The notes under the pieces were generated by a model. The model saw only the letters and a list, made by a program, of their open reading frames with translations. It made no database searches and was not told the origin of the DNA. Position numbers and translations under genes: made by a program. From Chlorogloea sp. CCALA 695 (lineage in GTDB: Bacteria; Cyanobacteriota; Cyanobacteriia; Cyanobacteriales; Chroococcidiopsidaceae), in the NCBI RefSeq assembly GCF_003003885.1, contig NZ_PVWN01000010.1:1-64000 (forward strand): a stretch of DNA of 64,000 nt, given 5' to 3'. The number at the start of each line of letters is the position of its first letter. The stretch's first letter is position 1. Shown one piece after another: positions 1 to 64,000 of this stretch.

Positions 1-98
1 GCTACCGCAATTCGTTTCGGCATGAGTCATACTTTTATTCTCCACCTTTATCATAATCTGTTATGCGGACATGATATCAGACGGTTAGCGATGAAACA

Positions 99-713
99 AT
101 GCCTTTTCGGATGGCGGATTATTATCTACGCTTAAAACGCAAGTTTCCAGAGCGAGATATTCACCAAGTAGTTATCTATCTCAAACCCACAAGTTCGGAT
201 TTAGTGAGACAAACAAGCTATAAAACTCCCGTAATGACTCATAAGTTTAGAGTAATTCGGTTATGGGAAGAACCTGTAGATGTGTTTTTAAGTACGCCAG
301 GACTATTACCTTATGCGGTACTAAGTCGAGCAACAGATAAAGAAAGGGTGTTAGCGCAGGTCATGAGAGAGTTAGAGCAAATCACAGACTTTAGAGAACA
401 GAGTAATTTAGTAGCGGCAACGAGTATCTTAGCTGGCTTACAATTAAATGAGCAAACGATCCAACAATTGATGAGGAGTCCAGTCATGCGTGAGTCTACA
501 ATGTATCAAGCTATTTTACGTGAAGGTCGGGCTGAGGGTCGCACCGCCGAAGGTAAAGCGCTAGTCCTCAAGCAGCTTACTCGTAAATTGGGTAGTCTAT
601 TAGATGAAGTGACTGCAAAGGTAAGCAATTTAAGTCTGGAAAGATTAGAGGCTTTGGCTGAGGATTTGTTGGATTTTACGAGTACGGCGGATTTGGAATC
701 TTGGTTAAGATAA
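99..713 (+). pseudogene. N-terminally truncated Rpn-family (PD-(D/E)XK) nuclease-like protein
   Basis: The 204-residue product resembles the Rpn/PDDEXK transposase-like nuclease family. Its best comparison is inside the window: it aligns with the 280-residue protein at 51105-51947 from about residue 72 of that protein onward. Shared blocks include RM.DY.LRL, the KPT.S block and VIRLWE. The missing first ~71 residues hold the putative nuclease residues (Asp45 and the E-F-Q at 60-62 in the full-length copy), and a TGA at 72-74 closes the frame just upstream. The C-terminal DUF4351-like tail is intact. I infer an inactive remnant, although a short protein could still be made from the ATG at 99. 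The first 98 bases show nothing recognisable. Confidence 0.7.
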
Positions 714-804
714 TTGATTTAACTAATGCCTAATTTTTGAGTTCTCAAAGGCGTTCTTAAGTAAGGAGTCTACTTACTTTATTACTTTACTGTTTGAATA
801 GTCG

Positions 805-1773
805 TCAAGATAAAATTGCTATCGCACTCTCAATATTTTCCCGCAGAGATTCAGCGCAAGTATGCAGCGCAGCTAATTCCGTCTCCGTAAGATTTAGTTC
901 CCATATCTTGGCAATACCACCACAGCCTAGACTACAGGGAACACCGATAAAAATATCTTTTAATCCATACTCACCTTGCAAGTAAGCGGCTACAGGCAAT
1001 AACCGCGATTGGTTGATTAGTATTGATTCCACCATCAAACAAATAGAAGCCGCCGGAGCAAAATAAGCGCTTCCCGTCTGCATCAATTCAACAATCTCTG
1101 CGCCACCATTACGAGTTCTAGTTACTAAACGCTCAATAGTTGCCTCATCCATCAATTCTGTAATTGGCACACCCGCCACCGTAGAATAACGCGCTAGAGG
1201 AACCATCAGGTCGCCGTGACTGCCCAAAACCATCGTTTGCACATCCATTACCGATACGCCTAATTCCATCGCAATAAACGCCTGAAACCGGGCTGAATCT
1301 AATACTCCCGCCATGCCCATAATGCGATCGCGCGGTAATTTTGTCGCTTGCCATGCTAAGTACGTCATCACATCTAAGGGATTTGTAACAACAATTAAAA
1401 TTGCATTAGGAGAATAAGCGATCGCACTGGTTGCCGCTTCTACAACTATTTTGGCGTTAGTCTGCATCAACTGATCTCGACTCATTCCCGGTTTGCGCGG
1501 TAATCCTGCCGTAATTACCACTACATCAGAGTCAACGGTATCTGCGTAGTCTGTTGTCCCTTTGATTTGGCGATCGCACTGGGAAATGCCTTTAGCTTCT
1601 ACTAAGTCTAATGCTAACCCTTGGGGCATTCCCTGCATTACATCTAGCAGTACAACATCGGCTAAATTTTTCTCAACAACTTTTTGGGCTAAAGTGCTGC
1701 CAACTTTACCCGCGCCAATGATAGTAACGCGGGGTGGATTGCAGACCAGAGGAGATGAAACAGCAGCTTGCAT
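805..1773 (-). CDS. mdh: Malate dehydrogenase (NAD-dependent, LDH-like type)
   Basis: Interconverts malate and oxaloacetate with NAD(H) in the cytosol. The 322-residue product has the Rossmann motif GAGKVGS at residues 20-26 and the active-site His in the HGDLMVP block near residue 190. The loop LPRKPGMSR carries the Arg typical of malate rather than lactate dehydrogenases. The frame stays open to 1830, but that longer start would overlap ndhO. The ATG at 1773 gives the usual family N-terminus, so I chose it. The gene lies 17 bp downstream of ndhO on the same strand, which suggests co-transcription. Confidence 0.93.
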   Translation of the reverse strand: MQAAVSSPLVCNPPRVTIIGAGKVGSTLAQKVVEKNLADVVLLDVMQGMPQGLALDLVEAKGISQCDRQIKGTTDYADTVDSDVVVITAGLPRKPGMSRDQLMQTNAKIVVEAATSAIAYSPNAILIVVTNPLDVMTYLAWQATKLPRDRIMGMAGVLDSARFQAFIAMELGVSVMDVQTMVLGSHGDLMVPLARYSTVAGVPITELMDEATIERLVTRTRNGGAEIVELMQTGSAYFAPAASICLMVESILINQSRLLPVAAYLQGEYGLKDIFIGVPCSLGCGGIAKIWELNLTETELAALHTCAESLRENIESAIAILS

Positions 1774-1790
1774 AGACAAAAGCGATCGCT

Positions 1791-2009
1791 CTAAGGGGTA
1801 AATTGTTCTAATTGATCTACACGCAGCCAAATATTAGGCGTAGGTACTTGTCCAAACACTACTAAGGCGTATTCTCCTCTAATATCCACCACCTGACCTT
1901 TAGTTTCAAACAGATAAGGTGGAAAACGAATGTCACTAGCTTGCGCTTCTAAACTATTTTCTAACTTTTCTCGGACAGCACGGACTGAATCGCCTTTTTT
2001 GACTGCCAT
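1791..2009 (-). CDS. ndhO: NAD(P)H-quinone oxidoreductase subunit O
   Basis: Small cyanobacterial and plastid-specific subunit of the thylakoid NDH-1 complex, which works in cyclic electron flow and respiration. The 72-residue product matches the family over its whole length. Characteristic blocks are [30 protein letters not shown] and [12 protein letters not shown]. Length and ATG start agree with known NdhO proteins. It is the first gene of a probable ndhO-mdh unit. About 80 bp separate it from the palindromic repeat at the mutM 3' end. Confidence 0.95.
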
Positions 2010-2089
2010 AACTTGCTTTAATACTTAATGCGTACTTAGAGATTCTAGAACGTTTACGCACTTAGTCAAGTGAAAAAAATGGTGATTAC

Positions 2090-2120
2090 TGTAGAGACGT
2101 TGCACTGCAACGTCTCTACA
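2090..2120. repeat. Palindromic repeat, 15-bp perfect arms
   Basis: A perfect inverted repeat with arms TGTAGAGACGTTGCA and its complement around a single central C. It covers the TAG stop codon of mutM (2116-2118), so the last codons of the gene lie inside the palindrome. The same core occurs at 5641-5670 and 35483-35510. It can form a strong hairpin but lacks a clear U-run, so a terminator role is only possible. Confidence 0.8.
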
Positions 2121-2961
2121 AATAGATTTTTCCCTGACAGTGGGGGCAAAAGTGAGATGATCGCCCAGCTAACCTAATTCGCTCAATTGGCGTACCGCAA
2201 ATTCGACAAGGGTTGCCTGTGCGGTTGTAAACCCATGCTAGACCGCCATAATTGCCGTTAATCCCTTCTACGTTCAAAAAATCGCTAAAAGTAGTCCCAC
2301 CTGCCGCAATACTGGCTTCTAGTACCTGAATAATCGCCGCTCTTAATGCTGTTATTTGCTCAATTTGCAAGCAATTACATAATGTTGCCGGGGGGATTTT
2401 AGCGATAAATAATGCTTCATCTGCGTAAATATTGCCAATTCCCGCAATAATTGTTTGATCTAACAAAGCTGCTTTAATCGAACGGCGGCTATTGCTGAAC
2501 TTTGCCGCTAAATATTCTCCTGAAAACTCAGCACTGAAAGGATCTAAACCTAATTTTGCAAGTCCTGTAATTACTGAATAAATCGGTTTTTCTGGGGGAA
2601 CCCACCACATTTGACCAAAGGTGCGTTGATCGACAAATCGTAATTCGCGATCGCCTCCAAAAAATAATCTTACTCGCGTATGCTTATGTAATAGCGCAGT
2701 AGGATGAACCCAAAGCAATTGTCCAGTCATCCGCAAATGTACGCCAAGATAGCTACAATTACTTAACTGTGCCAGCAAATATTTACCCTGACGTTGCCAG
2801 TTAGCGATTACATTTTTTTGCAATCCCTTTAAAAATTCATCATTAGAAAGCGGGTAGGCGATCGTGCGACTAAGTAGCACATCGCCCCCCGTAATTTCTT
2901 GGTTTAGTGTAACTTTATCTAAACCGCGCCGGACTGTTTCAACTTCAGGCAGTTCAGGCAC
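2116..2961 (-). CDS. mutM: Formamidopyrimidine-DNA glycosylase
   Basis: Base-excision repair enzyme that removes 8-oxoguanine and formamidopyrimidines and nicks the abasic site. The 281-residue product begins with MPELPEVE, with catalytic Pro2 and Glu3. It has the helix-two-turn-helix block around LDQ..IAGIGNIYADE, and ends with a four-cysteine zinc finger (CRIC ... CPHC) near residues 252-275. Length is normal. It starts 3 bp after the psaE stop codon on the same strand, so the two are probably co-transcribed. Repair of oxidised DNA next to a photosystem I gene is plausible but not evidence of a functional link. Confidence 0.95.
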   Translation of the reverse strand: MPELPEVETVRRGLDKVTLNQEITGGDVLLSRTIAYPLSNDEFLKGLQKNVIANWQRQGKYLLAQLSNCSYLGVHLRMTGQLLWVHPTALLHKHTRVRLFFGGDRELRFVDQRTFGQMWWVPPEKPIYSVITGLAKLGLDPFSAEFSGEYLAAKFSNSRRSIKAALLDQTIIAGIGNIYADEALFIAKIPPATLCNCLQIEQITALRAAIIQVLEASIAAGGTTFSDFLNVEGINGNYGGLAWVYNRTGNPCRICGTPIERIRLAGRSSHFCPHCQGKIYL

Positions 2962-2964
2962 AAT

Positions 2965-3348
2965 TTACCGAGATTCCGTACCTTGGTTAGCATCGCCAAC
3001 TACTACACCACTGCTATCGCCAGACTCTGGACTAGCAGCCGGGTTAGAAGCTTTTGGACTTGAAGGCGTACCTTGCCCTGTGGTGCGGGTGCGCTCGTCC
3101 AGGGTGGTTTGCTGACCGCCAGGAGCCGCCGTAGAGGCTTTTTTGGCTTTTGCTGTTGGTTTTGCTACTTCCAATAGTTCGCTGGTGGCGAAGTTATTGG
3201 TGTTTACACCTGCATAATTGAGGTTAGTGAAGCGCACAATTACCGGATAGCGAATGCCACTTTGGTCAATTGAAGCTACTGTTCCGGTATCTTGAAACCA
3301 GTAAGATTCTGGTCTGAGAACCCGCACTTTAGAACCACGTTCTACCAT
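2965..3348 (-). CDS. psaE: Photosystem I reaction center subunit IV (PsaE) with C-terminal extension
   Basis: PsaE is a stromal-side PSI subunit that helps dock ferredoxin and supports cyclic electron flow. Residues 1 to about 63 form the usual SH3-like domain, with [21 protein letters not shown], and [11 protein letters not shown]. Ordinary PsaE proteins stop at roughly 65-75 residues. This one continues to 127 with a Lys/Ala linker and then a Pro/Ser/Thr/Gly-rich, probably disordered tail. The frame is open throughout, with no sign of frameshift. mutM follows after 3 bp. The core identification is very secure; the role of the tail is unknown. Confidence 0.93.
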
Positions 3349-3518
3349 GAGTATTTTCCCTTTGATTTATTAATCGCCCAGTGAATACGGCTAATTGTTC
3401 TCACTCTACAACAAGGGCTGCAACCTGCTGTGCTATTTGGTGTTTAAGTTTTGTTGCTAGAGCTAAATTAGTAGCTACTTTCTAAACAAACTGTTCGCAC
3501 TAAGTAATTATTTTAGCT

Positions 3519-4442
3519 ATGTCCAGAAAAAAATATCCCACGACTCGCAGGCGCAGACCTAACATTGGAAAAATGCTTTTAACAGCAGTAATCAGCTTTA
3601 TAGCCATGCTATTACTAATTTACGGCGGTTTAGGTTTAACTCGTCCACCCCGTACAGATTTAGAGCAACAATTGTTTACTGGCGTTAGTTATCAGCGTGA
3701 ATTTCGTTCTATACCGCGCCAAACTATGCTGCACATTGTCACTATTGACTTAACTACCCCTAATCTGAAGTTCTTAGTTACCCCCGGAACACCCAGTACC
3801 GATGGCAAAGAAGTTAAAGCCCGGACAACTTCAAACTTTTTAAGCGAGTTTGGAGTAAAACTTGCAATTAATGCCAGCTTTTTTATGCCTTTTTACGAGC
3901 GAACGCCTTGGAATTATTATCCGCACGTTGGCGATCGCGTCAACATATTAGGTCAAGCTATTTCTAATGGCAATATCTACTCTCCTGGCGAAAAAATTTG
4001 GCCAGTAATGTGTATTTCTCCCAGTAACTCAATTCAAATTCGCGCCGAAAAGTGTCCAGAAGGTACTATTCAAGCTATCTCTGGTAATAGGTTGCTGGTA
4101 GAACGCGGCGAACCGATACCTTTAGACATTGATGAGTCGGAGGCTAAATTTTTGCCTTGTACCGCCGTAGGAATTAACGAAGCGGGGGACAAATTGTGGA
4201 TTATTGTGGTGGATGGTCGTCAGCCTTTCTACAGTGAGGGACTCAATTTAGCTCAGTTAAGAGATATTTTTATAGAGTTAGGTGTTTACACGGTTTTGAA
4301 TCTCGACGGTGGCGGTTCTTCAACCTTAGTTGTGGCACAAAATGGGCAACCAAAGGTATTAAATGCACCTATTCATACGCGCGTCCCCATGCGTCAGCGT
4401 CCCGTTGCTAATCATTTGGGTATTTATTTTGGTAATGGGTAA
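3519..4442 (+). CDS. Membrane-anchored phosphodiester glycosidase family protein
   Basis: The 307-residue product has a basic N-terminus, one transmembrane segment at about residues 18-40, and an external domain of the NAGPA/phosphodiester glycosidase family (DUF2233). Family marks seen are the LAINASFF block, VVDGRQ, and the near C-terminal NLDGGGSSTLV motif. Members hydrolyse sugar-phosphodiester or related bonds. The substrate here is unknown; cell-wall or exopolysaccharide glycans are plausible. The last codons are built from the heptamer repeat array that fills the gap to the next gene. Transcribed divergently from psaE. Confidence 0.8.
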   Translation: MSRKKYPTTRRRRPNIGKMLLTAVISFIAMLLLIYGGLGLTRPPRTDLEQQLFTGVSYQREFRSIPRQTMLHIVTIDLTTPNLKFLVTPGTPSTDGKEVKARTTSNFLSEFGVKLAINASFFMPFYERTPWNYYPHVGDRVNILGQAISNGNIYSPGEKIWPVMCISPSNSIQIRAEKCPEGTIQAISGNRLLVERGEPIPLDIDESEAKFLPCTAVGINEAGDKLWIIVVDGRQPFYSEGLNLAQLRDIFIELGVYTVLNLDGGGSSTLVVAQNGQPKVLNAPIHTRVPMRQRPVANHLGIYFGNG

Positions 4443-4480
4443 TGGGTAATTAGTAATTGGTAATTGGTAATTGGTAATTT
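4431..4480. repeat. Heptamer tandem repeat array (GGTAATG/GGTAATT)
   Basis: About seven consecutive heptamers, first GGTAATG and then GGTAATT with one AGTAATT variant. The array covers the last codons of the glycosidase gene, the whole 36-bp gap and the stop codon of the convergent GTPase gene. Short tandem heptamer repeats of this kind are known from filamentous and related cyanobacteria. Confidence 0.85.
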
Positions 4481-5525
4481 AGGCGGGAATGGCGGCTAAG
4501 TGGGACTCAATAGCTGCGGGGTTAAGTTTGCGTCCGATAAAAACTAGCTTTGTTTGCTTTAATTCATCTTGTTTCCAGGGGCGATCATAAAATTGCTCAA
4601 ATCGTGTCCCTACTCCTTGCAAAACTAGCCGCATAGACTTGTTTGGGACAGAGATAAACCCTTTAATTCGATAGATATCTTGCTCTTGGGCGAGTTGTTG
4701 CAACTGGGTTTGTAAGGCTATAGGGTTGAAACTGCGATTTAAAATTACATGGGTTGAATTAATTTCCTGATCGTGATCGTGGTCTTCTTCGGTGTCGTGA
4801 TGGCTGGGACGGTTATCTAGATTGTCTTCTACCGCCGCTTGTAAGCCCAAAAGGATTGATAAATCAAGTCCTGTGCGATCGCACTTTACAATTTTTACAC
4901 CTTGGGGTAATTCAGGTTTAATCGACTTTAGTACGCTTTCTTGGGTAGCCTCATCAACTAAATCCGTCTTATTCAAAATCACTAAATCAGCACAAGCTAA
5001 CTGATCCTCAAATAGCTCTTGTAAGGGCGTTTCGTGTTCTAGATTAGGATCTGCCTGTCTTTGAGTGTCTACGGCTTGCGGATCGCTGGCAAACGTCCCC
5101 TTAGCTACCGCTTCGCAATCAACTACCGTAATCACTGAGTCCACCGTTGCCGCGTTACGAATTTCTTGCCAGCGAAAGGCTTTTATTAATGGTTTTGGTA
5201 AAGCTAACCCCGAAGTTTCAATCAAAATCCAATCTAGTTTGTCTCGTCGCTTGAGCAATTCCAGCATTGTCGGCAAAAATTCTTCTTGGACGGTGCAGCA
5301 CAAACACCCGTTAGTTAATTCAACTATATTTGCTTTTTCGTCGGCATCATCAGGGCAAACTTGACAAGAATTGAGAATGTCGCCATCAATCCCTAATTCG
5401 CCAAATTCGTTAACTAATACAGCGATTCGTAACCCTTGATTATTTTGCAGCAGGTGACGAATTAGAGTAGTTTTACCGCTACCCAGAAAGCCAGTGATTA
5501 CCGTTACAGGAAGTTTTGCAGCCAT
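4479..5525 (-). CDS. CobW/COG0523-family GTPase (metal chaperone)
   Basis: G3E-family P-loop GTPase thought to deliver or insert metal ions. The 348-residue product has Walker A GFLGSGKT at residues 12-19, the metal-binding CLCC motif at 74-77, NKTD near residue 170, and a CobW C-terminal domain. A His/Asp/Glu-rich stretch (HHDTEEDHDHD) lies near residue 245 and fits a metal-binding role. The metal and client are unknown: zinc chaperone, cobalamin synthesis and nitrile-hydratase activation are all represented in this family. No zinc-regulon neighbour is present. Convergent with the glycosidase gene across the heptamer array. Confidence 0.88.
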   Translation of the reverse strand: MAAKLPVTVITGFLGSGKTTLIRHLLQNNQGLRIAVLVNEFGELGIDGDILNSCQVCPDDADEKANIVELTNGCLCCTVQEEFLPTMLELLKRRDKLDWILIETSGLALPKPLIKAFRWQEIRNAATVDSVITVVDCEAVAKGTFASDPQAVDTQRQADPNLEHETPLQELFEDQLACADLVILNKTDLVDEATQESVLKSIKPELPQGVKIVKCDRTGLDLSILLGLQAAVEDNLDNRPSHHDTEEDHDHDQEINSTHVILNRSFNPIALQTQLQQLAQEQDIYRIKGFISVPNKSMRLVLQGVGTRFEQFYDRPWKQDELKQTKLVFIGRKLNPAAIESHLAAIPA

Positions 5526-5611
5526 TGAGAAAGTTAATACAGGTGTAGTTATAGTATTTTAGTTTGACGGAGGCGATCGCGCTTTATCCCTGGCGTTACT
5601 AAATTCACGGA

Positions 5612-5680
5612 TAAAAATGATTTCGCGCGATTTTAAGACAATGTAGAGTTGCAATGCAACGTCTCTACATTAAAATTCAT
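5612..5680. repeat. Dispersed repeat unit with palindromic core
   Basis: About 70 bp nearly identical to 35451-35525. Both contain AAAATGATTTCGCG, then CAATGTAGAG, a palindromic core of TTGCA/TGCAACGTCTC, and the trailing AAAATTCAT. The left arm here has lost three bases (ACG) relative to the perfect palindrome at 2090-2120. A further partial core follows at 5682-5705. It resembles a small non-coding mobile repeat. Confidence 0.75.
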
Positions 5681-5736
5681 AGCAACATTTCTACATCAAA
5701 ATTCATTCTTCATTAGCCTAGTTTGCCAAAAATCAA

Positions 5737-5795
5737 GGGGCAGATTTCGTAATTTTTCCCAGCTTCTCACCGAAAAAAACTACCAAACCTGCCCC
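5737..5795 (-). terminator. Imperfect long hairpin downstream of heme oxygenase
   Basis: GGGGCAGATTT...AATTTTT pairs with AAAAAAACTAC...AAACCTGCCCC to give a stem of about 22 bp with a few mismatches. It lies 19 bp beyond the heme oxygenase stop codon and, on the minus strand, is followed by a short T-rich stretch. A transcription terminator is the likeliest role. Confidence 0.5.
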
Positions 5796-5813
5796 AAAAA
5801 CTCTACTTATTGC

Positions 5814-6530
5814 TTACTCAGCAGTAGCTAGTTCTGTGCTACCACGATTGCGGCGACGGGTGAGAGTATTAAACAACATTTGTCCGATGGATTTAATCAA
5901 GCTACCTTCCATTTCTTGAAATAGCTTCATATTCATGCCAAAAGCGGCGTTTGCTTCTTCAACAATGCGACTTGCTGTAGCATCATCTATAGGTAGCTCG
6001 TCTAAAGCTTGTCTATAGCCGACCTTAAACTGCTTTTCGTCGGGAATGTCTTGGAACTCATAAAAAGCTGTACCTTCGCCATCAGCTAGGTTCATTGCCC
6101 GGACAGCGATGTTTTTGAGGATTTGTCCCCCCGACAAGTCGCCAATGTAGCGAGTGTAAGAGTGAGCAATCAGCAATTCGGGAGCAGAATTAGCAATTTC
6201 CCGAATCCGGTTTACATAAGCTTGACCTGCGGGAGAAAGTACGATTTGCGACTTCCAATCAGCACCATGATAAAAGTTCAAGTCTTGCTCTAAACTGCGC
6301 TGGCGGTTTAGCTGCTGGTAGTAAATTTTGCCTAGTAAAGGATGATCTTTATGGCGATCCATTTCTTCTTCCATCGCGCTGTAGATGAAATAGAAATTGC
6401 CGATTAGCTTGCGGTAAGAATTTTTTTCTACCACTCCTTTTAAAAAGCACTTCACAAAACCCATGTTTTCCGCCATGCTGTGGGCTTTTTTAGTCCCTTC
6501 ACGTAATTTTGTTGCTAAATTGCTACTCAT
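5814..6530 (-). CDS. ho1: Heme oxygenase (biliverdin-producing)
   Basis: Cleaves heme to biliverdin IX-alpha, CO and iron using reduced ferredoxin, the first step of phycobilin synthesis. The 238-residue product has the proximal heme ligand His17 in EGTKKAHSMAE, the distal-helix GDLSGGQ motif, and the conserved HSYTRY block. The ATG at 6530 gives the standard N-terminus (MSSNLATKLREG); an alternative ATG four codons upstream at 6542 is less likely. It stands alone, without pcyA or bilin lyases nearby. Length and sequence fit the constitutive HO-1 type. Confidence 0.94.
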   Translation of the reverse strand: MSSNLATKLREGTKKAHSMAENMGFVKCFLKGVVEKNSYRKLIGNFYFIYSAMEEEMDRHKDHPLLGKIYYQQLNRQRSLEQDLNFYHGADWKSQIVLSPAGQAYVNRIREIANSAPELLIAHSYTRYIGDLSGGQILKNIAVRAMNLADGEGTAFYEFQDIPDEKQFKVGYRQALDELPIDDATASRIVEEANAAFGMNMKLFQEMEGSLIKSIGQMLFNTLTRRRNRGSTELATAE

Positions 6531-6703
6531 GTAAATTTCCAAATTTTAAGGTTAAGTTTTCTGGAATAGAGAGGAAAAATTAAAAGCCACTAAATCGTTA
6601 GATTAAAACAATTTGATGAGAATTTCTGTTAAAAATTCTAAAGCCAGCCTAAAAATTAACAAACTTTAGGCTGGCTATAGGCAGAAATGTTTAAGCTATG
6701 TGC

Positions 6704-8677
<1,974 letters not shown>

Positions 8678-8802
8678 CTATTGGCTTATAAAACAAGGAA
8701 TTAGTTATTAAGTCTAACATAAAAGGCTCTAGGGCGACGTTAGAGCAGTCTAAAGACCAATTTATTTAAGGGACGTACCCAGCTATTTATTCTAATTCTA
8801 GT

Positions 8803-9693
8803 TTGATTGTAATTTGCGGCGCTACAGCTACAGGAAAATCTAGCTTGGCTTTAGCTTTGGCAAAAAGGTTAAAGGCGATAATTATCAGCGCCGATTCGCG
8901 TCAAGTTTACCGCGAGTTTGATATTGGGACGGCAAAACCCACTTTAGCAGAGCAAAAAGCAGCAGCGCATTATTTGATTGATATTTGCGAACCTACAGAG
9001 ACTTTGACTTTAGCAGACTATCAGCAGCAAGCCCAAGAATTAATCAATTCTGGCGTTTCTCCGGCTTTATTGGTGGGGGGAACGGGTTTATATATTCGCT
9101 CGATAGTGCAGGGTTTGAAAATTCCCAGAGTTGCGCCTAATTATGAATTACGAGGTCAATTGCAAAAGCTTGGTCAACTCCAACTCTACGCTATGTTGCA
9201 ACAAGTAGACCCCGTAGCGGCGCGAAAAATCCATGCTAACGATGGGGTGCGGACATTACGAGCGTTAGAAGTGTTTTATGTCACAGGATGCCCGATTTCT
9301 GAGCAACAAGGGGAAAATCCGCCTAATTATCCAATTTTACAAATTGGCTTAGATTGTCCTAACTTAGAAGATTTACAAAAGCGCGTTGAACAACGTACTG
9401 AACAGATGATTGAGGCGGGATTAGTTGCAGAAGTTGAGTTGTTGTGTCAAAAATACGGTGTGGATTTGCCTTTACTCAATACTTTAGGCTACCAAGAAAT
9501 TAAAGAATATTTGCTAGGCAATATTAGCTTGTCTGAAGCAAAAAAGTTAACGGTTTTGCATACGCGCCAATTTGCTAAACGTCAGCGTACCTGGTTTAGA
9601 GCTTATCCAGAAATTGCCTGGTTTGACTCGGACGATCGCCAATTAATTGAAAAAGTATGCCAAAAAGTTGGGGAATTTGGGCAATTGCTGTAA
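8803..9693 (+). CDS. miaA: tRNA dimethylallyltransferase
   Basis: Adds a dimethylallyl group to A37 of tRNAs that read UNN codons. The 296-residue product has the P-loop GATATGKS at its extreme N-terminus, then SADSRQVYR, DIGTAKPT, and LVGGTGLYIRS. No ATG is available: the frame is closed by TAA at 8767-8769, and only a TTG at 8803 lies between that stop and the conserved IVICG block. Homologues usually have a few more residues before this block, so translation may begin at an ATT or other rare codon around 8785. The rest of the protein is intact. Confidence 0.9.
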   Translation: MIVICGATATGKSSLALALAKRLKAIIISADSRQVYREFDIGTAKPTLAEQKAAAHYLIDICEPTETLTLADYQQQAQELINSGVSPALLVGGTGLYIRSIVQGLKIPRVAPNYELRGQLQKLGQLQLYAMLQQVDPVAARKIHANDGVRTLRALEVFYVTGCPISEQQGENPPNYPILQIGLDCPNLEDLQKRVEQRTEQMIEAGLVAEVELLCQKYGVDLPLLNTLGYQEIKEYLLGNISLSEAKKLTVLHTRQFAKRQRTWFRAYPEIAWFDSDDRQLIEKVCQKVGEFGQLL

Positions 9694-9825
9694 AAACCAA
9701 TACTATGCGATCGCCCACAGCACAATAAATTAAAACAATCTTGTCACTACAAAGGATTCACAGCTTTAGGCGGAATACGAAATGACAACCCAGCCTGTAA
9801 CATAGGTTGGTCATTATGAATCATC

Positions 9826-9844
9826 ACCAATTACCAATTACCCT
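9826..9844. repeat. Short heptamer repeat (ACCAATT type)
   Basis: Two and a half copies of the heptamer family seen at 4431-4480, here as CACCAATTACCAATTACCC on the plus strand, directly before the ggt start codon. Confidence 0.6.
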
Positions 9845-9847
9845 TAA

Positions 9848-11566
9848 ATGCCCAATATTTATAACCTTACAACTTTACCTCTATTAGTTTTTATAGCTTT
9901 TTTTACCGCTCAACCAACCTTTGCGGCTTTTCTCCAACCACTAACAACTAAACGGGGAATGGTAGTATCCGCCCATCCTTTAGCAAGTCAAGCAGGACTT
10001 GATATACTGCGGAGTGGTGGTAATGCGGTAGATGCTGCGGTTGCAACAACTTTTGCTATTTCTGTAGTTGAACCCTTTTCGGCGGGAATTGGTGGCGGTG
10101 GTTTTTTGCTCTTACATCAAGCCAATAAAACGGAAATGAAGGCGCTAGATTTCCGCGAACGCGCTCCTTTAAAAGCTACCAGAGATATGTATTTGGACGC
10201 TCAAGGCAAAGTACGCCCAAATTTAAGTATTGATGGCTATTTGTCTGTGGGCGTACCGGGTACAGTCGCCGGACTTTATCAAGTGCATCGCCAGTATGGA
10301 AAATTACCTTGGGCGAAATTAGTTGCCCCGTCTATTAAGTACGCTCAAGAGGGGTTTGTCGTAACAGAGCGGTTTGTAGGGGCAGTGGAAAGCCGCAAAA
10401 AGCAAATTTTGAGTAATCAAGCCGCTCGACAGGTTTTTACGCGCAATGGCACAATGTACGCGGCTGGAGATAAGTTAATACAAAGGGACTTAGCGAAAAC
10501 TTTACAACAAATTGCTACCGAGCCTCAGAGTTTTTATACCGGAAATATTGCTAGGGCGATCGCATCTGACATGGCAACTAATGGCGGTTTAGTTACTTTA
10601 GAAGACTTAAAAACTTATGAACCTATTTGGCGTACCCCAGTTTGCGGAACTTTCCAAAGTGCGCGAATTTGCTCTATGCCGCCGCCTTCATCTGGGGGCG
10701 TACACTTATTACAGATATTAAATCTCATTGGCGACACCGATCTAAAAGCCAAAGGATGGCATAACCCGGACGTACTGCACTTAATGGTAGAAGCGATGCG
10801 AATTGCCTACGCTGATAGATCGGAATATTTAGGCGATCCCGATTTTGTCAAAGTGCCAGTACAACAGCTAATTAGCCCCGAATATGCAGCTAAAAGACGG
10901 CAAGAAATCCGCGCCAATGCTACCCCGTCAACTAGAGTAAAACCCGTCAATAAAGCTACTTTAGAACGCTTTACCAAAGCTGAATCGCCCGACACTAGCC
11001 ATTTAACGGTTGTAGATGAACAGCGCAACGCCGTTAGTTTAACTTTTACTATTAATTACGGCTTTGGTTCTGGAGTCGTTACGCCGGGAACGGGTATTTT
11101 ACTTAACGATGAAATGGACGATTTTGCCGCCGCTCCTGGCGTACCCAATGCTTACGGATTAATTGGCGGAGACGCTAATGCGATCGCACCACGTAAAACT
11201 CCCCTTTCTAGCATGACACCCACCATAGTTACCCAAAATAATCGCTTCAAAATGGCAACGGGTGCGCCCGGTGGTAGCACAATTATTACTACTGTTTTGC
11301 AAGTTATTCTGGGCGTTCTAGCCTACGATATGAACGCCGGGGAAGCGGTTTCGGCTCCCCGCATTCATCATCAATGGTTGCCTGACGAACTGAGAATGCA
11401 GCCCTTTGGGTTAGATACGGCTACTATTGCCGAACTAAAACGAAAAGGACATAAAATAGTTGTGCGAAATCCTTGGGGAAATGCCAATGCGATCGTTGTT
11501 ACCTCAGACAATAAGCTCGAAGGAGCCGCCGATCCACGCGGTGAAGGTTCTCCTAGTGGTTATTAA
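9848..11566 (+). CDS. ggt: Gamma-glutamyltransferase
   Basis: Exported N-terminal-nucleophile hydrolase that removes or transfers the gamma-glutamyl group of glutathione and related peptides. The 572-residue product starts with a signal peptide, ending near residue 27 at TFAAF. It has the RSGGNAVDAAVA block, the autoprocessing Thr in DTSHLTVVD near residue 384, and the GGSTIITTVLQ region of the small subunit. Length is typical. It would act in the periplasm in glutathione recycling or degradation. Its 3' end overlaps the convergent small gene by 14 bp. Confidence 0.93.
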   Translation: MPNIYNLTTLPLLVFIAFFTAQPTFAAFLQPLTTKRGMVVSAHPLASQAGLDILRSGGNAVDAAVATTFAISVVEPFSAGIGGGGFLLLHQANKTEMKALDFRERAPLKATRDMYLDAQGKVRPNLSIDGYLSVGVPGTVAGLYQVHRQYGKLPWAKLVAPSIKYAQEGFVVTERFVGAVESRKKQILSNQAARQVFTRNGTMYAAGDKLIQRDLAKTLQQIATEPQSFYTGNIARAIASDMATNGGLVTLEDLKTYEPIWRTPVCGTFQSARICSMPPPSSGGVHLLQILNLIGDTDLKAKGWHNPDVLHLMVEAMRIAYADRSEYLGDPDFVKVPVQQLISPEYAAKRRQEIRANATPSTRVKPVNKATLERFTKAESPDTSHLTVVDEQRNAVSLTFTINYGFGSGVVTPGTGILLNDEMDDFAAAPGVPNAYGLIGGDANAIAPRKTPLSSMTPTIVTQNNRFKMATGAPGGSTIITTVLQVILGVLAYDMNAGEAVSAPRIHHQWLPDELRMQPFGLDTATIAELKRKGHKIVVRNPWGNANAIVVTSDNKLEGAADPRGEGSPSGY

Positions 11567-11810
11567 AAACTTCTACTTCCATCGGGGCAAATTCTTTAGC
11601 TCTAGCACTAGGTACTAAAGTCCAGCCTGCTTTTAGCAGTTTTTGGTAAGTTGCCCAACCTTTAGATCCTCCTGGTACGCGATAGTCGGGTACGGCAAGA
11701 TGGCGAAAAGCTGTATAAGGTTGCCAAGAACTACTTGTTTGCGTCTGCAAATGCAGTATTTTTTCACCATCATCGCCATGTCTAGATAACCAACACATTT
11801 GCCCTGCCAT
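11553..11810 (-). CDS. Small hypothetical protein (85 aa)
   Basis: I do not recognise the family. The 85-residue product is soluble and rich in aromatic residues, with GDDGEKILHLQTQ, WQPYTAFRHLAVPDYRVPGG and a C-terminal half around TLVPSARAKEFAPM. The frame is open to a TTG at 11888. The ATG at 11810 has a strong ribosome-binding site (GAGGAG, 7 nt upstream) and is the better start. The stop codon lies inside the 3' end of ggt on the opposite strand. The good RBS and sensible composition suggest a real gene. Confidence 0.6.
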   Translation of the reverse strand: MAGQMCWLSRHGDDGEKILHLQTQTSSSWQPYTAFRHLAVPDYRVPGGSKGWATYQKLLKAGWTLVPSARAKEFAPMEVEVFNNH

Positions 11811-11950
11811 ATAACCACTCCTCAATTCAATAGAACCTAAAACAGGTACTTTGCTTTGTGCAAAACAGCAATAAGAATTAATACTCAATATTCGGGTATA
11901 CGGCTAAGTATTTTAGTATCCAAGTTAACAAAACTTAAAAAATCTTTACT

Positions 11951-13375
11951 TTACCTCGCATCACCCGCTTCTAAAAAGGCTTGGACTTTGCCGTTAGGAT
12001 TAAACCGCAAGCGGATTCTAGGACTTTGACCATTTTGGTTTGCTGAAACAAAGCGTTCGCCAATTAAAGGCATTCCTGTGCGGTCGAGATAAGTTCTTGA
12101 GGCTAATCCATAGGGTTCAATGACTTGAATGCTACCGTCTACATCTAGAACAATGCTGTACTCTAAAGAACTCCTCAAGTTAGAAGGTGGCTCCCAACGC
12201 CCGTTAAAGTAATTGCTAACTTCAGCTACTTGAGGATTGGCAACAAAAGCGGTACGGGTAGCGGTAGTAGTAGGCTTGGGTGGTGTTGGCGCTTCCCTAG
12301 AATTACTATCTTGTTGGACTTTTACAGTAGTGGTTGTTGTAGAAGGGCTAGGAGTGGCTGATGATGATAAGTTAGGACTGGGTAAAATAGCAATCGGTGG
12401 CGTTGTCCGATTAGTCGCTCCAGGAACAGTTACGGTAGTCGTAGTGGTGGTAGTTTGTGCCGCCGGAGGATTAATAACAATTGGTTGGGGTGGTAAGCCG
12501 TTAGCTACAGGATTAATTTTAGTGCCGGGTCTTACCGTTTGTGGGACTGGAGCCGTACTTGGTGTAGAAACCGCACCAGTAGCAGGAATACTACTATTGG
12601 GTGACGGTACTAAGATTGTTGTTGCCGGAGATAAGCTAGGAGGTGAGGGGACAAGGGCAACTTGGGGATTAGGAGTGGTTTTAGGACGATTATTGATATT
12701 ATTAGCGGTTTGGGGATTAGGACGATTAAAAACTTGCAATCCTACCGCCGTAACGCCCACACCTAACAGCAACACTGCCGCAATATTTGCCCAAGCTAAA
12801 AGAGGGGAAGTTTGAGAGTGGCGAGCAAGAGTTGGTAAGGCGATTAGATCGTTCTTATATTCATCAAGAGCGGTCGCTAAATCAAATAGTTGCAGTACGC
12901 TAAGTTTGACAAGTTCCCCTGTTTGTGGTGTAGCTAAAGCTCCGAGAAATAGGTTATGAGCTACTTTTGATGCTGGTTTAATGGCAAAAGAATTACTTTG
13001 AGCAATTAGGCGATCGCCCTTTGCAGGGTTAGGGGGAAGATCCTCCGCAGGCAATAGCCACACATCGCTTTCAACGTCTACTGGTGGTGACAGTGTTTCT
13101 TGACCTAAAGCTGCAAAGCTTTCTGGCGATAAGGTGAGTAACTCTTGAATATAGTCTGTAACTACTGTGTGGAGAGATTCTAATTGCTGGCGATCGCCTG
13201 TAATGCTAAATTGTTTCTCGGACGGGGATCTTGGATCGTCAAAACGTAAGTCAAACTGTACTTCTTTTACTACTTTAGAACCTACCCAACGGGATACAGG
13301 CGAACTATAAGCCACAACTTGCAGCGTACAAGTAGGGGGAGTATAGCGATGTAGAACCGAATTTGATAAGGACAT
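11951..13375 (-). CDS. DUF4335 domain-containing membrane protein
   Basis: Cyanobacterial protein of unknown function. The 474-residue product has an N-terminal DUF4335 domain (RYTPPTCTLQV...; SITGDRQQLESL), then one transmembrane helix near residues 192-216. A long Pro/Thr/Ser-rich linker with runs of Thr follows, and then a C-terminal globular domain of about 80 residues (EVSNYFNGRWEPP onward). The linker suggests that the C-terminal domain is held away from the membrane. It follows a DUF3038 gene by 69 bp, a pairing I know from other cyanobacteria. Role unknown. Confidence 0.85.
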   Translation of the reverse strand: MSLSNSVLHRYTPPTCTLQVVAYSSPVSRWVGSKVVKEVQFDLRFDDPRSPSEKQFSITGDRQQLESLHTVVTDYIQELLTLSPESFAALGQETLSPPVDVESDVWLLPAEDLPPNPAKGDRLIAQSNSFAIKPASKVAHNLFLGALATPQTGELVKLSVLQLFDLATALDEYKNDLIALPTLARHSQTSPLLAWANIAAVLLLGVGVTAVGLQVFNRPNPQTANNINNRPKTTPNPQVALVPSPPSLSPATTILVPSPNSSIPATGAVSTPSTAPVPQTVRPGTKINPVANGLPPQPIVINPPAAQTTTTTTTVTVPGATNRTTPPIAILPSPNLSSSATPSPSTTTTTVKVQQDSNSREAPTPPKPTTTATRTAFVANPQVAEVSNYFNGRWEPPSNLRSSLEYSIVLDVDGSIQVIEPYGLASRTYLDRTGMPLIGERFVSANQNGQSPRIRLRFNPNGKVQAFLEAGDAR

Positions 13376-13444
13376 AGTGGGTAATAGTTTTGATCGGTGT
13401 GAGTTGGGAATTTTTTTTAATCAAATCTCCTGGTGAGGAGCTAG

Positions 13445-14035
13445 TTATTTTTGACTGCGATCTAAAAGTGCCAACCACAAACGCCGATGACCTCCAGGAC
13501 TACTATAAAACAGCAAATCTACTAAAAGTTTGAATGCTAATTGAGTTAGGTTCTCAGTAGAAATGTTGCGATCGTCTTCCATGCGTTCTAAGTAGGTGTT
13601 GTTAAAAGCATCAAGATAATCTCCAAGCATTGCCGTTCTATGAGGTTCGCTGTCATTTTGGGCTGCTTGTTCGAGCAAGTCAATGGCACGGCGGATTAGT
13701 TCTTGGTGCTGTTTGGCAAGAAAGCAGCTAATTAACACCAGACTTCGCGCTTCTTCTATATCCAGCTTTTTGCGTCCACCTTCACCTTTGCGTAAGGGAT
13801 TTGATTGGCGCAATCGCCACAAAGTCACGCGATCGGGTATTTTTGATTCTAGGTTCAGCGCTGATGCGGCTTGCAGCATAGCCTCAGACCCAATACCCGC
13901 TAAGGATTCCAACGCTAACAGCACCAAATCTATTTGAGTTTTGATGTTGTCAAGTTGGGTTGTGTCAGGCTGGGCGCGGTTTAGTTCATCCCACACCGGA
14001 GATGACCCAGCGCTAGAATGCGTATCTTTAAGCAT
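13445..14035 (-). CDS. DUF3038 domain-containing protein
   Basis: The 196-residue soluble, largely helical product matches the cyanobacterial DUF3038 family, with LDNIKTQIDLVLLALESL, NPLRKGEGGRKKLDIEEARSL-type central blocks, and YLERMEDDRN. It is the first gene of a probable two-gene unit with the DUF4335 protein. Function is unknown. The conserved pairing implies that the two products act together. Confidence 0.83.
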   Translation of the reverse strand: MLKDTHSSAGSSPVWDELNRAQPDTTQLDNIKTQIDLVLLALESLAGIGSEAMLQAASALNLESKIPDRVTLWRLRQSNPLRKGEGGRKKLDIEEARSLVLISCFLAKQHQELIRRAIDLLEQAAQNDSEPHRTAMLGDYLDAFNNTYLERMEDDRNISTENLTQLAFKLLVDLLFYSSPGGHRRLWLALLDRSQK

Positions 14036-14449
14036 ATAAGCTAAGACAGGTATCGATAGAGTTGTTACCTATTTTGAAACCAGACTCTTTTAAAGTAAAT
14101 TTGGTTTCTAATAGCATAATCTGTCCGCTTACACCTGTCAGCTATTAGCGCTTCAGTTTTGAGCAGGCTACTACTTGTTTGCTTACTTAACAATTCTACT
14201 TACTCAAGTTATTTGCTTACAAGCTTGACATAGTGTGATTTTTATTCCTTGCCAGTGGAGCAATTCCGCTATTAACTCAGTAAATATACATAAAGACTCA
14301 TTTACTTTAATACAAAATTGAAATAATATATACCAAAGGTACGTAAAGAAGTAAGCAAAAAACGAATATTTTTCGGTCTGGAAAATAAGCGTTAGTTGAA
14401 ACACACTTTATCTAAAGTTTGAATAAAAAATTACATTGGAGTTTAATTT
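14036..14449. other. Intergenic region, 414 bp
   Basis: AT-rich gap between the divergent DUF3038 and DUF4394 genes. It must hold both promoters. I see no convincing small gene or repeat; the 66-codon minus-strand frame at 14204-14404 has no coding character. A GGAG ribosome-binding site sits at 14440-14443, 6 nt before the GTG start at 14450. Confidence 0.5.
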
Positions 14450-15343
14450 GTGAATAAGCTAAGTTTACGTGCGATCGCATTAATAGCCGTTACATCAGGC
14501 GTAGCGATCGCCCCTCAAGTTCAGGCAGTAGGTTTAACTGGTTTAACTGGAGACAATACTTTAGTCAATTTTGACTCTGCAAGCCCTGATTCTGCTAGTT
14601 TTGTCCAAGTTACAGGAGTTGTTGGTAACTTACTAGGAATTGATTACCGTCCAGCCGATGGTCAGCTTTACGGGCTTGCAACTAGCAACAACATTTATAC
14701 AATTAATGCTGGCACAGGAGCAGCAACTTTCGTTAGTACGCTTTCTGTTCTTGCATCATCAGTAGGCGTAAAATCAGGACTAGATTTCAACCCTGTTGTT
14801 GATCGCTTACGGGTGGTTGGTAGCAACGATCAAAACTTCCGCATCAATGTAGATACTGGCTTAACTTTAGTTGACGGAACCTTAGCTTATGCGACAGGGG
14901 ATACCAATTTTGGGGTTAATCCTAATCTTACTGCTGCATCTTATACCAATTCATTTCTCGGCGCTCCTAGCCCTACTCGGACAACGGAGCTATACAACAT
15001 TGACTTTGCCCTTGACACCTTAACAGAACAGAATCCTGCTAATGCTGGCACTCTTACAACCGTCGGTTCCCTTGGCTTCGACTTCAGTCCTAGGGGGGGA
15101 TTTAGTATTTTCACTGATAATAATGGTGTAAATACAGGTTTTGCTGCTACGGATTCTGAACTATATAGCATCAACTTGAATACTGGTGCATCTACTTCGT
15201 TAGGCGTTATCGGTGGCAGTCGGTCATTGATTAGTCTTGCGTCAAAACCCGTACCTGAGCCTAGCAGTGTAATCGGTTCATTAGCTGCGGTTACTTTAGG
15301 TGGTGTAGCGGTAATGCGTCGCCGTCGTCAGATCAAGTTTTAA
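14450..15343 (+). CDS. Secreted DUF4394 protein with PEP-CTERM sorting signal
   Basis: The 297-residue product has a signal peptide (cleavage probably near VQA, residue 26), a DUF4394 domain, and a C-terminal PEP-CTERM tail. The domain has repeated TGLTGDNTLVNFD, GIDYRPADGQLYGL and RLRVVGSNDQNFRIN blocks. The tail is V-PEPSS, a hydrophobic stretch and then MRRRRQ. Such proteins are exported and processed by an exosortase-type system, usually into extracellular matrix. The start is GTG at 14450 with GGAG upstream. A strong terminator follows at 15376. Substrate or partner unknown. Confidence 0.85.
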   Translation: MNKLSLRAIALIAVTSGVAIAPQVQAVGLTGLTGDNTLVNFDSASPDSASFVQVTGVVGNLLGIDYRPADGQLYGLATSNNIYTINAGTGAATFVSTLSVLASSVGVKSGLDFNPVVDRLRVVGSNDQNFRINVDTGLTLVDGTLAYATGDTNFGVNPNLTAASYTNSFLGAPSPTRTTELYNIDFALDTLTEQNPANAGTLTTVGSLGFDFSPRGGFSIFTDNNGVNTGFAATDSELYSINLNTGASTSLGVIGGSRSLISLASKPVPEPSSVIGSLAAVTLGGVAVMRRRRQIKF

Positions 15344-15375
15344 GCCTCTTCAAAAATTTAGAAATTAAAACTGAG

Positions 15376-15401
15376 AAAGCCTGCGATCGCAGGCTTTTTT
15401 T
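15376..15401 (+). terminator. Rho-independent terminator with HIP1 at its centre
   Basis: A perfect 22-nt palindrome (AAAGCCTGCGATCGCAGGCTTT) followed by seven T residues. The HIP1 octamer GCGATCGC forms the middle of the hairpin. It lies 32 bp after the DUF4394 stop codon and would also shield the convergent mutS2 gene. Confidence 0.85.
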
Positions 15402-15423
15402 GCTCGTAAATAAGCGATAGTTT

Positions 15424-17802
15424 TTATACCAGATAAGCTACCGTTACACCTGTACCACCATCAACTTTTTGCGCGTCTTCGTAGCGGCTAATTAAAGGAT
15501 GCTGGCGCAAAAACTCGCGCACTCCTTGCCTCAATTTTCCCGTACCGTGTCCGTGAATAATCCACAGTTGCCCGGTAGCGGTTGAAATTGCATCGTCTAA
15601 CGTCCTCTCCGCATCGGCGACTCGTGACCCGCGTAAATCTACAGTGTTTTTAGAAGTCCGAATTACTGGTACTGGAGTAGTTTCTACAGGTTTTTCTTCA
15701 ATTGGTTCTGGTTTTTTCTTTTTAGCAACTACTGGTTTTTCACCGTCTAATGATTCAATATCTTCTAGGTTTACAGTCATTTTCATGATTCCAAACCGGA
15801 CAATTAGATCCCCTTCGTCACTGGGGACGCTTAAAACTTCTGCCGTTTGACCTAACTTTGGAATGCGAATGCGATCGCCTAGCTGTGGTTTAAATCCTGC
15901 TTTTGGTTTTAATGGTGGCGCTATATAGTTGGCGGCAATTTGATTAAGTTCGTTAGTTGCTTGCTGCGCGTCGGTCGCCGTTACTGTACCTTTTTGCAGG
16001 CGGCGAATGACCTGGGCGATTTCGCCTTTAGCTTCAGAAATCGCATTTTGCACAGCAACATCTTGAGAGGCGCGTAAATCTCGTTCCCGTGCTTGCAAGG
16101 CGGCAGCTTTTGCCGATACTTCTTGATAAAAACGTTCAGCTTGTTCTACTAACTTTTGCGCTTCGGCGGCTTTGGTTTCTTGGCGTTTTCTTTGCGCCTC
16201 TAAACCCGCAATTACTTGGTTTACATCGTCATTTGCACCGCCTAAATGCTTTTTAGCTTCCTCAATAACCTCTCGTTTTAAGCCTAAGCGCTCGGCAATA
16301 GTTAGGGCGTTAGAACGTCCTGGGATTCCCCACAGCAGCCGATAAGTTGGCGAGAGGCTGATTTCATCAAATTCTACTGAGGCATTCTCAAAGCGATCGT
16401 CTTCGTATTTTAGGGCTTTAAGTTCGCCAAAGTGGGTTGTAGCAATACTTAATTGAGCGTTGTTAGCTAAGTATTGTAATAATGCGATCGCTAAAGCGCT
16501 TCCTTCTACCGGATCTGTTCCCGCTCCCACTTCATCTAAAAGCACCAAAGAGCAGCTTGATTCGTCTATAGCAGTTAAAATTCGACTAATTCGGCGAATA
16601 TGACCCGAAAATGTCGATAAACTTTGTTCTAATGATTGCTCGTCGCCGATATCGGTTAATACCTGCTCAAACCACGGCATTTCTACGGGTTCGCGCGCGG
16701 GAATAAATAAACCCACTTTTGCCATCAAAGCGGCTAAACCTAGAGTTTTGAGGGTGACAGTTTTACCGCCCGTATTTGGACCTGTAATCGTGACAACGCG
16801 AATGTTAGGTTGAATAAATAAATCGACAGGTACAACATTGCGATCTTGTTCGTGCTGCTGTTGCCATACTAAAAGCGGATGGCGCAAGGCGCGCAAATTA
16901 ATACTTTCGCCATCATTGCGGTTGATAAAGCGGGGTGGATTGGCTTTAAGCCAAAAACTGTAACGAGCGCGAGCGGTGGCAAGATCGATAATAGTTGCGA
17001 TCGCTAATAATCTTTCCAAGTCTGTACTAACTTCGGCGACAAGCTTAGTTAAAGTGCGGCGGATTGCTTCTTCTTCTACCTGTTCTTTGCGGACTAATTG
17101 CCGTAACTGATTGCCCAAAGGAACAACGCCACTTGGTTCTATATACAAAGTTGCGCCGCTTGTCGAGGTATCGTGAACAATGCCAGGGATAGCATCTTTT
17201 TGGGGTGCTTTAACAGGAATTACAAAGCGATCGCCCCTTTGGGTAATTATTTGCTCTTGGACGGCGTTAGGGTGGCGTTGTAAGATGTTTTGCAGCGAGC
17301 GATTAATTTGGGTTCTTAGCTGTTTTATTTGGGTGCGGAGGTCGCCTAAAATCGGACTAGAGCGATCGGTTACTTTTCCTCGCTCATCAATACATCTATG
17401 AATTTCTTGCTCTAACTCTGGATAAGTTCGCAACTGCGAGACTAATTGCTGTAGTACGGGAATAAATGGTTGATTATCGATAAAGCGGCGCAATTGCCTA
17501 GCACCAAATAAAGTTGTGGCAATTTCTAGCAACTCATTTCCGGCTAAAATTCCTTGTAACTGCGCCCTTTCTAAAGAGTCGCCAATATCTTGAATACCAT
17601 CAAAAGATAACCCTGTAGTTAGCCGAGTTTCTAAGTCATAAACTTCTTTAGTCTGAGCTAATAATTCTTCGCTCTGTAATTGAGATGTGGGTATTTGGAG
17701 ATTACGCGCAGCAACAGATCCGAGTTTAGTAGCTGCAAAGGTAGATAAATGTTGACAAAGGCGCGACCATTCTAATAGTTCTAGAGTCTCAGATTGGATC
17801 AA
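15424..17802 (-). CDS. mutS2: Endonuclease MutS2
   Basis: MutS-family ATPase with nuclease domain, implicated in limiting homologous recombination and in rescue of collided ribosomes. The 792-residue product has the MutS ATPase core with Walker A GPNTGGKT near residue 338 and the LLDEVGAGTDP Walker B. A long coiled-coil insertion follows (about residues 520-620), then a KOW-like region, and a C-terminal Smr domain with DLRG and HGHGTGKLR. Length is normal. Convergent with the DUF4394 gene and divergent from guaB3. Confidence 0.94.
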   Translation of the reverse strand: MIQSETLELLEWSRLCQHLSTFAATKLGSVAARNLQIPTSQLQSEELLAQTKEVYDLETRLTTGLSFDGIQDIGDSLERAQLQGILAGNELLEIATTLFGARQLRRFIDNQPFIPVLQQLVSQLRTYPELEQEIHRCIDERGKVTDRSSPILGDLRTQIKQLRTQINRSLQNILQRHPNAVQEQIITQRGDRFVIPVKAPQKDAIPGIVHDTSTSGATLYIEPSGVVPLGNQLRQLVRKEQVEEEAIRRTLTKLVAEVSTDLERLLAIATIIDLATARARYSFWLKANPPRFINRNDGESINLRALRHPLLVWQQQHEQDRNVVPVDLFIQPNIRVVTITGPNTGGKTVTLKTLGLAALMAKVGLFIPAREPVEMPWFEQVLTDIGDEQSLEQSLSTFSGHIRRISRILTAIDESSCSLVLLDEVGAGTDPVEGSALAIALLQYLANNAQLSIATTHFGELKALKYEDDRFENASVEFDEISLSPTYRLLWGIPGRSNALTIAERLGLKREVIEEAKKHLGGANDDVNQVIAGLEAQRKRQETKAAEAQKLVEQAERFYQEVSAKAAALQARERDLRASQDVAVQNAISEAKGEIAQVIRRLQKGTVTATDAQQATNELNQIAANYIAPPLKPKAGFKPQLGDRIRIPKLGQTAEVLSVPSDEGDLIVRFGIMKMTVNLEDIESLDGEKPVVAKKKKPEPIEEKPVETTPVPVIRTSKNTVDLRGSRVADAERTLDDAISTATGQLWIIHGHGTGKLRQGVREFLRQHPLISRYEDAQKVDGGTGVTVAYLV

Positions 17803-17941
17803 GGCTTACCTGTAAAATCGCGTTAAGAAAGCTAATTCTATTCTAGCGGATACATTTACAGCTAGGCAGTGTATCGGGCGATCGCCCCCCGCAATTTGAT
17901 AGGCTATGTTTTAACAGAATCGGAAGTGAGACAAAACAAAA

Positions 17942-19105
17942 GTGGATATCGAAATTGGGCGGGGTAAAAAAGCAAGGAGAGCTTACGGAATCGATGAAAT
18001 TGCTTTAGTACCAGGCAATAGAACCCTAGATCCGAGTTTAGCAGACACCAAATGGCGCATCGGTAATATTGAGCGAGAAATTCCGATTATTGCTAGTGCT
18101 ATGGATGGGGTTGTAGATGTTCGCATGGCGGTTTTATTATCCGAACTCGGCGCACTAGGTGTACTCAATTTAGAGGGTATTCAGTGCCGTTACGCCGATC
18201 CTAAACCAATTTTAGAACGCATTAGTTCTGTAGGCAAAGATGAATTTGTCGGCTTGATGCAAGAATTGTATGCCAAACCTATCGAACCACAATTAATCGC
18301 CCAGCGTATTCAAGAAATTAAACAACAAGGGGGAATTGCCGCCGTCAGCGCTACTCCCGCCGGAGCAATGAAATACGGCGAAATGGTAGCAAAAGCAGGA
18401 GCAGATTTATTTTTTGTCCAAGCAACGGTGGTTTCAACTTCTCACCTGTCGCCCGAATCTTTGACACCCTTAGACTTGGCGCAATTTTGCCGAGAGATGC
18501 CGATTCCAGTAATTTTAGGCAACTGCGTTACTTATGAAGTTACCCTGAATTTGCTCAAAGCTGGAGCGGCGGGGGTATTAGTAGGAATTGGGCCAGGAGC
18601 CGCTTGTACCTCTCGTGGAGTCTTGGGGGTGGGCGTACCTCAAGCTACGGCGATCGCCGATTGTGCAGCAGCCCGTGACGACTATTATCAAGAAACAGGC
18701 AACTATGTACCAATAATTGCCGATGGCGGCTTAATTACTGGGGGCGATATTTGCAAATGTATTGCTTGCGGAGCCGATGGGGTAATGATTGGTTCGCCCT
18801 TTGCAAGAGCTTCAGAAGCTCCAGGAAATGGCTATCATTGGGGCATGGCAACCCCCAGCCCTATTTTGCCACGCGGGACGCGGATTCGGGTGGCTACAAC
18901 GGGTACTTTAGAGCAAATTTTACGGGGGCCGGCTTTATTAGATGACGGTACTCACAACTTGCTAGGAGCTTTAAAAACCAGTATGGGGACTTTGGGAGCC
19001 AAAAATCTCAAAGAAATGCAAGGTGTAGAAGTTGCGATCGCCCCTTCGTTACTCACTGAAGGGAAAGTTTACCAAAAAGCTCAACAATTAGGCATGGGCA
19101 AATAG
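17942..19105 (+). CDS. guaB3: GuaB3-family IMP dehydrogenase-related protein
   Basis: Member of the IMP dehydrogenase/GMP reductase superfamily that lacks the CBS pair. Cyanobacterial GuaB3 has been reported to act as an IMP dehydrogenase in guanine nucleotide synthesis. The 387-residue product has the ARRAYGIDEIALVPG N-terminal block, the GIGPGAACTSRG loop with the catalytic Cys near residue 221, and the ADGG...GD phosphate-binding block. The start is GTG at 17942. Yfr1 follows downstream, an arrangement well known in cyanobacteria. Confidence 0.92.
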   Translation: MDIEIGRGKKARRAYGIDEIALVPGNRTLDPSLADTKWRIGNIEREIPIIASAMDGVVDVRMAVLLSELGALGVLNLEGIQCRYADPKPILERISSVGKDEFVGLMQELYAKPIEPQLIAQRIQEIKQQGGIAAVSATPAGAMKYGEMVAKAGADLFFVQATVVSTSHLSPESLTPLDLAQFCREMPIPVILGNCVTYEVTLNLLKAGAAGVLVGIGPGAACTSRGVLGVGVPQATAIADCAAARDDYYQETGNYVPIIADGGLITGGDICKCIACGADGVMIGSPFARASEAPGNGYHWGMATPSPILPRGTRIRVATTGTLEQILRGPALLDDGTHNLLGALKTSMGTLGAKNLKEMQGVEVAIAPSLLTEGKVYQKAQQLGMGK

Positions 19106-19172
19106 CAAAAAATTGGCTATTGCCTTGTTGCTCAATTGGAACTATCATCCAGCAAAACCATTTCCTGTCGCT

Positions 19173-19178
19173 TACAAT
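19173..19178 (+). promoter_or_regulatory. Probable -10 box of yfr1
   Basis: TACAAT placed 7-8 nt before the expected 5' end of Yfr1 at about 19185. No good -35 hexamer is seen 17 bp upstream. Confidence 0.5.
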
Positions 19179-19184
19179 AAGAAG

Positions 19185-19252
19185 GATCGGAAAAAAAAAT
19201 TTTCCGTTCACTCCTCACACCACACTCCGCCCAATTAATATTGGGCGGTTTC
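19185..19252 (+). ncRNA. yfr1: Yfr1 regulatory RNA
   Basis: Three parts of the Yfr1 consensus are present in order. First is a 5' hairpin (CGGAAAA / TTTTCCG, 19188-19206). Then comes the unpaired, near-invariant ACTCCTCACAC motif at 19210-19220. Last is a terminator hairpin CCGCCCAAT / ATTGGGCGG (19227-19248) followed by a T-rich tail. Size is about 66 nt. Yfr1 is a trans-acting cyanobacterial sRNA that uses the CU-rich motif to block ribosome binding sites, including those of porin-like outer-membrane proteins. It typically lies between guaB and trxA. Here it follows guaB3, but trxA is 6 kb away and inverted. Confidence 0.9.
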
Positions 19253-19302
19253 TTATTTTTAAATAAGTCTTCGCTCCCTATTGGGAATTGTTCATTGAAA
19301 TT

Positions 19303-19325
19303 ACTACCCATTACCAATTACCCAT
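19303..19325. repeat. Short heptamer repeat
   Basis: TACCCATTACCAATTACCCATT, the complement of the GGTAATT/GGTAATG array at 4431. It lies immediately upstream of the ltrA remnant, which suggests that the repeat family marks the deletion or insertion junction. Confidence 0.6.
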
Positions 19326-19342
19326 TCAGCTATATCGATGTA

Positions 19343-19589
19343 TCCATAGCAGGGTTTTTTAGCTTTATATTTTTGTTTATACTCCTTTGGTGGGCGTGGA
19401 TTGGGACAACATTCTATGCCAATCGTTTTGACTAGAAGTAAGTATCGGTTTGTCGCCGCCGCCTTGCTGATTATTCTAGCGACTTCTGGAGTTGGTTTGT
19501 CTCCCCTAGTTATAATCGCTCTTGTAGCAGTAGTTTGTGCGACTCAAGTTAGGCAAGATTTGTATCAAAGCGGTCAATTAATTCAATGA
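19343..19589 (+). pseudogene. Internally deleted low-temperature-requirement A (LtrA) gene
   Basis: A hydrophobic stretch ending in LLWWAWIGTTFYANRFD (to 19435) matches the signature after the first helices of LtrA-family membrane proteins. In intact members it continues with TDD. Here it runs straight into a TAG. In another frame, 19416-19589 encodes a basic-hydrophobic segment (KYRFVAAALLII... LSPLVIIALVA...QDLYQS) that resembles an LtrA C-terminus. The roughly 250-300 residues normally between the two are absent. I infer an internal deletion. Assignment is by recalled family motifs and needs a profile search. Confidence 0.55.
19416..19589 (+). CDS. Small membrane protein (57 aa), possible surviving ltrA 3' end
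   Basis: ATG at 19416 opens a 57-residue frame with one or two transmembrane segments (FVAAALLIILATSG; LVIIALVAVVCAT). It ends with a 4-bp ATGA overlap with the kinase gene, so the two could be translationally coupled. It is probably the remaining tail of the deleted ltrA gene. It could still be expressed or simply mark the former operon partner of the kinase. Confidence 0.35.
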   Translation: MPIVLTRSKYRFVAAALLIILATSGVGLSPLVIIALVAVVCATQVRQDLYQSGQLIQ

Positions 19590-20941
19590 CAATGTTAGAA
19601 GTACAGCAGATATTACGCGATCGCTATCAATTACAAAAACTGTTAAGTCATAATCCTTTACGGCAAACTTGGCTGGCAATGGATACTGACCGCCAAGAGC
19701 AAGTTGTAGTCAAAATATTGACTTTTGGGGCGGTAGTAGATTGGGCTAATGTTAAGTTATTTGAGCGGGAAGCAAAAGTTCTCCAACAGCTTAATTATCC
19801 CCAAATTCCTCAGTATCGAGACTATTTTTGCCATGAAGCGCCAGATCCTAAGTTTGTACTTGTCGAAGATTATATTCTTGGCTTTTCTTTTCAAGAATTA
19901 TTAAACCAGGGGAGAAAGTTTAGCGAACTTGAAGTAGAACATATTGCTAAAGAAATTCTGCAAATTCTCATTTATTTGCACGAACAAAATCCCCCGGTAC
20001 TCCATCGAGATATCAAGCCTAGCAATCTAATTTTGGGGGAAGGCGATCGCGTACATCTAATAGATTTTGGAGCCGTACAAGACCGTGTAGCAGTTGTAGG
20101 GTCTACTTTTACGGTAGTAGGAACCTATGGTTATGCGCCGATGGAACAATTTGGCGATCGCGCTGTTCCCGCTACAGATTTGTATGGTTTGGGTGCAACT
20201 TTAATTCATTTAGTTACAGGGACAAGTCCGGCGGATTTACCCCAAAAAGAACTAAAAATTCAGTTTAAAAGTTGTGTTAGTCTTAGCCCATTTTTTACTC
20301 AATGGTTAGATCACCTAACCGAACCTGCACCCGAACGCAGACCTAGCAACGCTCGTCAAGCGTTGGAAATGCTAGAACTTAAGCAACCTATAGTTTCTAG
20401 TATTAGTAAAAACTTTCAACCTCAAGCTACCCGAATTAAGTTAACTAAATCTATTGATGAATTAAATATAGCTATACCGCCGATAGATAAAAAGATTGGC
20501 AGCTTACCTTTTTTTCTCATATCAACAGTTTTTATTACGCCCTTTTTAGCTGTTGCCTCAATGCTAACAGTAGGGTTTTTACTCGAACCGGGGATTACTT
20601 ATCTGATTCCATCGGTAATTATTTGTTCGATTTTAATTCCTTTTGTATTTATGTGGTTTCGCACGTTAGAAAGTTCTTGCGGACGAACGGAAATTGACTT
20701 AAACAGAGGAAATTTTTTAGTTAAATTAAAGTTATTTGGCTTTACTTACAGCCAAAAGCAAGGCTATAGTTCAGAAATCCAAAACATTTTTCCGACAACG
20801 TTAGAAAGAAATATTGAATATTCTAGGCTGGCATTAGTTATCGAAACCGTCGGCAAAAAATATTCATTTTCTCCACCGTTAACAGAAGTAGAACGTCTTT
20901 GGTTAATTCAGGAAATTAAAGAGTGGTTAAAAATTAGCTGA
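19586..20941 (+). CDS. Serine/threonine protein kinase with C-terminal membrane domain
   Basis: Hanks-type kinase. The 451-residue product has a catalytic domain (residues 1 to about 265) with the ATP-binding Lys in VVVKIL, the catalytic loop HRDIKPSN near residue 139, the DFG motif near 158, and GTYGYAPMEQF in the activation segment. A linker is followed by two transmembrane helices at about 305-355 and a C-terminal soluble domain of roughly 90 residues that I do not recognise. The kinase domain is therefore cytosolic and membrane-tethered. Substrate unknown. Its start overlaps the upstream small frame by 4 bp. Confidence 0.9.
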   Translation: MTMLEVQQILRDRYQLQKLLSHNPLRQTWLAMDTDRQEQVVVKILTFGAVVDWANVKLFEREAKVLQQLNYPQIPQYRDYFCHEAPDPKFVLVEDYILGFSFQELLNQGRKFSELEVEHIAKEILQILIYLHEQNPPVLHRDIKPSNLILGEGDRVHLIDFGAVQDRVAVVGSTFTVVGTYGYAPMEQFGDRAVPATDLYGLGATLIHLVTGTSPADLPQKELKIQFKSCVSLSPFFTQWLDHLTEPAPERRPSNARQALEMLELKQPIVSSISKNFQPQATRIKLTKSIDELNIAIPPIDKKIGSLPFFLISTVFITPFLAVASMLTVGFLLEPGITYLIPSVIICSILIPFVFMWFRTLESSCGRTEIDLNRGNFLVKLKLFGFTYSQKQGYSSEIQNIFPTTLERNIEYSRLALVIETVGKKYSFSPPLTEVERLWLIQEIKEWLKIS

Positions 20942-21100
20942 AAACCCAATTTTAGTTGTTATAAGCGCAGAAAAAAGGCGTTTTTTTTTGAATAAACTAA
21001 GTAGCGATCGCGTTATCAAACCTTAGAGGACGAGTTAAAAGTCTTTTGATTATTACCCGATTGTTATACTCTTGCTTCAAAATGGTGGCTAATAGATATT

Positions 21101-21180
21101 TTCCCCCTTTTTTAAGGGGAGTCAAAAAGCGGTGTAGCTGAACCTGATCGCTTTGTTGACGTGGGTTAGGGGGGATCTAC
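21101..21180. repeat. C/T-G/A-rich dispersed repeat
   Basis: TTCCCCCTTTTTTAAGGGGA followed about 50 bp later by TTAGGGGGGATCTA. Closely similar sequences lie at 24083-24130 and 58118-58146, always next to gene 3' ends or intergenic. The pyrimidine and purine arms are complementary and can form a weak hairpin. The surrounding 20942-21226 gap holds no gene. Confidence 0.55.
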
Positions 21181-21226
21181 CGCGCAACGGAGTGTTGCAA
21201 AACAGAGATGATTTTTACGGAGTTGA

Positions 21227-21700
21227 CTAATTAACCAAACGCCCTAATGTCCCCACAATCAACCCAAAAATTCCGGTTCCTGCCAATATTAAATTTGTGT
21301 GAAATTCACTGAAAGATAATAGTAATTGACTTTCCGCACTTAACAAGCTACAAACACCAACCCAAGCAGTACCAACAACAAATATCCAAATTACAGTAAA
21401 CGTAATGCCACTTGTAACTGAGCCTAAAACTATACCTATACCGCAACTTAAAAGCCAACCCCAGCCTAAAAGTTTAACCCAACTGACAATGCCTACTTTA
21501 GTCCAAGCCAAACTCCAAGTTAAAGTCAAAACCAAAACGGCGATTGTAACTCTTAGTAATACTAAATCCTTGCTATTAGATAGAGCTTCATTTACGCCCA
21601 AAGCATCAGCCCAAAGTGAAGCCCAGGCAAAGGAAGATCCAACTATTACATAGCACGATAAACCAAAGAGCAATTTGATTAAAATAACAAGATCACTCAA
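21227..21700 (-). CDS. Hypothetical membrane protein (157 aa)
   Basis: I do not recognise the family. The 157-residue product has four hydrophobic segments, at about residues 5-30, 48-68, 75-115 (probably two helices) and 135-155. The loops are short and Trp-rich. There is no signal peptidase motif. The gene is divergent from the methyltransferase, with only 22 bp between start codons. Possibly a small permease-like or scaffold protein. Function unknown. Confidence 0.6.
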   Translation of the reverse strand: MSDLVILIKLLFGLSCYVIVGSSFAWASLWADALGVNEALSNSKDLVLLRVTIAVLVLTLTWSLAWTKVGIVSWVKLLGWGWLLSCGIGIVLGSVTSGITFTVIWIFVVGTAWVGVCSLLSAESQLLLSFSEFHTNLILAGTGIFGLIVGTLGRLVN

Positions 21701-21722
21701 AATCGCTCCTAAATTGACTCTT

Positions 21723-22547
21723 ATGCACCAAAATAACCCGAAGTTTGGCGCTGATGCTTACCCTTTTGAGCAACGCAAAAACTGGTATAGTTCTGTAGCA
21801 GAAGCTTACAATCAGGTTAGACCGCGTTATCCCCAAGCTTTGATAACTCGCATAATTGAACTAACCCAACTTCCCCCCAGCGCAGCAATTCTCGAACTAG
21901 GATGCGGCCCAGGAAATGCAACCGTTGCCTTTGCTCAAAAGGGTTACAAAGTAGTTTGTATTGAGCCAAGTAAGGCTGCTTGTCAGTTAGCTAAACAAAA
22001 CTGCGCGACTTATCCACAGGTAGAGATTAACAATACTACCTTTGAGGAGTGGGAACTAGAGGCGGAAAGATTTGATGCTGTTTTGGCTGCAACTTCTATT
22101 CATTGGATGACACCAGAAATTGTTTATTCAAAAGCGGCGGCAGCTTTGCAAAATAACGGCTATCTAATTTTGCTCTGGAATATGACAGCGCAACTCCCCT
22201 ATGAAGTTTGCCAATCGTTAAAAGAAGCTTATCAAAAATACGCTCCAGCCCTGGGAAAATACGAAGACAAGGAGACTCAAACAGAAATTCTCAGAAAGTT
22301 GGGACAGATAGTTGCTGATTCTGGGCATTTTGGCGGCTTGGTGTCCGAACAAATAGCGTGGGAGGTTACTTACAGCCTTGATGATTATGTATTGCTACTA
22401 AACACTTATACGCCCTACATAGAGCTAGAACCACAGCAAAGAGACAAATTATTTGCTGCGCTAAAGGAAATATTAGAACAAGACGGCAAAAAAAGCGTTC
22501 AACTGTCTTATCTCTCAGCTTTCCATATTGCTCAAAAAACGCCGTAA
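21723..22547 (+). CDS. Class I SAM-dependent methyltransferase
   Basis: The 274-residue product has the SAM-binding motif I ILELGCGPGNA near residue 57, an acidic residue at the end of beta-2 (CIEPS), and the D-AVLAATSIHW motif II region, typical of the Methyltransf_11/25 group. The frame extends to a TTG at 21675, but that start would overlap the divergent gene, so the ATG at 21723 is preferred. Substrate unknown. It precedes pepA by 57 bp on the same strand. Confidence 0.85.
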   Translation: MHQNNPKFGADAYPFEQRKNWYSSVAEAYNQVRPRYPQALITRIIELTQLPPSAAILELGCGPGNATVAFAQKGYKVVCIEPSKAACQLAKQNCATYPQVEINNTTFEEWELEAERFDAVLAATSIHWMTPEIVYSKAAAALQNNGYLILLWNMTAQLPYEVCQSLKEAYQKYAPALGKYEDKETQTEILRKLGQIVADSGHFGGLVSEQIAWEVTYSLDDYVLLLNTYTPYIELEPQQRDKLFAALKEILEQDGKKSVQLSYLSAFHIAQKTP

Positions 22548-22604
22548 GAGCAAAAATTTTACGCAATACTGGAAGAAATAGAAGCTTTGAGCGAGATACA
22601 AAGG

Positions 22605-24077
22605 ATGGAAATTCGAGCAGTTGATACGCCATTATTAGATTGGGCTGGCGATGCCCTAGTATTGGGTTTATTTGAAGATACTGTAGAACAATCGGATTTA
22701 TTGACCCAGTTAGATCAAAAATTTGCTGGTGTGTTGAAAGAAGTAATCGCCGAGACAGAATTTAAGGGCAAAGATAACAGTAGTGTTGTAACTAGAGTCG
22801 GTGGCGCAAGTTCGGTGCGTAAAGTGCTATTAGTAGGACTTGGCAAACCAGACAAACTAAAATTAGACAATTGGCGGCGGTGCGGCGCTGCGATCGCTAA
22901 GTTAGCCAAAAAAGAAAAGTGTCAAACTGTAGGTATTAGTTTACCCGTCTGGAACGACGATCCAGAAGCCACTGCCGGAGCCATTTGTGAAGGAATTGAA
23001 CTTGGTTTGTACCAAGATCGGCGCTTTAAATCAGAGCCAGATGAAAATAATTTTAATCTAGAACGAGTAGATTTAATTGGTTTTTCCGGGCAAGAAAACG
23101 CAATTTCCCGCGCCCAGCAAATCTGTTCGGGAGTAATCTTAGCCCGTCAACTGGTAACAGCCCCAGCGAACACCGTAACCCCGATGAGTATGGCGCAAAC
23201 AGCCGAAGAAATCGCCACTTCTTATGGTTTGCAAGTAGAAATTCTCGAACGCGAAGAATGCGAACAGTTGGGTATGGGTGCTTTTTTAGGTGTCGCCCAA
23301 GCCTCAGAAATGCCCCCGAAATTTATTCACCTCACTTATAAGCCTGAAGGAACCCCCAAAAGAAAACTAGCAATTATTGGTAAAGGCGTAACCTTTGATT
23401 CTGGCGGTCTGAACATCAAAGGGGCAGGGAGCGGGATTGAAACAATGAAAATGGATATGGGCGGTGCGGCGACGACTTTAGGGGCAGCTAAAGCTATTTC
23501 TCAACTCAAGCCCGATGTTGAGGTGCATTTTATTAGCGCCGTAACTGAAAATATGATTAGCGGTCGTGCTATTCACCCCGGAGACATTCTCACCGCTTCT
23601 AATGGGAAAACTATTGAAGTCAATAATACCGACGCTGAAGGGCGGCTCACCTTGGCGGATGCGCTGGTTTTTACCGAAAAATTAGGGGTAGATGCGATCG
23701 TTGACTTGGCAACGCTTACAGGCGCTTGTGTCATTGCCCTAGGCGATGATATTGCCGGACTGTGGAGTAGCAACGATGAAGTTGCCAATCAATTAGTACA
23801 AGCGGCAGATAAGGCAGGAGAAAAAATTTGGCGAATGCCAATGGAAGAAAAGTATTTTGAAGGGTTAAAGTCTCCCATTGCAGACATGAAAAATACTGGC
23901 CCTCGTCCTGGTGGATCTATTACAGCAGCTTTATTTTTGCAGCAGTTTGTTAAAGAAACTCCTTGGGCGCACATTGATATGGCTGGCCCCGTTTGGTCAG
24001 ACAAGGAAAACGGTTACAACAGCGCTGGTGCTACGGGTTACGGGGTGCGTACTTTGGTTAATTGGGTAATGAGTTAG
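22605..24077 (+). CDS. pepA: Leucyl aminopeptidase
   Basis: M17-family dizinc cytosolic aminopeptidase that releases N-terminal residues. The 490-residue product has the N-terminal macro-like domain and a C-terminal catalytic domain. The latter has [20 protein letters not shown] and the signature NTDAEGRL, which carries metal and catalytic residues. The C-terminal [14 protein letters not shown] block is complete. The ATG at 22605 gives the usual MEIRAVDTP start; a TTG at 22587 is possible but less likely. Confidence 0.94.
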
Positions 24078-24082
24078 TTATT

Positions 24083-24130
24083 TTAATCCCCTTTTTAAAA
24101 TATTTTCCCCCTTTTTTTAGGGGGGATCTC
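24083..24130. repeat. C/T-G/A-rich dispersed repeat
   Basis: TAATCCCCTTTTTAAAATATTTT, then CCCCCTTTTTTT and AGGGGGGATCTC, related to the copies at 21101 and 58118. It fills the gap between the convergent pepA and LOG-family genes and may serve as a hairpin terminator. Confidence 0.55.
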
Positions 24131-24136
24131 TAATTA

Positions 24137-25213
24137 CTACTTAAGTTCTGGATGGGTTGCGGCGATCGCAGTGTTACCCATTTGATTAATGGCTGCGATC
24201 GCCTGATACAATCGCCCTAGGTCGCGCTGATTGAAGTGCAGCACCAAACGCGGTAGCTTCACCGTTTCATCTTGGGCTTCTTGAGGTAAAGCAATACTCT
24301 TTTCAATCCTGCCTTTAACTAAAATGTCGCTAAAATCAGTGTTTAACTGTTCAACTTGAGCTTCTGACAATTCAGTTTTCAGGCGAATCACTAATTTTTC
24401 TTTGACATAGCGGCTGGAGTGGTACACCTGATAAAAAGCCGTAATCGCGTTGCAAGCTACCTCTAAGTTATCGGTAATGGTGTAAAGACTTGGATCGTCT
24501 TTGCTGACTAAACCTGTTTTGACTAGATTTTTGTCTATATAAGCGCTCCAATCGTGCCAATAAGAGCCGCCCGGACGATCAATTAATACAAGCGGTACGG
24601 GCCCAAATTTTCCAGTTTGGCTCAAAGTCATACATTCAAAAGCTTCGTCTTGAGTGCCAAAACCACCAGGAAACAAAGCTACAGCATCGCTTTCTCGCAG
24701 TAAAAACAATTTACGCGTGAAAAAATACTTAAAATGAATTAATTTGCGATCGCCTTCAATAAAGGGATTGGCTTCTTGCTCAAAGGGCAACTGAATATTT
24801 AACCCAAAGGAATTTTCTTTACCAGCGCCTTCATTGCCTGCTTGCATAATCCCACCACCACCACCCGTCATTACCATAAAGCCTAATTTGGTTACGCAAC
24901 GAGCAAAGTCTGCCGCAATTTGATATTCCGGTGCTGTAGGTAAGGTACGAGCCGATCCAAAAATCGTTACTTTGCGGACATGGCGGTAAGTACGAAATAA
25001 CTGCAATCCTTTTTCCATATCCGCTAGAGATGCTGATAAAATTTTCCAATCCAAGCGATCGATGTCGCTACTAGCTAGACGGACAACTGTTGCTAACGTT
25101 TGCTCAATGAGTTGCCGATGTTGCAAGTTTGGCAGTTGCGCCATTAATTGGGTAACATCTTCGGGAAGAGAATCAAGGGGATCAGAGGATGGTATTAGAT
25201 TCATGAGTGCCAT
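24137..25213 (-). CDS. LOG-family protein (lysine decarboxylase-like fold)
   Basis: The 358-residue product belongs to the LOG/TIGR00730 Rossmann-fold family. It has GGGGGIMQAGNEGA near residue 123 and PGGFGTQDEAFE near 188, the PGGxGT..E signature of phosphoribohydrolases that act on nucleoside monophosphates such as cytokinin ribotides. It is longer than plain LOG proteins. An N-terminal helical region of about 80 residues and a C-terminal domain of about 90 residues are extra. Activity here is unproven. ATG starts exist at 25213 and 25204. Confidence 0.85.
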   Translation of the reverse strand: MALMNLIPSSDPLDSLPEDVTQLMAQLPNLQHRQLIEQTLATVVRLASSDIDRLDWKILSASLADMEKGLQLFRTYRHVRKVTIFGSARTLPTAPEYQIAADFARCVTKLGFMVMTGGGGGIMQAGNEGAGKENSFGLNIQLPFEQEANPFIEGDRKLIHFKYFFTRKLFLLRESDAVALFPGGFGTQDEAFECMTLSQTGKFGPVPLVLIDRPGGSYWHDWSAYIDKNLVKTGLVSKDDPSLYTITDNLEVACNAITAFYQVYHSSRYVKEKLVIRLKTELSEAQVEQLNTDFSDILVKGRIEKSIALPQEAQDETVKLPRLVLHFNQRDLGRLYQAIAAINQMGNTAIAATHPELK

Positions 25214-25273
25214 TGCCCAACTGGCACTCTATTGTACCGATTTTTGGACGAGTAGCTGTAGTTCCTTTACCAA

Positions 25274-25310
25274 TAAAAAAGCACCTTAGATTACTTAGAT
25301 CCAAGGTGCG
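25274..25310 (-). terminator. Terminator of trxA
   Basis: On the minus strand GCACCTT...AAGGTGC is followed by six T residues, 28 bp past the trxA stop codon. The hairpin also shields the convergently placed end of transcripts from the other side. Confidence 0.7.
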
Positions 25311-25337
25311 TTATTTAATTTATAGTTAAAACTACTT

Positions 25338-25661
25338 TTAAAGATACTTTTCTAAAGTGTTAGATAAAGTTGTCTTGGGTACTGCTCCAACAACCATATC
25401 GACTCTTTGCCCACCTTTAAAAATCATCAAGGTAGGAATGCTGCGGATACCGTATTGGCTGGCAACATTAGGGTTTTCATCAGTGTTAAGTTTAACAACT
25501 TTAATTTGACCGTCGTACTGTTGGGCAATTTCATCAACTACCGGGGCTACCATCCGACAAGGGCCGCACCAAGGAGCCCAAAAATCAACCAAAACTGGAA
25601 CTTCACTGTCTAATACTTCTTGCTTAAATGATGCGTCTGTAACTTGTACGGCTGCTGACAT
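25338..25661 (-). CDS. trxA: Thioredoxin
   Basis: Cytosolic dithiol-disulfide oxidoreductase reduced by thioredoxin reductase. The 107-residue product has the full single-domain fold with active site WCGPC at residues 31-35, the cis-Pro in RSIPTLMIF and the C-terminal GAVPKTTL block. Length and sequence fit the m-type TrxA of cyanobacteria, which regulates carbon-fixation enzymes by light. In many cyanobacteria trxA lies next to yfr1 and guaB; here it is 6 kb away and inverted. The divergent 440-bp gap upstream must hold its promoter. Confidence 0.95.
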
Positions 25662-26102
25662 TCCTATAAATCCTTGCTTATTTTGTTTATTACTTTGTTG
25701 AAAATTCTATCATAGGCTTAAGACTATATCTTATCTATCAACGGTATATGTTTAGACAGATTTTAGTTAAATATAACTTTTGTATCAAAGTTTTGTATGT
25801 CTACCATAAATAGACTAGCTAATACATATTACTCTACAGCTTGTCAACCTCTAAGAGGTGAATTAAAAATTAAGATATTGTTGTAAGCTCTAGTTTTTTC
25901 GTTGATTATGTTTGCGGGTAAGTTTGATTATTTAAACACTTACTTTTTATGTAAGGTGAGGATAAGTGCGATCGCATTTGTAAATTTTTGTTTGGTAATT
26001 TGCGATTTGGGCGATCGCGCTTTAGTTAAGTTTTTCAACAAACTTAGGATTTTTCCCTGCAAACTCTTAACTAAAATAACCGTTAATAAATTACTGCTTA
26101 AA
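25662..26102. other. Intergenic region, 441 bp
   Basis: AT-rich region upstream of trxA with two HIP1 sites. The 71-codon plus-strand frame at 25902-26117 has no coding character and runs into the opposite gene. I see no hairpin with a U-run and no recognisable RNA. Confidence 0.5.
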
Positions 26103-27389
26103 CTAACGAAAAATTAGATTTAGCCGATCTTGAGCAGTTTTTAGGGCAGAATTAGGGGTACTTTTTCCTAATAGTACCGATTCTAAAGCCCTGCCTAAGC
26201 TTTCAGACAAGCGACTGTAACGAGGAAAAATTGGACGCGATCGCCCATATTTTGCCTGGTCTAAAAATACCTTAACGGCGGGCTGCTCGGCTACAAAAGT
26301 TTGGTATTGTTGGCTTTGTCTAGCTGCAAGATTTATAGGCAAGTAACCTGTATTAATCGCCCATTGGGTTTGAAATTCCTCGGCGATCGCAAATTGGGCA
26401 AACTTCAAGGCGGCGGCTTCTTGCTTAGGGTTAGACTTAAAAACAAACAGATTCTCCCCTCCGATAGCGGTGGCAGGTCTTAATTTAGTTGGGATAGGAA
26501 AAACATCAAAATCGACCCCGGTTGCCTTTAATTGTCCCAAAGTCCAAGGCCCAGTAATTTGCATTGCAACTTTCCCTGCTAAAAAGTCGTCAATCTCGAA
26601 ACCTCTTTCTGGTGACGATAGCACGGCGGAACCATCGGCGATTAAACTCTGCCAAAATTCCATTGCCGAAATTGCCCCTTCGTTGACAATTGCTGGGGTT
26701 TGGTTGTCTTTAGCTACTAATTCGCCGCCACCACTCCACATAAACGGTAGCCACAAAAATACAGCAAATTCTCCCTTCCCTAAAGGTAAAAATATCCCGT
26801 GCTGGTCTACTTTGCGATCGCCATTAGTGTCTATAGTCAATTTACGGGCTACTTGGCGCAATTGTTCCCAAGTTTGAGGTAATTCGGTAATTCCTGCCGC
26901 TTTAAATAAGCTGGGACGGTAGAATATACCCACATTATTTGTAGCAAAAGGTACAGACCAAGTATGTTTTTGATACTCCATTGACTCAAATAAAGCCGGA
27001 TCGATTTGGCTAAATTCTGGTATGTTTTGCAACCAATTTTCAAGGGGAAGAATAGCGTTTAGTTCGACTAATTGCCCGGTAAGAGTTGCATTAAACCATA
27101 ATAAATCTGGGGGTGTATTTCCAACTACGGCGGCTAATATTTTTGGTAGTTGTTGTTCGGCTTGTCCTACGTACAGCGATTCTACTTTAATATCTGGGTG
27201 TTGTTGATTAAACCTGTCTACAAGCTTTTGCAATACATCGCGGTTTGATGGTGGGTTTACTCCTTGCCATAAAGTTATCTTAGTTACGTCGGTAGATTTT
27301 GGGGTTTCAATTAAGTTTTGACATCCAGTTAAAAACAGTACGGTTGTAAGTAGTAATATTACAGAACATTTGCGGAGGAAACTAAACAA
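26103..27389 (-). CDS. ABC transporter sugar-type substrate-binding lipoprotein
   Basis: Extracytoplasmic solute-binding protein of family 1 (carbohydrate/polyol). The 428-residue product has a lipoprotein signal (LLLTTVLFLTGC, Cys lipidated) and the family blocks ITLWQGVN, FNQQHPDIKV, ATNNVGIFYRP and GPWTLGQLKATG. The open frame runs on to 27656, but that would overlap the divergent binding protein gene. The likely start is TTG at 27389, directly before the signal peptide. Only 40 bp then separate the two divergent starts. It is probably a second binding protein for the adjacent permeases. Confidence 0.85.
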   Translation of the reverse strand: MFSFLRKCSVILLLTTVLFLTGCQNLIETPKSTDVTKITLWQGVNPPSNRDVLQKLVDRFNQQHPDIKVESLYVGQAEQQLPKILAAVVGNTPPDLLWFNATLTGQLVELNAILPLENWLQNIPEFSQIDPALFESMEYQKHTWSVPFATNNVGIFYRPSLFKAAGITELPQTWEQLRQVARKLTIDTNGDRKVDQHGIFLPLGKGEFAVFLWLPFMWSGGGELVAKDNQTPAIVNEGAISAMEFWQSLIADGSAVLSSPERGFEIDDFLAGKVAMQITGPWTLGQLKATGVDFDVFPIPTKLRPATAIGGENLFVFKSNPKQEAAALKFAQFAIAEEFQTQWAINTGYLPINLAARQSQQYQTFVAEQPAVKVFLDQAKYGRSRPIFPRYSRLSESLGRALESVLLGKSTPNSALKTAQDRLNLIFR

Positions 27390-27429
27390 ATTTACCCAAG
27401 TCAGATAGTTAGGTAGGGAAATATTACTT

Positions 27430-28692
27430 ATGCTGAAAAAACTTATATTGGTTTTGGTGTTGGTTATTTTTAGCACAGGGATTTTTACAGGCTGTAATAG
27501 TAGCAGACAAGCAAATAATGATGGTGTTGTTACTATAACTCTTAGCGGCTGGAGTAATTTATTAGAAAAACAGCTTTTACAGCAGGTGGTTGAGAAGTTT
27601 GAAGCGTTGAATCCGACTATAAAAGTTAGGTATGATGCGATCGCTGATGAGTACATGGATGTACTTAAAACCCGGCTAATTGGCGATACGGCGGCGGATG
27701 TATTTTACTTAGATGCGTTGGAAGCACCAGCGATGATTTCTCCGGGTGTGCTTCAACCATTAAATGATTATTTAAAAGCCGATTTTGACTTGCAAGATTT
27801 TGCCCCAAACTTGCTTAAAGCCTTTGTGCGCGACGGTGTAATTTATGGCTTACCTAAAGATGTTTCTACTTTGGCACTTTTTTATAATAAACAAGCTTTT
27901 GCTGCGGCTAATTTAACTCAACCGCCTAGTAATTGGAATGAGTTACGCAGGGATGCCCAAAAGCTAACTATTGATCACAATCGAGATGGCAAAATTGAAC
28001 AATATGGCTTAGGTATTTCTCCAGAATTAGCTAGGCAAGTTTTTATGATGAAAGCTTTTGGCGGCGAGTTAGTTGACGCTAATAATAATGCTATTTTTGC
28101 GTCAACAGAAAGTTTAAAAGGTTTGCAATTAGTTGTCGATCAGTACGTTAAAGATAAGTCGGCGGCGCAACCTAGTGATGTCGGTACAACTTCTGGGGGA
28201 GAAATATTTGGACAAGGTAAAGCGGCGATGGTAATTGAAGGTCCTTGGATTATTTCTTACTTAAAAGAGACGTTTCCCAGCCTTGAATATGGAGTTGCGG
28301 AAGTGCCAACAATAGCAGGTAAAAAATGTACAATGGCTTACACTGTTGCCTATGTCATGAATAAAAAATCACAGCATAAATTAGCCGCCTGGAAGTTGAT
28401 TGCTTATTTAACTGGAAAAGAGGGAATGACAGCTTGGACAAAAACTGGTTTGGCGCTACCAACTCGCGCCTCTGTAGCTAATAAGTTAAGTTATGACAAA
28501 AATGCTTTATATGCCCCCTTTGTTGCGGGTGTAAACTATGCAACTATATGGCAAGCCGGGGAATACTTACCTTTGATAGTTAATAATTTTAATAATCAGT
28601 TTGTTAGTGCAATTATCGGTGAACAATCGCTAGAATCTGCAATGCGAAAAGCCCAAGAAACTGCCAATAAAGAAATTAAACTATTACAGTAA
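27430..28692 (+). CDS. ABC transporter sugar-type substrate-binding lipoprotein
   Basis: The 420-residue product has a lipobox ending in FTGC at about residue 22 and a family-1 solute-binding domain with VTITLSGWSN, FEALNPTIKVRYD, LPKDVSTLALFYNK and MVIEGPWIISYLK. It starts 7 bp before the first permease gene, with an AGGTAGGGA ribosome-binding site. With the two permeases it forms an importer like the cyanobacterial glucosylglycerol/sucrose/trehalose (Ggt) system. The specific substrate cannot be read from sequence. No ATPase gene is in this cluster. Confidence 0.9.
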   Translation: MLKKLILVLVLVIFSTGIFTGCNSSRQANNDGVVTITLSGWSNLLEKQLLQQVVEKFEALNPTIKVRYDAIADEYMDVLKTRLIGDTAADVFYLDALEAPAMISPGVLQPLNDYLKADFDLQDFAPNLLKAFVRDGVIYGLPKDVSTLALFYNKQAFAAANLTQPPSNWNELRRDAQKLTIDHNRDGKIEQYGLGISPELARQVFMMKAFGGELVDANNNAIFASTESLKGLQLVVDQYVKDKSAAQPSDVGTTSGGEIFGQGKAAMVIEGPWIISYLKETFPSLEYGVAEVPTIAGKKCTMAYTVAYVMNKKSQHKLAAWKLIAYLTGKEGMTAWTKTGLALPTRASVANKLSYDKNALYAPFVAGVNYATIWQAGEYLPLIVNNFNNQFVSAIIGEQSLESAMRKAQETANKEIKLLQ

Positions 28693-28699
28693 ATTACCG

Positions 28700-29602
28700 A
28701 TGGCAAATATTTTAAAAAAATCAAATAAGCAGTTTACAGATTTAGTTAGTGCTTATATATTTATGAGTCCTACAATTATCATTCTGGCAATTTTTTTAGT
28801 ATTGCCAATCTTACTTGCTATTGGACTTTCTTTGTATAAAGTACAACCTTTAGGCGATATTAGCTATGCTTTTAGGGGTTGGAAAAACTTTGTTCGGGTT
28901 ACCCAAGATGAACGAGTTGCGATCGCCCTTAAAAATACTGTCGAATATGTATTAATTGTTGTTCCCATTCAAACAATTCTTGCTCTAGGTTTAGCTTTAA
29001 TATTAAATGCTCAAATTAAGGGTAAAAATATATTTAGAGTTTTATTTTTTTTACCAACAGTTACATCATCCGCCGTATTAACACTAATTTTTATGTGGAT
29101 ATGTAACTCTAATGGGTTGCTAAATAACTTCCTAGCTTTTATACATTTACCTACCTACAATTGGTTAGGAGATCCAAAGGTTGCTCTCAAAGCAATTATG
29201 CTGATGAATATTTGGTCAACGGCTCCTTTATTTATGGTTATTTATTTAGCAGCAATGCAAGATATACCTGAAAATTTGTATGAAGCTGCTACTATTGACG
29301 GTGCGAATTGGTTTGATAAGTTTATTTGGATTACTTTACCGTTTTTAAAGCCAATTACTTTTTTTGTACTTGTGATGGGTATTATTGGCACTTTTCAATT
29401 ATTCGATCAATCTTACATATTTTCTCGTGGCTCTGGCGGTCCTAATAATTCAACTTTAACGGTGGTACTATTGATATATCAGTATGCTTTTAAAAATCTA
29501 GATATGGGTTATGCTGCGGCTTTGGCTTTGCTGCTAACTCTAGTAATTATGACTGTAACTTTAATGCAACGTTATTTATTTAAAGAAGAAAGATTTGATT
29601 AA
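28700..29602 (+). CDS. ABC sugar transporter permease (MalF-like)
   Basis: Six transmembrane helices in 300 residues, with the cytoplasmic EAA loop (ENLYEAATIDGANWFDKFIWITLP) that docks the ATPase near residue 195. It belongs to the binding-protein-dependent permease family (MalF/UgpA/GgtC-like). It lies between the binding protein and the second permease with gaps of 7 and 2 bp, indicating a tight operon. It lacks the large periplasmic loop of E. coli MalF, as usual for this subfamily. Confidence 0.92.
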   Translation: MANILKKSNKQFTDLVSAYIFMSPTIIILAIFLVLPILLAIGLSLYKVQPLGDISYAFRGWKNFVRVTQDERVAIALKNTVEYVLIVVPIQTILALGLALILNAQIKGKNIFRVLFFLPTVTSSAVLTLIFMWICNSNGLLNNFLAFIHLPTYNWLGDPKVALKAIMLMNIWSTAPLFMVIYLAAMQDIPENLYEAATIDGANWFDKFIWITLPFLKPITFFVLVMGIIGTFQLFDQSYIFSRGSGGPNNSTLTVVLLIYQYAFKNLDMGYAAALALLLTLVIMTVTLMQRYLFKEERFD

Positions 29603-29604
29603 TT

Positions 29605-30426
29605 ATGCGTTTTTCCGCCACAAAAGCAGCTTTGTATTTAATTTTAGTTTTGTATGCACTCATTACTATTATTCCTTTTATATGGGCGCTTTCTGCTTCT
29701 TTTAAACCTTTAGCAGAAATTGTCGGCGGTGGAAATAGTTTTATTCCGCAACAGTTTACTTTAGCAAACTATCAACAAATATTTAGTCAAGAACCATTAT
29801 TTGGACGTTGGTTATTTAATAGTGTCGTAGTTGCTGTTAGTGTAACTGCTTTTAATTTGCTATTTAATTCAATGGCTGGTTATGCTTTAGCTAGGCTGCA
29901 TTTCCCAGGAAATAAGTTTTGGTTTTTCCTGATTTTGGCAGTTTTAATGATTCCGGGACAAGTTACTTTAATTCCTACTTTTTTAATTTTAAAAAACTTA
30001 GGATGGTTGAATTCTTACCAAGGTTTGATTGTGCCTAGTACGATCAATGCAACTTTTATATTTATGATGCGGCAATTTTTTATAAATTTTCCTAAAGACT
30101 TAGAAGAAGCAGCAGCTTTAGATGGTTTGGGACACTTAGAAACCTTTTTTCAAATAGTTTTACCTTTAGCAAAACCTGCCCTAGCTGCCCAAGCAATATT
30201 TGTTTTTATGGGTGCGTGGAATAATTTTTTATCGCCATTGATGATTTTGTCAGATTCAACAATGTTTACGCTACCTTTAGGTTTAAACATATTTAAAGGT
30301 CAATATATAAGCTACTGGAATTATATAATGGCGGCTTCGATGATGTTTACTTTACCTGCATTGGCTATTTATGCCTTTTTTAACCGCTACTTTATTCAAG
30401 GTGTAACTTTTACTGGTGGCAAATAA
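29605..30426 (+). CDS. ABC sugar transporter permease (MalG-like)
   Basis: Six transmembrane helices in 273 residues, with the EAA loop DLEEAAALDGLGHLETFFQIVLP near residue 170, so it contacts the ATPase. Family MalG/UgpE/GgtD-like. It starts 2 bp after the first permease stop codon. It completes the membrane part of the importer. The ATPase must come from elsewhere; the MalK-type protein at 42681-43949 in this window is a good candidate. Confidence 0.92.
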   Translation: MRFSATKAALYLILVLYALITIIPFIWALSASFKPLAEIVGGGNSFIPQQFTLANYQQIFSQEPLFGRWLFNSVVVAVSVTAFNLLFNSMAGYALARLHFPGNKFWFFLILAVLMIPGQVTLIPTFLILKNLGWLNSYQGLIVPSTINATFIFMMRQFFINFPKDLEEAAALDGLGHLETFFQIVLPLAKPALAAQAIFVFMGAWNNFLSPLMILSDSTMFTLPLGLNIFKGQYISYWNYIMAASMMFTLPALAIYAFFNRYFIQGVTFTGGK

Positions 30427-30490
30427 AGTCTGATCTCATTAGAACTGCTATAGTAAAAATGAAGAAATGTAACAATTCTCATGTAGTGCA

Positions 30491-31738
30491 ATGGTAAGGC
30501 TTGATTCTCCGCCAACTCTTTCAAACCCACCGCTAACCTATGATTACGATTTAGCGATTTCTGGCGGTGGCATTATCGGCTTAACCTTAGCTAGTGCCTT
30601 AAATAATTCTGGGCTAAAAGTTGTTGTAATTGAAGCAAAACCCCAATCTATCGCTGCCGCTAAAGGGCAAGCTTACGCCATTCATCTCCTCTCAGGGCGC
30701 ATATTTGCGGGAATAGGCGTATGGGATAAGATACTGCCCCAAATTGCTCATTTTTGTCACGTTCAGCTTTCTGATGCTGATTATCCCCAATCTGTCAACT
30801 TTGAAACTAATGATTTGGGTACAGAAGTCTTAGGCTACGTCGCCGAACATCAAGCGCTACTAAAGCCATTACAAGACTTTGTAAGCGGATGCCCTAATAT
30901 TACTTATTTATGTCCGGCACAAGTGCTAGAAGCTCAGTATCAGCCCTCTGGAGTTGAAATTAGCCTCCGGGTGGGTAACGAAGTAAAAACTATCCGTACC
31001 CGCCTGATTGTCGCCGCCGATGGTGCAAAATCTCAAATTCGTCAAGCGGCGGGAATTAATACGCGCGGCTGGCAGTATTGGCAGTCATGTATTGTTGCTT
31101 TTGTCAAGCCCGAAAAAGGACACAATAATACAGCTTACGAAAAGTTTTGGAGTAGTGGGCCCTTTGCGGTTTTACCTTTGCCAGGGAATCGTTGTCGGAT
31201 TGTGTGGACTGCACCCCACGCAGAAGCAAAAGCAATAGTTGCTTTGAATGACGAGGACTTTTTAGCCGAACTTACTAGGCGTTGTGGCGCACAAATGGGC
31301 AAGCTAGAGTTAGAGGGCGATCGCTTTGTGTTTCCGGTACAGTTAATGCAGAGCGATCGCTATGTTTTGCCTCGTCTTGCTTTAGTTGGCGACGCTGCCC
31401 ACTGTTGTCATCCCGTTGGTGGACAAGGTTTAAATATGGGTATCCGCGATGCGGCGGCTTTGGCGCAGGTATTGCAGCAAGCCTATAGTCAAGGTGAAGA
31501 TATTGGCAACTTGGCAATTCTCAAACGTTACGAAAGCTGGCGCAAGCAAGAGAATTTGACGATTTTGGGGTTTACAGATTTATTAGATCGAGTATTTTCT
31601 AATAACTTTTTGCCTGTAGTTATAATTCGCCGAATTGGTTTATTAGTATTGCGTCGAGTACCGCCGATTAAAGTATTTGCTTTAAAACTAATGACTGGTT
31701 TAAAAGGACGTACCCCAGAAATAGCCCAGAAGTTTTAG
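30491..31738 (+). CDS. FAD-dependent UbiH/COQ6-family hydroxylase
   Basis: Class A flavin monooxygenase. The 415-residue product has the GxGxxG-type FAD motif SGGGIIGLTLA near residue 25 and the VAADGAKSQIR motif near 175. The second FAD/ribityl motif GDAAHCCHPVGGQGLNMG lies near 300. The C-terminal helical region of about 80 residues is typical of quinone-biosynthesis hydroxylases. In cyanobacteria such proteins are candidates for a step in plastoquinone or tocopherol synthesis; this is inference. The gene stands alone after the ABC operon. Confidence 0.85.
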   Translation: MVRLDSPPTLSNPPLTYDYDLAISGGGIIGLTLASALNNSGLKVVVIEAKPQSIAAAKGQAYAIHLLSGRIFAGIGVWDKILPQIAHFCHVQLSDADYPQSVNFETNDLGTEVLGYVAEHQALLKPLQDFVSGCPNITYLCPAQVLEAQYQPSGVEISLRVGNEVKTIRTRLIVAADGAKSQIRQAAGINTRGWQYWQSCIVAFVKPEKGHNNTAYEKFWSSGPFAVLPLPGNRCRIVWTAPHAEAKAIVALNDEDFLAELTRRCGAQMGKLELEGDRFVFPVQLMQSDRYVLPRLALVGDAAHCCHPVGGQGLNMGIRDAAALAQVLQQAYSQGEDIGNLAILKRYESWRKQENLTILGFTDLLDRVFSNNFLPVVIIRRIGLLVLRRVPPIKVFALKLMTGLKGRTPEIAQKF

Positions 31739-31746
31739 TTTTTGAG

Positions 31747-31954
31747 CTATTTAATAGCAATAGTTTTTTGCGGCTCAATACTAACAGTTTTAGTATGAAT
31801 GTCTAATTGTGCCTTTTGAGCTATTATCCAGTACATTCCTAGCCCTTTAACGCTTTTGATTCTACCCAATCAAAAAATGACACCGCGCTGATATTCCCGG
31901 TCGAGTTTTAATCCTGAAGCACCGAAAAAGCAGAGCGCCTAATATAGCTTCCAT
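31747..31954 (-). pseudogene. Remnant of a stomatin/SPFH-family (slipin) gene
   Basis: The minus strand encodes LKLDREYQRGVIF, then an in-frame TGA, then LGRIKSVKGLGMYWII and QLDIHTKTVSIEPQKT. These are the first conserved segments of stomatin-like SPFH membrane proteins, normally DREYQRGVIFRLGR...KGPGL.WIIP...DIRTKT...PQE. A likely original start (MEAILGALLF at 31954) is in a different frame, so a frameshift is also present. The rest of the gene, about 200 residues, is missing, ended by TAG at 31747. Recognition is from family motifs held in memory. Confidence 0.6.
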
Positions 31955-32094
31955 AGGAAATTTGCTTGAATATCTAATTCTTACCTTTATTTTAGCCTTG
32001 GGATACATGACTTTACTTTGTTGGTTAGTTACGAAATCTTTTAGGATTTATTTGCTGTAACTTAAAGGTGCAGTAGGCGATAGCGCGAAAACTA

Positions 32095-32289
32095 ATGGAT
32101 GACTCAATATTTATTATTTTTATTGCTTTTGGCTGTTTGTGGGCAGTAATGGGAACGGCGATTGTTGTTTTATTTTTCAAAAGCGATGGAGAGCAAGAAT
32201 TTAAAGTTGGTAAATGGGGGCTAATAGTAGCTTTACCGATTGTAATTCCGATGGCGATCGCCTTTGTGTATGCCGCTATCCACCGCTAA
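32095..32289 (+). CDS. Small membrane protein (64 aa)
   Basis: The 64-residue product has two transmembrane helices (about residues 5-27 and 42-61) around a polar loop with KSDGEQEFKVGKWG. Such hairpin proteins are common and poorly known in cyanobacteria. It starts with ATG but has only a weak ribosome-binding site. The composition is reasonable for a gene. No family recognised. The upstream gap contains the slipin remnant. Confidence 0.5.
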   Translation: MDDSIFIIFIAFGCLWAVMGTAIVVLFFKSDGEQEFKVGKWGLIVALPIVIPMAIAFVYAAIHR

Positions 32290-32522
32290 TGGTTTAGACT
32301 TGATCTCAAAAAAAATTTAGAAAAATAACTATTTCTGCTGTAGCGAGCGCTACAGACGGATCTCTATTAGCTTCTAGGCGATCGCCCACTTGACCCTAGG
32401 TTTTTTACAATGCTCTTTCAGTGCGATCGCACTTTCTACTTTATTCGGTATAGAACTTACGATAGATGGCAGTGGAAACGCGGAAACAGTAATTTTGTAT
32501 CAGTTGCTTTTTTATTGATTAA

Positions 32523-33242
32523 ATGCTTACTTCACAAAAACCCTTAAAAGATGTATTCTTTTGTCCAGAAGAATCAAATTTTTATTCCTACTGCTTGCAA
32601 AGCTTAGTATTAAATAATTGCTTAAGTTCGGAAACTATTATTGAATTTGGCTCTGGAGATGGTAGCCCAGTTATTAATTCTTTAAATAGTACAGAATTTG
32701 CTGGAACAGTCCAGGGATTTGAAATAAATAGTATGTCTTGCGCTTTGGCAAATGAAAGAATAAATGTCTGTGGTTTGAGGGAAAAATATATAGTTCATAA
32801 TCGCTCGTTGTTTGACACGGCTACACCTCAAGGGGATTATCTAATATCTAACCCTCCTTACTTGCCAGCCATAGATAACAAAATATATCAGCCATTTTTG
32901 CACGGTGGTATAGACGGAATAACAGTTACAAAACAGTTATTATCTTTGGGTTATAAAAACGTCTTAGCAATGATTGCTAGTTATTCTAATCCTGTAGGTG
33001 CAATTGATTACGCCCTAACTAAAGGCTATCATATTACAGATTTTATTATCTCCCCTTTAAAATTTGGTTATTATAGCTCAGAGCCAAAAGTTAAAAATAG
33101 AATTGAAGAATTGAAGCAAGATAATATGGCTTTTTATTCTAAAAATATCTATCTATTAGCAGGTGTATTATTTACAAAGCAGAGTAGTAGTAGCCAAGAA
33201 AACTTGTCTACAGAGTTAATGCAATTAATGACTTGTCTGTAA
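32523..33242 (+). CDS. SAM-dependent methyltransferase with NPPY motif
   Basis: The 239-residue product has a degenerate SAM motif I (IIEFGSGDGSP near residue 40), an acidic residue after beta-2 (GFEINS), and the LISNPPYLPA motif near residue 107. The NPPY motif is typical of enzymes that methylate planar or amide nitrogen, such as N6-adenine or glutamine methyltransferases (HemK/PrmC type). It lacks the PrmC N-terminal domain. The C-terminal half contains no restriction-system partner. Substrate unknown. The AT content is somewhat higher than in neighbouring genes. Confidence 0.75.
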   Translation: MLTSQKPLKDVFFCPEESNFYSYCLQSLVLNNCLSSETIIEFGSGDGSPVINSLNSTEFAGTVQGFEINSMSCALANERINVCGLREKYIVHNRSLFDTATPQGDYLISNPPYLPAIDNKIYQPFLHGGIDGITVTKQLLSLGYKNVLAMIASYSNPVGAIDYALTKGYHITDFIISPLKFGYYSSEPKVKNRIEELKQDNMAFYSKNIYLLAGVLFTKQSSSSQENLSTELMQLMTCL

Positions 33243-33372
33243 GCATCTATGGGTTGCAATAATTTGATACAAGTAGGGCGCGGATTATACTCTTATTAGA
33301 GCGTGAATCCTCGTTTTAATTTCTGAGCAGCGATCGCAAAAACCGCCAAAACTTTCCAGGGAAGGGAAAAAT

Positions 33373-33443
33373 CCTTGCATTTAAGGAGACGTTAACAGTC
33401 CTGTCTAATTAATGAGAAGATAGAAAAAAACTTAAATGCAAGG
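33373..33443 (+). promoter_or_regulatory. Inverted repeat masking the psb28 ribosome-binding site
   Basis: CCTTGCATTTAAG (33373-33385) is the exact complement of CTTAAATGCAAGG (33431-33443). The right arm contains the AAGG ribosome-binding site, which ends 5 nt before the psb28 ATG. In mRNA the 13-bp stem with a 45-nt loop would cover the site. A regulatory hairpin is inferred. Confidence 0.5.
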
Positions 33444-33448
33444 CAACT

Positions 33449-33784
33449 ATGGCAACAATTCAGTTTTCTAAAGGTACTGATGAAGATGTAACCCCCGATG
33501 TACGTTTGACTCGTTCGCGGGATGGAAAGCAAAGTACAGCAACGTTTTACTTCCAAAATCCCTCAGTTTTAAACGGTGGTAACGCCGATGATATTACGGG
33601 AATGTATATGATTGATGAGGAAGGGGAAATAATTACCCGCGAAGTTAAAGGTAAGTTTGTTAATGGCAAGCCAGAAGCTTTGGAAGTATTTTACATTATG
33701 AATTCAACGAGCGAATGGGAGCGGTTTCTCCGGTTTATGGAACGTTACGCCGAGAAAAACGAGCTAGATTTCAACAAATCGTAA
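33449..33784 (+). CDS. psb28: Photosystem II assembly factor Psb28
   Basis: Soluble thylakoid-associated factor that binds PSII assembly intermediates at the CP47 side and affects the acceptor side during assembly and repair. The 111-residue product matches Psb28-1 throughout: IQFSKGTDEDVTPDVRLTRSRDG in parts, ATFYFQNP, MYMIDEEGEI, and WERFLRFMERYAEKN. Length is normal. moaB follows after 1 bp, so the two probably share a transcript. The 5' leader holds an inverted repeat that may hide the ribosome-binding site. Confidence 0.96.
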   Translation: MATIQFSKGTDEDVTPDVRLTRSRDGKQSTATFYFQNPSVLNGGNADDITGMYMIDEEGEIITREVKGKFVNGKPEALEVFYIMNSTSEWERFLRFMERYAEKNELDFNKS

Positions 33785-33785
33785 T

Positions 33786-34274
33786 ATGCAACCCCACCCC
33801 GATACAGGCAAGATAGTAATTAACTGTGCGGTAATTACTGTTAGCGATACGCGATCGCACCAAACTGATAAAAGCGGTCAGTTAATCCAACAGTTGCTCT
33901 TAAATGCCAATCGCGCGGTGGGATATTACACCATTATTAAAGACGAACCAACGCAGATTAAAAGCCAATTACAAGCACTAAATAACATTGATGTCGCAAT
34001 TTTTAATGGTGGAACGGGGATAGCGCCTAGAGATACAACTTATGATGCTATAGCTAGTTTGTTAGAGAAAACTTTACCAGGCTTTGGGGAGTTGTTTCGG
34101 TATCTTAGTTACAAAGAAATTGGTTCAAGAGCGATCGCATCACGAGCGATCGCTGGTACATACCAAAATATCTTAGTATTTTCTGTTCCAGGTTCTAGCA
34201 ACGCCGTCAAACTAGCTATGAATGAGTTGATTTTGCCGGAAATAGAGCATTTAGTTAGTCAATTACGAGCTTAA
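33786..34274 (+). CDS. moaB: MogA/MoaB-family molybdenum cofactor protein
   Basis: The 162-residue product has the MoCF_biosynth fold with VITVSDTRS near residue 18, the molybdopterin-binding [15 protein letters not shown] near 79, and VPGSSNAV near 139. The family adenylylates molybdopterin before metal insertion (MogA/MoaB). It is one base downstream of psb28, an association without an obvious functional reason. Its stop codon overlaps that of the convergent dapF by 4 bp. Confidence 0.9.
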
Positions 34275-35113
34275 TCAATTGTGCCAGCAAATACTCGCTC
34301 TTGCGCTCCAGTCATGTAGAGCCTTTGATCGGGTTCTGACCATTCAATCAGTAAATCACCGCCGGGGAGTTCTACTGTCGCTTTGCGATCGCACTTAAGA
34401 GTAAGTACGCCAGCTACTAGCGCCGCACAAGCACCAGTACCACAAGCTAAGGTTATACCTGCGCCTCTTTCCCAAACGCGCATTTTTAGGCGATCGCGTC
34501 CGATAACTTGAATAAACTCGGTATTAATTTTTTGCGGAAAGGCGGAATGATGCTCGAATTGAGTACCAATTAGTGCTAAATCTATTGCAGCAACATCTTC
34601 AACAAAGGTGATGCAATGAGGGTTTCCCATACTTACACAAGTAACTAACCAATTTTTCCCCGCGACTTCTAAGGATTCGTTTATTACTTTTTGTTCTGGA
34701 GAACTTAAGGTAGTAGGAATTTCTTTTGCTAGGAGTTTTGGTAAACCCATATCAACTTTTACTTGACCATCTGCCAATAACTGAGGACAAATAACGCCTG
34801 CTAAAGTATGAATGCGATATTGAACTTCTTTATCGTGGTTTCCTTCTAAATCAGCGATAAATCCAGCTAAACAACGAATTCCGTTACCACACATTTCGGG
34901 TTCTGAACCATCGGAATTGATGATTCTCATTGTGTAGTCTGTACCTTCAAGACCTGGAAGGGCAAAAATTACCCCATCTGCGCCAATGCCAAAATGGCGA
35001 TCGCATAACTTAATTGCTTGTTCTGGCGAAACGATAAGTTCTGATGACGAGCGATTGTCAATTAAGATAAAATCGTTTCCTAGTCCCTGATATTTAACAA
35101 ACTCGATAGACAC
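34271..35113 (-). CDS. dapF: Diaminopimelate epimerase
   Basis: Converts LL- to meso-diaminopimelate for lysine and peptidoglycan synthesis. The 280-residue product carries both catalytic cysteines, in EMCGNGIRC near residue 75 and ACGTGACA near 225, plus the N-terminal [10 protein letters not shown] block. Length is normal. Divergent from hfq, with 100 bp between the starts, a neighbourhood conserved in cyanobacteria. Ends in a 4-bp stop overlap with moaB. Confidence 0.95.
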
Positions 35114-35213
35114 GTTTTTGATTTCTCCCGAAAGTAGCAGGCAAAATACTATAGTTGAATGATATTTACCTATTTTTACCCAACTAATTACAGTATTTGC
35201 TAGGAATTAATTG

Positions 35214-35429
35214 ATGAAAAGTGATTTTGATGTAGCTTCACCCAGCATAAAGCAAGTACAGATGCTGATCAAAGAAGCTAAAGCTGTAGAAGTAAAGTTG
35301 CTAAGTGGCGATTTACTTAGTGGTAGGCTACTATGGCAAGATCAAACCTGTATATGTCTAGTTGATACCAGCGAACAGAGTATTACTATTTGGCGACAAG
35401 CGATCGCTTTTATCAAAACCACAAACTAA
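35214..35429 (+). CDS. hfq: Cyanobacterial Hfq-related RNA-binding protein
   Basis: The 71-residue product matches the divergent Sm-fold Hfq of cyanobacteria: PSIKQVQMLIKEAKAVEVKLLSGDLLSG, then WQDQTCICLVD and AIAFIKT. Cyanobacterial Hfq lacks most of the canonical RNA-binding residues; in Synechocystis it is needed for motility and natural transformation and binds PilB. I chose the ATG at 35214 over the TTG one codon upstream. It is adjacent to dapF, as in many cyanobacteria. Confidence 0.9.
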   Translation: MKSDFDVASPSIKQVQMLIKEAKAVEVKLLSGDLLSGRLLWQDQTCICLVDTSEQSITIWRQAIAFIKTTN

Positions 35430-35450
35430 TTAGGCGTTGCTGGATTTAGA

Positions 35451-35525
35451 GCGCGAAAATGATTTCGCGTGATTTCAAAACCAATGTAGAGACGTTGAAT
35501 GCAACGTCTCGTTGCCAAAATTCAT
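35451..35525. repeat. Dispersed repeat unit with palindromic core
   Basis: Second long copy of the unit at 5612-5680: GCGAAAATGATTTCGCG, then CCAATGTAGAGACGTTG, a core of AATGCAACGTCTC and a trailing AAAATTCAT. It ends 4 bp from the broken 3' end of the CHAT pseudogene, suggesting insertion or repeat-linked loss of the gene's end. Confidence 0.75.
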
Positions 35526-35529
35526 ACAT

Positions 35530-36360
35530 CTAATCAGCTAGAGGATTGGCGACTATTACAGGGTTTTCCTTACTAGGTAAGTCAGCTTGCAGCCGGATTA
35601 AGCCTCGTCCCGAAGAAAGGTAAGTTATTTCGTAGTTTTCTAGCAGATATTGGTTCTTTTCATCAATTAAAGCTGCAAAGGGAATGAGGTTTAGTTGACT
35701 ATCAGGAGGAAGCAGAATATTACGTTTATTGCCCAATTGCTTGCGGATGGGCTGCATCAGCATTGCATCTAAAGTTCTCGCCGCCTTTTTGAAGGGCTTT
35801 TGATCACCGATTTTGGTGCGAATTGTGCGGCGAAACTCAGTTACAGCTTTGTTGATCGTTTCCGCATCCCCCAGTTCTATCCATGTTGGTTCTCCTTGAG
35901 ATTGCAGGACGTAGGCGACGTAGCGAGGTTTGCCAAAGCGATCGCCATATTTTGCTTTAGGATTGTAATGTCGATAAAGGACAATTTCTACTAAGGCGGC
36001 ATTAGCAGGAATTAGTTTTTGTACTCCTTCAATGGTAACGCTTTGATTTTGGGTACGAAATTTTGCACTGCGACGACTGATAGCAGCTTCTATTGTCTGT
36101 TCCTGTTGGAATAGAGTTGTGATTTAATTGCCGAATTGCTCTAGTGGTGTGTTGCCTGCGCCTTTAAACGTCAATGCTGCAAGCTGGGAACGAGCCATTG
36201 CCAGCTTATCGAGGAGAACTTTGTCTTTGGGGTTGAGGCGACTTTTCAGGGCTTGTAGGCTGTCGGTTAGAGCATTGAGAACCCGACCTTTGCGCCGCAA
36301 AATGGTAGTGAGAGCAAGTTGTGCAGATTGAGGGTTCGTCGGACTTCCTTGGACGTGCAG
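35530..36360 (-). pseudogene. Broken CHAT-domain protein gene
   Basis: The minus strand encodes a TPR-CHAT-type sequence. It starts abruptly at GSPTNPQSAQLAL, runs through RRKGRVLNALTDSLQ, meets an in-frame TAA at 36124-36126, and continues in the same frame through VEIVLYRHYNP, LQSQGEPTWIELGDAE, NILLPPDSQLNLIPFAAL and YEITYLSSGR to a stop at 35530. The N-terminal TPR region and the C-terminal half of the CHAT protease domain, including its catalytic Cys region, are missing. CHAT proteins are caspase-like peptidases. This copy cannot be active. A 77-residue piece from the ATG at 35763 could still be read. Confidence 0.75.
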
Positions 36361-36490
36361 CTAAAACCTTATGGGTATCATCACCTCCTATCAGGATAAT
36401 TCCGTAAAAATCAGGGCAAATCTTTCATTAATGCAACATTAGTTTAATGATAGGTACAAACTTGAATAGCCTGTACCCATAGCAATTACC

Positions 36491-37327
36491 TTAGCTTAGA
36501 GAGCGGATTTGAGACTTGTAAGCATTGCTATCTAAGCCATTACCTACATTTGCCCTTTGGGGATCGATCGCGCGTTCTAGGGCCACAATGCGATCGCCCG
36601 TTGCTGGGTGGGTACTTAAAAAAGTAGGAGTTGAGCGAGATTTTAGCAGCTTTTTCATAAACGAAACCATCCCAGACTCAGCATAACCCGCCCGTCTCAA
36701 ATTTCTTAAACCGACTTGATCGGCTTCTAATTCATCTTTACGACTATTAGGACGACGCAACGCCAAATCTACCCCAATTTGCACCGCCGCGTTGCGCTCT
36801 AAACCCGCAGCTTGTGAAACACCTTGAGCGAGGGCGCTTTCCCGCATTTGCTCTACTAAATGCTTCCCGGTAATATGCCCGATTTCGTGCGCCATAACGC
36901 TAGCAAGTTCCGCTTCATTATCAGCTAGTTTAAGCAAACCCGTATTGACATAAACAAAACCTCCCGCCGTTGCAAAGGCATTAACGCCTTTATCATCAAC
37001 TACTTGGAAAGTATAAGGCAGATTTGGGCGATCGCTTGCGGCGGCTAACTGTCTGCCAATTTGCTGTACATAAGAATTTATATCTTGATTGCGATAGATT
37101 CGTACCTCTCGCTTTATCTGCTGATCAATTTGCTTGCCAAGTTGTACTTCTTGGCGAGCGGAAATATTCGACAATTGAATTATCTGCACGCCTTGGCGGA
37201 GCAAATCAAATACAGAAATTGCTTGAGATGGCATTGAACTTACAGTAATACCAAGCGCCACAAATATTGACAACACTGGGTAAAACCAACGCCGCCCACG
37301 ATCAGGGAAAGAAAAAAACTTCAACAT
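36491..37327 (-). CDS. M48-family zinc metallopeptidase
   Basis: The 278-residue product has an N-terminal signal or transmembrane segment (residues about 14-36) and an M48 peptidase domain. The HEIGH zinc motif lies near residue 145, and the third ligand is in the ELEADQVGL block near 200. It resembles BepA/Oma1-type periplasmic quality-control proteases, without the TPR tail of BepA. The target is probably outer-membrane or envelope proteins. Stands alone; divergent from the DUF4330 gene. Confidence 0.88.
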   Translation of the reverse strand: MLKFFSFPDRGRRWFYPVLSIFVALGITVSSMPSQAISVFDLLRQGVQIIQLSNISARQEVQLGKQIDQQIKREVRIYRNQDINSYVQQIGRQLAAASDRPNLPYTFQVVDDKGVNAFATAGGFVYVNTGLLKLADNEAELASVMAHEIGHITGKHLVEQMRESALAQGVSQAAGLERNAAVQIGVDLALRRPNSRKDELEADQVGLRNLRRAGYAESGMVSFMKKLLKSRSTPTFLSTHPATGDRIVALERAIDPQRANVGNGLDSNAYKSQIRSLS

Positions 37328-37498
37328 ACGGCAGTAATTAGGAAAAGAGGACTTATCTATAATTAGACGGTTTGACCGGGCAATTGTTGCAATTAATTAG
37401 TAAAGTCTCTACCTTTAACCGCCGTTTTTGCCCTTGTCATAGCTATGATAAGCTGACACCAGATTAGATCGTTGTTGCTGTTATCTAAAAAAATTTAT

Positions 37499-38035
37499 AT
37501 GGCTATTTTAGATTCTCAAGGTCGTTTATTCGGCAAAATAAATTTGCTCGATTTGGGTGCTGTTTTAGTAATTGTCCTAGTCATCATCGGCATTTTCTTA
37601 TATCCTGGCACTTCTGGTTCTGTTGCTCAAAATACTGAGGCGACTAAACCCGTTGAAGTTGATTTAGTGGTACGCGGGTTGAATATCAAAGATCCACAAC
37701 AACTATTTTCTCAAGGATTTACCAAAGGCGGCAAAACAAACATTGTCATCCGCAATCAACCCCACGGAAGTCTTGAGATTAAATCTGTGCAGCAGTTGCC
37801 TAGAACCATATTAGTAGCTCAACCTGATGGCTCTTTAAAAGAGTACACTGACCCCCGACCGAACCAGTTTAGTACCGATATGCTGTTAACTTTAGTCGGC
37901 AAGGCAACAATTAGACCCGATGGCGCAGTAATTAGCAATAGCAAACTAAAAATTGGTAATCCCATTGAACTTGAAGGCTTTAATTATAACTTCAATGCCA
38001 CAGTGATTGATGTCCGCGTCAATGACAGCAAATAA
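37499..38035 (+). CDS. DUF4330 domain-containing membrane protein
   Basis: The 178-residue product has a short cytosolic start (MAILDSQGRLFGKINLLD), one transmembrane helix at about residues 20-40, and an external DUF4330 domain (VEVDLVVRGLNI, TNIVIRNQPHG). The frame runs up to a TTG at 37472, but the ATG at 37499 gives the family N-terminus. In other bacteria this family neighbours transport or exopolysaccharide genes. Function is unknown. Convergent with the alpha/beta hydrolase gene, 5 bp apart. Confidence 0.8.
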   Translation: MAILDSQGRLFGKINLLDLGAVLVIVLVIIGIFLYPGTSGSVAQNTEATKPVEVDLVVRGLNIKDPQQLFSQGFTKGGKTNIVIRNQPHGSLEIKSVQQLPRTILVAQPDGSLKEYTDPRPNQFSTDMLLTLVGKATIRPDGAVISNSKLKIGNPIELEGFNYNFNATVIDVRVNDSK

Positions 38036-38040
38036 CTCGT

Positions 38041-38925
38041 CTACGCCAATAAAGGTAAAAATCGGCGGATTAAGCCAATAGTAACGGCGGGTAATTCTAG
38101 CTGGGGTGTTAGTCCCACGTCTTCTAATTGCTGAAAGACTTTAATTGCTTGGGGATTAGTCGCCGCAAGACGTTGACCTATTTCCGGGCCTGTAAATTGA
38201 GATTTTTGTCCCCAAATTATTGCTGTCGGCGTAGTTAGCTGCCCAATATAAGTAGATAAATCAAAACACAGGTCGCCGCGTACAAATGATAGCGCGGCGT
38301 ATTCAGCATTGGGTTGTTTAGCAGATTCTAAGTAAGCATCGACGATTTCTTCGCTAATTCGGCTAGGACGGGCAAATTGTCGTTGTTCTAAAAAGCTGCG
38401 AATGCCGTTAGCTGTTGCTAATCCCGTGCTGTAAAGTATCCGGTCAAGAATGGGCGTACTAATCAATTGAGCAAAGAAACTTCTTGAATAATCATTGCCA
38501 AAATCCGCCAGTCCCGCCGGGGTAGTAAGAATTAATGACTTAAATAACTCAGGACGAGCGATCGCAAGTCTAATTATAAAGGCTGCCGTCAACGATGAAG
38601 CAACGACTGTTACAGGAATGCTGGAAATTTGGGTTAAAAATTCGCCAATAGTAGTTAAATAATCTTCAATTTGATAATTTCGCTCTATATGCTCCGATTC
38701 TCCCCACCCAATCAAATCTGGAGCGATAATTTTATACTCGCTGGCAAAGGCTGGGTATACTTTAGACCATTCGTAGGCAGAAGAACCACCGCCGAAACCA
38801 TGCAAAAATACTAAGGTTTCTGCTTGAGCAAAATCGCTCCAAGGTACTCCACTATTGGTGTAATATACCATTCTGCCTAAAGAAGTTAGTACAGACTTTT
38901 GTTCAAATCCAAGCGGCTGAAACAT
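38041..38925 (-). CDS. Alpha/beta-hydrolase-fold protein with degenerate catalytic triad
   Basis: The 294-residue product has the fold's oxyanion-hole motif FLHGFGGGSS near residue 40 and PDLIGWGESE near 75. The nucleophile elbow reads ASSLT instead of GxSxG. The position of the acid reads WGQKSQF (Ser where Asp is usual), and the C-terminal block reads DVGLTPQLELP, with Leu where the catalytic His belongs. Two of three triad residues therefore seem absent. The frame is intact. It may bind rather than cleave a ligand, or use other residues. Substrate unknown. Confidence 0.8.
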   Translation of the reverse strand: MFQPLGFEQKSVLTSLGRMVYYTNSGVPWSDFAQAETLVFLHGFGGGSSAYEWSKVYPAFASEYKIIAPDLIGWGESEHIERNYQIEDYLTTIGEFLTQISSIPVTVVASSLTAAFIIRLAIARPELFKSLILTTPAGLADFGNDYSRSFFAQLISTPILDRILYSTGLATANGIRSFLEQRQFARPSRISEEIVDAYLESAKQPNAEYAALSFVRGDLCFDLSTYIGQLTTPTAIIWGQKSQFTGPEIGQRLAATNPQAIKVFQQLEDVGLTPQLELPAVTIGLIRRFLPLLA

Positions 38926-38949
38926 TGACGCACCTTAATATTAAACGAC

Positions 38950-39468
38950 TTAATCAGAGCTTAATTGAGCTTTTTCTACCGTTTTATCGTTCACCCCTAA
39001 AGTTAGTTGTAAAGCTGCTTTTTGAGGATAAGCTTTAACTACTTGGCGGTAAACTTGGTAGTTTGCAGGCAAGGTTTGCACTGTGGTTCCTGCGGTATAA
39101 CTTAGTTGATAATCTACTGATTTAATCAGTTGCGGACTACCAGGTTTTTGATCGGATTTTCTTCGTTGGTCAATTTCGTCTACCGTTGGTCTTGGCGGTA
39201 AAGCCGCCCACCACAAACCTTTGTCGTCGGGGCCTGTCACGGCATTTTCTGGCTTAATGCCATTACGATTGACTAAAGACGTTGAAGCAAAAGTTTCATA
39301 GCGAGTTAAATTATCGTTACTTTGGTTGACAAAATACTCAACTTGCCAAGTGTAAGTAGTCCGCGCTGTGGCTTCGTATTCGGTAGTCGTTACGGTAGAA
39401 CAACTATTAAGGAAAATTGTACTTAATAAAAAGATTAATTTGCCTCTAGTAGCGATCGCGTTAATCAT
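38950..39468 (-). CDS. Hypothetical lipoprotein
   Basis: The 172-residue product begins with a lipoprotein signal (KLIFLLSTIFLNSC, Cys at residue 23). The mature part is polar, with TYTWQVEYFVNQSN, GPDDKGLWWAALPPRP and a C-terminal beta-rich portion. No family recognised. It lies 24 bp upstream of the hydrolase-fold gene on the same strand, so the two may be co-transcribed, and is divergent from the deacetylase. Confidence 0.65.
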   Translation of the reverse strand: MINAIATRGKLIFLLSTIFLNSCSTVTTTEYEATARTTYTWQVEYFVNQSNDNLTRYETFASTSLVNRNGIKPENAVTGPDDKGLWWAALPPRPTVDEIDQRRKSDQKPGSPQLIKSVDYQLSYTAGTTVQTLPANYQVYRQVVKAYPQKAALQLTLGVNDKTVEKAQLSSD

Positions 39469-39523
39469 TTAATAATTGCTAAAGTTAGGACTTGCCATCA
39501 ATTTCCGCCTATAAAAATATCAA

Positions 39524-40210
39524 ATGCAACTGGCTCCATTTTTTCCCGTTCTCTACCGCATTTTACAGCCTACTTTTCCTAATTGTCTGTGGTCAGGCAA
39601 TTCTTACACTAAAGAAATTGCTTTAACCTTTGACGATGGCCCTCATCCAGTTTACACTCCCCAACTGCTCAAAGTTTTAGACTACTACTCCATCGAGGCG
39701 AGTTTTTTTTGGTTGGGTGCTTGCGTCCATCGCTACCCCACCGTTGCTAAATCGGTGTACGACTGCGGACACGCGATTGGGTTACATGGCTACGATCATC
39801 GCTCTTTTCCCCTCCTTACCACTGCCGAATTGCAACAAAGCTTAGAATCAACTCAAAGCGCAATTTCTACTGCGATCGGCATAAATGGGGCAAATATCCG
39901 CGATGTTCGCCCTCCTAACGGGTTATTTACTCCCCAAACTTTAGAATTATTAACTAAGTGGCAATACCGCTCGGTAATGTGGAGTGTAGTTCCTGAAGAT
40001 TGGGTACGACCAGGAATTAATCTTGTCGTGCAGCGCGTCTTAGAACAAGTGCAAAATGGCTCGACAATTGTTTTACATGACGGGGCGTGTGGCGGTATTG
40101 ATGTTGCCGAAACTACCCAAATCTTGATTCCCGAACTTTTGCGGCGCGGCTATAAGTTTGTTAATATTGATAGCTTTTGGCGCGATCGCAACAGCTATTT
40201 GAAACCGTAA
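39524..40210 (+). CDS. Polysaccharide deacetylase (NodB-type, CE4)
   Basis: The 228-residue product carries all CE4 motifs: TFDDGPHP near residue 35 (catalytic Asp and metal Asp), HGYDHRSF near 87 (metal His pair), RPPNG near 130, EDW near 160 and VLHDGA near 186. These enzymes remove acetyl groups from N-acetylglucosamine polymers, peptidoglycan or exopolysaccharide, using a divalent metal. There is no obvious signal peptide, so location is uncertain. Confidence 0.9.
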   Translation: MQLAPFFPVLYRILQPTFPNCLWSGNSYTKEIALTFDDGPHPVYTPQLLKVLDYYSIEASFFWLGACVHRYPTVAKSVYDCGHAIGLHGYDHRSFPLLTTAELQQSLESTQSAISTAIGINGANIRDVRPPNGLFTPQTLELLTKWQYRSVMWSVVPEDWVRPGINLVVQRVLEQVQNGSTIVLHDGACGGIDVAETTQILIPELLRRGYKFVNIDSFWRDRNSYLKP

Positions 40211-41050
40211 TAATTTGTTATATGCATCCAAACTTGCAAATTATTTTTGTCCTACGTGTAATTACAGATATTTATTCACTACAATAGCGAGAGAACTTCG
40301 GTGATTTGTCAAGTTCTCTGAGGTTGAAATTTGAGCAATCGTCAGTTAACTTAGACAAAGACAAGCAAGTTTAAGTTTAGGTTAATCAAAAATTAGTGTT
40401 AATGAGCCATAGTGCAGAACCTCTGACTTTGAATTTGAGGTAATTTACACTCACGTTCCCAACACTTTTTATTGATAGCAAATTATCCGAAACTCAATTA
40501 AGGTAGAAAACATCAAGCTTGATGACTGAAAACCTCCATGCCTAAGCAACCAATAAAATGCTAACTATTCCACTCAAAAACCGGGAATTGATGGCAATTA
40601 AGCTAAGCAAGTTTAAAATATTAAACAAGTATGAGAGCAGTTAAAACCTTCGGAGCCATTAATTTAATTGCCTCCGGGTATTACATTGCCCTCAAAAAAA
40701 CAAGTTAAACTAAGGACTGTTGTAGATTTTACAATCGAAACATTAAATGCAGGCAATTTCTGTGAAACAGGCTACAATCGGAGGGGTCTTAGCAACTCCA
40801 AGCATTAATAGCAGCTTTTAAAGCCACTATTAAGCATTAGATTTATACAAGAATAAAGTCTTGTTTTAGGTAAATAAATAGTGCGATCGCATTGATAATT
40901 TTTAATATCTATGCCTGGTCTATTTGAAATTGCCCTTAACAATACAAGCAATTAAAACTCTTATTAAATAAGCTACTAGCACTGTTAATAAGAGTACGAA
41001 ATAAATGTTGATAGATTGATAGTTGACTCAAGGAGCATGAGGAACGCGGC
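40211..41050. other. Long upstream region of the sigma factor gene, 840 bp
   Basis: No coding frame is credible here. A TACAAT -10-like box at 40280-40285 is followed by a 9-bp hairpin (AGAGAACTT / AAGTTCTCT, 40290-40319). A second TACAAT lies at 40773-40778. Another imperfect hairpin pairs CGGAG with CTCCG around 40650-40677. The region ends with GAGGA 7 nt before the sigma ATG. A long 5' leader with several promoters is the simplest reading; an unrecognised small RNA is possible. Confidence 0.45.
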
Positions 41051-42208
41051 ATGAACCAGGCTAACAACGTACTCGAAACCATTAATCAGCCTGAAATCAA
41101 AACCCTTAATCAGCCTGAAGGCACTTTAGGCGTTTTGATTGAAGAAGAATTTGACCCTTTAGACCTAGACGAACAAGATGAATTGATAGAAACCAAACCT
41201 GAAGAAGCAAAATCTACGAAAGTTGTCAAGTCTCGTCGTCGGGCGCAAACTAAAAAGAAGCACTATACAGAAGATTCAATTCGCCTGTATTTGCAAGAAA
41301 TAGGTAGAATTCGGCTGCTAAGAGCGGATGAGGAAATTGAACTAGCTCGGAAAATTGCCGAATTGTTGGAAATGGAGCGGGCGCGGGAGAAGCTTTGCGA
41401 ACAGTTAGAACGAGATCCCCACGACACAGAATGGGCGGAAGCGGTACAGCTACCGATAAATTCCTTTCGTTATCGCCTCCATGTCGGACGACGCGCTAAA
41501 GATAAAATGGTGCAGTCGAACTTGCGTTTAGTAGTTTCGATTGCCAAAAAGTACATGAATCGCGGTCTATCTTTTCAAGACTTGATTCAAGAAGGAAGTT
41601 TAGGACTAATTCGGGCGGCGGAAAAGTTTGACCACGAAAAGGGTTATAAGTTTTCAACTTACGCTACATGGTGGATTCGTCAAGCAATTACGCGAGCGAT
41701 CGCTGATCAATCAAGGACAATTCGTTTACCCGTCCACCTTTACGAAACTATTTCCCGGATTAAAAAGACGACCAAGCTGCTTTCTCAGGAAATGGGACGC
41801 AAGCCAACAGAAGAAGAAATTGCAACTCGCATGGAAATGACTATTGAGAAGCTGCGATTTATTGCTAAATCTGCTCAATTGCCAATTTCTTTAGAAACTC
41901 CCATTGGTAAAGAAGAAGATTCTCGCCTGGGAGACTTTATTGAGTCGGATGGAGAAACACCAGAAGACCAAGTTTCTAAAAATCTGTTGCGCGAAGACTT
42001 AGAGAAAGTTTTAGACGGTCTTAGCCCCCGCGAACGCGATGTATTGCGCCTGCGTTATGGTTTAGATGACGGTCGGATGAAGACGTTGGAAGAAATTGGA
42101 CAGATATTTAACGTTACTCGTGAACGTATCCGGCAAATTGAAGCTAAAGCTTTACGCAAATTACGCCATCCAAATCGTAATAGTGTTTTAAAAGAATATA
42201 TCCGGTAA
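41051..42208 (+). CDS. sigA: Principal RNA polymerase sigma factor (group 1)
   Basis: Housekeeping sigma-70. The 385-residue product has an acidic N-terminal region, then region 1.2 ([19 protein letters not shown]), region 2 with [15 protein letters not shown] and [20 protein letters not shown] (-10 recognition), region 3, and region 4.2 [20 protein letters not shown] (-35 helix-turn-helix). The near-complete match to RpoD consensus and the extended N-terminus mark it as group 1 (SigA) rather than group 2. It is followed by a clear terminator and preceded by an 840-bp gap. Confidence 0.92.
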
Positions 42209-42232
42209 AGCAACTTAGGTTTTGATTCGCTC

Positions 42233-42265
42233 AAACGCTGATGGCTACGGCTGTTAGCGTTTTTT
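42233..42265 (+). terminator. Terminator of sigA
   Basis: AAACGCT pairs with AGCGTTT around a 16-nt loop and is followed by a T-run, 25 bp after the sigma factor stop codon. Confidence 0.75.
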
Positions 42266-42267
42266 GC

Positions 42268-42308
42268 TTAAAAAATGACCTAGGAGATTCTTGTGATCTC
42301 CTAGGTCA
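42268..42308 (-). terminator. Terminator of hli
   Basis: A perfect 12-bp stem TGACCTAGGAGA / TCTCCTAGGTCA (42276-42308) with a 9-nt loop. On the minus strand it is followed by six T residues, 44 bp past the hli stop codon. Confidence 0.85.
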
Positions 42309-42351
42309 ATAAATTCCTTGTCTTTGATACTTTGATTATTCTTTCTAGGTA

Positions 42352-42534
42352 CTACATGATGCCCCAGAAGTGGAGAAAACCTTGTCCAGAAAATAACTCA
42401 ATTCCGGCGGCGGCTAGAAAGCCAATCATTGCTAGACGACCATTCCAGATTTCTGCTTGAGGAGTAAAGCCGTAGCGCCAGGCGTTGCGGTCTTCCATTA
42501 CTGGGGGTGTAACTACTTTAGTTGTGCTTTGCAT
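42352..42534 (-). CDS. hli: High-light-inducible protein (HLIP/SCP)
   Basis: One-helix member of the chlorophyll a/b-binding superfamily. It binds chlorophyll and carotenoid and protects newly made PSII subunits. The 60-residue product has the single helix with the conserved chlorophyll-binding signature AEIWNGRLAMIGFLAA at about residues 27-42 and a short polar N-terminus. The length fits the typical HLIP range. Expression of such genes rises under high light or stress; no HLR1-type element was identified with confidence. Confidence 0.92.
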   Translation of the reverse strand: MQSTTKVVTPPVMEDRNAWRYGFTPQAEIWNGRLAMIGFLAAAGIELFSGQGFLHFWGIM

Positions 42535-42623
42535 AGCGTTTGTTCCTGTTAGTTTGTTAATTTATGTTTCCTTCTATGTAAACTAATGTAACACCCCTAT
42601 TTACAATTTGTCTATACCTTAGG

Positions 42624-42676
42624 GTAGGTAATGGGTAATGGGTATTAATTTCAATAACCAATGACCAATTCTCAAT
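42624..42676. repeat. Heptamer repeat array
   Basis: GGTAGGTAATGGGTAATGGGT followed after a spacer by the complementary CAATAACCAATGACCAATTC. The two arms are of opposite polarity, so the array can fold. It ends 4 bp before the ABC ATPase stop codon. Confidence 0.65.
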
Positions 42677-42680
42677 TCTT

Positions 42681-43949
42681 CTAGTCATGCCAAATTGCTT
42701 TACCTGTATCGGGGTCAAAGAAATGCAGCTTATCGGGGGGAAAAGACAGCCATAGCCGATCTTGGTATGATACTGGGCGATCAGGGGGAATGCGGACTTG
42801 CATAGAAGCCACATTCGCTGAATTAGTAGGACTAACGGAAAGATAAGTTTCGTTGCCTAGGGCTTCTATTAGGTCTACTTGTACTGGGAGATTGCTGGGT
42901 GCGGCATCGCCTTGACTCAAATGTTCTGGTCGTATACCGAGGATTAGCGGTTGGCGATCGTATTTGCTGAGAGCTTTTTCCCAGACTTTGGGGAGATTGA
43001 AGCTAAACAAAGGGTGAGAAATTCCTAGAGGCGATTGAAACTCTACTTCTAAAAAATTCATTGGTGGGGAGCCAATAAACTCGGCGACAAACTTAGTCGC
43101 TGGGCGATTGTAGAGTTCTAGAGGACGAGCAACTTGTTGTAATTGACCTAAATTCATGACCGCAATGCGAGTTCCCATAGTCATTGCTTCGGTTTGATCG
43201 TGAGTAACGTAAATAGTTGTCGTCCCTAACTGGCGTTGCAATTTAACAATTTGGGCGCGAGTTTCGGCGCGGAGTTTGGCATCTAAATTAGAAAGTGGTT
43301 CGTCCATTAGAAAAACTTGCGGATTGCGCGAAATTGCCCGACCTAAAGCTACGCGCTGCTTTTGTCCGCCAGAGAGTTGTTTGGGTAGTCGCAGTAATAA
43401 CGCTTCAATTTGAAGTAAAGAGGCAACATTTTTTACCCGCTTATCTACCTCTTGTTCGCGATCGCTCTTGTAACGTAGAGGTGCAGGAAAACGCCGTGTC
43501 ATGCCAGAGAGGGCATTTTTACCCCAACTTGCTAAATCCTTGTTTTGTTCCCCGCTTGCCCCGCGACGTAGCCCAAAAGCGATATTGTCATAAACTGTCA
43601 TGTGGGGATAAAGAGCATAGCTTTGAAACACCATCGCAATATCCCGCGCCTTGGGAGGCAAATCGTTGACTAAGGCATCCCCCACCCAGATATTGCCCCC
43701 AGTCATTTCTTCTAACCCTGCAATCAGCCGCAATAGGGTACTTTTGCCGCACCCAGAAGGGCCCACCAGTACCATAAATTCCCCATCCGCCACCGTAAGA
43801 TTGATGCGCCTTAAAACGTTAACGCTATTTAAGTCTGGTGCGGTTTCCTCCACCGAGGCAATTAATGGCTGCAACGGAGACTTTACTTTTTCTGCCTTCC
43901 CAGCGTTGGGAAAGCTTTTATAAATGTTTTCTAAAACTACCTGTGCCAC
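42681..43949 (-). CDS. ABC transporter ATPase, MalK/UgpC type
   Basis: Energises binding-protein-dependent carbohydrate importers. The 422-residue product has Walker A GPSGCGKST near residue 63, Q-loop VFQSYALYPH, signature LSGGQKQR, Walker B VFLMDEPLSNLD, the H-loop THD and a C-terminal TOBE/MalK regulatory domain. Two insertions stand out: about 30 residues before the first beta strands, and about 30 between the Q-loop and the signature (around GKNALSGMTRR). I chose the GTG at 43949 because homologues begin M-AQVVLENIYKSF; a GTG at 43964 is possible. It has no permease next to it and may serve the 27-30 kb importer. Confidence 0.88.
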   Translation of the reverse strand: MAQVVLENIYKSFPNAGKAEKVKSPLQPLIASVEETAPDLNSVNVLRRINLTVADGEFMVLVGPSGCGKSTLLRLIAGLEEMTGGNIWVGDALVNDLPPKARDIAMVFQSYALYPHMTVYDNIAFGLRRGASGEQNKDLASWGKNALSGMTRRFPAPLRYKSDREQEVDKRVKNVASLLQIEALLLRLPKQLSGGQKQRVALGRAISRNPQVFLMDEPLSNLDAKLRAETRAQIVKLQRQLGTTTIYVTHDQTEAMTMGTRIAVMNLGQLQQVARPLELYNRPATKFVAEFIGSPPMNFLEVEFQSPLGISHPLFSFNLPKVWEKALSKYDRQPLILGIRPEHLSQGDAAPSNLPVQVDLIEALGNETYLSVSPTNSANVASMQVRIPPDRPVSYQDRLWLSFPPDKLHFFDPDTGKAIWHD

Positions 43950-43994
43950 AAGCTTTTTTATCACTGAAACTGTTTACAATTACTTCCAGGCAAT

Positions 43995-46475
43995 TTATCT
44001 AGCCCCAGTTGCCAAAACATTTACGGCAATAATCTTCTCATCGCCCTTAAGTTCAGCAATCCTACTTCCTGTACCTTCTTTGCCCGTAACACTAATAGCA
44101 CTTGCAGGCAACTGTAACAAGCGTTGATTGGTTGTCACCGCCAACATTGCCGAACTTGGAGCTAAAACTAAACTCACCAAAGCATCAAACTTACTTGTAA
44201 AAGATATTCCTTGAGTGCCAATATCGCCGCGATTACTACGCCGCAGAGATCGCATCGGCATTTGTTTAGCGTATCCTAGCTGAGAAAATAGGATTAAATT
44301 CTCCTCTAAATCGGCTCCTGTAACGCAGCCTACTAATTTTTCATTTTTCCGCAATCGCAAAGCTTGCAAGCCTACCGCCGTGCGCCCTAGAACCTGTAAT
44401 TGCTCATCATCTACTCTAAATCTCAGCAACCGCCCCCCCGCCGTCGCTAATATGGCTTCTTCCCCCGCTCCTGTAATTCGACAAGCCAATAATTGATCGT
44501 CATCTTTAAACTTAATTACCGTCAAACCGCGACCGTTTAACCCTGCCAATTCCTCTAAAGCTAAACGTTTAATGCGCCCCAACTTTGTTAATAAAACCAT
44601 CTGCGCCGGAAAGCTTGGTAACACAAATTGAGTAACTAAGCTTTCTGTAGCGCTAGGAAGTAAACCAATCAACGGCGCACCCCGTCCCGATAGGCGACCT
44701 GATAACAAAGGCACATCCCCCACCTTAACCGGGTAAACTTTGCCATTACTGGTTAGCACTACTAGGTCTTGCTTAGTATTGGCACTTATTACCTGCACCA
44801 CACAATCATTATCTACGGTGCTGTTAGACTTTTTCCCTGGCTTTTGACCATTGACTAACCTTCTCACATAGCCGCGCAAAGTAACTTCTAATACCGCCTC
44901 CTCGCCTTGTTCTTCTTTCTGGGCGTTCTCTGCGTCTCTACGGTTGTTGTTTTCTCTTTCTAAACGCAACAACTTTTCGTCTACAAACCGAGTCCTGCGC
45001 TCGTCTCCGTACTTGCGTTTGAGGCTGCGTAAGTCTTTTTTTAACGCCTTTAATAACTCGCGGCGATCGCTTAAAAGCCTTTCTAAACCTTCAATTTCCG
45101 CTCTTAAGCGCTCAAATTCTGCTTGTAAATTCTGCTTTTCTAAACCTGTCAATCGGCGCAAAGGCATTGCCAGCACAGCATCGGCTTGTACTTCACTCAA
45201 TCCAATGTCGCTTTGCAGAGCTATTTTTGCTGTACTTCCATCGGCTGCTTGGCGCAAAATAGCAATAACTTCATCTAGCCTCAAAAGCGCCAAATTCAAC
45301 CCTTCCACCGTATGAATTCGCTCTTGCGCTTCCGCTAATTGGTAAGAGTAGCGACGGCTAAGAGTTTGTTCGCGGAACTTTAAAAACTCCTCTAATAATT
45401 GCCGCAACTTTAACTGTCGCGGTTGTCCTTCGACGATCGCCAGCATAATCGCCCCAAAATTTATTTGTAAGGCTGTTTGCTGATATAAACTTTGCAACAC
45501 GGCGTGGGAGTTAGCATCGCGTCGCAATTCTATTACTACTCGCATCCCTTCGCGATCGCTTTCATCACGAATATCAGAAATGCCTTCTAACTTGCCTTGG
45601 TTTACAAGTTCTGCCATTTTCTCAATCCAAGCGGCTTTATTGACCTGGTAAGGCAACTCTGTAATCACAATCGCTGTCCGCCGCCTGCTGTTTTTTGTGG
45701 CAGGAATTTCTTCCATCGCCGCCACTCCGCGCAACACAATACTTCCTTTCCCTGTGGTGTAAGCTTCCTTAATTCCCCCAGTCCCGACTATTTGACCCCC
45801 CGTAGGAAAATCTGGCCCCGGAATTAACTCTAATAGCTTCTCCTCGGCTAACTCTGGCTGGTCGATTAAGGCAATCAAACCATCTACTATTTCGCCCAAA
45901 TTGTGCGGCGGAATATTCGTCGCCATCCCTACAGCAATGCCCGAACAGCCATTTAATAGTAATAAAGGTAGTTGGGCGGGTAGTACCGTAGGTTCTTGCT
46001 GCGAATTGTCAAAATTGCTAATAAATTCAACAGTTTCTTCGCCGATATCTGCCAGCATTGCCTCGTGACTAATGGGCGATAGGCGCGTTTCGGTGTATCG
46101 CATCGCCGCCGGGGGATCGTTGTCTACCGAGCCAAAATTGCCATGTCCCGCTAGTAATGGGTAGCGGCTAGAAAAATCCTGCACCAGCCTAACTAAAGCC
46201 TCATAGACCGATTGATCTCCATGAGGATGATACTTGCCTAGTACGTCTCCTACTACCCGCGCACACTTACGATAAGGGCGATCGGGGGTCAATCCTAGTT
46301 CGTGCATGGCGTACAATATCCGGCGATGGACGGGTTTTAACCCATCGCGGACATCCGGTAATGCCCGCCCGACAATTACACTCATGGCATACTCAAGATA
46401 AGACCGTTGCATTTCTGTATGCAGGGCGGTGGCGATTACCTGTCCCGTAGGGAGAAGGTTTAACTGTTTTGCCAT
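43995..46475 (-). CDS. Type IIA topoisomerase subunit A (ParC/GyrA family)
   Basis: DNA-breaking subunit. The 826-residue product has the [14 protein letters not shown] region and the catalytic Tyr in [10 protein letters not shown] near residue 126. A coiled-coil tower and a beta-pinwheel C-terminal domain with repeated GRG-type blades follow. The start [13 protein letters not shown] fits the second, topoisomerase IV-like GyrA paralogue known in cyanobacteria rather than the main GyrA. I see no canonical GyrA box (QRRGGKG), which supports a ParC-like role. It would partner with GyrB (6704-8644) or another B subunit. Confidence 0.88.
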
Positions 46476-46682
46476 GATGTTTTCCTGTCTAGACGAAGAA
46501 ATTTTAAGAGTATAGAATCATTTTTGACAACTTACCAGCGCAAGTTGTGGGGTAATGCCCAGCATTTACTTGTTGGTGTCGATAAGTAAATGAATTTACT
46601 TATTTTTTGAGGATGCGTTAATTTTAGTCATAGCTTCAATATTTTTAACTATTAATATTCAATAGCTTGCACCCCATAAAGT

Positions 46683-47081
46683 ATGAAAACGGTTTTGATT
46701 GTGGAAGACGATCCGATTAATGCGCGTGTTTTTGCCAAAATTTTGACCAAACGTGCAGGTTTAGGGGTAAAGCATACAGAAAATGTCGAAGAAGTAATGC
46801 AAATTGCCTTGAATAAACTCGCAGACATTATTTTGATGGATGTTTCTCTCTCTCGCAGTGTGTATCAAGGTAAGGCTGTTGATGGTATCAAAATTACCCA
46901 AATGTTAAAAGCTAACCCCGAAACGGCTTCTTTGCCTGTAATTTTAGTTACCGCCCACGCTATGGAAGGCGATCGCCAGAGCTTTCTTAGTCTAAGTGGT
47001 GCTGACGGCTATATTTCTAAGCCTGTGGTTGACCATCAAGAGTTTGTCGATCAAATTCTGGCGCTCATGCCTTTAAGTTAG
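46683..47081 (+). CDS. Single-domain response regulator
   Basis: The 132-residue product is a lone receiver domain. It has the acidic pair EDD at residues 8-10, the phosphoacceptor Asp in IILMDVS near residue 57, the conserved Thr in LVTAHA near 87 and the Lys in ISKPV. A small insertion (SRSVYQGKAVDG) follows the phosphoacceptor strand. There is no output domain, so it may act by protein-protein contact or in a phosphorelay. No kinase is adjacent. Confidence 0.88.
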   Translation: MKTVLIVEDDPINARVFAKILTKRAGLGVKHTENVEEVMQIALNKLADIILMDVSLSRSVYQGKAVDGIKITQMLKANPETASLPVILVTAHAMEGDRQSFLSLSGADGYISKPVVDHQEFVDQILALMPLS

Positions 47082-47147
47082 TGCAATTGTACTATACAAC
47101 AGATTAGGCGATCGCTACTTTTGGCAAAAATAGTAGCATCAAACAAA

Positions 47148-47182
47148 GCCCCCAACCCCTAGAACAAAAGAGTTGGGAGCCT
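47148..47182 (-). terminator. Possible terminator of hemL
   Basis: On the minus strand CTCCCAACTC pairs with GGGTTGGGGG (allowing G-T pairs) around an 11-nt loop, followed by CTTTGTTTG. It begins about 30 bp after the hemL stop codon. Confidence 0.5.
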
Positions 47183-47209
47183 AGGGAACTAGCTAAAATC
47201 TGAGTAATC

Positions 47210-48508
47210 TTAGAGGTTAGACATTACTTCTTTTGCGGCGGCTAAAGTTTGGTCAATATCAGCCTCGGTATGGGCGAGGGAGCTAAACCCAGCCTCAAAT
47301 TGTGAAGGGGCTAAATAAATTCCCCGCTCTAACATTCCGCGATGGAAAAGGCTAAACTTGCTTAAATCCGACTTTTTCGCATCTTCGTAGTTGTGAACCG
47401 GCCCTAAAGTAAAAAATAAACCAAACATCCCGCTAATTTGACCTGTGTAAACATCTTGACCTGTTTGCTTGGCAATCAGCCGCAACCCATCAGTCAATTT
47501 TTTAGTAATTTGGTCTAAATACTCGTAAGTACCAGGCTTTTGCAACAATTCTAAAGTTTTAATCCCCGCCGTCATTGCTAAAGGATTTCCCGAAAGCGTC
47601 CCCGCTTGATACATTGGCCCAGATGGCGCAACCATAGACATAATATCTCTACGACCGCCATAGGCTCCTACAGGCAACCCACCGCCAATAACTTTACCCA
47701 ACGTTGTCAAGTCTGGCGTAACTCCAAACTTAGCTTGAGCGCCACCGTAAGCAATCCGAAACCCAGTCATTACTTCATCAAATACTAGCAACGCTTCATT
47801 TTCTTTGGTTATTAAGCGCAACCCTTCCAAAAAGCCAGCATCAGGAGCAATAAAACCCGCATTTCCTACTATTGGTTCTAAAATGACTCCAGCAATTTGA
47901 CCTGGATGTTCGGCAAATAAAGCTTTAACTGCTTCCAAATCATTGTAAGGCGCGGTCAAAGTATCGGCTGTGGTTGACTTGGGTACTCCGGGGGAATCGG
48001 GTAAACCTAAAGTCGCAACCCCCGACCCAGCTTTGACTAGAAACATATCCGCGTGACCGTGATAGCAGCCCTCAAACTTGATAAGTTTATCGCGTCCGGT
48101 GAAAGCTCTCATCAAGCGCAGAACAGCCATACAAGCCTCGGTTCCCGAATTGACAAAACGTACCATTTCAATGCTGGGAACGGCATTAATTACCATCTCT
48201 GCAAGGACGTTTTCGAGGAAACAGGGCGCACCAAAGCTAGTACCTTTTTCTAAGGCGGTTTGCAAGGCGCTAATTACTTCTGGGTGGGCGTGACCGCAAA
48301 TAGCCGGCCCCCAACTACCTACGTAGTCGATATACTGATTGCCATCTACATCCCAAGCTTTTGACCCCTGGACGCGATCGAAGACAATCGGTTGTCCGCC
48401 GACAGATTTGAATGCTCTTACTGGAGAATTTACACCCCCAGGCATTAAATTCTGGGCGGCGGCAAAGATTTCCTCAGATTTGGTAGTTTTAATAGTGGTA
48501 TTAACCAA
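47210..48508 (-). CDS. hemL: Glutamate-1-semialdehyde 2,1-aminomutase
   Basis: PLP enzyme that converts glutamate 1-semialdehyde to 5-aminolevulinate, the C5-pathway step that feeds heme, bilins and chlorophyll. The 432-residue product has the PLP-binding Lys in [14 protein letters not shown] near residue 273, the SGTEACM and DEVMTGFR blocks and the N-terminal [11 protein letters not shown]. Length is normal. Monocistronic by context. Confidence 0.96.
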
Positions 48509-48785
48509 AGTTTTCTCCTAAAACGGTAGCGTGCCTGGCTTAGAATTCTTATATTAGTCAATTTATGCCTAGCACAAAAATAAAATTATGCGATGTATAA
48601 CAGGATGTAGTAGCTATATTACTGCTTAATTTAAACAATTAAGGTTTGTTGAAGCGCCGCTAAGAGTATAGAAATGTATTTTACTAAAGAATTAACTGTA
48701 CTGGTATAACTCTTGAGCAATAGGCTGAAGAAGTCGCTAATGGTATCCTTGAGCCAATGAGTTATTGCCTAAAATCCCCGCAACT

Positions 48786-49436
48786 ATGTCTTCCGTACAA
48801 CACAATTTTTCTGCTCAAACTATGTTGTCTCAACTTCGCTACGACGATCGCGGTTTAATTCCAGCTATTGTTCAAGACTATCTAGATGGTACGGTGCTAA
48901 TGCTGGCGTGGATGAATATTGAATCAGTACAAAAAACTCTAGATACTGGCGAGACATGGTTTTGGAGTCGTTCGCGGGGGGAACTATGGCATAAAGGCGC
49001 AACGAGTGGGCATATTCAAAAAGTAAAAAGTTTTCGTTACGATTGCGATCGCGATGCCTTACTTGTGGGAGTAGAACAAATTGGCGATATTGCTTGTCAC
49101 ACCGGGGAACGCAGTTGTTTTTACTCTGATGCAAATGGGGAAGTTGTCGCCCCTCCTGGGGATACTTTATCGGAATTATTTAAAGTTATAGGCGATCGCC
49201 GAGACAATCCTACAGACAACTCTTACACTTGTCAGTTATTTGCTGATGGGGATAACAAAATATTAAAAAAGCTCGGTGAAGAAACCGTGGAATTAGTGAT
49301 GGCTTGTAAAGATAATGATACTGATGCGATCGCCTCGGAAGCGGCAGACTTGCTGTATCATGTTCTGGTTGCTCTAGCTCACCATCAAGTTGATATCAAA
49401 GACGTTTACCGCAAATTGCAAGCTCGTCGGCGCTAA
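48786..49436 (+). CDS. hisIE: Bifunctional phosphoribosyl-AMP cyclohydrolase / phosphoribosyl-ATP pyrophosphatase
   Basis: Catalyses the second and third steps of histidine synthesis. The 216-residue product has a HisI domain with WHKGATSGH and metal-binding CDRD and GERSCF (residues ~25-110), and a HisE domain with [14 protein letters not shown] and EAADLLYH. The ATG at 48786 is preferred to a TTG at 48765. Its stop codon overlaps that of the convergent MFS gene by 4 bp. Confidence 0.94.
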
Positions 49437-50695
49437 ATTCTATCTTTAAGCATTTGGTCTAAATAATCCAAAATTCCCAATAATACCGTTACACTTGCTG
49501 CTAACCCTAGCCAAAAATTATCGGCAAATGCTGGAGTTTGATCTAACGCCCAGCCACCTAGGGGCGGCCCAATAAAATAGCCTGCGGCCCAGCATAAAGA
49601 GCTAATGGAAAAATAAACCCCTAATTGGGATTTGGGCGCTAATTCGGTAATTAAAGCTGAAGCCGAGGGAGTATAAGAAACGATCGCCATTGCAAATACA
49701 CTTAATGCCGCAATTGCCCACCATAATTGATAGTCTGTGGCAACTCCTGTTACCCACATTAAACAAAATCCCATTGCCCACATTACAGCCGAAAACATCA
49801 GCGATTGGGGATGAGTAAAACGCTTTAAACCACGAACTACAGGCAATTGAGTAAATATAGCGACAGCCAAATGCCAGCCAAAAATTATACTAATTGTGCC
49901 TTCGGTAAATTCTGCACCTGAGGCGTTTAAAGCAACAAAATTCTTTAAATATAAGGGTAAAGTGCTTTGCAATTGGGAAATATAAGTAGTGAAAATAATA
50001 TTGACTAAAACGTAAATTAATAATCGGCGATCGCTTAGGGCTATTTGCCAGCTAGATTTTAGAGAAATAGCCACTTTCGCATCTACGGGTTTATAGGTTT
50101 CTTTAATGGCAAAATACACTACGCCAAAAAACACCACAAAGGAAATTGCATCAATTATAAAGAGCGATCGATAAGCCCCGGTAGTGCTAATTAATGCCCC
50201 ACCTAAGACAACGCCCATACCTAATCCTAGATTATCTGCAAGTCTGGTAATGGCGTAAGCTTCATGACGTTGTTCGGGAACGGTTAAATCGGCTACTACT
50301 GATTCGTTAGCCGGCCAATACAAGCCTTGTCCGAAACCAACTAGCAAGTTGCCCATAACTAAAACGGTGAAATTATTGGCGCTGGCAAGTACAAGAGATG
50401 CGATCGCGCTAATCGCCGCCGAAAGCAGCAAAGTCTTACGCCGTCCCCAATACTGCGAATCAGAAAACGAACCGCCCAAAATGCGCCCCACTACCCCAGA
50501 GATAGAAGCACTACCTAACGCAAAACCTACCGCCGTTGCCGATAGCCCTACATGATTGACAAAAAATATTGGGGCATAAAATAAAGTAAACCCTGTACCG
50601 ACTTCTGATAAAAAACGCCCAAATGCCAAAATCCAAACTTGAGGATTTAGTTGCGGCATCCAGGGAAATAAGCTATTTTTTGGAGAAAACTTCAT
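49433..50695 (-). CDS. MFS transporter
   Basis: The 420-residue product has about twelve transmembrane helices and the MFS loop 2-3 motif ([17 protein letters not shown] near residue 75). The [21 protein letters not shown] block resembles drug/sugar efflux families. Substrate unknown. No regulator adjacent. It probably acts in the plasma membrane as an exporter; this is inferred from family only. Confidence 0.87.
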
Positions 50696-50805
50696 TCAAT
50701 CTTTAGACATATAGGGAATTATTGAGTGATTTAAGCAACTAATTAGGGAACTCTAAATGCAGAAACGTTTACTCAACTCACTTCTGGGTAATTTCTGTAA
50801 ATCCA

Positions 50806-51108
50806 ATGACTCTTTTAATCCTAAAGTTATTTATTTCAATAGCAATACTGTGTTTTTTATATTTTCTTTATGGGCGTAAAACTAAAGCTAAACCCAGGTA
50901 CAAGGCAAAAGTTATTTCGCCTAGTCAAAATAATAAACCGCAAGCTTCCAGAAATCTGCAAATAAAACTCTTAAGGTTACTGCATAATGATCGCCATACC
51001 GCAAAGAGACTAATCGCCCTAGCAAAAGCTAGGAATCCCGATAAATCTATTGATTGGTGGGTAGAAAAGGTAATTTTTGACTTGGAACGCGATCGCGGCA
51101 GGTATTAG
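50806..51108 (+). CDS. Hypothetical membrane-anchored protein (100 aa)
   Basis: The 100-residue product has an N-terminal transmembrane helix (residues about 3-22), a basic linker (GRKTKAKPRYKAK) and a compact C-terminal helical portion (LLRLLHNDRHTAKRL, PDKSIDWWVEKVIFDLERD). The C-terminal part looks conserved and structured; I recall similar small proteins in cyanobacteria but no function. Stop codon overlaps that of the convergent Rpn gene by 4 bp. Confidence 0.7.
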   Translation: MTLLILKLFISIAILCFLYFLYGRKTKAKPRYKAKVISPSQNNKPQASRNLQIKLLRLLHNDRHTAKRLIALAKARNPDKSIDWWVEKVIFDLERDRGRY

Positions 51109-51947
51109 TTTTCACTTTGCAGCCAAGAGGCTACATCGGTAATAGCCACAAAATCTAGTAAAGCTACAGCTAATTGTTCTAGGCGATCGCTTGTTAAGCT
51201 GCGAATTTGCTCTAAAATGGTAGCGTCAACACTTCCAAAGCGGCGTTCTAGTAGGCGTACAACCAAAGTCGCTTCTCCTTCCCGTCTACCTAATTGTTGT
51301 CCTTGTCTGACTCCTTCTTGGAGAATTTGTTGATAAATAACGGATTCCTTCATAATGTCCTCTCTAAATAATTGATTGATTAAATTTTGCTCGAATCTCA
51401 AACCCGCTAATATTTCTACACTTGCAGCCACATTTTGTCTTTGTGGCGTTGATTCAATCCTAGCGACTTGCGCGCCTACTTGCTCTAATAAACGTCTCGG
51501 CGAGTCTGTCCTTGCAAGGGCAGCTAGGGGTAATAAAGCATTATCGGCGAGTAGTGGGGCGGGATCTTGCTCCCACAGCCGAATTACTCTGTAGCGATGC
51601 CAAGTGTTAGTAGCGGTAAATTCGTTGACAAATACAGCTTCGGAAGTTGTGGGTTTAAGAAAAATAATAACTTGTTCTATTGGACATCGATATTGCCGAT
51701 ATAGTCGTAGCCAGTAATCAAGCATCCGCAAGGGTAATGGCGGTTCTAATACTGGTAAAGTTTGAAACTCTAGATGTAAGATTTGGTTAGAACTTTGCAA
51801 CAATGTCACCGAATCAGCGCGGATTGGTTCTAGACTTAATTCGGTTTTTAGTACCTCAACTTCTGTTGCTTGGGTGGGAAATAGCCAACGGGCAAAATTA
51901 AGGGGGTATTCTTCAGCTAAATATTTGCAGATATTGTCGTAAGTCAT
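51105..51947 (-). CDS. Rpn-family PD-(D/E)XK nuclease/transposase-like protein
   Basis: The 280-residue full-length member of the family represented by the fragment at 99-713. The N-terminal domain has IRADSVTLLQ with Asp45 and HLEFQT with Glu60 and Gln62, which fits a PD-(D/E)XK nuclease core. It is followed by LRMLDYWLRLYRQY and a C-terminal DUF4351-like region. Related E. coli Rpn proteins stimulate recombination and cut DNA. Such genes are often multicopy and in flux in cyanobacteria. Its role here is unknown. Confidence 0.8.
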   Translation of the reverse strand: MTYDNICKYLAEEYPLNFARWLFPTQATEVEVLKTELSLEPIRADSVTLLQSSNQILHLEFQTLPVLEPPLPLRMLDYWLRLYRQYRCPIEQVIIFLKPTTSEAVFVNEFTATNTWHRYRVIRLWEQDPAPLLADNALLPLAALARTDSPRRLLEQVGAQVARIESTPQRQNVAASVEILAGLRFEQNLINQLFREDIMKESVIYQQILQEGVRQGQQLGRREGEATLVVRLLERRFGSVDATILEQIRSLTSDRLEQLAVALLDFVAITDVASWLQSEN

Positions 51948-52002
51948 GGCGAAATCTATTGCTTTTGCTAACCTTATGAATTGTTAGCTATAACGAGTCG
52001 TC

Positions 52003-52752
52003 ATGAAATCATTTCTATTTGTAACCGATTTAGATAATACCCTCGTGGGAGAAAGTCGCGCCTTAGCCGTGCTGAATGAAAAGCTAAAACAGCATCGAGA
52101 GGAACACGGTACAAAAATAGTTTATGCCACCGGGCGATCGCCTATATTATTTGCCGAACTCCAAAACGAACAGCAACTTCTAGAACCGGATGCCTTAATT
52201 GCTTCCGTTGGTACAGAAATTTATTTCAAAGGTAGTAATACAAGCGATCGCACTTGGTCAGATAAACTTTCGCATCAGTGGAATCGAGATACTGTAGTTG
52301 CGGCTACCGCTCATTTTGCTGACTTAGTAATGCAGCCAGATTCCGAACAGCGCCCGTACAAAGTTAGCTTTTGGCTTACAGAAGACTCCGCCCAAGAAGT
52401 TTTACCACAACTCAAATCTTTGTTACAACAGCAAGGCTTGGATACTAAATTAATCTACAGCGCGGGTGTAGACTTAGATATTTTGCCTCGTCATGGTGAT
52501 AAAGGTTTAGCGGTGCAATATCTGCGCTCTTTATGGGGAATAGACGCAACGCAGAGCGTTGTTTGTGGTGATTCTGGCAATGATATTTCGCTATTTTCGT
52601 ACAATGAAGAACGCGGCATTATTGTCGGTAATGCGAAGTCTGAACTATTGCAATGGCATAACGAGAACCCGGCAAACTATCATTATTTAGCTCAAGCTTT
52701 TTGTGCGGGTGGTATTCTAGAGGGCTTAAATCATTTCGGTTTTATTGCATGA
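52003..52752 (+). CDS. spp: Sucrose-phosphate phosphatase
   Basis: HAD-superfamily phosphatase that releases sucrose from sucrose 6-phosphate. The 249-residue product has motif I DLDNTL at residues 9-14, motif II in YATGRS, and motif [16 protein letters not shown] near residue 187. It also has the substrate-loop region typical of SPP ([16 protein letters not shown]). Length fits the bacterial SPP group. ruvA overlaps its stop codon (ATGA). No sucrose-phosphate synthase lies in the window. Confidence 0.9.
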
Positions 52753-53372
52753 TTAGCTATCTTAAAGGCATCGTTGCAGGCATTTCTAAAACTACTACGG
52801 GTCGCGTTACCTTGACTTTAGAAGTCAATAATTGTGGCTACGACTTACTAATTCCCGCCCGATTGGTGCAGCAATTGCCTCCTATTGGCGAAACTGTCCA
52901 GATTTTTACTCATTTGCAAATTAGAGAAGAACAACCTTTACTCTATGGATTTAGCACTTTAGCGGAACGAGATTTATTTCGGCAATTGATTAGTGTTACG
53001 GGGATTGGGGCGGCAAATGCGATCGCCCTACTCGATACTTTACCTGTACCCGATCTAATTAGCGCGATCGTTACTAGCAATACTCAACTATTGATTCAAA
53101 CTCCTGGCGTGGGCGGAAAAACTGCCGAGCGGATTTGTTTGGAATTGCGGAAAAAGCTGGCAGATTGGACTAATATTCCGGGCTTAGTTGCCCCTACAGG
53201 TGGCCCTAGTCCTGCCATTTTAGAAGATGTGCAGATGACCTTACTTGCTCTAGGTTACAGCCCTAGTGAAGTTTCTAAGGCTTTGCAAGCGGTGAGTCAA
53301 CAAGTAGGGTTGGCAAAAAATGCTAATGCCGAAGATTGGATTCGTCAGGCGATCGCACACCTGAGCAATTAA
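52749..53372 (+). CDS. ruvA: Holliday junction branch migration protein RuvA
   Basis: DNA-binding tetramer that targets RuvB to Holliday junctions. The 207-residue product starts at MISYLKGIV, shows the N-terminal OB fold, tandem helix-hairpin-helix motifs ([26 protein letters not shown]) and the C-terminal RuvB-binding domain ([13 protein letters not shown]). The frame opens upstream within spp, but the ATG at 52749, overlapping the spp TGA, gives the proper N-terminus. The overlap suggests translational coupling. Confidence 0.95.
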
Positions 53373-53537
53373 GCTAATTATTAGCCATTATTAGCCAAAT
53401 TTTACTTTAAATCGCTTTTATAGCTATTTAGCTAAGCTCCGCAGCCATTAGGCTAAGTTATCTCCCTAGAACGATTGCTTGATGGCGGACATCTTGAGAA
53501 AATATGGATGTTGTGTTTTTATACTTAGACTACTTAC

Positions 53538-55190
53538 ATGGCAACTCCCATAGAATTTAATTTATTTGCACCGAATAATAAAGGAGCCGCATTAGTTGGC
53601 GAATTTTCCGATTGGAAAGATGTACCAATGGAAAAAGGCGAAGATGGTTACTTTCGTACCACTGTAAAACTAGAAGATGGCTCTTATCAGTATAAATTTC
53701 GCGTTCAATCTAAATCGTGGTTTTTTGAACCCGATCAATGGGTAGAAGTTGTCGATCCTTATGCAACTGATATTGATAACCCATCACAAAATGCTGTATT
53801 ACGGATTAAAGATGGCGAACGAATTGTTGACACTTATGTTTGGCAACATGACGACAAACCATTGCCAGAAGACCGCGAATTAGTCATTTATGAACTGCAC
53901 GTTGGTGACTTCTCTGGTGGTGAAGCAGATTCAGACGCGCGGGGACAATATCAACACGTTGTCGAAAAATTAGATTATCTCTGCGACCTTGGGATCAATG
54001 CAATTGAATTAATGCCAGTCAAAGAATATCCAGGCGATCGCAGTTGGGGATATAACCCCCGCCATTTTTTTGCGACGGAATCTAGTTATGGTACAACCGA
54101 AGGCTTAAAAAACTTAATTGATGAGTGTCATGGTAGAGGCATTCGCGTGATTATCGATGGTATTTATAACCACTCGGAAGCCGGAGCGCCACTAACGCAG
54201 ATTGACCACGATTACTGGTACCACCATTCACCGCGCGATCCTGATAACAATTGGGGCCCAGAGTTTAACTACGAATTTTACGACGAAAAGCTGCAAACAT
54301 ACCCAGCACGGCGGTTTACTGGCGATAACCTCCGCCACTGGATTCAGGAATTTCATATTGACGGCATTCGCTTTGACGCAGCGCGGCAAATTGCTAACTA
54401 TGACTTCATGCACTGGATAGTCCAAGAAGCTAAGACAACTGCTGGGATGAAGCCTTTTTATACCGTTGCCGAACATATTCCAGAAACGCCTAGCATTACG
54501 GGTGTAGACGGGCCAATGGATGGTTGCTGGCACGATAGTTTTTATCACTGTATTCTAGAGCATATTAAAGGCGACACCTTTGATTTAGAACGGCTGAAAA
54601 GTGTAATCGATTGTAAGCGCCAAGGCTTTATGGGTACGGTTAATGTAGTAAATTATCTGACTAATCACGACCACAATCATGTCATGGTAGATTTGGGCGA
54701 TCGCCAGATATTTGATGAAGAAGCCTTCAGACGCATCAAGCTTGGTGCTGCCATCCTGATGACAGCCGTTGGTATACCTTTGATTTGGATGGGTGACGAG
54801 TTTGGCGAATATAAAGCTAAAACACCTGATTCAGCCAAAATTGATTGGATGCTGTTAGGTAATGATTCAAATCGTCGCTTGTTTGAATATTACAGAGGTT
54901 TAGTTAACTTGCGTGAACACAATCACGCCCTCTACACAGAAAACATTGACTTCATCCACGAAAACCCAGAAGCAAAAGTTCTAGCCTACAGTCGTTGGAA
55001 TGGTGAAGGTTCGCGGGTGGTTGTCGTAGCCAACTTCTCGGAAAACTTCCTCGCTGGGTATCAAGTTCCTAACTTCCCCCAAGCTGGAACATGGCATGAG
55101 TGGACAGGCAATTATTATGTCGAAGCGGGAGATGATAGCATTATGCTTGATATTGGCCCTTATGAAGCTAAAGTTTTGGTTTGGCAGTAA
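53538..55190 (+). CDS. GH13 alpha-amylase-family enzyme with CBM48 domain
   Basis: The 550-residue product has an N-terminal CBM48/isoamylase-N-type domain (LVGEFSDWKDVPM) and a GH13 catalytic barrel. Nucleophile Asp is in GIRFDAARQ near residue 280, the acid/base Glu in VAEHIP near 312 and the third carboxylate in TNHDHNH near 377. A C-terminal beta domain follows. The architecture resembles branching enzyme or maltooligosyl trehalose hydrolase relatives, though shorter. It acts on alpha-glucans such as glycogen; exact specificity is not determined by the sequence. Confidence 0.87.
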   Translation: MATPIEFNLFAPNNKGAALVGEFSDWKDVPMEKGEDGYFRTTVKLEDGSYQYKFRVQSKSWFFEPDQWVEVVDPYATDIDNPSQNAVLRIKDGERIVDTYVWQHDDKPLPEDRELVIYELHVGDFSGGEADSDARGQYQHVVEKLDYLCDLGINAIELMPVKEYPGDRSWGYNPRHFFATESSYGTTEGLKNLIDECHGRGIRVIIDGIYNHSEAGAPLTQIDHDYWYHHSPRDPDNNWGPEFNYEFYDEKLQTYPARRFTGDNLRHWIQEFHIDGIRFDAARQIANYDFMHWIVQEAKTTAGMKPFYTVAEHIPETPSITGVDGPMDGCWHDSFYHCILEHIKGDTFDLERLKSVIDCKRQGFMGTVNVVNYLTNHDHNHVMVDLGDRQIFDEEAFRRIKLGAAILMTAVGIPLIWMGDEFGEYKAKTPDSAKIDWMLLGNDSNRRLFEYYRGLVNLREHNHALYTENIDFIHENPEAKVLAYSRWNGEGSRVVVVANFSENFLAGYQVPNFPQAGTWHEWTGNYYVEAGDDSIMLDIGPYEAKVLVWQ

Positions 55191-55261
55191 TAAATTTGAT
55201 ACCCGTCTAGGGGTTACATCCAGTTGCTTATAGCTAAAGCTGACTGCTAAAAGTATTTATT

Positions 55262-55296
55262 TAAACACGTCTTTCTGTAACAGAAAGACGTGTTTA
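55262..55296. terminator. Bidirectional terminator hairpin
   Basis: A perfect 16-bp inverted repeat TAAACACGTCTTTCTG / CAGAAAGACGTGTTTA around TAA, between the convergent GH13 and antiporter genes. It lacks a long U-run on either side. Confidence 0.65.
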
Positions 55297-55301
55297 GTAA
55301 T

Positions 55302-56582
55302 TTAAGCTTCTTCACCCCCTGCTACAGTCGGCTGATTCAACTTTCTTCGGCGGCGACTAATTAATCGCTCGTAACGATTCATGAGCGGCGTTGTACTAAT
55401 ACCGTGTAAAATCACCGAAAGTACAATAGTAATGTATGTAATCCAGGCAATTTGTTCGCCCAAGGAGTCTTTCAATCCATGCCCGAATGCATAACACAAA
55501 TAATACATAGAGCCTACACCGCGAACCCCAAACCAGCCAAATAAAGCGCGGGTAATTGGTTTGTAATTACCCCCTATGGTACTAATCCAAGCACCTACAG
55601 GACGGATTACAAATAGCAATAAGCCTCCAACTAGCAGCGCTTCGCCCAAATGCTGCCAAATTGCTTGGACACGCAACATCGAACCCAAAATTAAAATTGT
55701 CGCCACTTCCATTAATTTCTCAACTTGCTCGGTAAATTCAAGTTGAGAATGACGTTTTTCTTGGTCTTCGTATTGCTTCTGTGCTGCTATACCTGCGACA
55801 AAAACCGCTAGAAAGCCGTAGCCGTAAATAAATTCAGTTAAGGAATAAGTAAGTAAAATTGTACTGATAGCAATAAAATCTGCCATCAAATCGTCTATTG
55901 GGGTATGTTTTTCTAACTTTTGCTCTAGAAAAACTACAGCTTTGGCGACAATAATACCCATTCCTACCCCCGCAACTACTGCCCAGATTAGGTCTACAGC
56001 CACCCATTCTTTAAACCAATCTTGCCAATTATTGCCCTTCTCTAGCCAATGAATCCCAAAATATACAAAGGGAAAGGCTAAAGCATCGTTTAAACCACCT
56101 TCGGAAGTTAAGCCAAAGCGCAACTCATCTTTATCATCGGTATCAGCTAGCTGGACTTCTGAAGCTAGTACGGGGTCTGTAGGGGCGAGAATTGCGCCTA
56201 ATAATATAGCTGGTCCCCACTCCATTTTTAAACCCCAATGACTTATTGCTGCGATCGCAAAAATTGAAATTGGCATCAAAAAGCCAATCAGCCGTATTGT
56301 CGAACGCCAAGCCCCAAAGTTTAGCGGCCGATTCATCTTCAAGGCGCAACTATACAATGAGACAATTACGACAAATTCTGTTAATCGCTCCAGAAAATTA
56401 GCATCTGGTTTTAATTGAACAATTTTGAACCCATAGGGGCCTAAAGTAATTCCGACAATCAAATAAATTAAGGCAAAAGAAATCGGTAATTTGTCAATCC
56501 AGCCTGATCCTAAAGTAACCAATAGTAGCAATAGACCAATTACGAATAAATTGATAAGATATATGTCTAAATCCAAACCCAT
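55302..56582 (-). CDS. Cation:proton antiporter (NhaP/CPA1 family)
   Basis: Membrane exchanger of Na+ or K+ for H+. The 426-residue product has about twelve transmembrane helices, the core motif APTDPVLASEV near residue 142 and EGGLNDALAFPF near 168, whose acidic residues bind the ion in CPA1 proteins. The C-terminal tail is short. The ATG at 56582 is preferred to a TTG at 56600. A role in salt or pH homeostasis is likely. Confidence 0.9.
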   Translation of the reverse strand: MGLDLDIYLINLFVIGLLLLLVTLGSGWIDKLPISFALIYLIVGITLGPYGFKIVQLKPDANFLERLTEFVVIVSLYSCALKMNRPLNFGAWRSTIRLIGFLMPISIFAIAAISHWGLKMEWGPAILLGAILAPTDPVLASEVQLADTDDKDELRFGLTSEGGLNDALAFPFVYFGIHWLEKGNNWQDWFKEWVAVDLIWAVVAGVGMGIIVAKAVVFLEQKLEKHTPIDDLMADFIAISTILLTYSLTEFIYGYGFLAVFVAGIAAQKQYEDQEKRHSQLEFTEQVEKLMEVATILILGSMLRVQAIWQHLGEALLVGGLLLFVIRPVGAWISTIGGNYKPITRALFGWFGVRGVGSMYYLCYAFGHGLKDSLGEQIAWITYITIVLSVILHGISTTPLMNRYERLISRRRRKLNQPTVAGGEEA

Positions 56583-56710
56583 AGAAACTTTGCCTGACAA
56601 ACAAGTGAGCCGCTCCTCATGAGTTTATAGTGAAGTCTCTTTGCTCTAAATCTACTTAAGACAGATTACGGCAATAATAGAGTTAAAAATTATCGTAAAT
56701 TAGCGATTTT

Positions 56711-58072
56711 ATGACACTACCTGATGGGCCCAAAACTTTGCCGTTTATCCAAATGCTTCAGTGGATTGCGAATCCTTTGGAATTTATGGATAATTGCAGT
56801 CAGCGTTACGGTGATTGCTTTACAGTCCGGTTGGCGAACTTTAAACCAATGGTGTTTTTTAGCAATCCGCAAGCAATTGAAGAAATTTTTACTAGCAATC
56901 TGGGGCAATTTGATTCTGGTAGAGCAAATTCTGTTTTACAACCTTGGGTAGGGGATAAATCCTTACTCTTACTAGATGGACGCAGCCATCAAAGGCAAAG
57001 AAAGCTACTTACACCGCCTTTTCATGGCGATCGCATGAAGTCTTACGGCGAGATGATTTGTAGTATTACTGAGCGCGTAATTAGCGCTTGGCAAATTGGC
57101 GAAGCGTTCTCCGTGAGATCGGCTATGCAGGAAATTTCTTTATCAGTTATTTTACAAACGGTGTTCGGTTTACAACCAGGCGATCGCAGCGAAAAACTTA
57201 AGCAACTTTTGACAAACTTGCTCGATATGACTGCTTCGCCATTGAGTTCTACTTTAGTTTTCTTTAAAGCATTACAGCAAGACTTGGGTGCATGGAGTCC
57301 TTGGGGGCGTTTTGTGCGCCAAAGAGCGCAGATAGATGAGATTATTTATGCCGAAATAAGCGATCGCCGCCAGCATCCCGACTCGTCGCGGGTAGATATT
57401 CTGAGTTTGTTGATGGCGGCTACAGATGAAAACGGCGAATTAATGAGCGATGTAGAATTACGTGACGAGTTGCTGACTTTACTTGTAGCTGGTCACGAAA
57501 CTACGGCTTCTGCTCTAACCTGGGCTTTGTACTGGATTCACCATTTGCCAGAAGTTAAGCGCAAACTTTTAGATGATTTAGCTACGGTAGGAAATCTAGA
57601 TTTTGGTGCGATTTCAAAACTGCCTTATCTAAATGCCGTTTGTCAAGAAACGCTGCGAATTTATCCGATCGCCATGCTGGCTTTTTTCCGTATTTCTAAT
57701 TCACCAATTAGTATTATGGGGCAATTTGACAAAGATACGTTGCTTACTCCCTGCATTTATCTTACGCACCACCGCCCAGACCTTTACCCCGAACCTAACC
57801 AATTTAAGCCAGAGCGCTTTTTAGAGCGGCAATTTTCCCAGTACGAGTACATACCCTTTGGGGGCAGCAATCGGCGCTGTATTGGCATGGCATTCGCCTT
57901 ATACGAGATGAAATTGGTGCTGGCAACTGTAATGTCTCGCTATAGTTTGGCGATTTCTGGAAGTCAAGCAGTAAAACCTGTTCGTCGTGGCATAACCCTC
58001 GCACCTTCGGGCGGTAAGTGGTTAGTTGCAACGCAGCGTCATACTTCTAAAGAACTTGTTAGTAGCCAATAA
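56711..58072 (+). CDS. Cytochrome P450 (CYP110-like)
   Basis: Heme monooxygenase. The 453-residue product has the I-helix AGHETTASALTWAL near residue 260, the K-helix ETLR, the PERFLE block and the heme loop FGGSNRRCIGMAF with the Cys ligand near residue 390. There is no N-terminal membrane anchor. The sequence resembles the CYP110 family common in cyanobacteria, which oxidises fatty acids, alkanes or terpenes. No redox partner or biosynthetic cluster is adjacent. Confidence 0.92.
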   Translation: MTLPDGPKTLPFIQMLQWIANPLEFMDNCSQRYGDCFTVRLANFKPMVFFSNPQAIEEIFTSNLGQFDSGRANSVLQPWVGDKSLLLLDGRSHQRQRKLLTPPFHGDRMKSYGEMICSITERVISAWQIGEAFSVRSAMQEISLSVILQTVFGLQPGDRSEKLKQLLTNLLDMTASPLSSTLVFFKALQQDLGAWSPWGRFVRQRAQIDEIIYAEISDRRQHPDSSRVDILSLLMAATDENGELMSDVELRDELLTLLVAGHETTASALTWALYWIHHLPEVKRKLLDDLATVGNLDFGAISKLPYLNAVCQETLRIYPIAMLAFFRISNSPISIMGQFDKDTLLTPCIYLTHHRPDLYPEPNQFKPERFLERQFSQYEYIPFGGSNRRCIGMAFALYEMKLVLATVMSRYSLAISGSQAVKPVRRGITLAPSGGKWLVATQRHTSKELVSSQ

Positions 58073-58117
58073 GTTAAGAGGATATTTTGAAAGTCTTTTG
58101 ATTGGTAGTTAATAAAG

Positions 58118-58146
58118 AATATTCCCCCCCCTTTTTAAGGGGATCT
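58118..58146. repeat. C/T-G/A-rich dispersed repeat
   Basis: AATATTCCCCCCCCTTTTTAAGGGGATCT, related to copies at 21101 and 24083. The preceding AAAGTCTTTTGATT is also found before the 21101 copy. Confidence 0.5.
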
Positions 58147-58167
58147 TACCGCTCCCACAAGTTACTT

Positions 58168-58644
58168 TTAAAGCTCAACGTAAATAGGGAAATTTGGCAC
58201 AATTGCTGAATTTATTATCTGTCCATCTGAGTTAAAAAAACTCATTTCCCCATTTTCATTACATAACCAAAATTCTGCTGCACCAGCTTTGAAATAAAGT
58301 TCTTTTTTAAACTTCATTTCTTCTTGAGTATTGCTAGATGATTTTATTTCGATGCAAATTTCTGGAGCAATGGAGCAAACATCGTCATTTTTAATTTTTT
58401 GATATCGCTCTCTAGAAATCCACACCACATCAGCTACTTTTACATTATCTTCTGTTTGAATTGGACATTCTGGATAAGTTAAGCCTTCTTTAATCATCGA
58501 TTGAATTATTGATTGAATTACCCCTTGATAAACTGAGTGTTTATTTTTCGCTGGACTCATAACAATTTGTCCCCAGCGATTAAGCTCAATTTTGTAGGGA
58601 ATATTTTGCAATGCTGTGTCTGCACAAACTTCTTGCCAGTTCAT
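58168..58644 (-). CDS. Uma2-family endonuclease-like protein (DUF820)
   Basis: The 158-residue product matches the Uma2 family, a PD-(D/E)XK-fold group very abundant in cyanobacteria. It has IELNRWGQIVMSPA, VKVADVVWIS (catalytic Asp region), APEICIEIKSSSN with Glu-x-Lys, and YFKAGAAEFWLCNENG. The protein is somewhat shorter than the usual ~190 residues at the N-terminus. It follows glcF by 3 bp. Biological role unknown despite the nuclease label. Confidence 0.85.
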   Translation of the reverse strand: MNWQEVCADTALQNIPYKIELNRWGQIVMSPAKNKHSVYQGVIQSIIQSMIKEGLTYPECPIQTEDNVKVADVVWISRERYQKIKNDDVCSIAPEICIEIKSSSNTQEEMKFKKELYFKAGAAEFWLCNENGEMSFFNSDGQIINSAIVPNFPIYVEL

Positions 58645-58647
58645 AAG

Positions 58648-60003
58648 TTATTTTGGCAATTTGATTCCCCGAATTGAATAATCTAATAATTCTATAGGGT
58701 GAATTACATCAATTTTTCTACCTTGCATTTCTAAATGTTTATTTATTTGCAAAGTACAACCAGGATTAGACGAAGCAATTAAATCTGCACCAGTATTGAG
58801 GAGATTTTGAACTTTTTGATTGCCTAATTCCTCCGCAATTTCTGGTTGCAGCATATTATAAACCCCTGCACTACCACAACATAAAGCCGCATCAATAGGT
58901 TCAACTAACTTGACTTGGGGAATTTGTTTTAACAATTGACGCGGTTGGACGCTAATTTTTTGACCGTGTAATAAATGACACGCATCTTGATAGACAAGAG
59001 TTAAGGTTTCCTCAGTAATTGGCAGCAGTTTAGCTGTCAATCCCACCGTTGCTAAAAACTCTTGAACGTCTTTAACTTTACTTGCAAATTCCTGAGCTTT
59101 TTCTTTGTATTCTGCGTCATCTTGTAAAATATGACCGTATTCTTTTAAAGTATGTCCGCATCCAGCAGCGTTAATAATTACGGCATCAACTTCCGTATCT
59201 GCAAAACTATCAATCATCTGTCTCGCCAAGCTTTGCGCCTGTTCCGTTTGTCCTTGATGTTCGGGAAGCGCAGCGCAACAGCCTTGACTTTTGGGAATGA
59301 CAACTTCGCAACCATTAGCAGTTAAAACTCTTACCGTCGCCTCATTAACTGGCGAGAAAAATAAACGTTGTACGCAACCCAAAATCATGCCTACACGGTA
59401 GCGTTTTTCTCCTTGAGCGGGAATAATTGTAGGTAAGTTATCTTGAAAAGCTTTAAGAGTAACTTTTGGTAAAATTGATTCCATCGCTGCTAGGCGTGGG
59501 GATACTATTTTAAGTAAGTTTGTAGAACGGACAATTTTTTGTAAGCCTAGCTTTTGATACACCAATAAAGGCGCAAGTAAAAAGCGTAATCTATTCGGGT
59601 AAGGGAATAAAGAAAAAATGATTTGTCTAATTAATTTATCAGGCAAACTTCGGGGATAGTTGCGCTCAATTTGTGGGCGAGTTGCTACTAATAATTTGTC
59701 ATACTGTACCCCAGATGGGCAAGTTGTAACGCAAGCAAGACAACCTAAACAAGAATCAAAATGTTCTACCGTAGCTTCATTTAAAGGTATTTTTCCTTCA
59801 TTAATAGCATCCATTAGATAAATTCTGCCTCTAGGCGAATCCATCTCTTTACCAATTACTCTGTAACTTGGACAGGTAGAAAGGCAAAATCCACAGTGGA
59901 CGCAAGTATCAATTAGTTGAGGATTGGGTGGGTTTTGCTCGTCAAAGCCATTAATATTACTTAGAGTAGCAATTTCACTTGGAAGATTTTCGGAAGTTTG
60001 CAT
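58648..60003 (-). CDS. glcF: Glycolate dehydrogenase iron-sulfur subunit
   Basis: Oxidises glycolate in photorespiration together with GlcD/GlcE. The 451-residue product has two [4Fe-4S] motifs, CVHCGFCLSTCP near residue 35 and CLGCLACVTTCP near 90. Two CCG-type domains (CQGCCAALPEHQG; CCGSAGVYNML) typical of GlcF/heterodisulfide-reductase-like subunits follow. It is 15 bp downstream of glcE. Electrons probably pass to the quinone pool. Confidence 0.92.
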   Translation of the reverse strand: MQTSENLPSEIATLSNINGFDEQNPPNPQLIDTCVHCGFCLSTCPSYRVIGKEMDSPRGRIYLMDAINEGKIPLNEATVEHFDSCLGCLACVTTCPSGVQYDKLLVATRPQIERNYPRSLPDKLIRQIIFSLFPYPNRLRFLLAPLLVYQKLGLQKIVRSTNLLKIVSPRLAAMESILPKVTLKAFQDNLPTIIPAQGEKRYRVGMILGCVQRLFFSPVNEATVRVLTANGCEVVIPKSQGCCAALPEHQGQTEQAQSLARQMIDSFADTEVDAVIINAAGCGHTLKEYGHILQDDAEYKEKAQEFASKVKDVQEFLATVGLTAKLLPITEETLTLVYQDACHLLHGQKISVQPRQLLKQIPQVKLVEPIDAALCCGSAGVYNMLQPEIAEELGNQKVQNLLNTGADLIASSNPGCTLQINKHLEMQGRKIDVIHPIELLDYSIRGIKLPK

Positions 60004-60018
60004 AAATTTAAAACTTAT

Positions 60019-61323
60019 CTAAATTCCGCCGACAAAACGGTGAGGATTGAGTACATTTTTGGGGTCAAATTGATATTTAATTTTACGCATCAATTCTAAA
60101 GAGTTACCAGAGTAACCCCACACATCTAACTGTTGCTTGCAGCCAATGGGTGCTTCTAATATTGTAAGAAAACCGCCCCTACTTTGACAAAGCGATCGCA
60201 CCCTTAAAATCTCTGCTACTGTAGTATCGGCTGGACATCGCCATACACCTAACCCACTAAGGGCGTGAATTAAGCTCATTCCCCGGCTTACGCTATCAAG
60301 AAGCAACATTACCTCCACGGCGGCGGCTGGTAATACACCGATTTTGCAAGTAATTTGCTCTGTATCAGTTTGGCGCATTTGTTGCTGTAATTCTTGCCAG
60401 AGCCTAGCTTCATCTTTATCTATATAAATTGAGCTATACAACCCTAACTGTTTCCCTACTTCGACTAGAGTAGCTGACTGTTGTTTTACGCTTTCCTTTA
60501 AGCTGGCAAAACTAGCAACTAATCCCATCCCCTCACCTAAACGCAAATTTGTAACTAATTCTGGTGATAATAAATCAAATTTAGCAGGGGTTAAAGCCGA
60601 AGCGCGGAGGGTTTTTGCCGCTTGAGTAAGGTTTTCTACATTCCCTGTCAATACAACAGTTATGGAAGCTTCTGGGAGCGGATAAACTCGCAAAGTTGCT
60701 TGACAAATTGCGCCTAGTGTGCCGTAAGAGCCAGTAAATAATTTCATTAAGTCGTAGCCAGCGACATTTTTTACTACTCGTCCTCCAGCTATTGCAATCT
60801 GTCCATCGGCGCGGACAAAAGTAATCCCTAGCAACAAATCTCTTACCCCACCGTAGCGTTGGCGCAGCGAACCAGCATCCGCCGTAGCGATAATACCTCC
60901 GATAGTAGCAAATTCGGGGCTGGCGGGGTCGAGGGGGAGAAACTGCCCAGATTTTGCTAAAACAGCCTGCAAATCAGCAAGTTTTGTGCCAGCTTCTACC
61001 GTTACCGTTAAGTCGCCTACAGCGTGTTCAATTACTTGGTTTAAGCGTTCGATGCTGACAACTACATCTACATTTTGTACCAATCCACCCCAACTAAGTT
61101 TGCTACCACCGCTACAAAGTAAAATTTTCCCGTTGTTATCGTGAATGTATGCAATGACTGCGGCTATTTCTAGCTGATTTTGGGGATAAACAATACACTG
61201 TGGATTATCAGGAGATGCGAAGTTTTGTGTTATTTCTTTTTGTTTGGTAGAGTCGAGGTTTTCCCACAGGCAAAAATTCTCCTGACTAACTAGGGTCTGG
61301 ATTTGAGAGAAATTCGCATTCAT
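60019..61323 (-). CDS. glcE: Glycolate dehydrogenase FAD-binding subunit
   Basis: FAD-linked oxidase domain protein. The 434-residue product has the PCMH-type FAD-binding blocks (LLCSGGSKLSWGG; PASPEFATIGGIIATADAG; RYGGVRDLLLG) and a C-terminal cap. Its length fits GlcE better than the longer GlcD. It is the upstream gene of a glcE-glcF unit; a glcD gene is not in the window. In cyanobacteria this enzyme starts the photorespiratory pathway. Confidence 0.9.
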   Translation of the reverse strand: MNANFSQIQTLVSQENFCLWENLDSTKQKEITQNFASPDNPQCIVYPQNQLEIAAVIAYIHDNNGKILLCSGGSKLSWGGLVQNVDVVVSIERLNQVIEHAVGDLTVTVEAGTKLADLQAVLAKSGQFLPLDPASPEFATIGGIIATADAGSLRQRYGGVRDLLLGITFVRADGQIAIAGGRVVKNVAGYDLMKLFTGSYGTLGAICQATLRVYPLPEASITVVLTGNVENLTQAAKTLRASALTPAKFDLLSPELVTNLRLGEGMGLVASFASLKESVKQQSATLVEVGKQLGLYSSIYIDKDEARLWQELQQQMRQTDTEQITCKIGVLPAAAVEVMLLLDSVSRGMSLIHALSGLGVWRCPADTTVAEILRVRSLCQSRGGFLTILEAPIGCKQQLDVWGYSGNSLELMRKIKYQFDPKNVLNPHRFVGGI

Positions 61324-61504
61324 CCTAATTTATCTATTAATAGCAGCAGTAAATCTACTGATTTAGTTTATATTATCTTGCTTTAACCCCTAAGCCAAAC
61401 AATTATATTGGTAATTAGTTTTTAAATCTGCAACTATTTAAGGCATATTGACAAATTAATAAATAATTTTTGATTAATGACAATCGCTTTAAATAATAAA
61501 TTCT

Positions 61505-62018
61505 ATGAATCAATTGCTAGAGGACGTTTTACTCGTAGGCAAATCCGAAGCAGGGAAAATACAATTTAATTCAACTCACCTAGATTTAATTAGTTTTTGT
61601 CTACAGTTAGCAGAAGAAACACAAAGAGCGCAGGTAGCAATCATATTATTAATTGTGTTATTCGAGGTGATGATAGCAATGCTTATTTAGATAAAAAATT
61701 AACACATCATATTTTTTTTATTAATCTACTTTCTAATGCTATTAAATATTCTCCTCAAGGCGGGAAAGTTGATTTTAGTTTAACTTGCGAGGCTCATCAA
61801 GCAACTTTTGAGATTAAAGATTGTGAGATAGGTATTCCTGCCAAAGATAAAGAACAGTTGTTTAGTTCTTTTCACCGGGGTAGTAATGTTAAATCAATTC
61901 AGGTACGGAATTAGGATTGTCAATTTTTAAACAATAGGTAGACTTGCACGGCGGCACAATTACAGTTAACAGTGAAGTAGGCACTACATTTACAGTTATA
62001 CTAACTTTTATTTTCAAC
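61505..62018 (+). pseudogene. Decayed sensor histidine kinase
   Basis: Pieces of a hybrid-type kinase can be read in order but in more than one frame. First comes MNQLLEDVLLVGKSEAGK, the second helix of HisKA. Then NLLSNAIKYSPQGGKVDF (N-box) and IGIPAKDKEQLFSSFHRGSN follow in another frame. After a further shift GTELGLSIFKQ, a TAG, and VDLHGGTITVNSEVGTTFTVIL complete the end. The sensor region and the phosphoacceptor His are missing, and at least two frameshifts plus one nonsense codon are visible. Certainly non-functional as a kinase. Confidence 0.8.
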
Positions 62019-62106
62019 AATCTGATGATAGTGAAAAGTAATTTTAATATATTTAGCCAGCTAAGGTAAAATATATATTGATATTTTAAATACTAGGTAA
62101 AAGAAT

Positions 62107-63855
62107 TTGTTAGCACTTTTTACTTCGTCATTATTAGCAATAAATAGCGTCTCGCTCAACTCTCCCTCCCTCCCGCAAAAACTATTATCGCCTGCACCTA
62201 TTGCCCAATTTCTCCCCTCAGATACACCCGTCTTAGGGTTAGTCGATACCAAAACTGAAAAATGGCAAAGTTTAAGCAGATTTGAATTATTTGCTCAAAT
62301 TTACAGTGCCGTAGAAAATATATTACCTGCTCAAAGGGGTTTAAATTATCAAACAGATATTAAACCCTGGTTAGGAGAACAGGCAGCCTTTGCATTTATG
62401 CCCCGAAAAGAGGCAAAGCTAGTTAGTTTAAATGATAGTTTTCTGCTTCTAGTGGCGGTGAAAGATAAACAACAATTGCAAGCATTTATTGAAAGATTCA
62501 AGGAGAAAAGTTCGCAAGAAGTAACAGCAAGACAGTATAAGGGCGTACAAATTTTGGAATGGAAGCCTTCTGCACTTGATTTGCCAAAAAATACTCCCCC
62601 ATCTACATTGCCCTTAAAAACTTCTAAACTACCAAAGTCATTTATGGCTGCAATCTCAGACTTACCCAGATTACCAGTACCTAAACCAGATAGTATCAAA
62701 AACAAAGGTATGGCGATCGCACTGTTACCAAAATACATAGTTATAGCCAGCACCGCTAAACCTATTGAACAGTTACTAGACAAGCCTCCAGGAGGTGCTA
62801 ATTTAGCCCAAAACCCCAATTTTAAACAAATAACCCAGCATCCTCAATATAGTCAAGCATTATTTACACTCTACCAAGACCCTAATAAGTTTCTCTCTTT
62901 ATTCAAGTCTTTTTCTACTGACCCTAGTTTACCTTTTCCTATTCCTCTTAGCGCCATTAATACCGCCCAAGTAGAGCAATATAACTCGATAAGCGGTTTA
63001 GTATGGGAGCAACCAGAAGGCTTACGCTTGCAACTTAACGCCTACCGCAAACAGCCGAGTTTAGCTAATGTCTTAGCTCCCAATACCACGCAATTACTTC
63101 CGCGCCTTCCTGCACCAGCTTACGGTGCAACGACTGGAAGTAATATTTATGGTCAGTGGCAAATGTTAGTAACTGTGCTAAACAGCAATCCACAATTTAA
63201 AGATGTATTAGCGCAGTTTAATCAAAGTATTACCAGCATTACCAAACTAGACCTAAGTAAAGATATTTTAGGCTGGATGGATGGCGAATATGCTTTGTTT
63301 TTCTATCCTACCAAACAAGGCTTAATAAGTAGGGAATTAAATATGGGGCTAGGCTTTTTTGTCCAAACCACAAATCGCCCTAAAGCTGAATCTACTTTAA
63401 ACAAATTAGGTGAATCTATCAAGACTATTTCTAGCGGCGCTTTATCTACTAATACTCATGATAATATAGATGGTTTCAATATCAATACTTGGGAAATTGG
63501 CGAACAAAGTGTATTTGCTCATACTTGGATAGATGATAAAACTCTATTGATTTCAACGGGATTAGGCGCAATTACAGAATTATTACCCCAGCCTCAGCAA
63601 CAACTAGCAAAAGATTATAACTTTGCTACGGCTACAAGTTCTTTACCTTTTCCTAACCAAGGTTACTCTTACATCAATATGGGTTCTTCTTTGTCGTGGA
63701 TATATAGTCTCGCACCGACAACATTTAATAATCCAAACTTTCAAAGTTTTAAGCAAGTTATTGGTAGCGTGCGTAGCTACAGTACAACAACTACCACTAC
63801 CAGCAAAAAAGAACAATATGACGGCTTACTTGTGTTAGCACCTGCTAAAAAGTAA
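62107..63855 (+). CDS. DUF3352 domain-containing exported protein
   Basis: The 582-residue product matches the cyanobacterial DUF3352 family, with QFLPSDTPVLGLVDT near residue 33, a repeated domain including DIKPWLGEQAAFAF and DILGWMDGEYALFF, and a C-terminal poly-Thr/Ser tail (STTTTTTS). The N-terminal hydrophobic segment looks like a weak signal peptide. No ATG is usable: the frame is closed by TAA at 62098, and TTG at 62107 is the probable start. Function unknown; likely periplasmic or envelope-associated. Confidence 0.8.
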   Translation: MLALFTSSLLAINSVSLNSPSLPQKLLSPAPIAQFLPSDTPVLGLVDTKTEKWQSLSRFELFAQIYSAVENILPAQRGLNYQTDIKPWLGEQAAFAFMPRKEAKLVSLNDSFLLLVAVKDKQQLQAFIERFKEKSSQEVTARQYKGVQILEWKPSALDLPKNTPPSTLPLKTSKLPKSFMAAISDLPRLPVPKPDSIKNKGMAIALLPKYIVIASTAKPIEQLLDKPPGGANLAQNPNFKQITQHPQYSQALFTLYQDPNKFLSLFKSFSTDPSLPFPIPLSAINTAQVEQYNSISGLVWEQPEGLRLQLNAYRKQPSLANVLAPNTTQLLPRLPAPAYGATTGSNIYGQWQMLVTVLNSNPQFKDVLAQFNQSITSITKLDLSKDILGWMDGEYALFFYPTKQGLISRELNMGLGFFVQTTNRPKAESTLNKLGESIKTISSGALSTNTHDNIDGFNINTWEIGEQSVFAHTWIDDKTLLISTGLGAITELLPQPQQQLAKDYNFATATSSLPFPNQGYSYINMGSSLSWIYSLAPTTFNNPNFQSFKQVIGSVRSYSTTTTTTSKKEQYDGLLVLAPAKK

Positions 63856-63857
63856 TA

Positions 63858-63887
63858 GTTAGAGTGGGGTTTAAATCCCACTCTAAC
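63858..63887 (+). terminator. Probable terminator of the DUF3352 gene
   Basis: An 11-bp perfect stem GTTAGAGTGGG / CCCACTCTAAC with an 8-nt loop, beginning 3 bp after the stop codon. U-run weak. Confidence 0.6.
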
Positions 63888-64000
63888 AACTAAAATCTCT
63901 TGGACAAACTAAGGTTTTACTAAAATAACTCTACTTTCTCAAATTGCTTCAGATTTTGAGCATTTGCAGCTTCTCCGCAAGTACGGGGAGTAGGAAATAT

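Follow-up and report, generated by a model that had tools for sequence, protein, structure and literature searches.

Why does the PsaE subunit encoded at this locus carry a long C-terminal tail, and what could such a tail do at PSI, a membrane complex that has been characterized as thoroughly as almost any other? The gene lies in a 64,000-nucleotide stretch of DNA from Chlorogloea sp. CCALA 695 (the window), in which six features bear on the question:

2965..3348, minus strand: psaE, an ORF of 127 codons plus stop that reads from 3348 to 2965 and is the only PF02427 match in the genome
3166..3348, minus strand: PsaE core, residues 1-61, short-loop type (PF02427, AlphaFold2 and PDB matches)
2968..3165, minus strand: tail, residues 62-127 (tail profile E = 5.3e-23), homologous to free-standing small proteins
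3070..3123, minus strand: mid motif of the tail, residues 76-93 (T81, R88 and T90 constant)
2968..3006, minus strand: C-terminal motif, residues 115-127 (pN/pS = 0.16; Q, G and T constant)
2116..2961, minus strand: mutM, an ORF starting MPELPEVETVRRG, the gene-order reference for the split locus in genome G475

The core is a regular PsaE (PSI subunit IV). PF02427 matches residues 2-61 over the whole profile with 113.5 bits (cut-off 27), and NCBIfam PRK02749 matches with 102 bits (cut-off 88). The model has the SH3-like fold, its best structural match being 9eys_E (Z = 13.3, 65 residues, 0.7 A), and the AlphaFold2 and PDB matches to PSI PsaE chains span residues 1-66. In the AlphaFold2 model the block means fall from 90-94 (residues 1-60) to 74 (residues 61-70) and 40-62 (residues 71-127), as would be expected if the tail were disordered, which it probably is. 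A Lys/Ala linker comes first in the tail, and A, S, T, G and P together account for 42 of the 66 residues. An earlier note on this DNA had described an intact core with just such a disordered, in-frame extension, and this description holds. The note's length of 55-60 residues is too short, and the interval that it gave (2965-3155) covers most of the tail but not the whole gene. Among named relatives, the PsaE of Aliterella atlantica (order Chroococcidiopsidales) is 90% identical and that of Gloeocapsopsis crepidinum 72%. The psaE stop is followed after a gap of 3 nt by mutM on the same strand; the name mutM rests on the resemblance of its N-terminus to that of MutM. A promoter scan around psaE gave nothing above chance with bearing on the tail. 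Within its own genome the tail profile matches psaE alone (E up to 10), and a DNA pattern of the motif matches psaE and one other site, with one match also for the backward control.

A sequencing frameshift near 3150, which the earlier note had raised as a possible artefact, is untenable because the tail is present in relatives, in loci of a phylum-wide sample and in a deposited protein chain. The best 80 of 231 relatives' loci were kept, a biased set in that the scan behind it used tail peptides among its patterns, and 79 of them show the tail; the 80th (L078) ends at a contig end. Seventeen loci of the phylum sample besides the window's own also have it, some from genomes that overlap with the 80 relatives. 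The 126-residue PsaE chain 7qco_V in the PDB matches the query with E = 1.4e-59, and the window tail is matched over its whole length there (tail profile E = 4.9e-23); no essential difference is seen between the two proteins. This chain was not among the 50 matches listed in either structure comparison, and the available part of PMC8760143 mentions PsaE once without printing 7QCO. The short cyanobacterial PsaE chains of Anabaena (6jeo) and Nostoc (1qp2) resemble the window core and share its short loop. These 70-residue chains align over query residues 1-70 and end where the window tail begins.

The tail is under selection as a protein. Across 178 pairs with 80-97% identity, pN/pS is 0.16 for the core and 0.25 for the whole tail, within which the linker (0.29), mid motif (0.22) and spacer (0.30) are followed by a final stretch of 13 residues (GDxNQGTExR-COOH) that is constrained to the level of the core (0.16). 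The Q, G and T of NQGT occur in 79 of 79 complete tails, and T81, R88 and T90 are invariant across all 55 non-redundant sequences. One tail (G157) has a degenerated middle and keeps the terminal NQGTE. This conserved terminal motif fits a tail that may reach a putative stromal partner, for which the ferredoxin, NDH-1 and neighbouring PSI of the earlier note would be no more than candidates.

How widely such tails occur was read from a phylum sample of 181 genomes with PsaE, drawn regardless of tail, of which 129 genomes gave 131 loci; family f25, by our own naming presumably the marine picocyanobacteria, was thinned to 16. The comparison across cyanobacteria that the earlier note had proposed finds an NQGT-type tail in 18 of these loci, spread over 10 family codes, another tail of at least 25 residues in 10, and a short PsaE in 103. 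All 18 tailed proteins have the short loop, in which Y45 and TNN are four residues apart. Tails are absent from all 57 long-loop proteins and from 56 short-loop proteins (n = 131; Fisher p = 1.4e-5, with kinship ignored).

Other PsaE extensions are of different kinds. Three loci of family f7 (L141, L184 and L190) have Ser/Gln- or Lys/Gln-rich tails of 75-93 residues that are unrelated to the NQGTE tail. L185 (G072:C33), the second of two psaE genes in its genome, encodes 350 residues, comprising a PsaE core and about 289 residues that appear in part membrane-like. Tandem psaE pairs occur at L458 (G499), L460 (G679) and G633:C210; in the first two a long tail rich in Ala, Lys and Asn ends the second copy, and one copy in G633 is long-looped.

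A profile of 22 tails (A1) was compared with 70 genomes. It matches the tailed psaE in 22 genomes and also separate short ORFs in 13 others, all with untailed PsaE. The best E values for these free ORFs range from 7.0e-18 to 1.5e-11, with 1.4e-8 in G334. The tail is homologous to these free small proteins of other cyanobacteria, which have 55-79 residues and form two types, one exemplified by MSEEKK...TASGGYQTPLQEDIRKTGD...GSPNQGTESR (type I) and the other by DPEDNPGTxT...DTPLDERYRMTGQE...NQGTESR (type II). In two of the 13 genomes, G078 and G385, type II is the only intact form; G385 also has a type I gene, which contains a stop. The window tail fits this free NQGTESR small-protein family, a name coined here, by its T(P)..(D/E)...R.TG pattern and its C-terminal NQGT(E/D)xR (alignments A4 and A3), and it scores 71.8 bits with the joint profile (A4). 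Contrary to what the earlier note had implied, the tail is not peculiar to the window PsaE, occurring in 10 family codes and as a free homologue.

The free ORFs look like genes because 27 of 38 are preceded by a Shine-Dalgarno-like site, as compared with 11% of random positions, and because pN/pS across ten type I genes is 0.12 for the final ten alignment columns, against 0.65 for the rest (pS at the end is 0.76 and near saturation). AlphaFold2 gives the free protein a mean pLDDT of 60 and a pTM of 0.13 with a ten-row alignment. No Pfam or NCBIfam family matches the free proteins, and no PDB chain other than 7qco_V matches the module. Among the open-access full-text matches listed, which leave subscription papers outside their scope, nothing was found on a cyanobacterial PsaE tail or on the free proteins. 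What is new here is that the PsaE tail is also found as a free-standing gene that belongs to no Pfam or NCBIfam family.

The fused and free forms rarely meet. The joint profile matches 129 of the 388 genomes of the class at E up to 0.1 and 114 at E up to 1e-6. At the stricter threshold, with status taken from open-frame length except in fetched loci, the module is fused in 59 genomes, free as type I in 56 and free as type II in 11. Fused and type I forms occur together in only two genomes of one genus, where 8.5 would be expected if they were independent (hypergeometric p = 0.0036, kinship not corrected). One of these exceptions (G296, L384) has a free type I-like ORF that lacks the NQGTESR end; the other is G598. 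Three pairs of genomes (G060/G413, G296/G434 and G417/G540) appear to be duplicates. Fused and type II forms occur together in nine genomes, which suggests that the family also has a role independent of the fusion. All 28 long-frame matches that were fetched are PsaE, and no other fusion partner was seen among them.

A single locus joins the two arrangements. Genome G475 has, in this order and on the same strand, a short psaE (L427, 657-878), a type I gene in free form (ATG at 1471, stop at 1663-1665) and mutM (from 1937), so that the module occupies the place between psaE and mutM that the tail has in fused genomes, but as a separate gene. This is the only one of 38 distinct free loci read in which psaE lies within about 1.5 kb of the free gene; free genes mostly sit among unrelated genes. 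Either fusion or fission may have led from one arrangement to the other: in a tree of tails and free proteins the two forms interleave, but no more than one or two changes are required by the starred branches.

The fused and free forms go together with a short-loop PsaE and were seen in no genome without one. Among the 70 genomes, the 13 free-only ones all have it, and those with neither form are 13 with a short loop and 22 with a long loop. The module is dispensable, given that these 13 of 70 genomes have short-loop PsaE without either form. A second set consisted of 35 additional genomes with type I and 45 controls, the latter being genomes not listed with an A4 match; here the length of the matched stretch (174-183 or 198-207 nt) gave the loop type, with a check on fetched loci. 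All 33 type I genomes with a PsaE match have the short loop, one of them with an additional long-loop copy, against 25 short and 19 long among the 44 controls with a match (Fisher p = 5e-6). Kinship inflates this association: 24 of the 33 belong to family f26, and the gyrB tree has only three supported independent pairs. The contrast holds in families f18, f22 and f43 (seven type I genomes short, six controls long); controls are also short in f49 (four) and f26 (one).

By fusion, near-exclusivity and one gene-order case, the module is tied to short-loop PsaE. From the first two we infer that the free protein may share the function of the tail. The chances seem evenly balanced that a small disordered protein, encoded separately elsewhere, is fused to PsaE here as its tail and acts at the stromal face of PSI. 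A fuller version is possible, if still doubtful, in which an undescribed PSI protein, a disordered peptide of 55-79 residues, is bound in trans by short-loop PsaE or fused to it and recruits an acceptor-side partner with its C-terminal NQGTExR. The module would then act at the stromal ridge of PSI. The free protein would act on PSI at PsaE, where the short loop may leave a surface for its binding, and fusion would tie to PSI what binds in trans elsewhere. The NQGTExR-COOH peptide would dock the stromal partner, with the remainder serving as a linker and a second contact (the GGKQT..DE..R.TG motif).

Ferredoxin or FNR would be the first choice for this candidate partner because PsaE serves both, with the phycobilisome or antenna as the second. 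According to the available portions of these papers, PsaC, PsaD and PsaE flank the site where ferredoxin binds (PMC8689207), and PMC13322767 cites a PSI-ferredoxin-FNR complex that depends on PsaE. The latter portion also reports that in Cyanidioschyzon merolae cross-links join FNR to PsaD, and the PsaE tail both to Lhcr1 and to core subunits, which would favour an antenna or PSI contact as well. That tail, a Lys-rich, flexible and unresolved C-terminal "fishing hook" (PMC13322767, section 7), is the nearest published idea. As far as that section goes, both are flexible C-terminal PsaE extensions, but the hook has nine Lys in 33 residues and the window tail five in 66. The strongly positive character of the red-algal tail, with about a quarter Lys, is not found in the window tail, which has a net charge of +2 (mean of the tails, +2.2). 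The NQGTExR end is common to the tails described here, and that section mentions neither the motif nor a free homologue.

When one module is found fused in some genomes and free in others, a physical partner is the classic explanation, here putatively one at PSI, and being disordered the module could escape notice in structures. A candidate small protein is now named in lineages that include genetically tractable relatives. If the model is true, it would offer a direct test of electron or antenna steering at the acceptor side of cyanobacterial PSI.

The module might instead have no particular link to PSI and be incidentally fused to PsaE, as a small protein of general stress or hydrophilin-like type or as an unspecific tag for C-termini. 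Its hydrophilic, low-complexity sequence without a predicted fold, the scattered location of the free genes and the coexistence of type II with the fused form would all agree with this. Such an incidental origin nevertheless seems unlikely given PsaE as the sole fusion partner among the 28 long-frame matches fetched, the near-exclusivity of fused and type I forms, the split locus in G475 and the restriction to short-loop PsaE.

A part in the association of neighbouring PSI complexes, as an oligomer or array element, would suit the stromal position and the tail in the deposited PsaE of 7qco, which we take to be the tetrameric PSI of Chroococcidiopsis TS-821. Tetrameric Anabaena PSI (6jeo and 6k61), however, has a short PsaE of 70 residues. 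A PsaL linker motif has been tied to PSI tetramers (PMC8760143, in the part available), and by a rough version of this motif both classes occur among the tailed genomes: 7 of 22 have it and 15 do not show it, one of these without a PsaL match. The tail was accordingly rejected as an oligomer marker, and its reaching a neighbouring PSI, as the earlier note had envisaged, is weakened to something quite improbable.

Still less probable is a tail that is nearly neutral and merely tolerated. On a gyrB tree that covers 70 genomes, tail presence needs at least 14 state changes, which indicates frequent loss or transfer, and in G354 a Pro/Ala tail stands in place of the NQGT type; against this are the constraint on the end motif and the retention of the tail in 11 genomes beside a second, untailed psaE. 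Conservation at the DNA level, for instance as a translation signal for mutM 3 nt downstream, is already contradicted by the use of two to four codons for each constant residue, by the low pN/pS and by persistence of the motif in free genes elsewhere and in tailed copies without mutM in the available flank.

The genomes with a second psaE are 11 of 49 with a tailed copy (represented by 50 of the 80 relatives' loci minus L016), and each second copy is untailed and long-looped. The untailed copy adjoins mutM in 10 of these genomes; in the remaining one (L356) it lies at a contig end. Nine of the 11 tailed copies have no mutM in the available flank, and mutM follows the tailed copy in L022 and L025, the latter with tailed and untailed psaE in tandem. 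A PsaE core tree meant to separate gain from transfer was set aside, having 55 columns, three starred branches and three misplaced rows. Plasmids gave neither PsaE nor type I matches and viral contigs gave no matches; among phages, one Prochlorococcus phage psaE (two records) matched over residues 2-58 alone.

No consistent neighbour of tailed psaE emerged at 20 of the 80 relatives' loci, where 20 neighbour proteins were scanned with Pfam. Bestrophin, serpin, NdhD-like, pyridine-nucleotide oxidoreductase, RlmN and CorA genes are among those present. At L051 (156-2405) the NdhD-like gene (Proton_antipo_M) directly follows a tailed psaE, a single case. A lipoprotein-like gene lies nearby in five of the 20 loci (L023, L031, L033, L074 and L076); its members in L031 and L033 match DUF6658, and that in L074 matches no family.

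Two further observations concern other genes. Matches to gyrB split near query residue 439 inside one open frame of about 1,080-1,100 codons (for example L298, L300-L304 and L311-L314), as for an in-frame insertion, which is presumably an intein. PsaL domains occur in open frames of about 490-565 codons (G005:C41:164593, G039:C21:96040, G338:C1:3238454 and others), so that PsaL is fused there to something larger, which we take to be an IsiA-type antenna.
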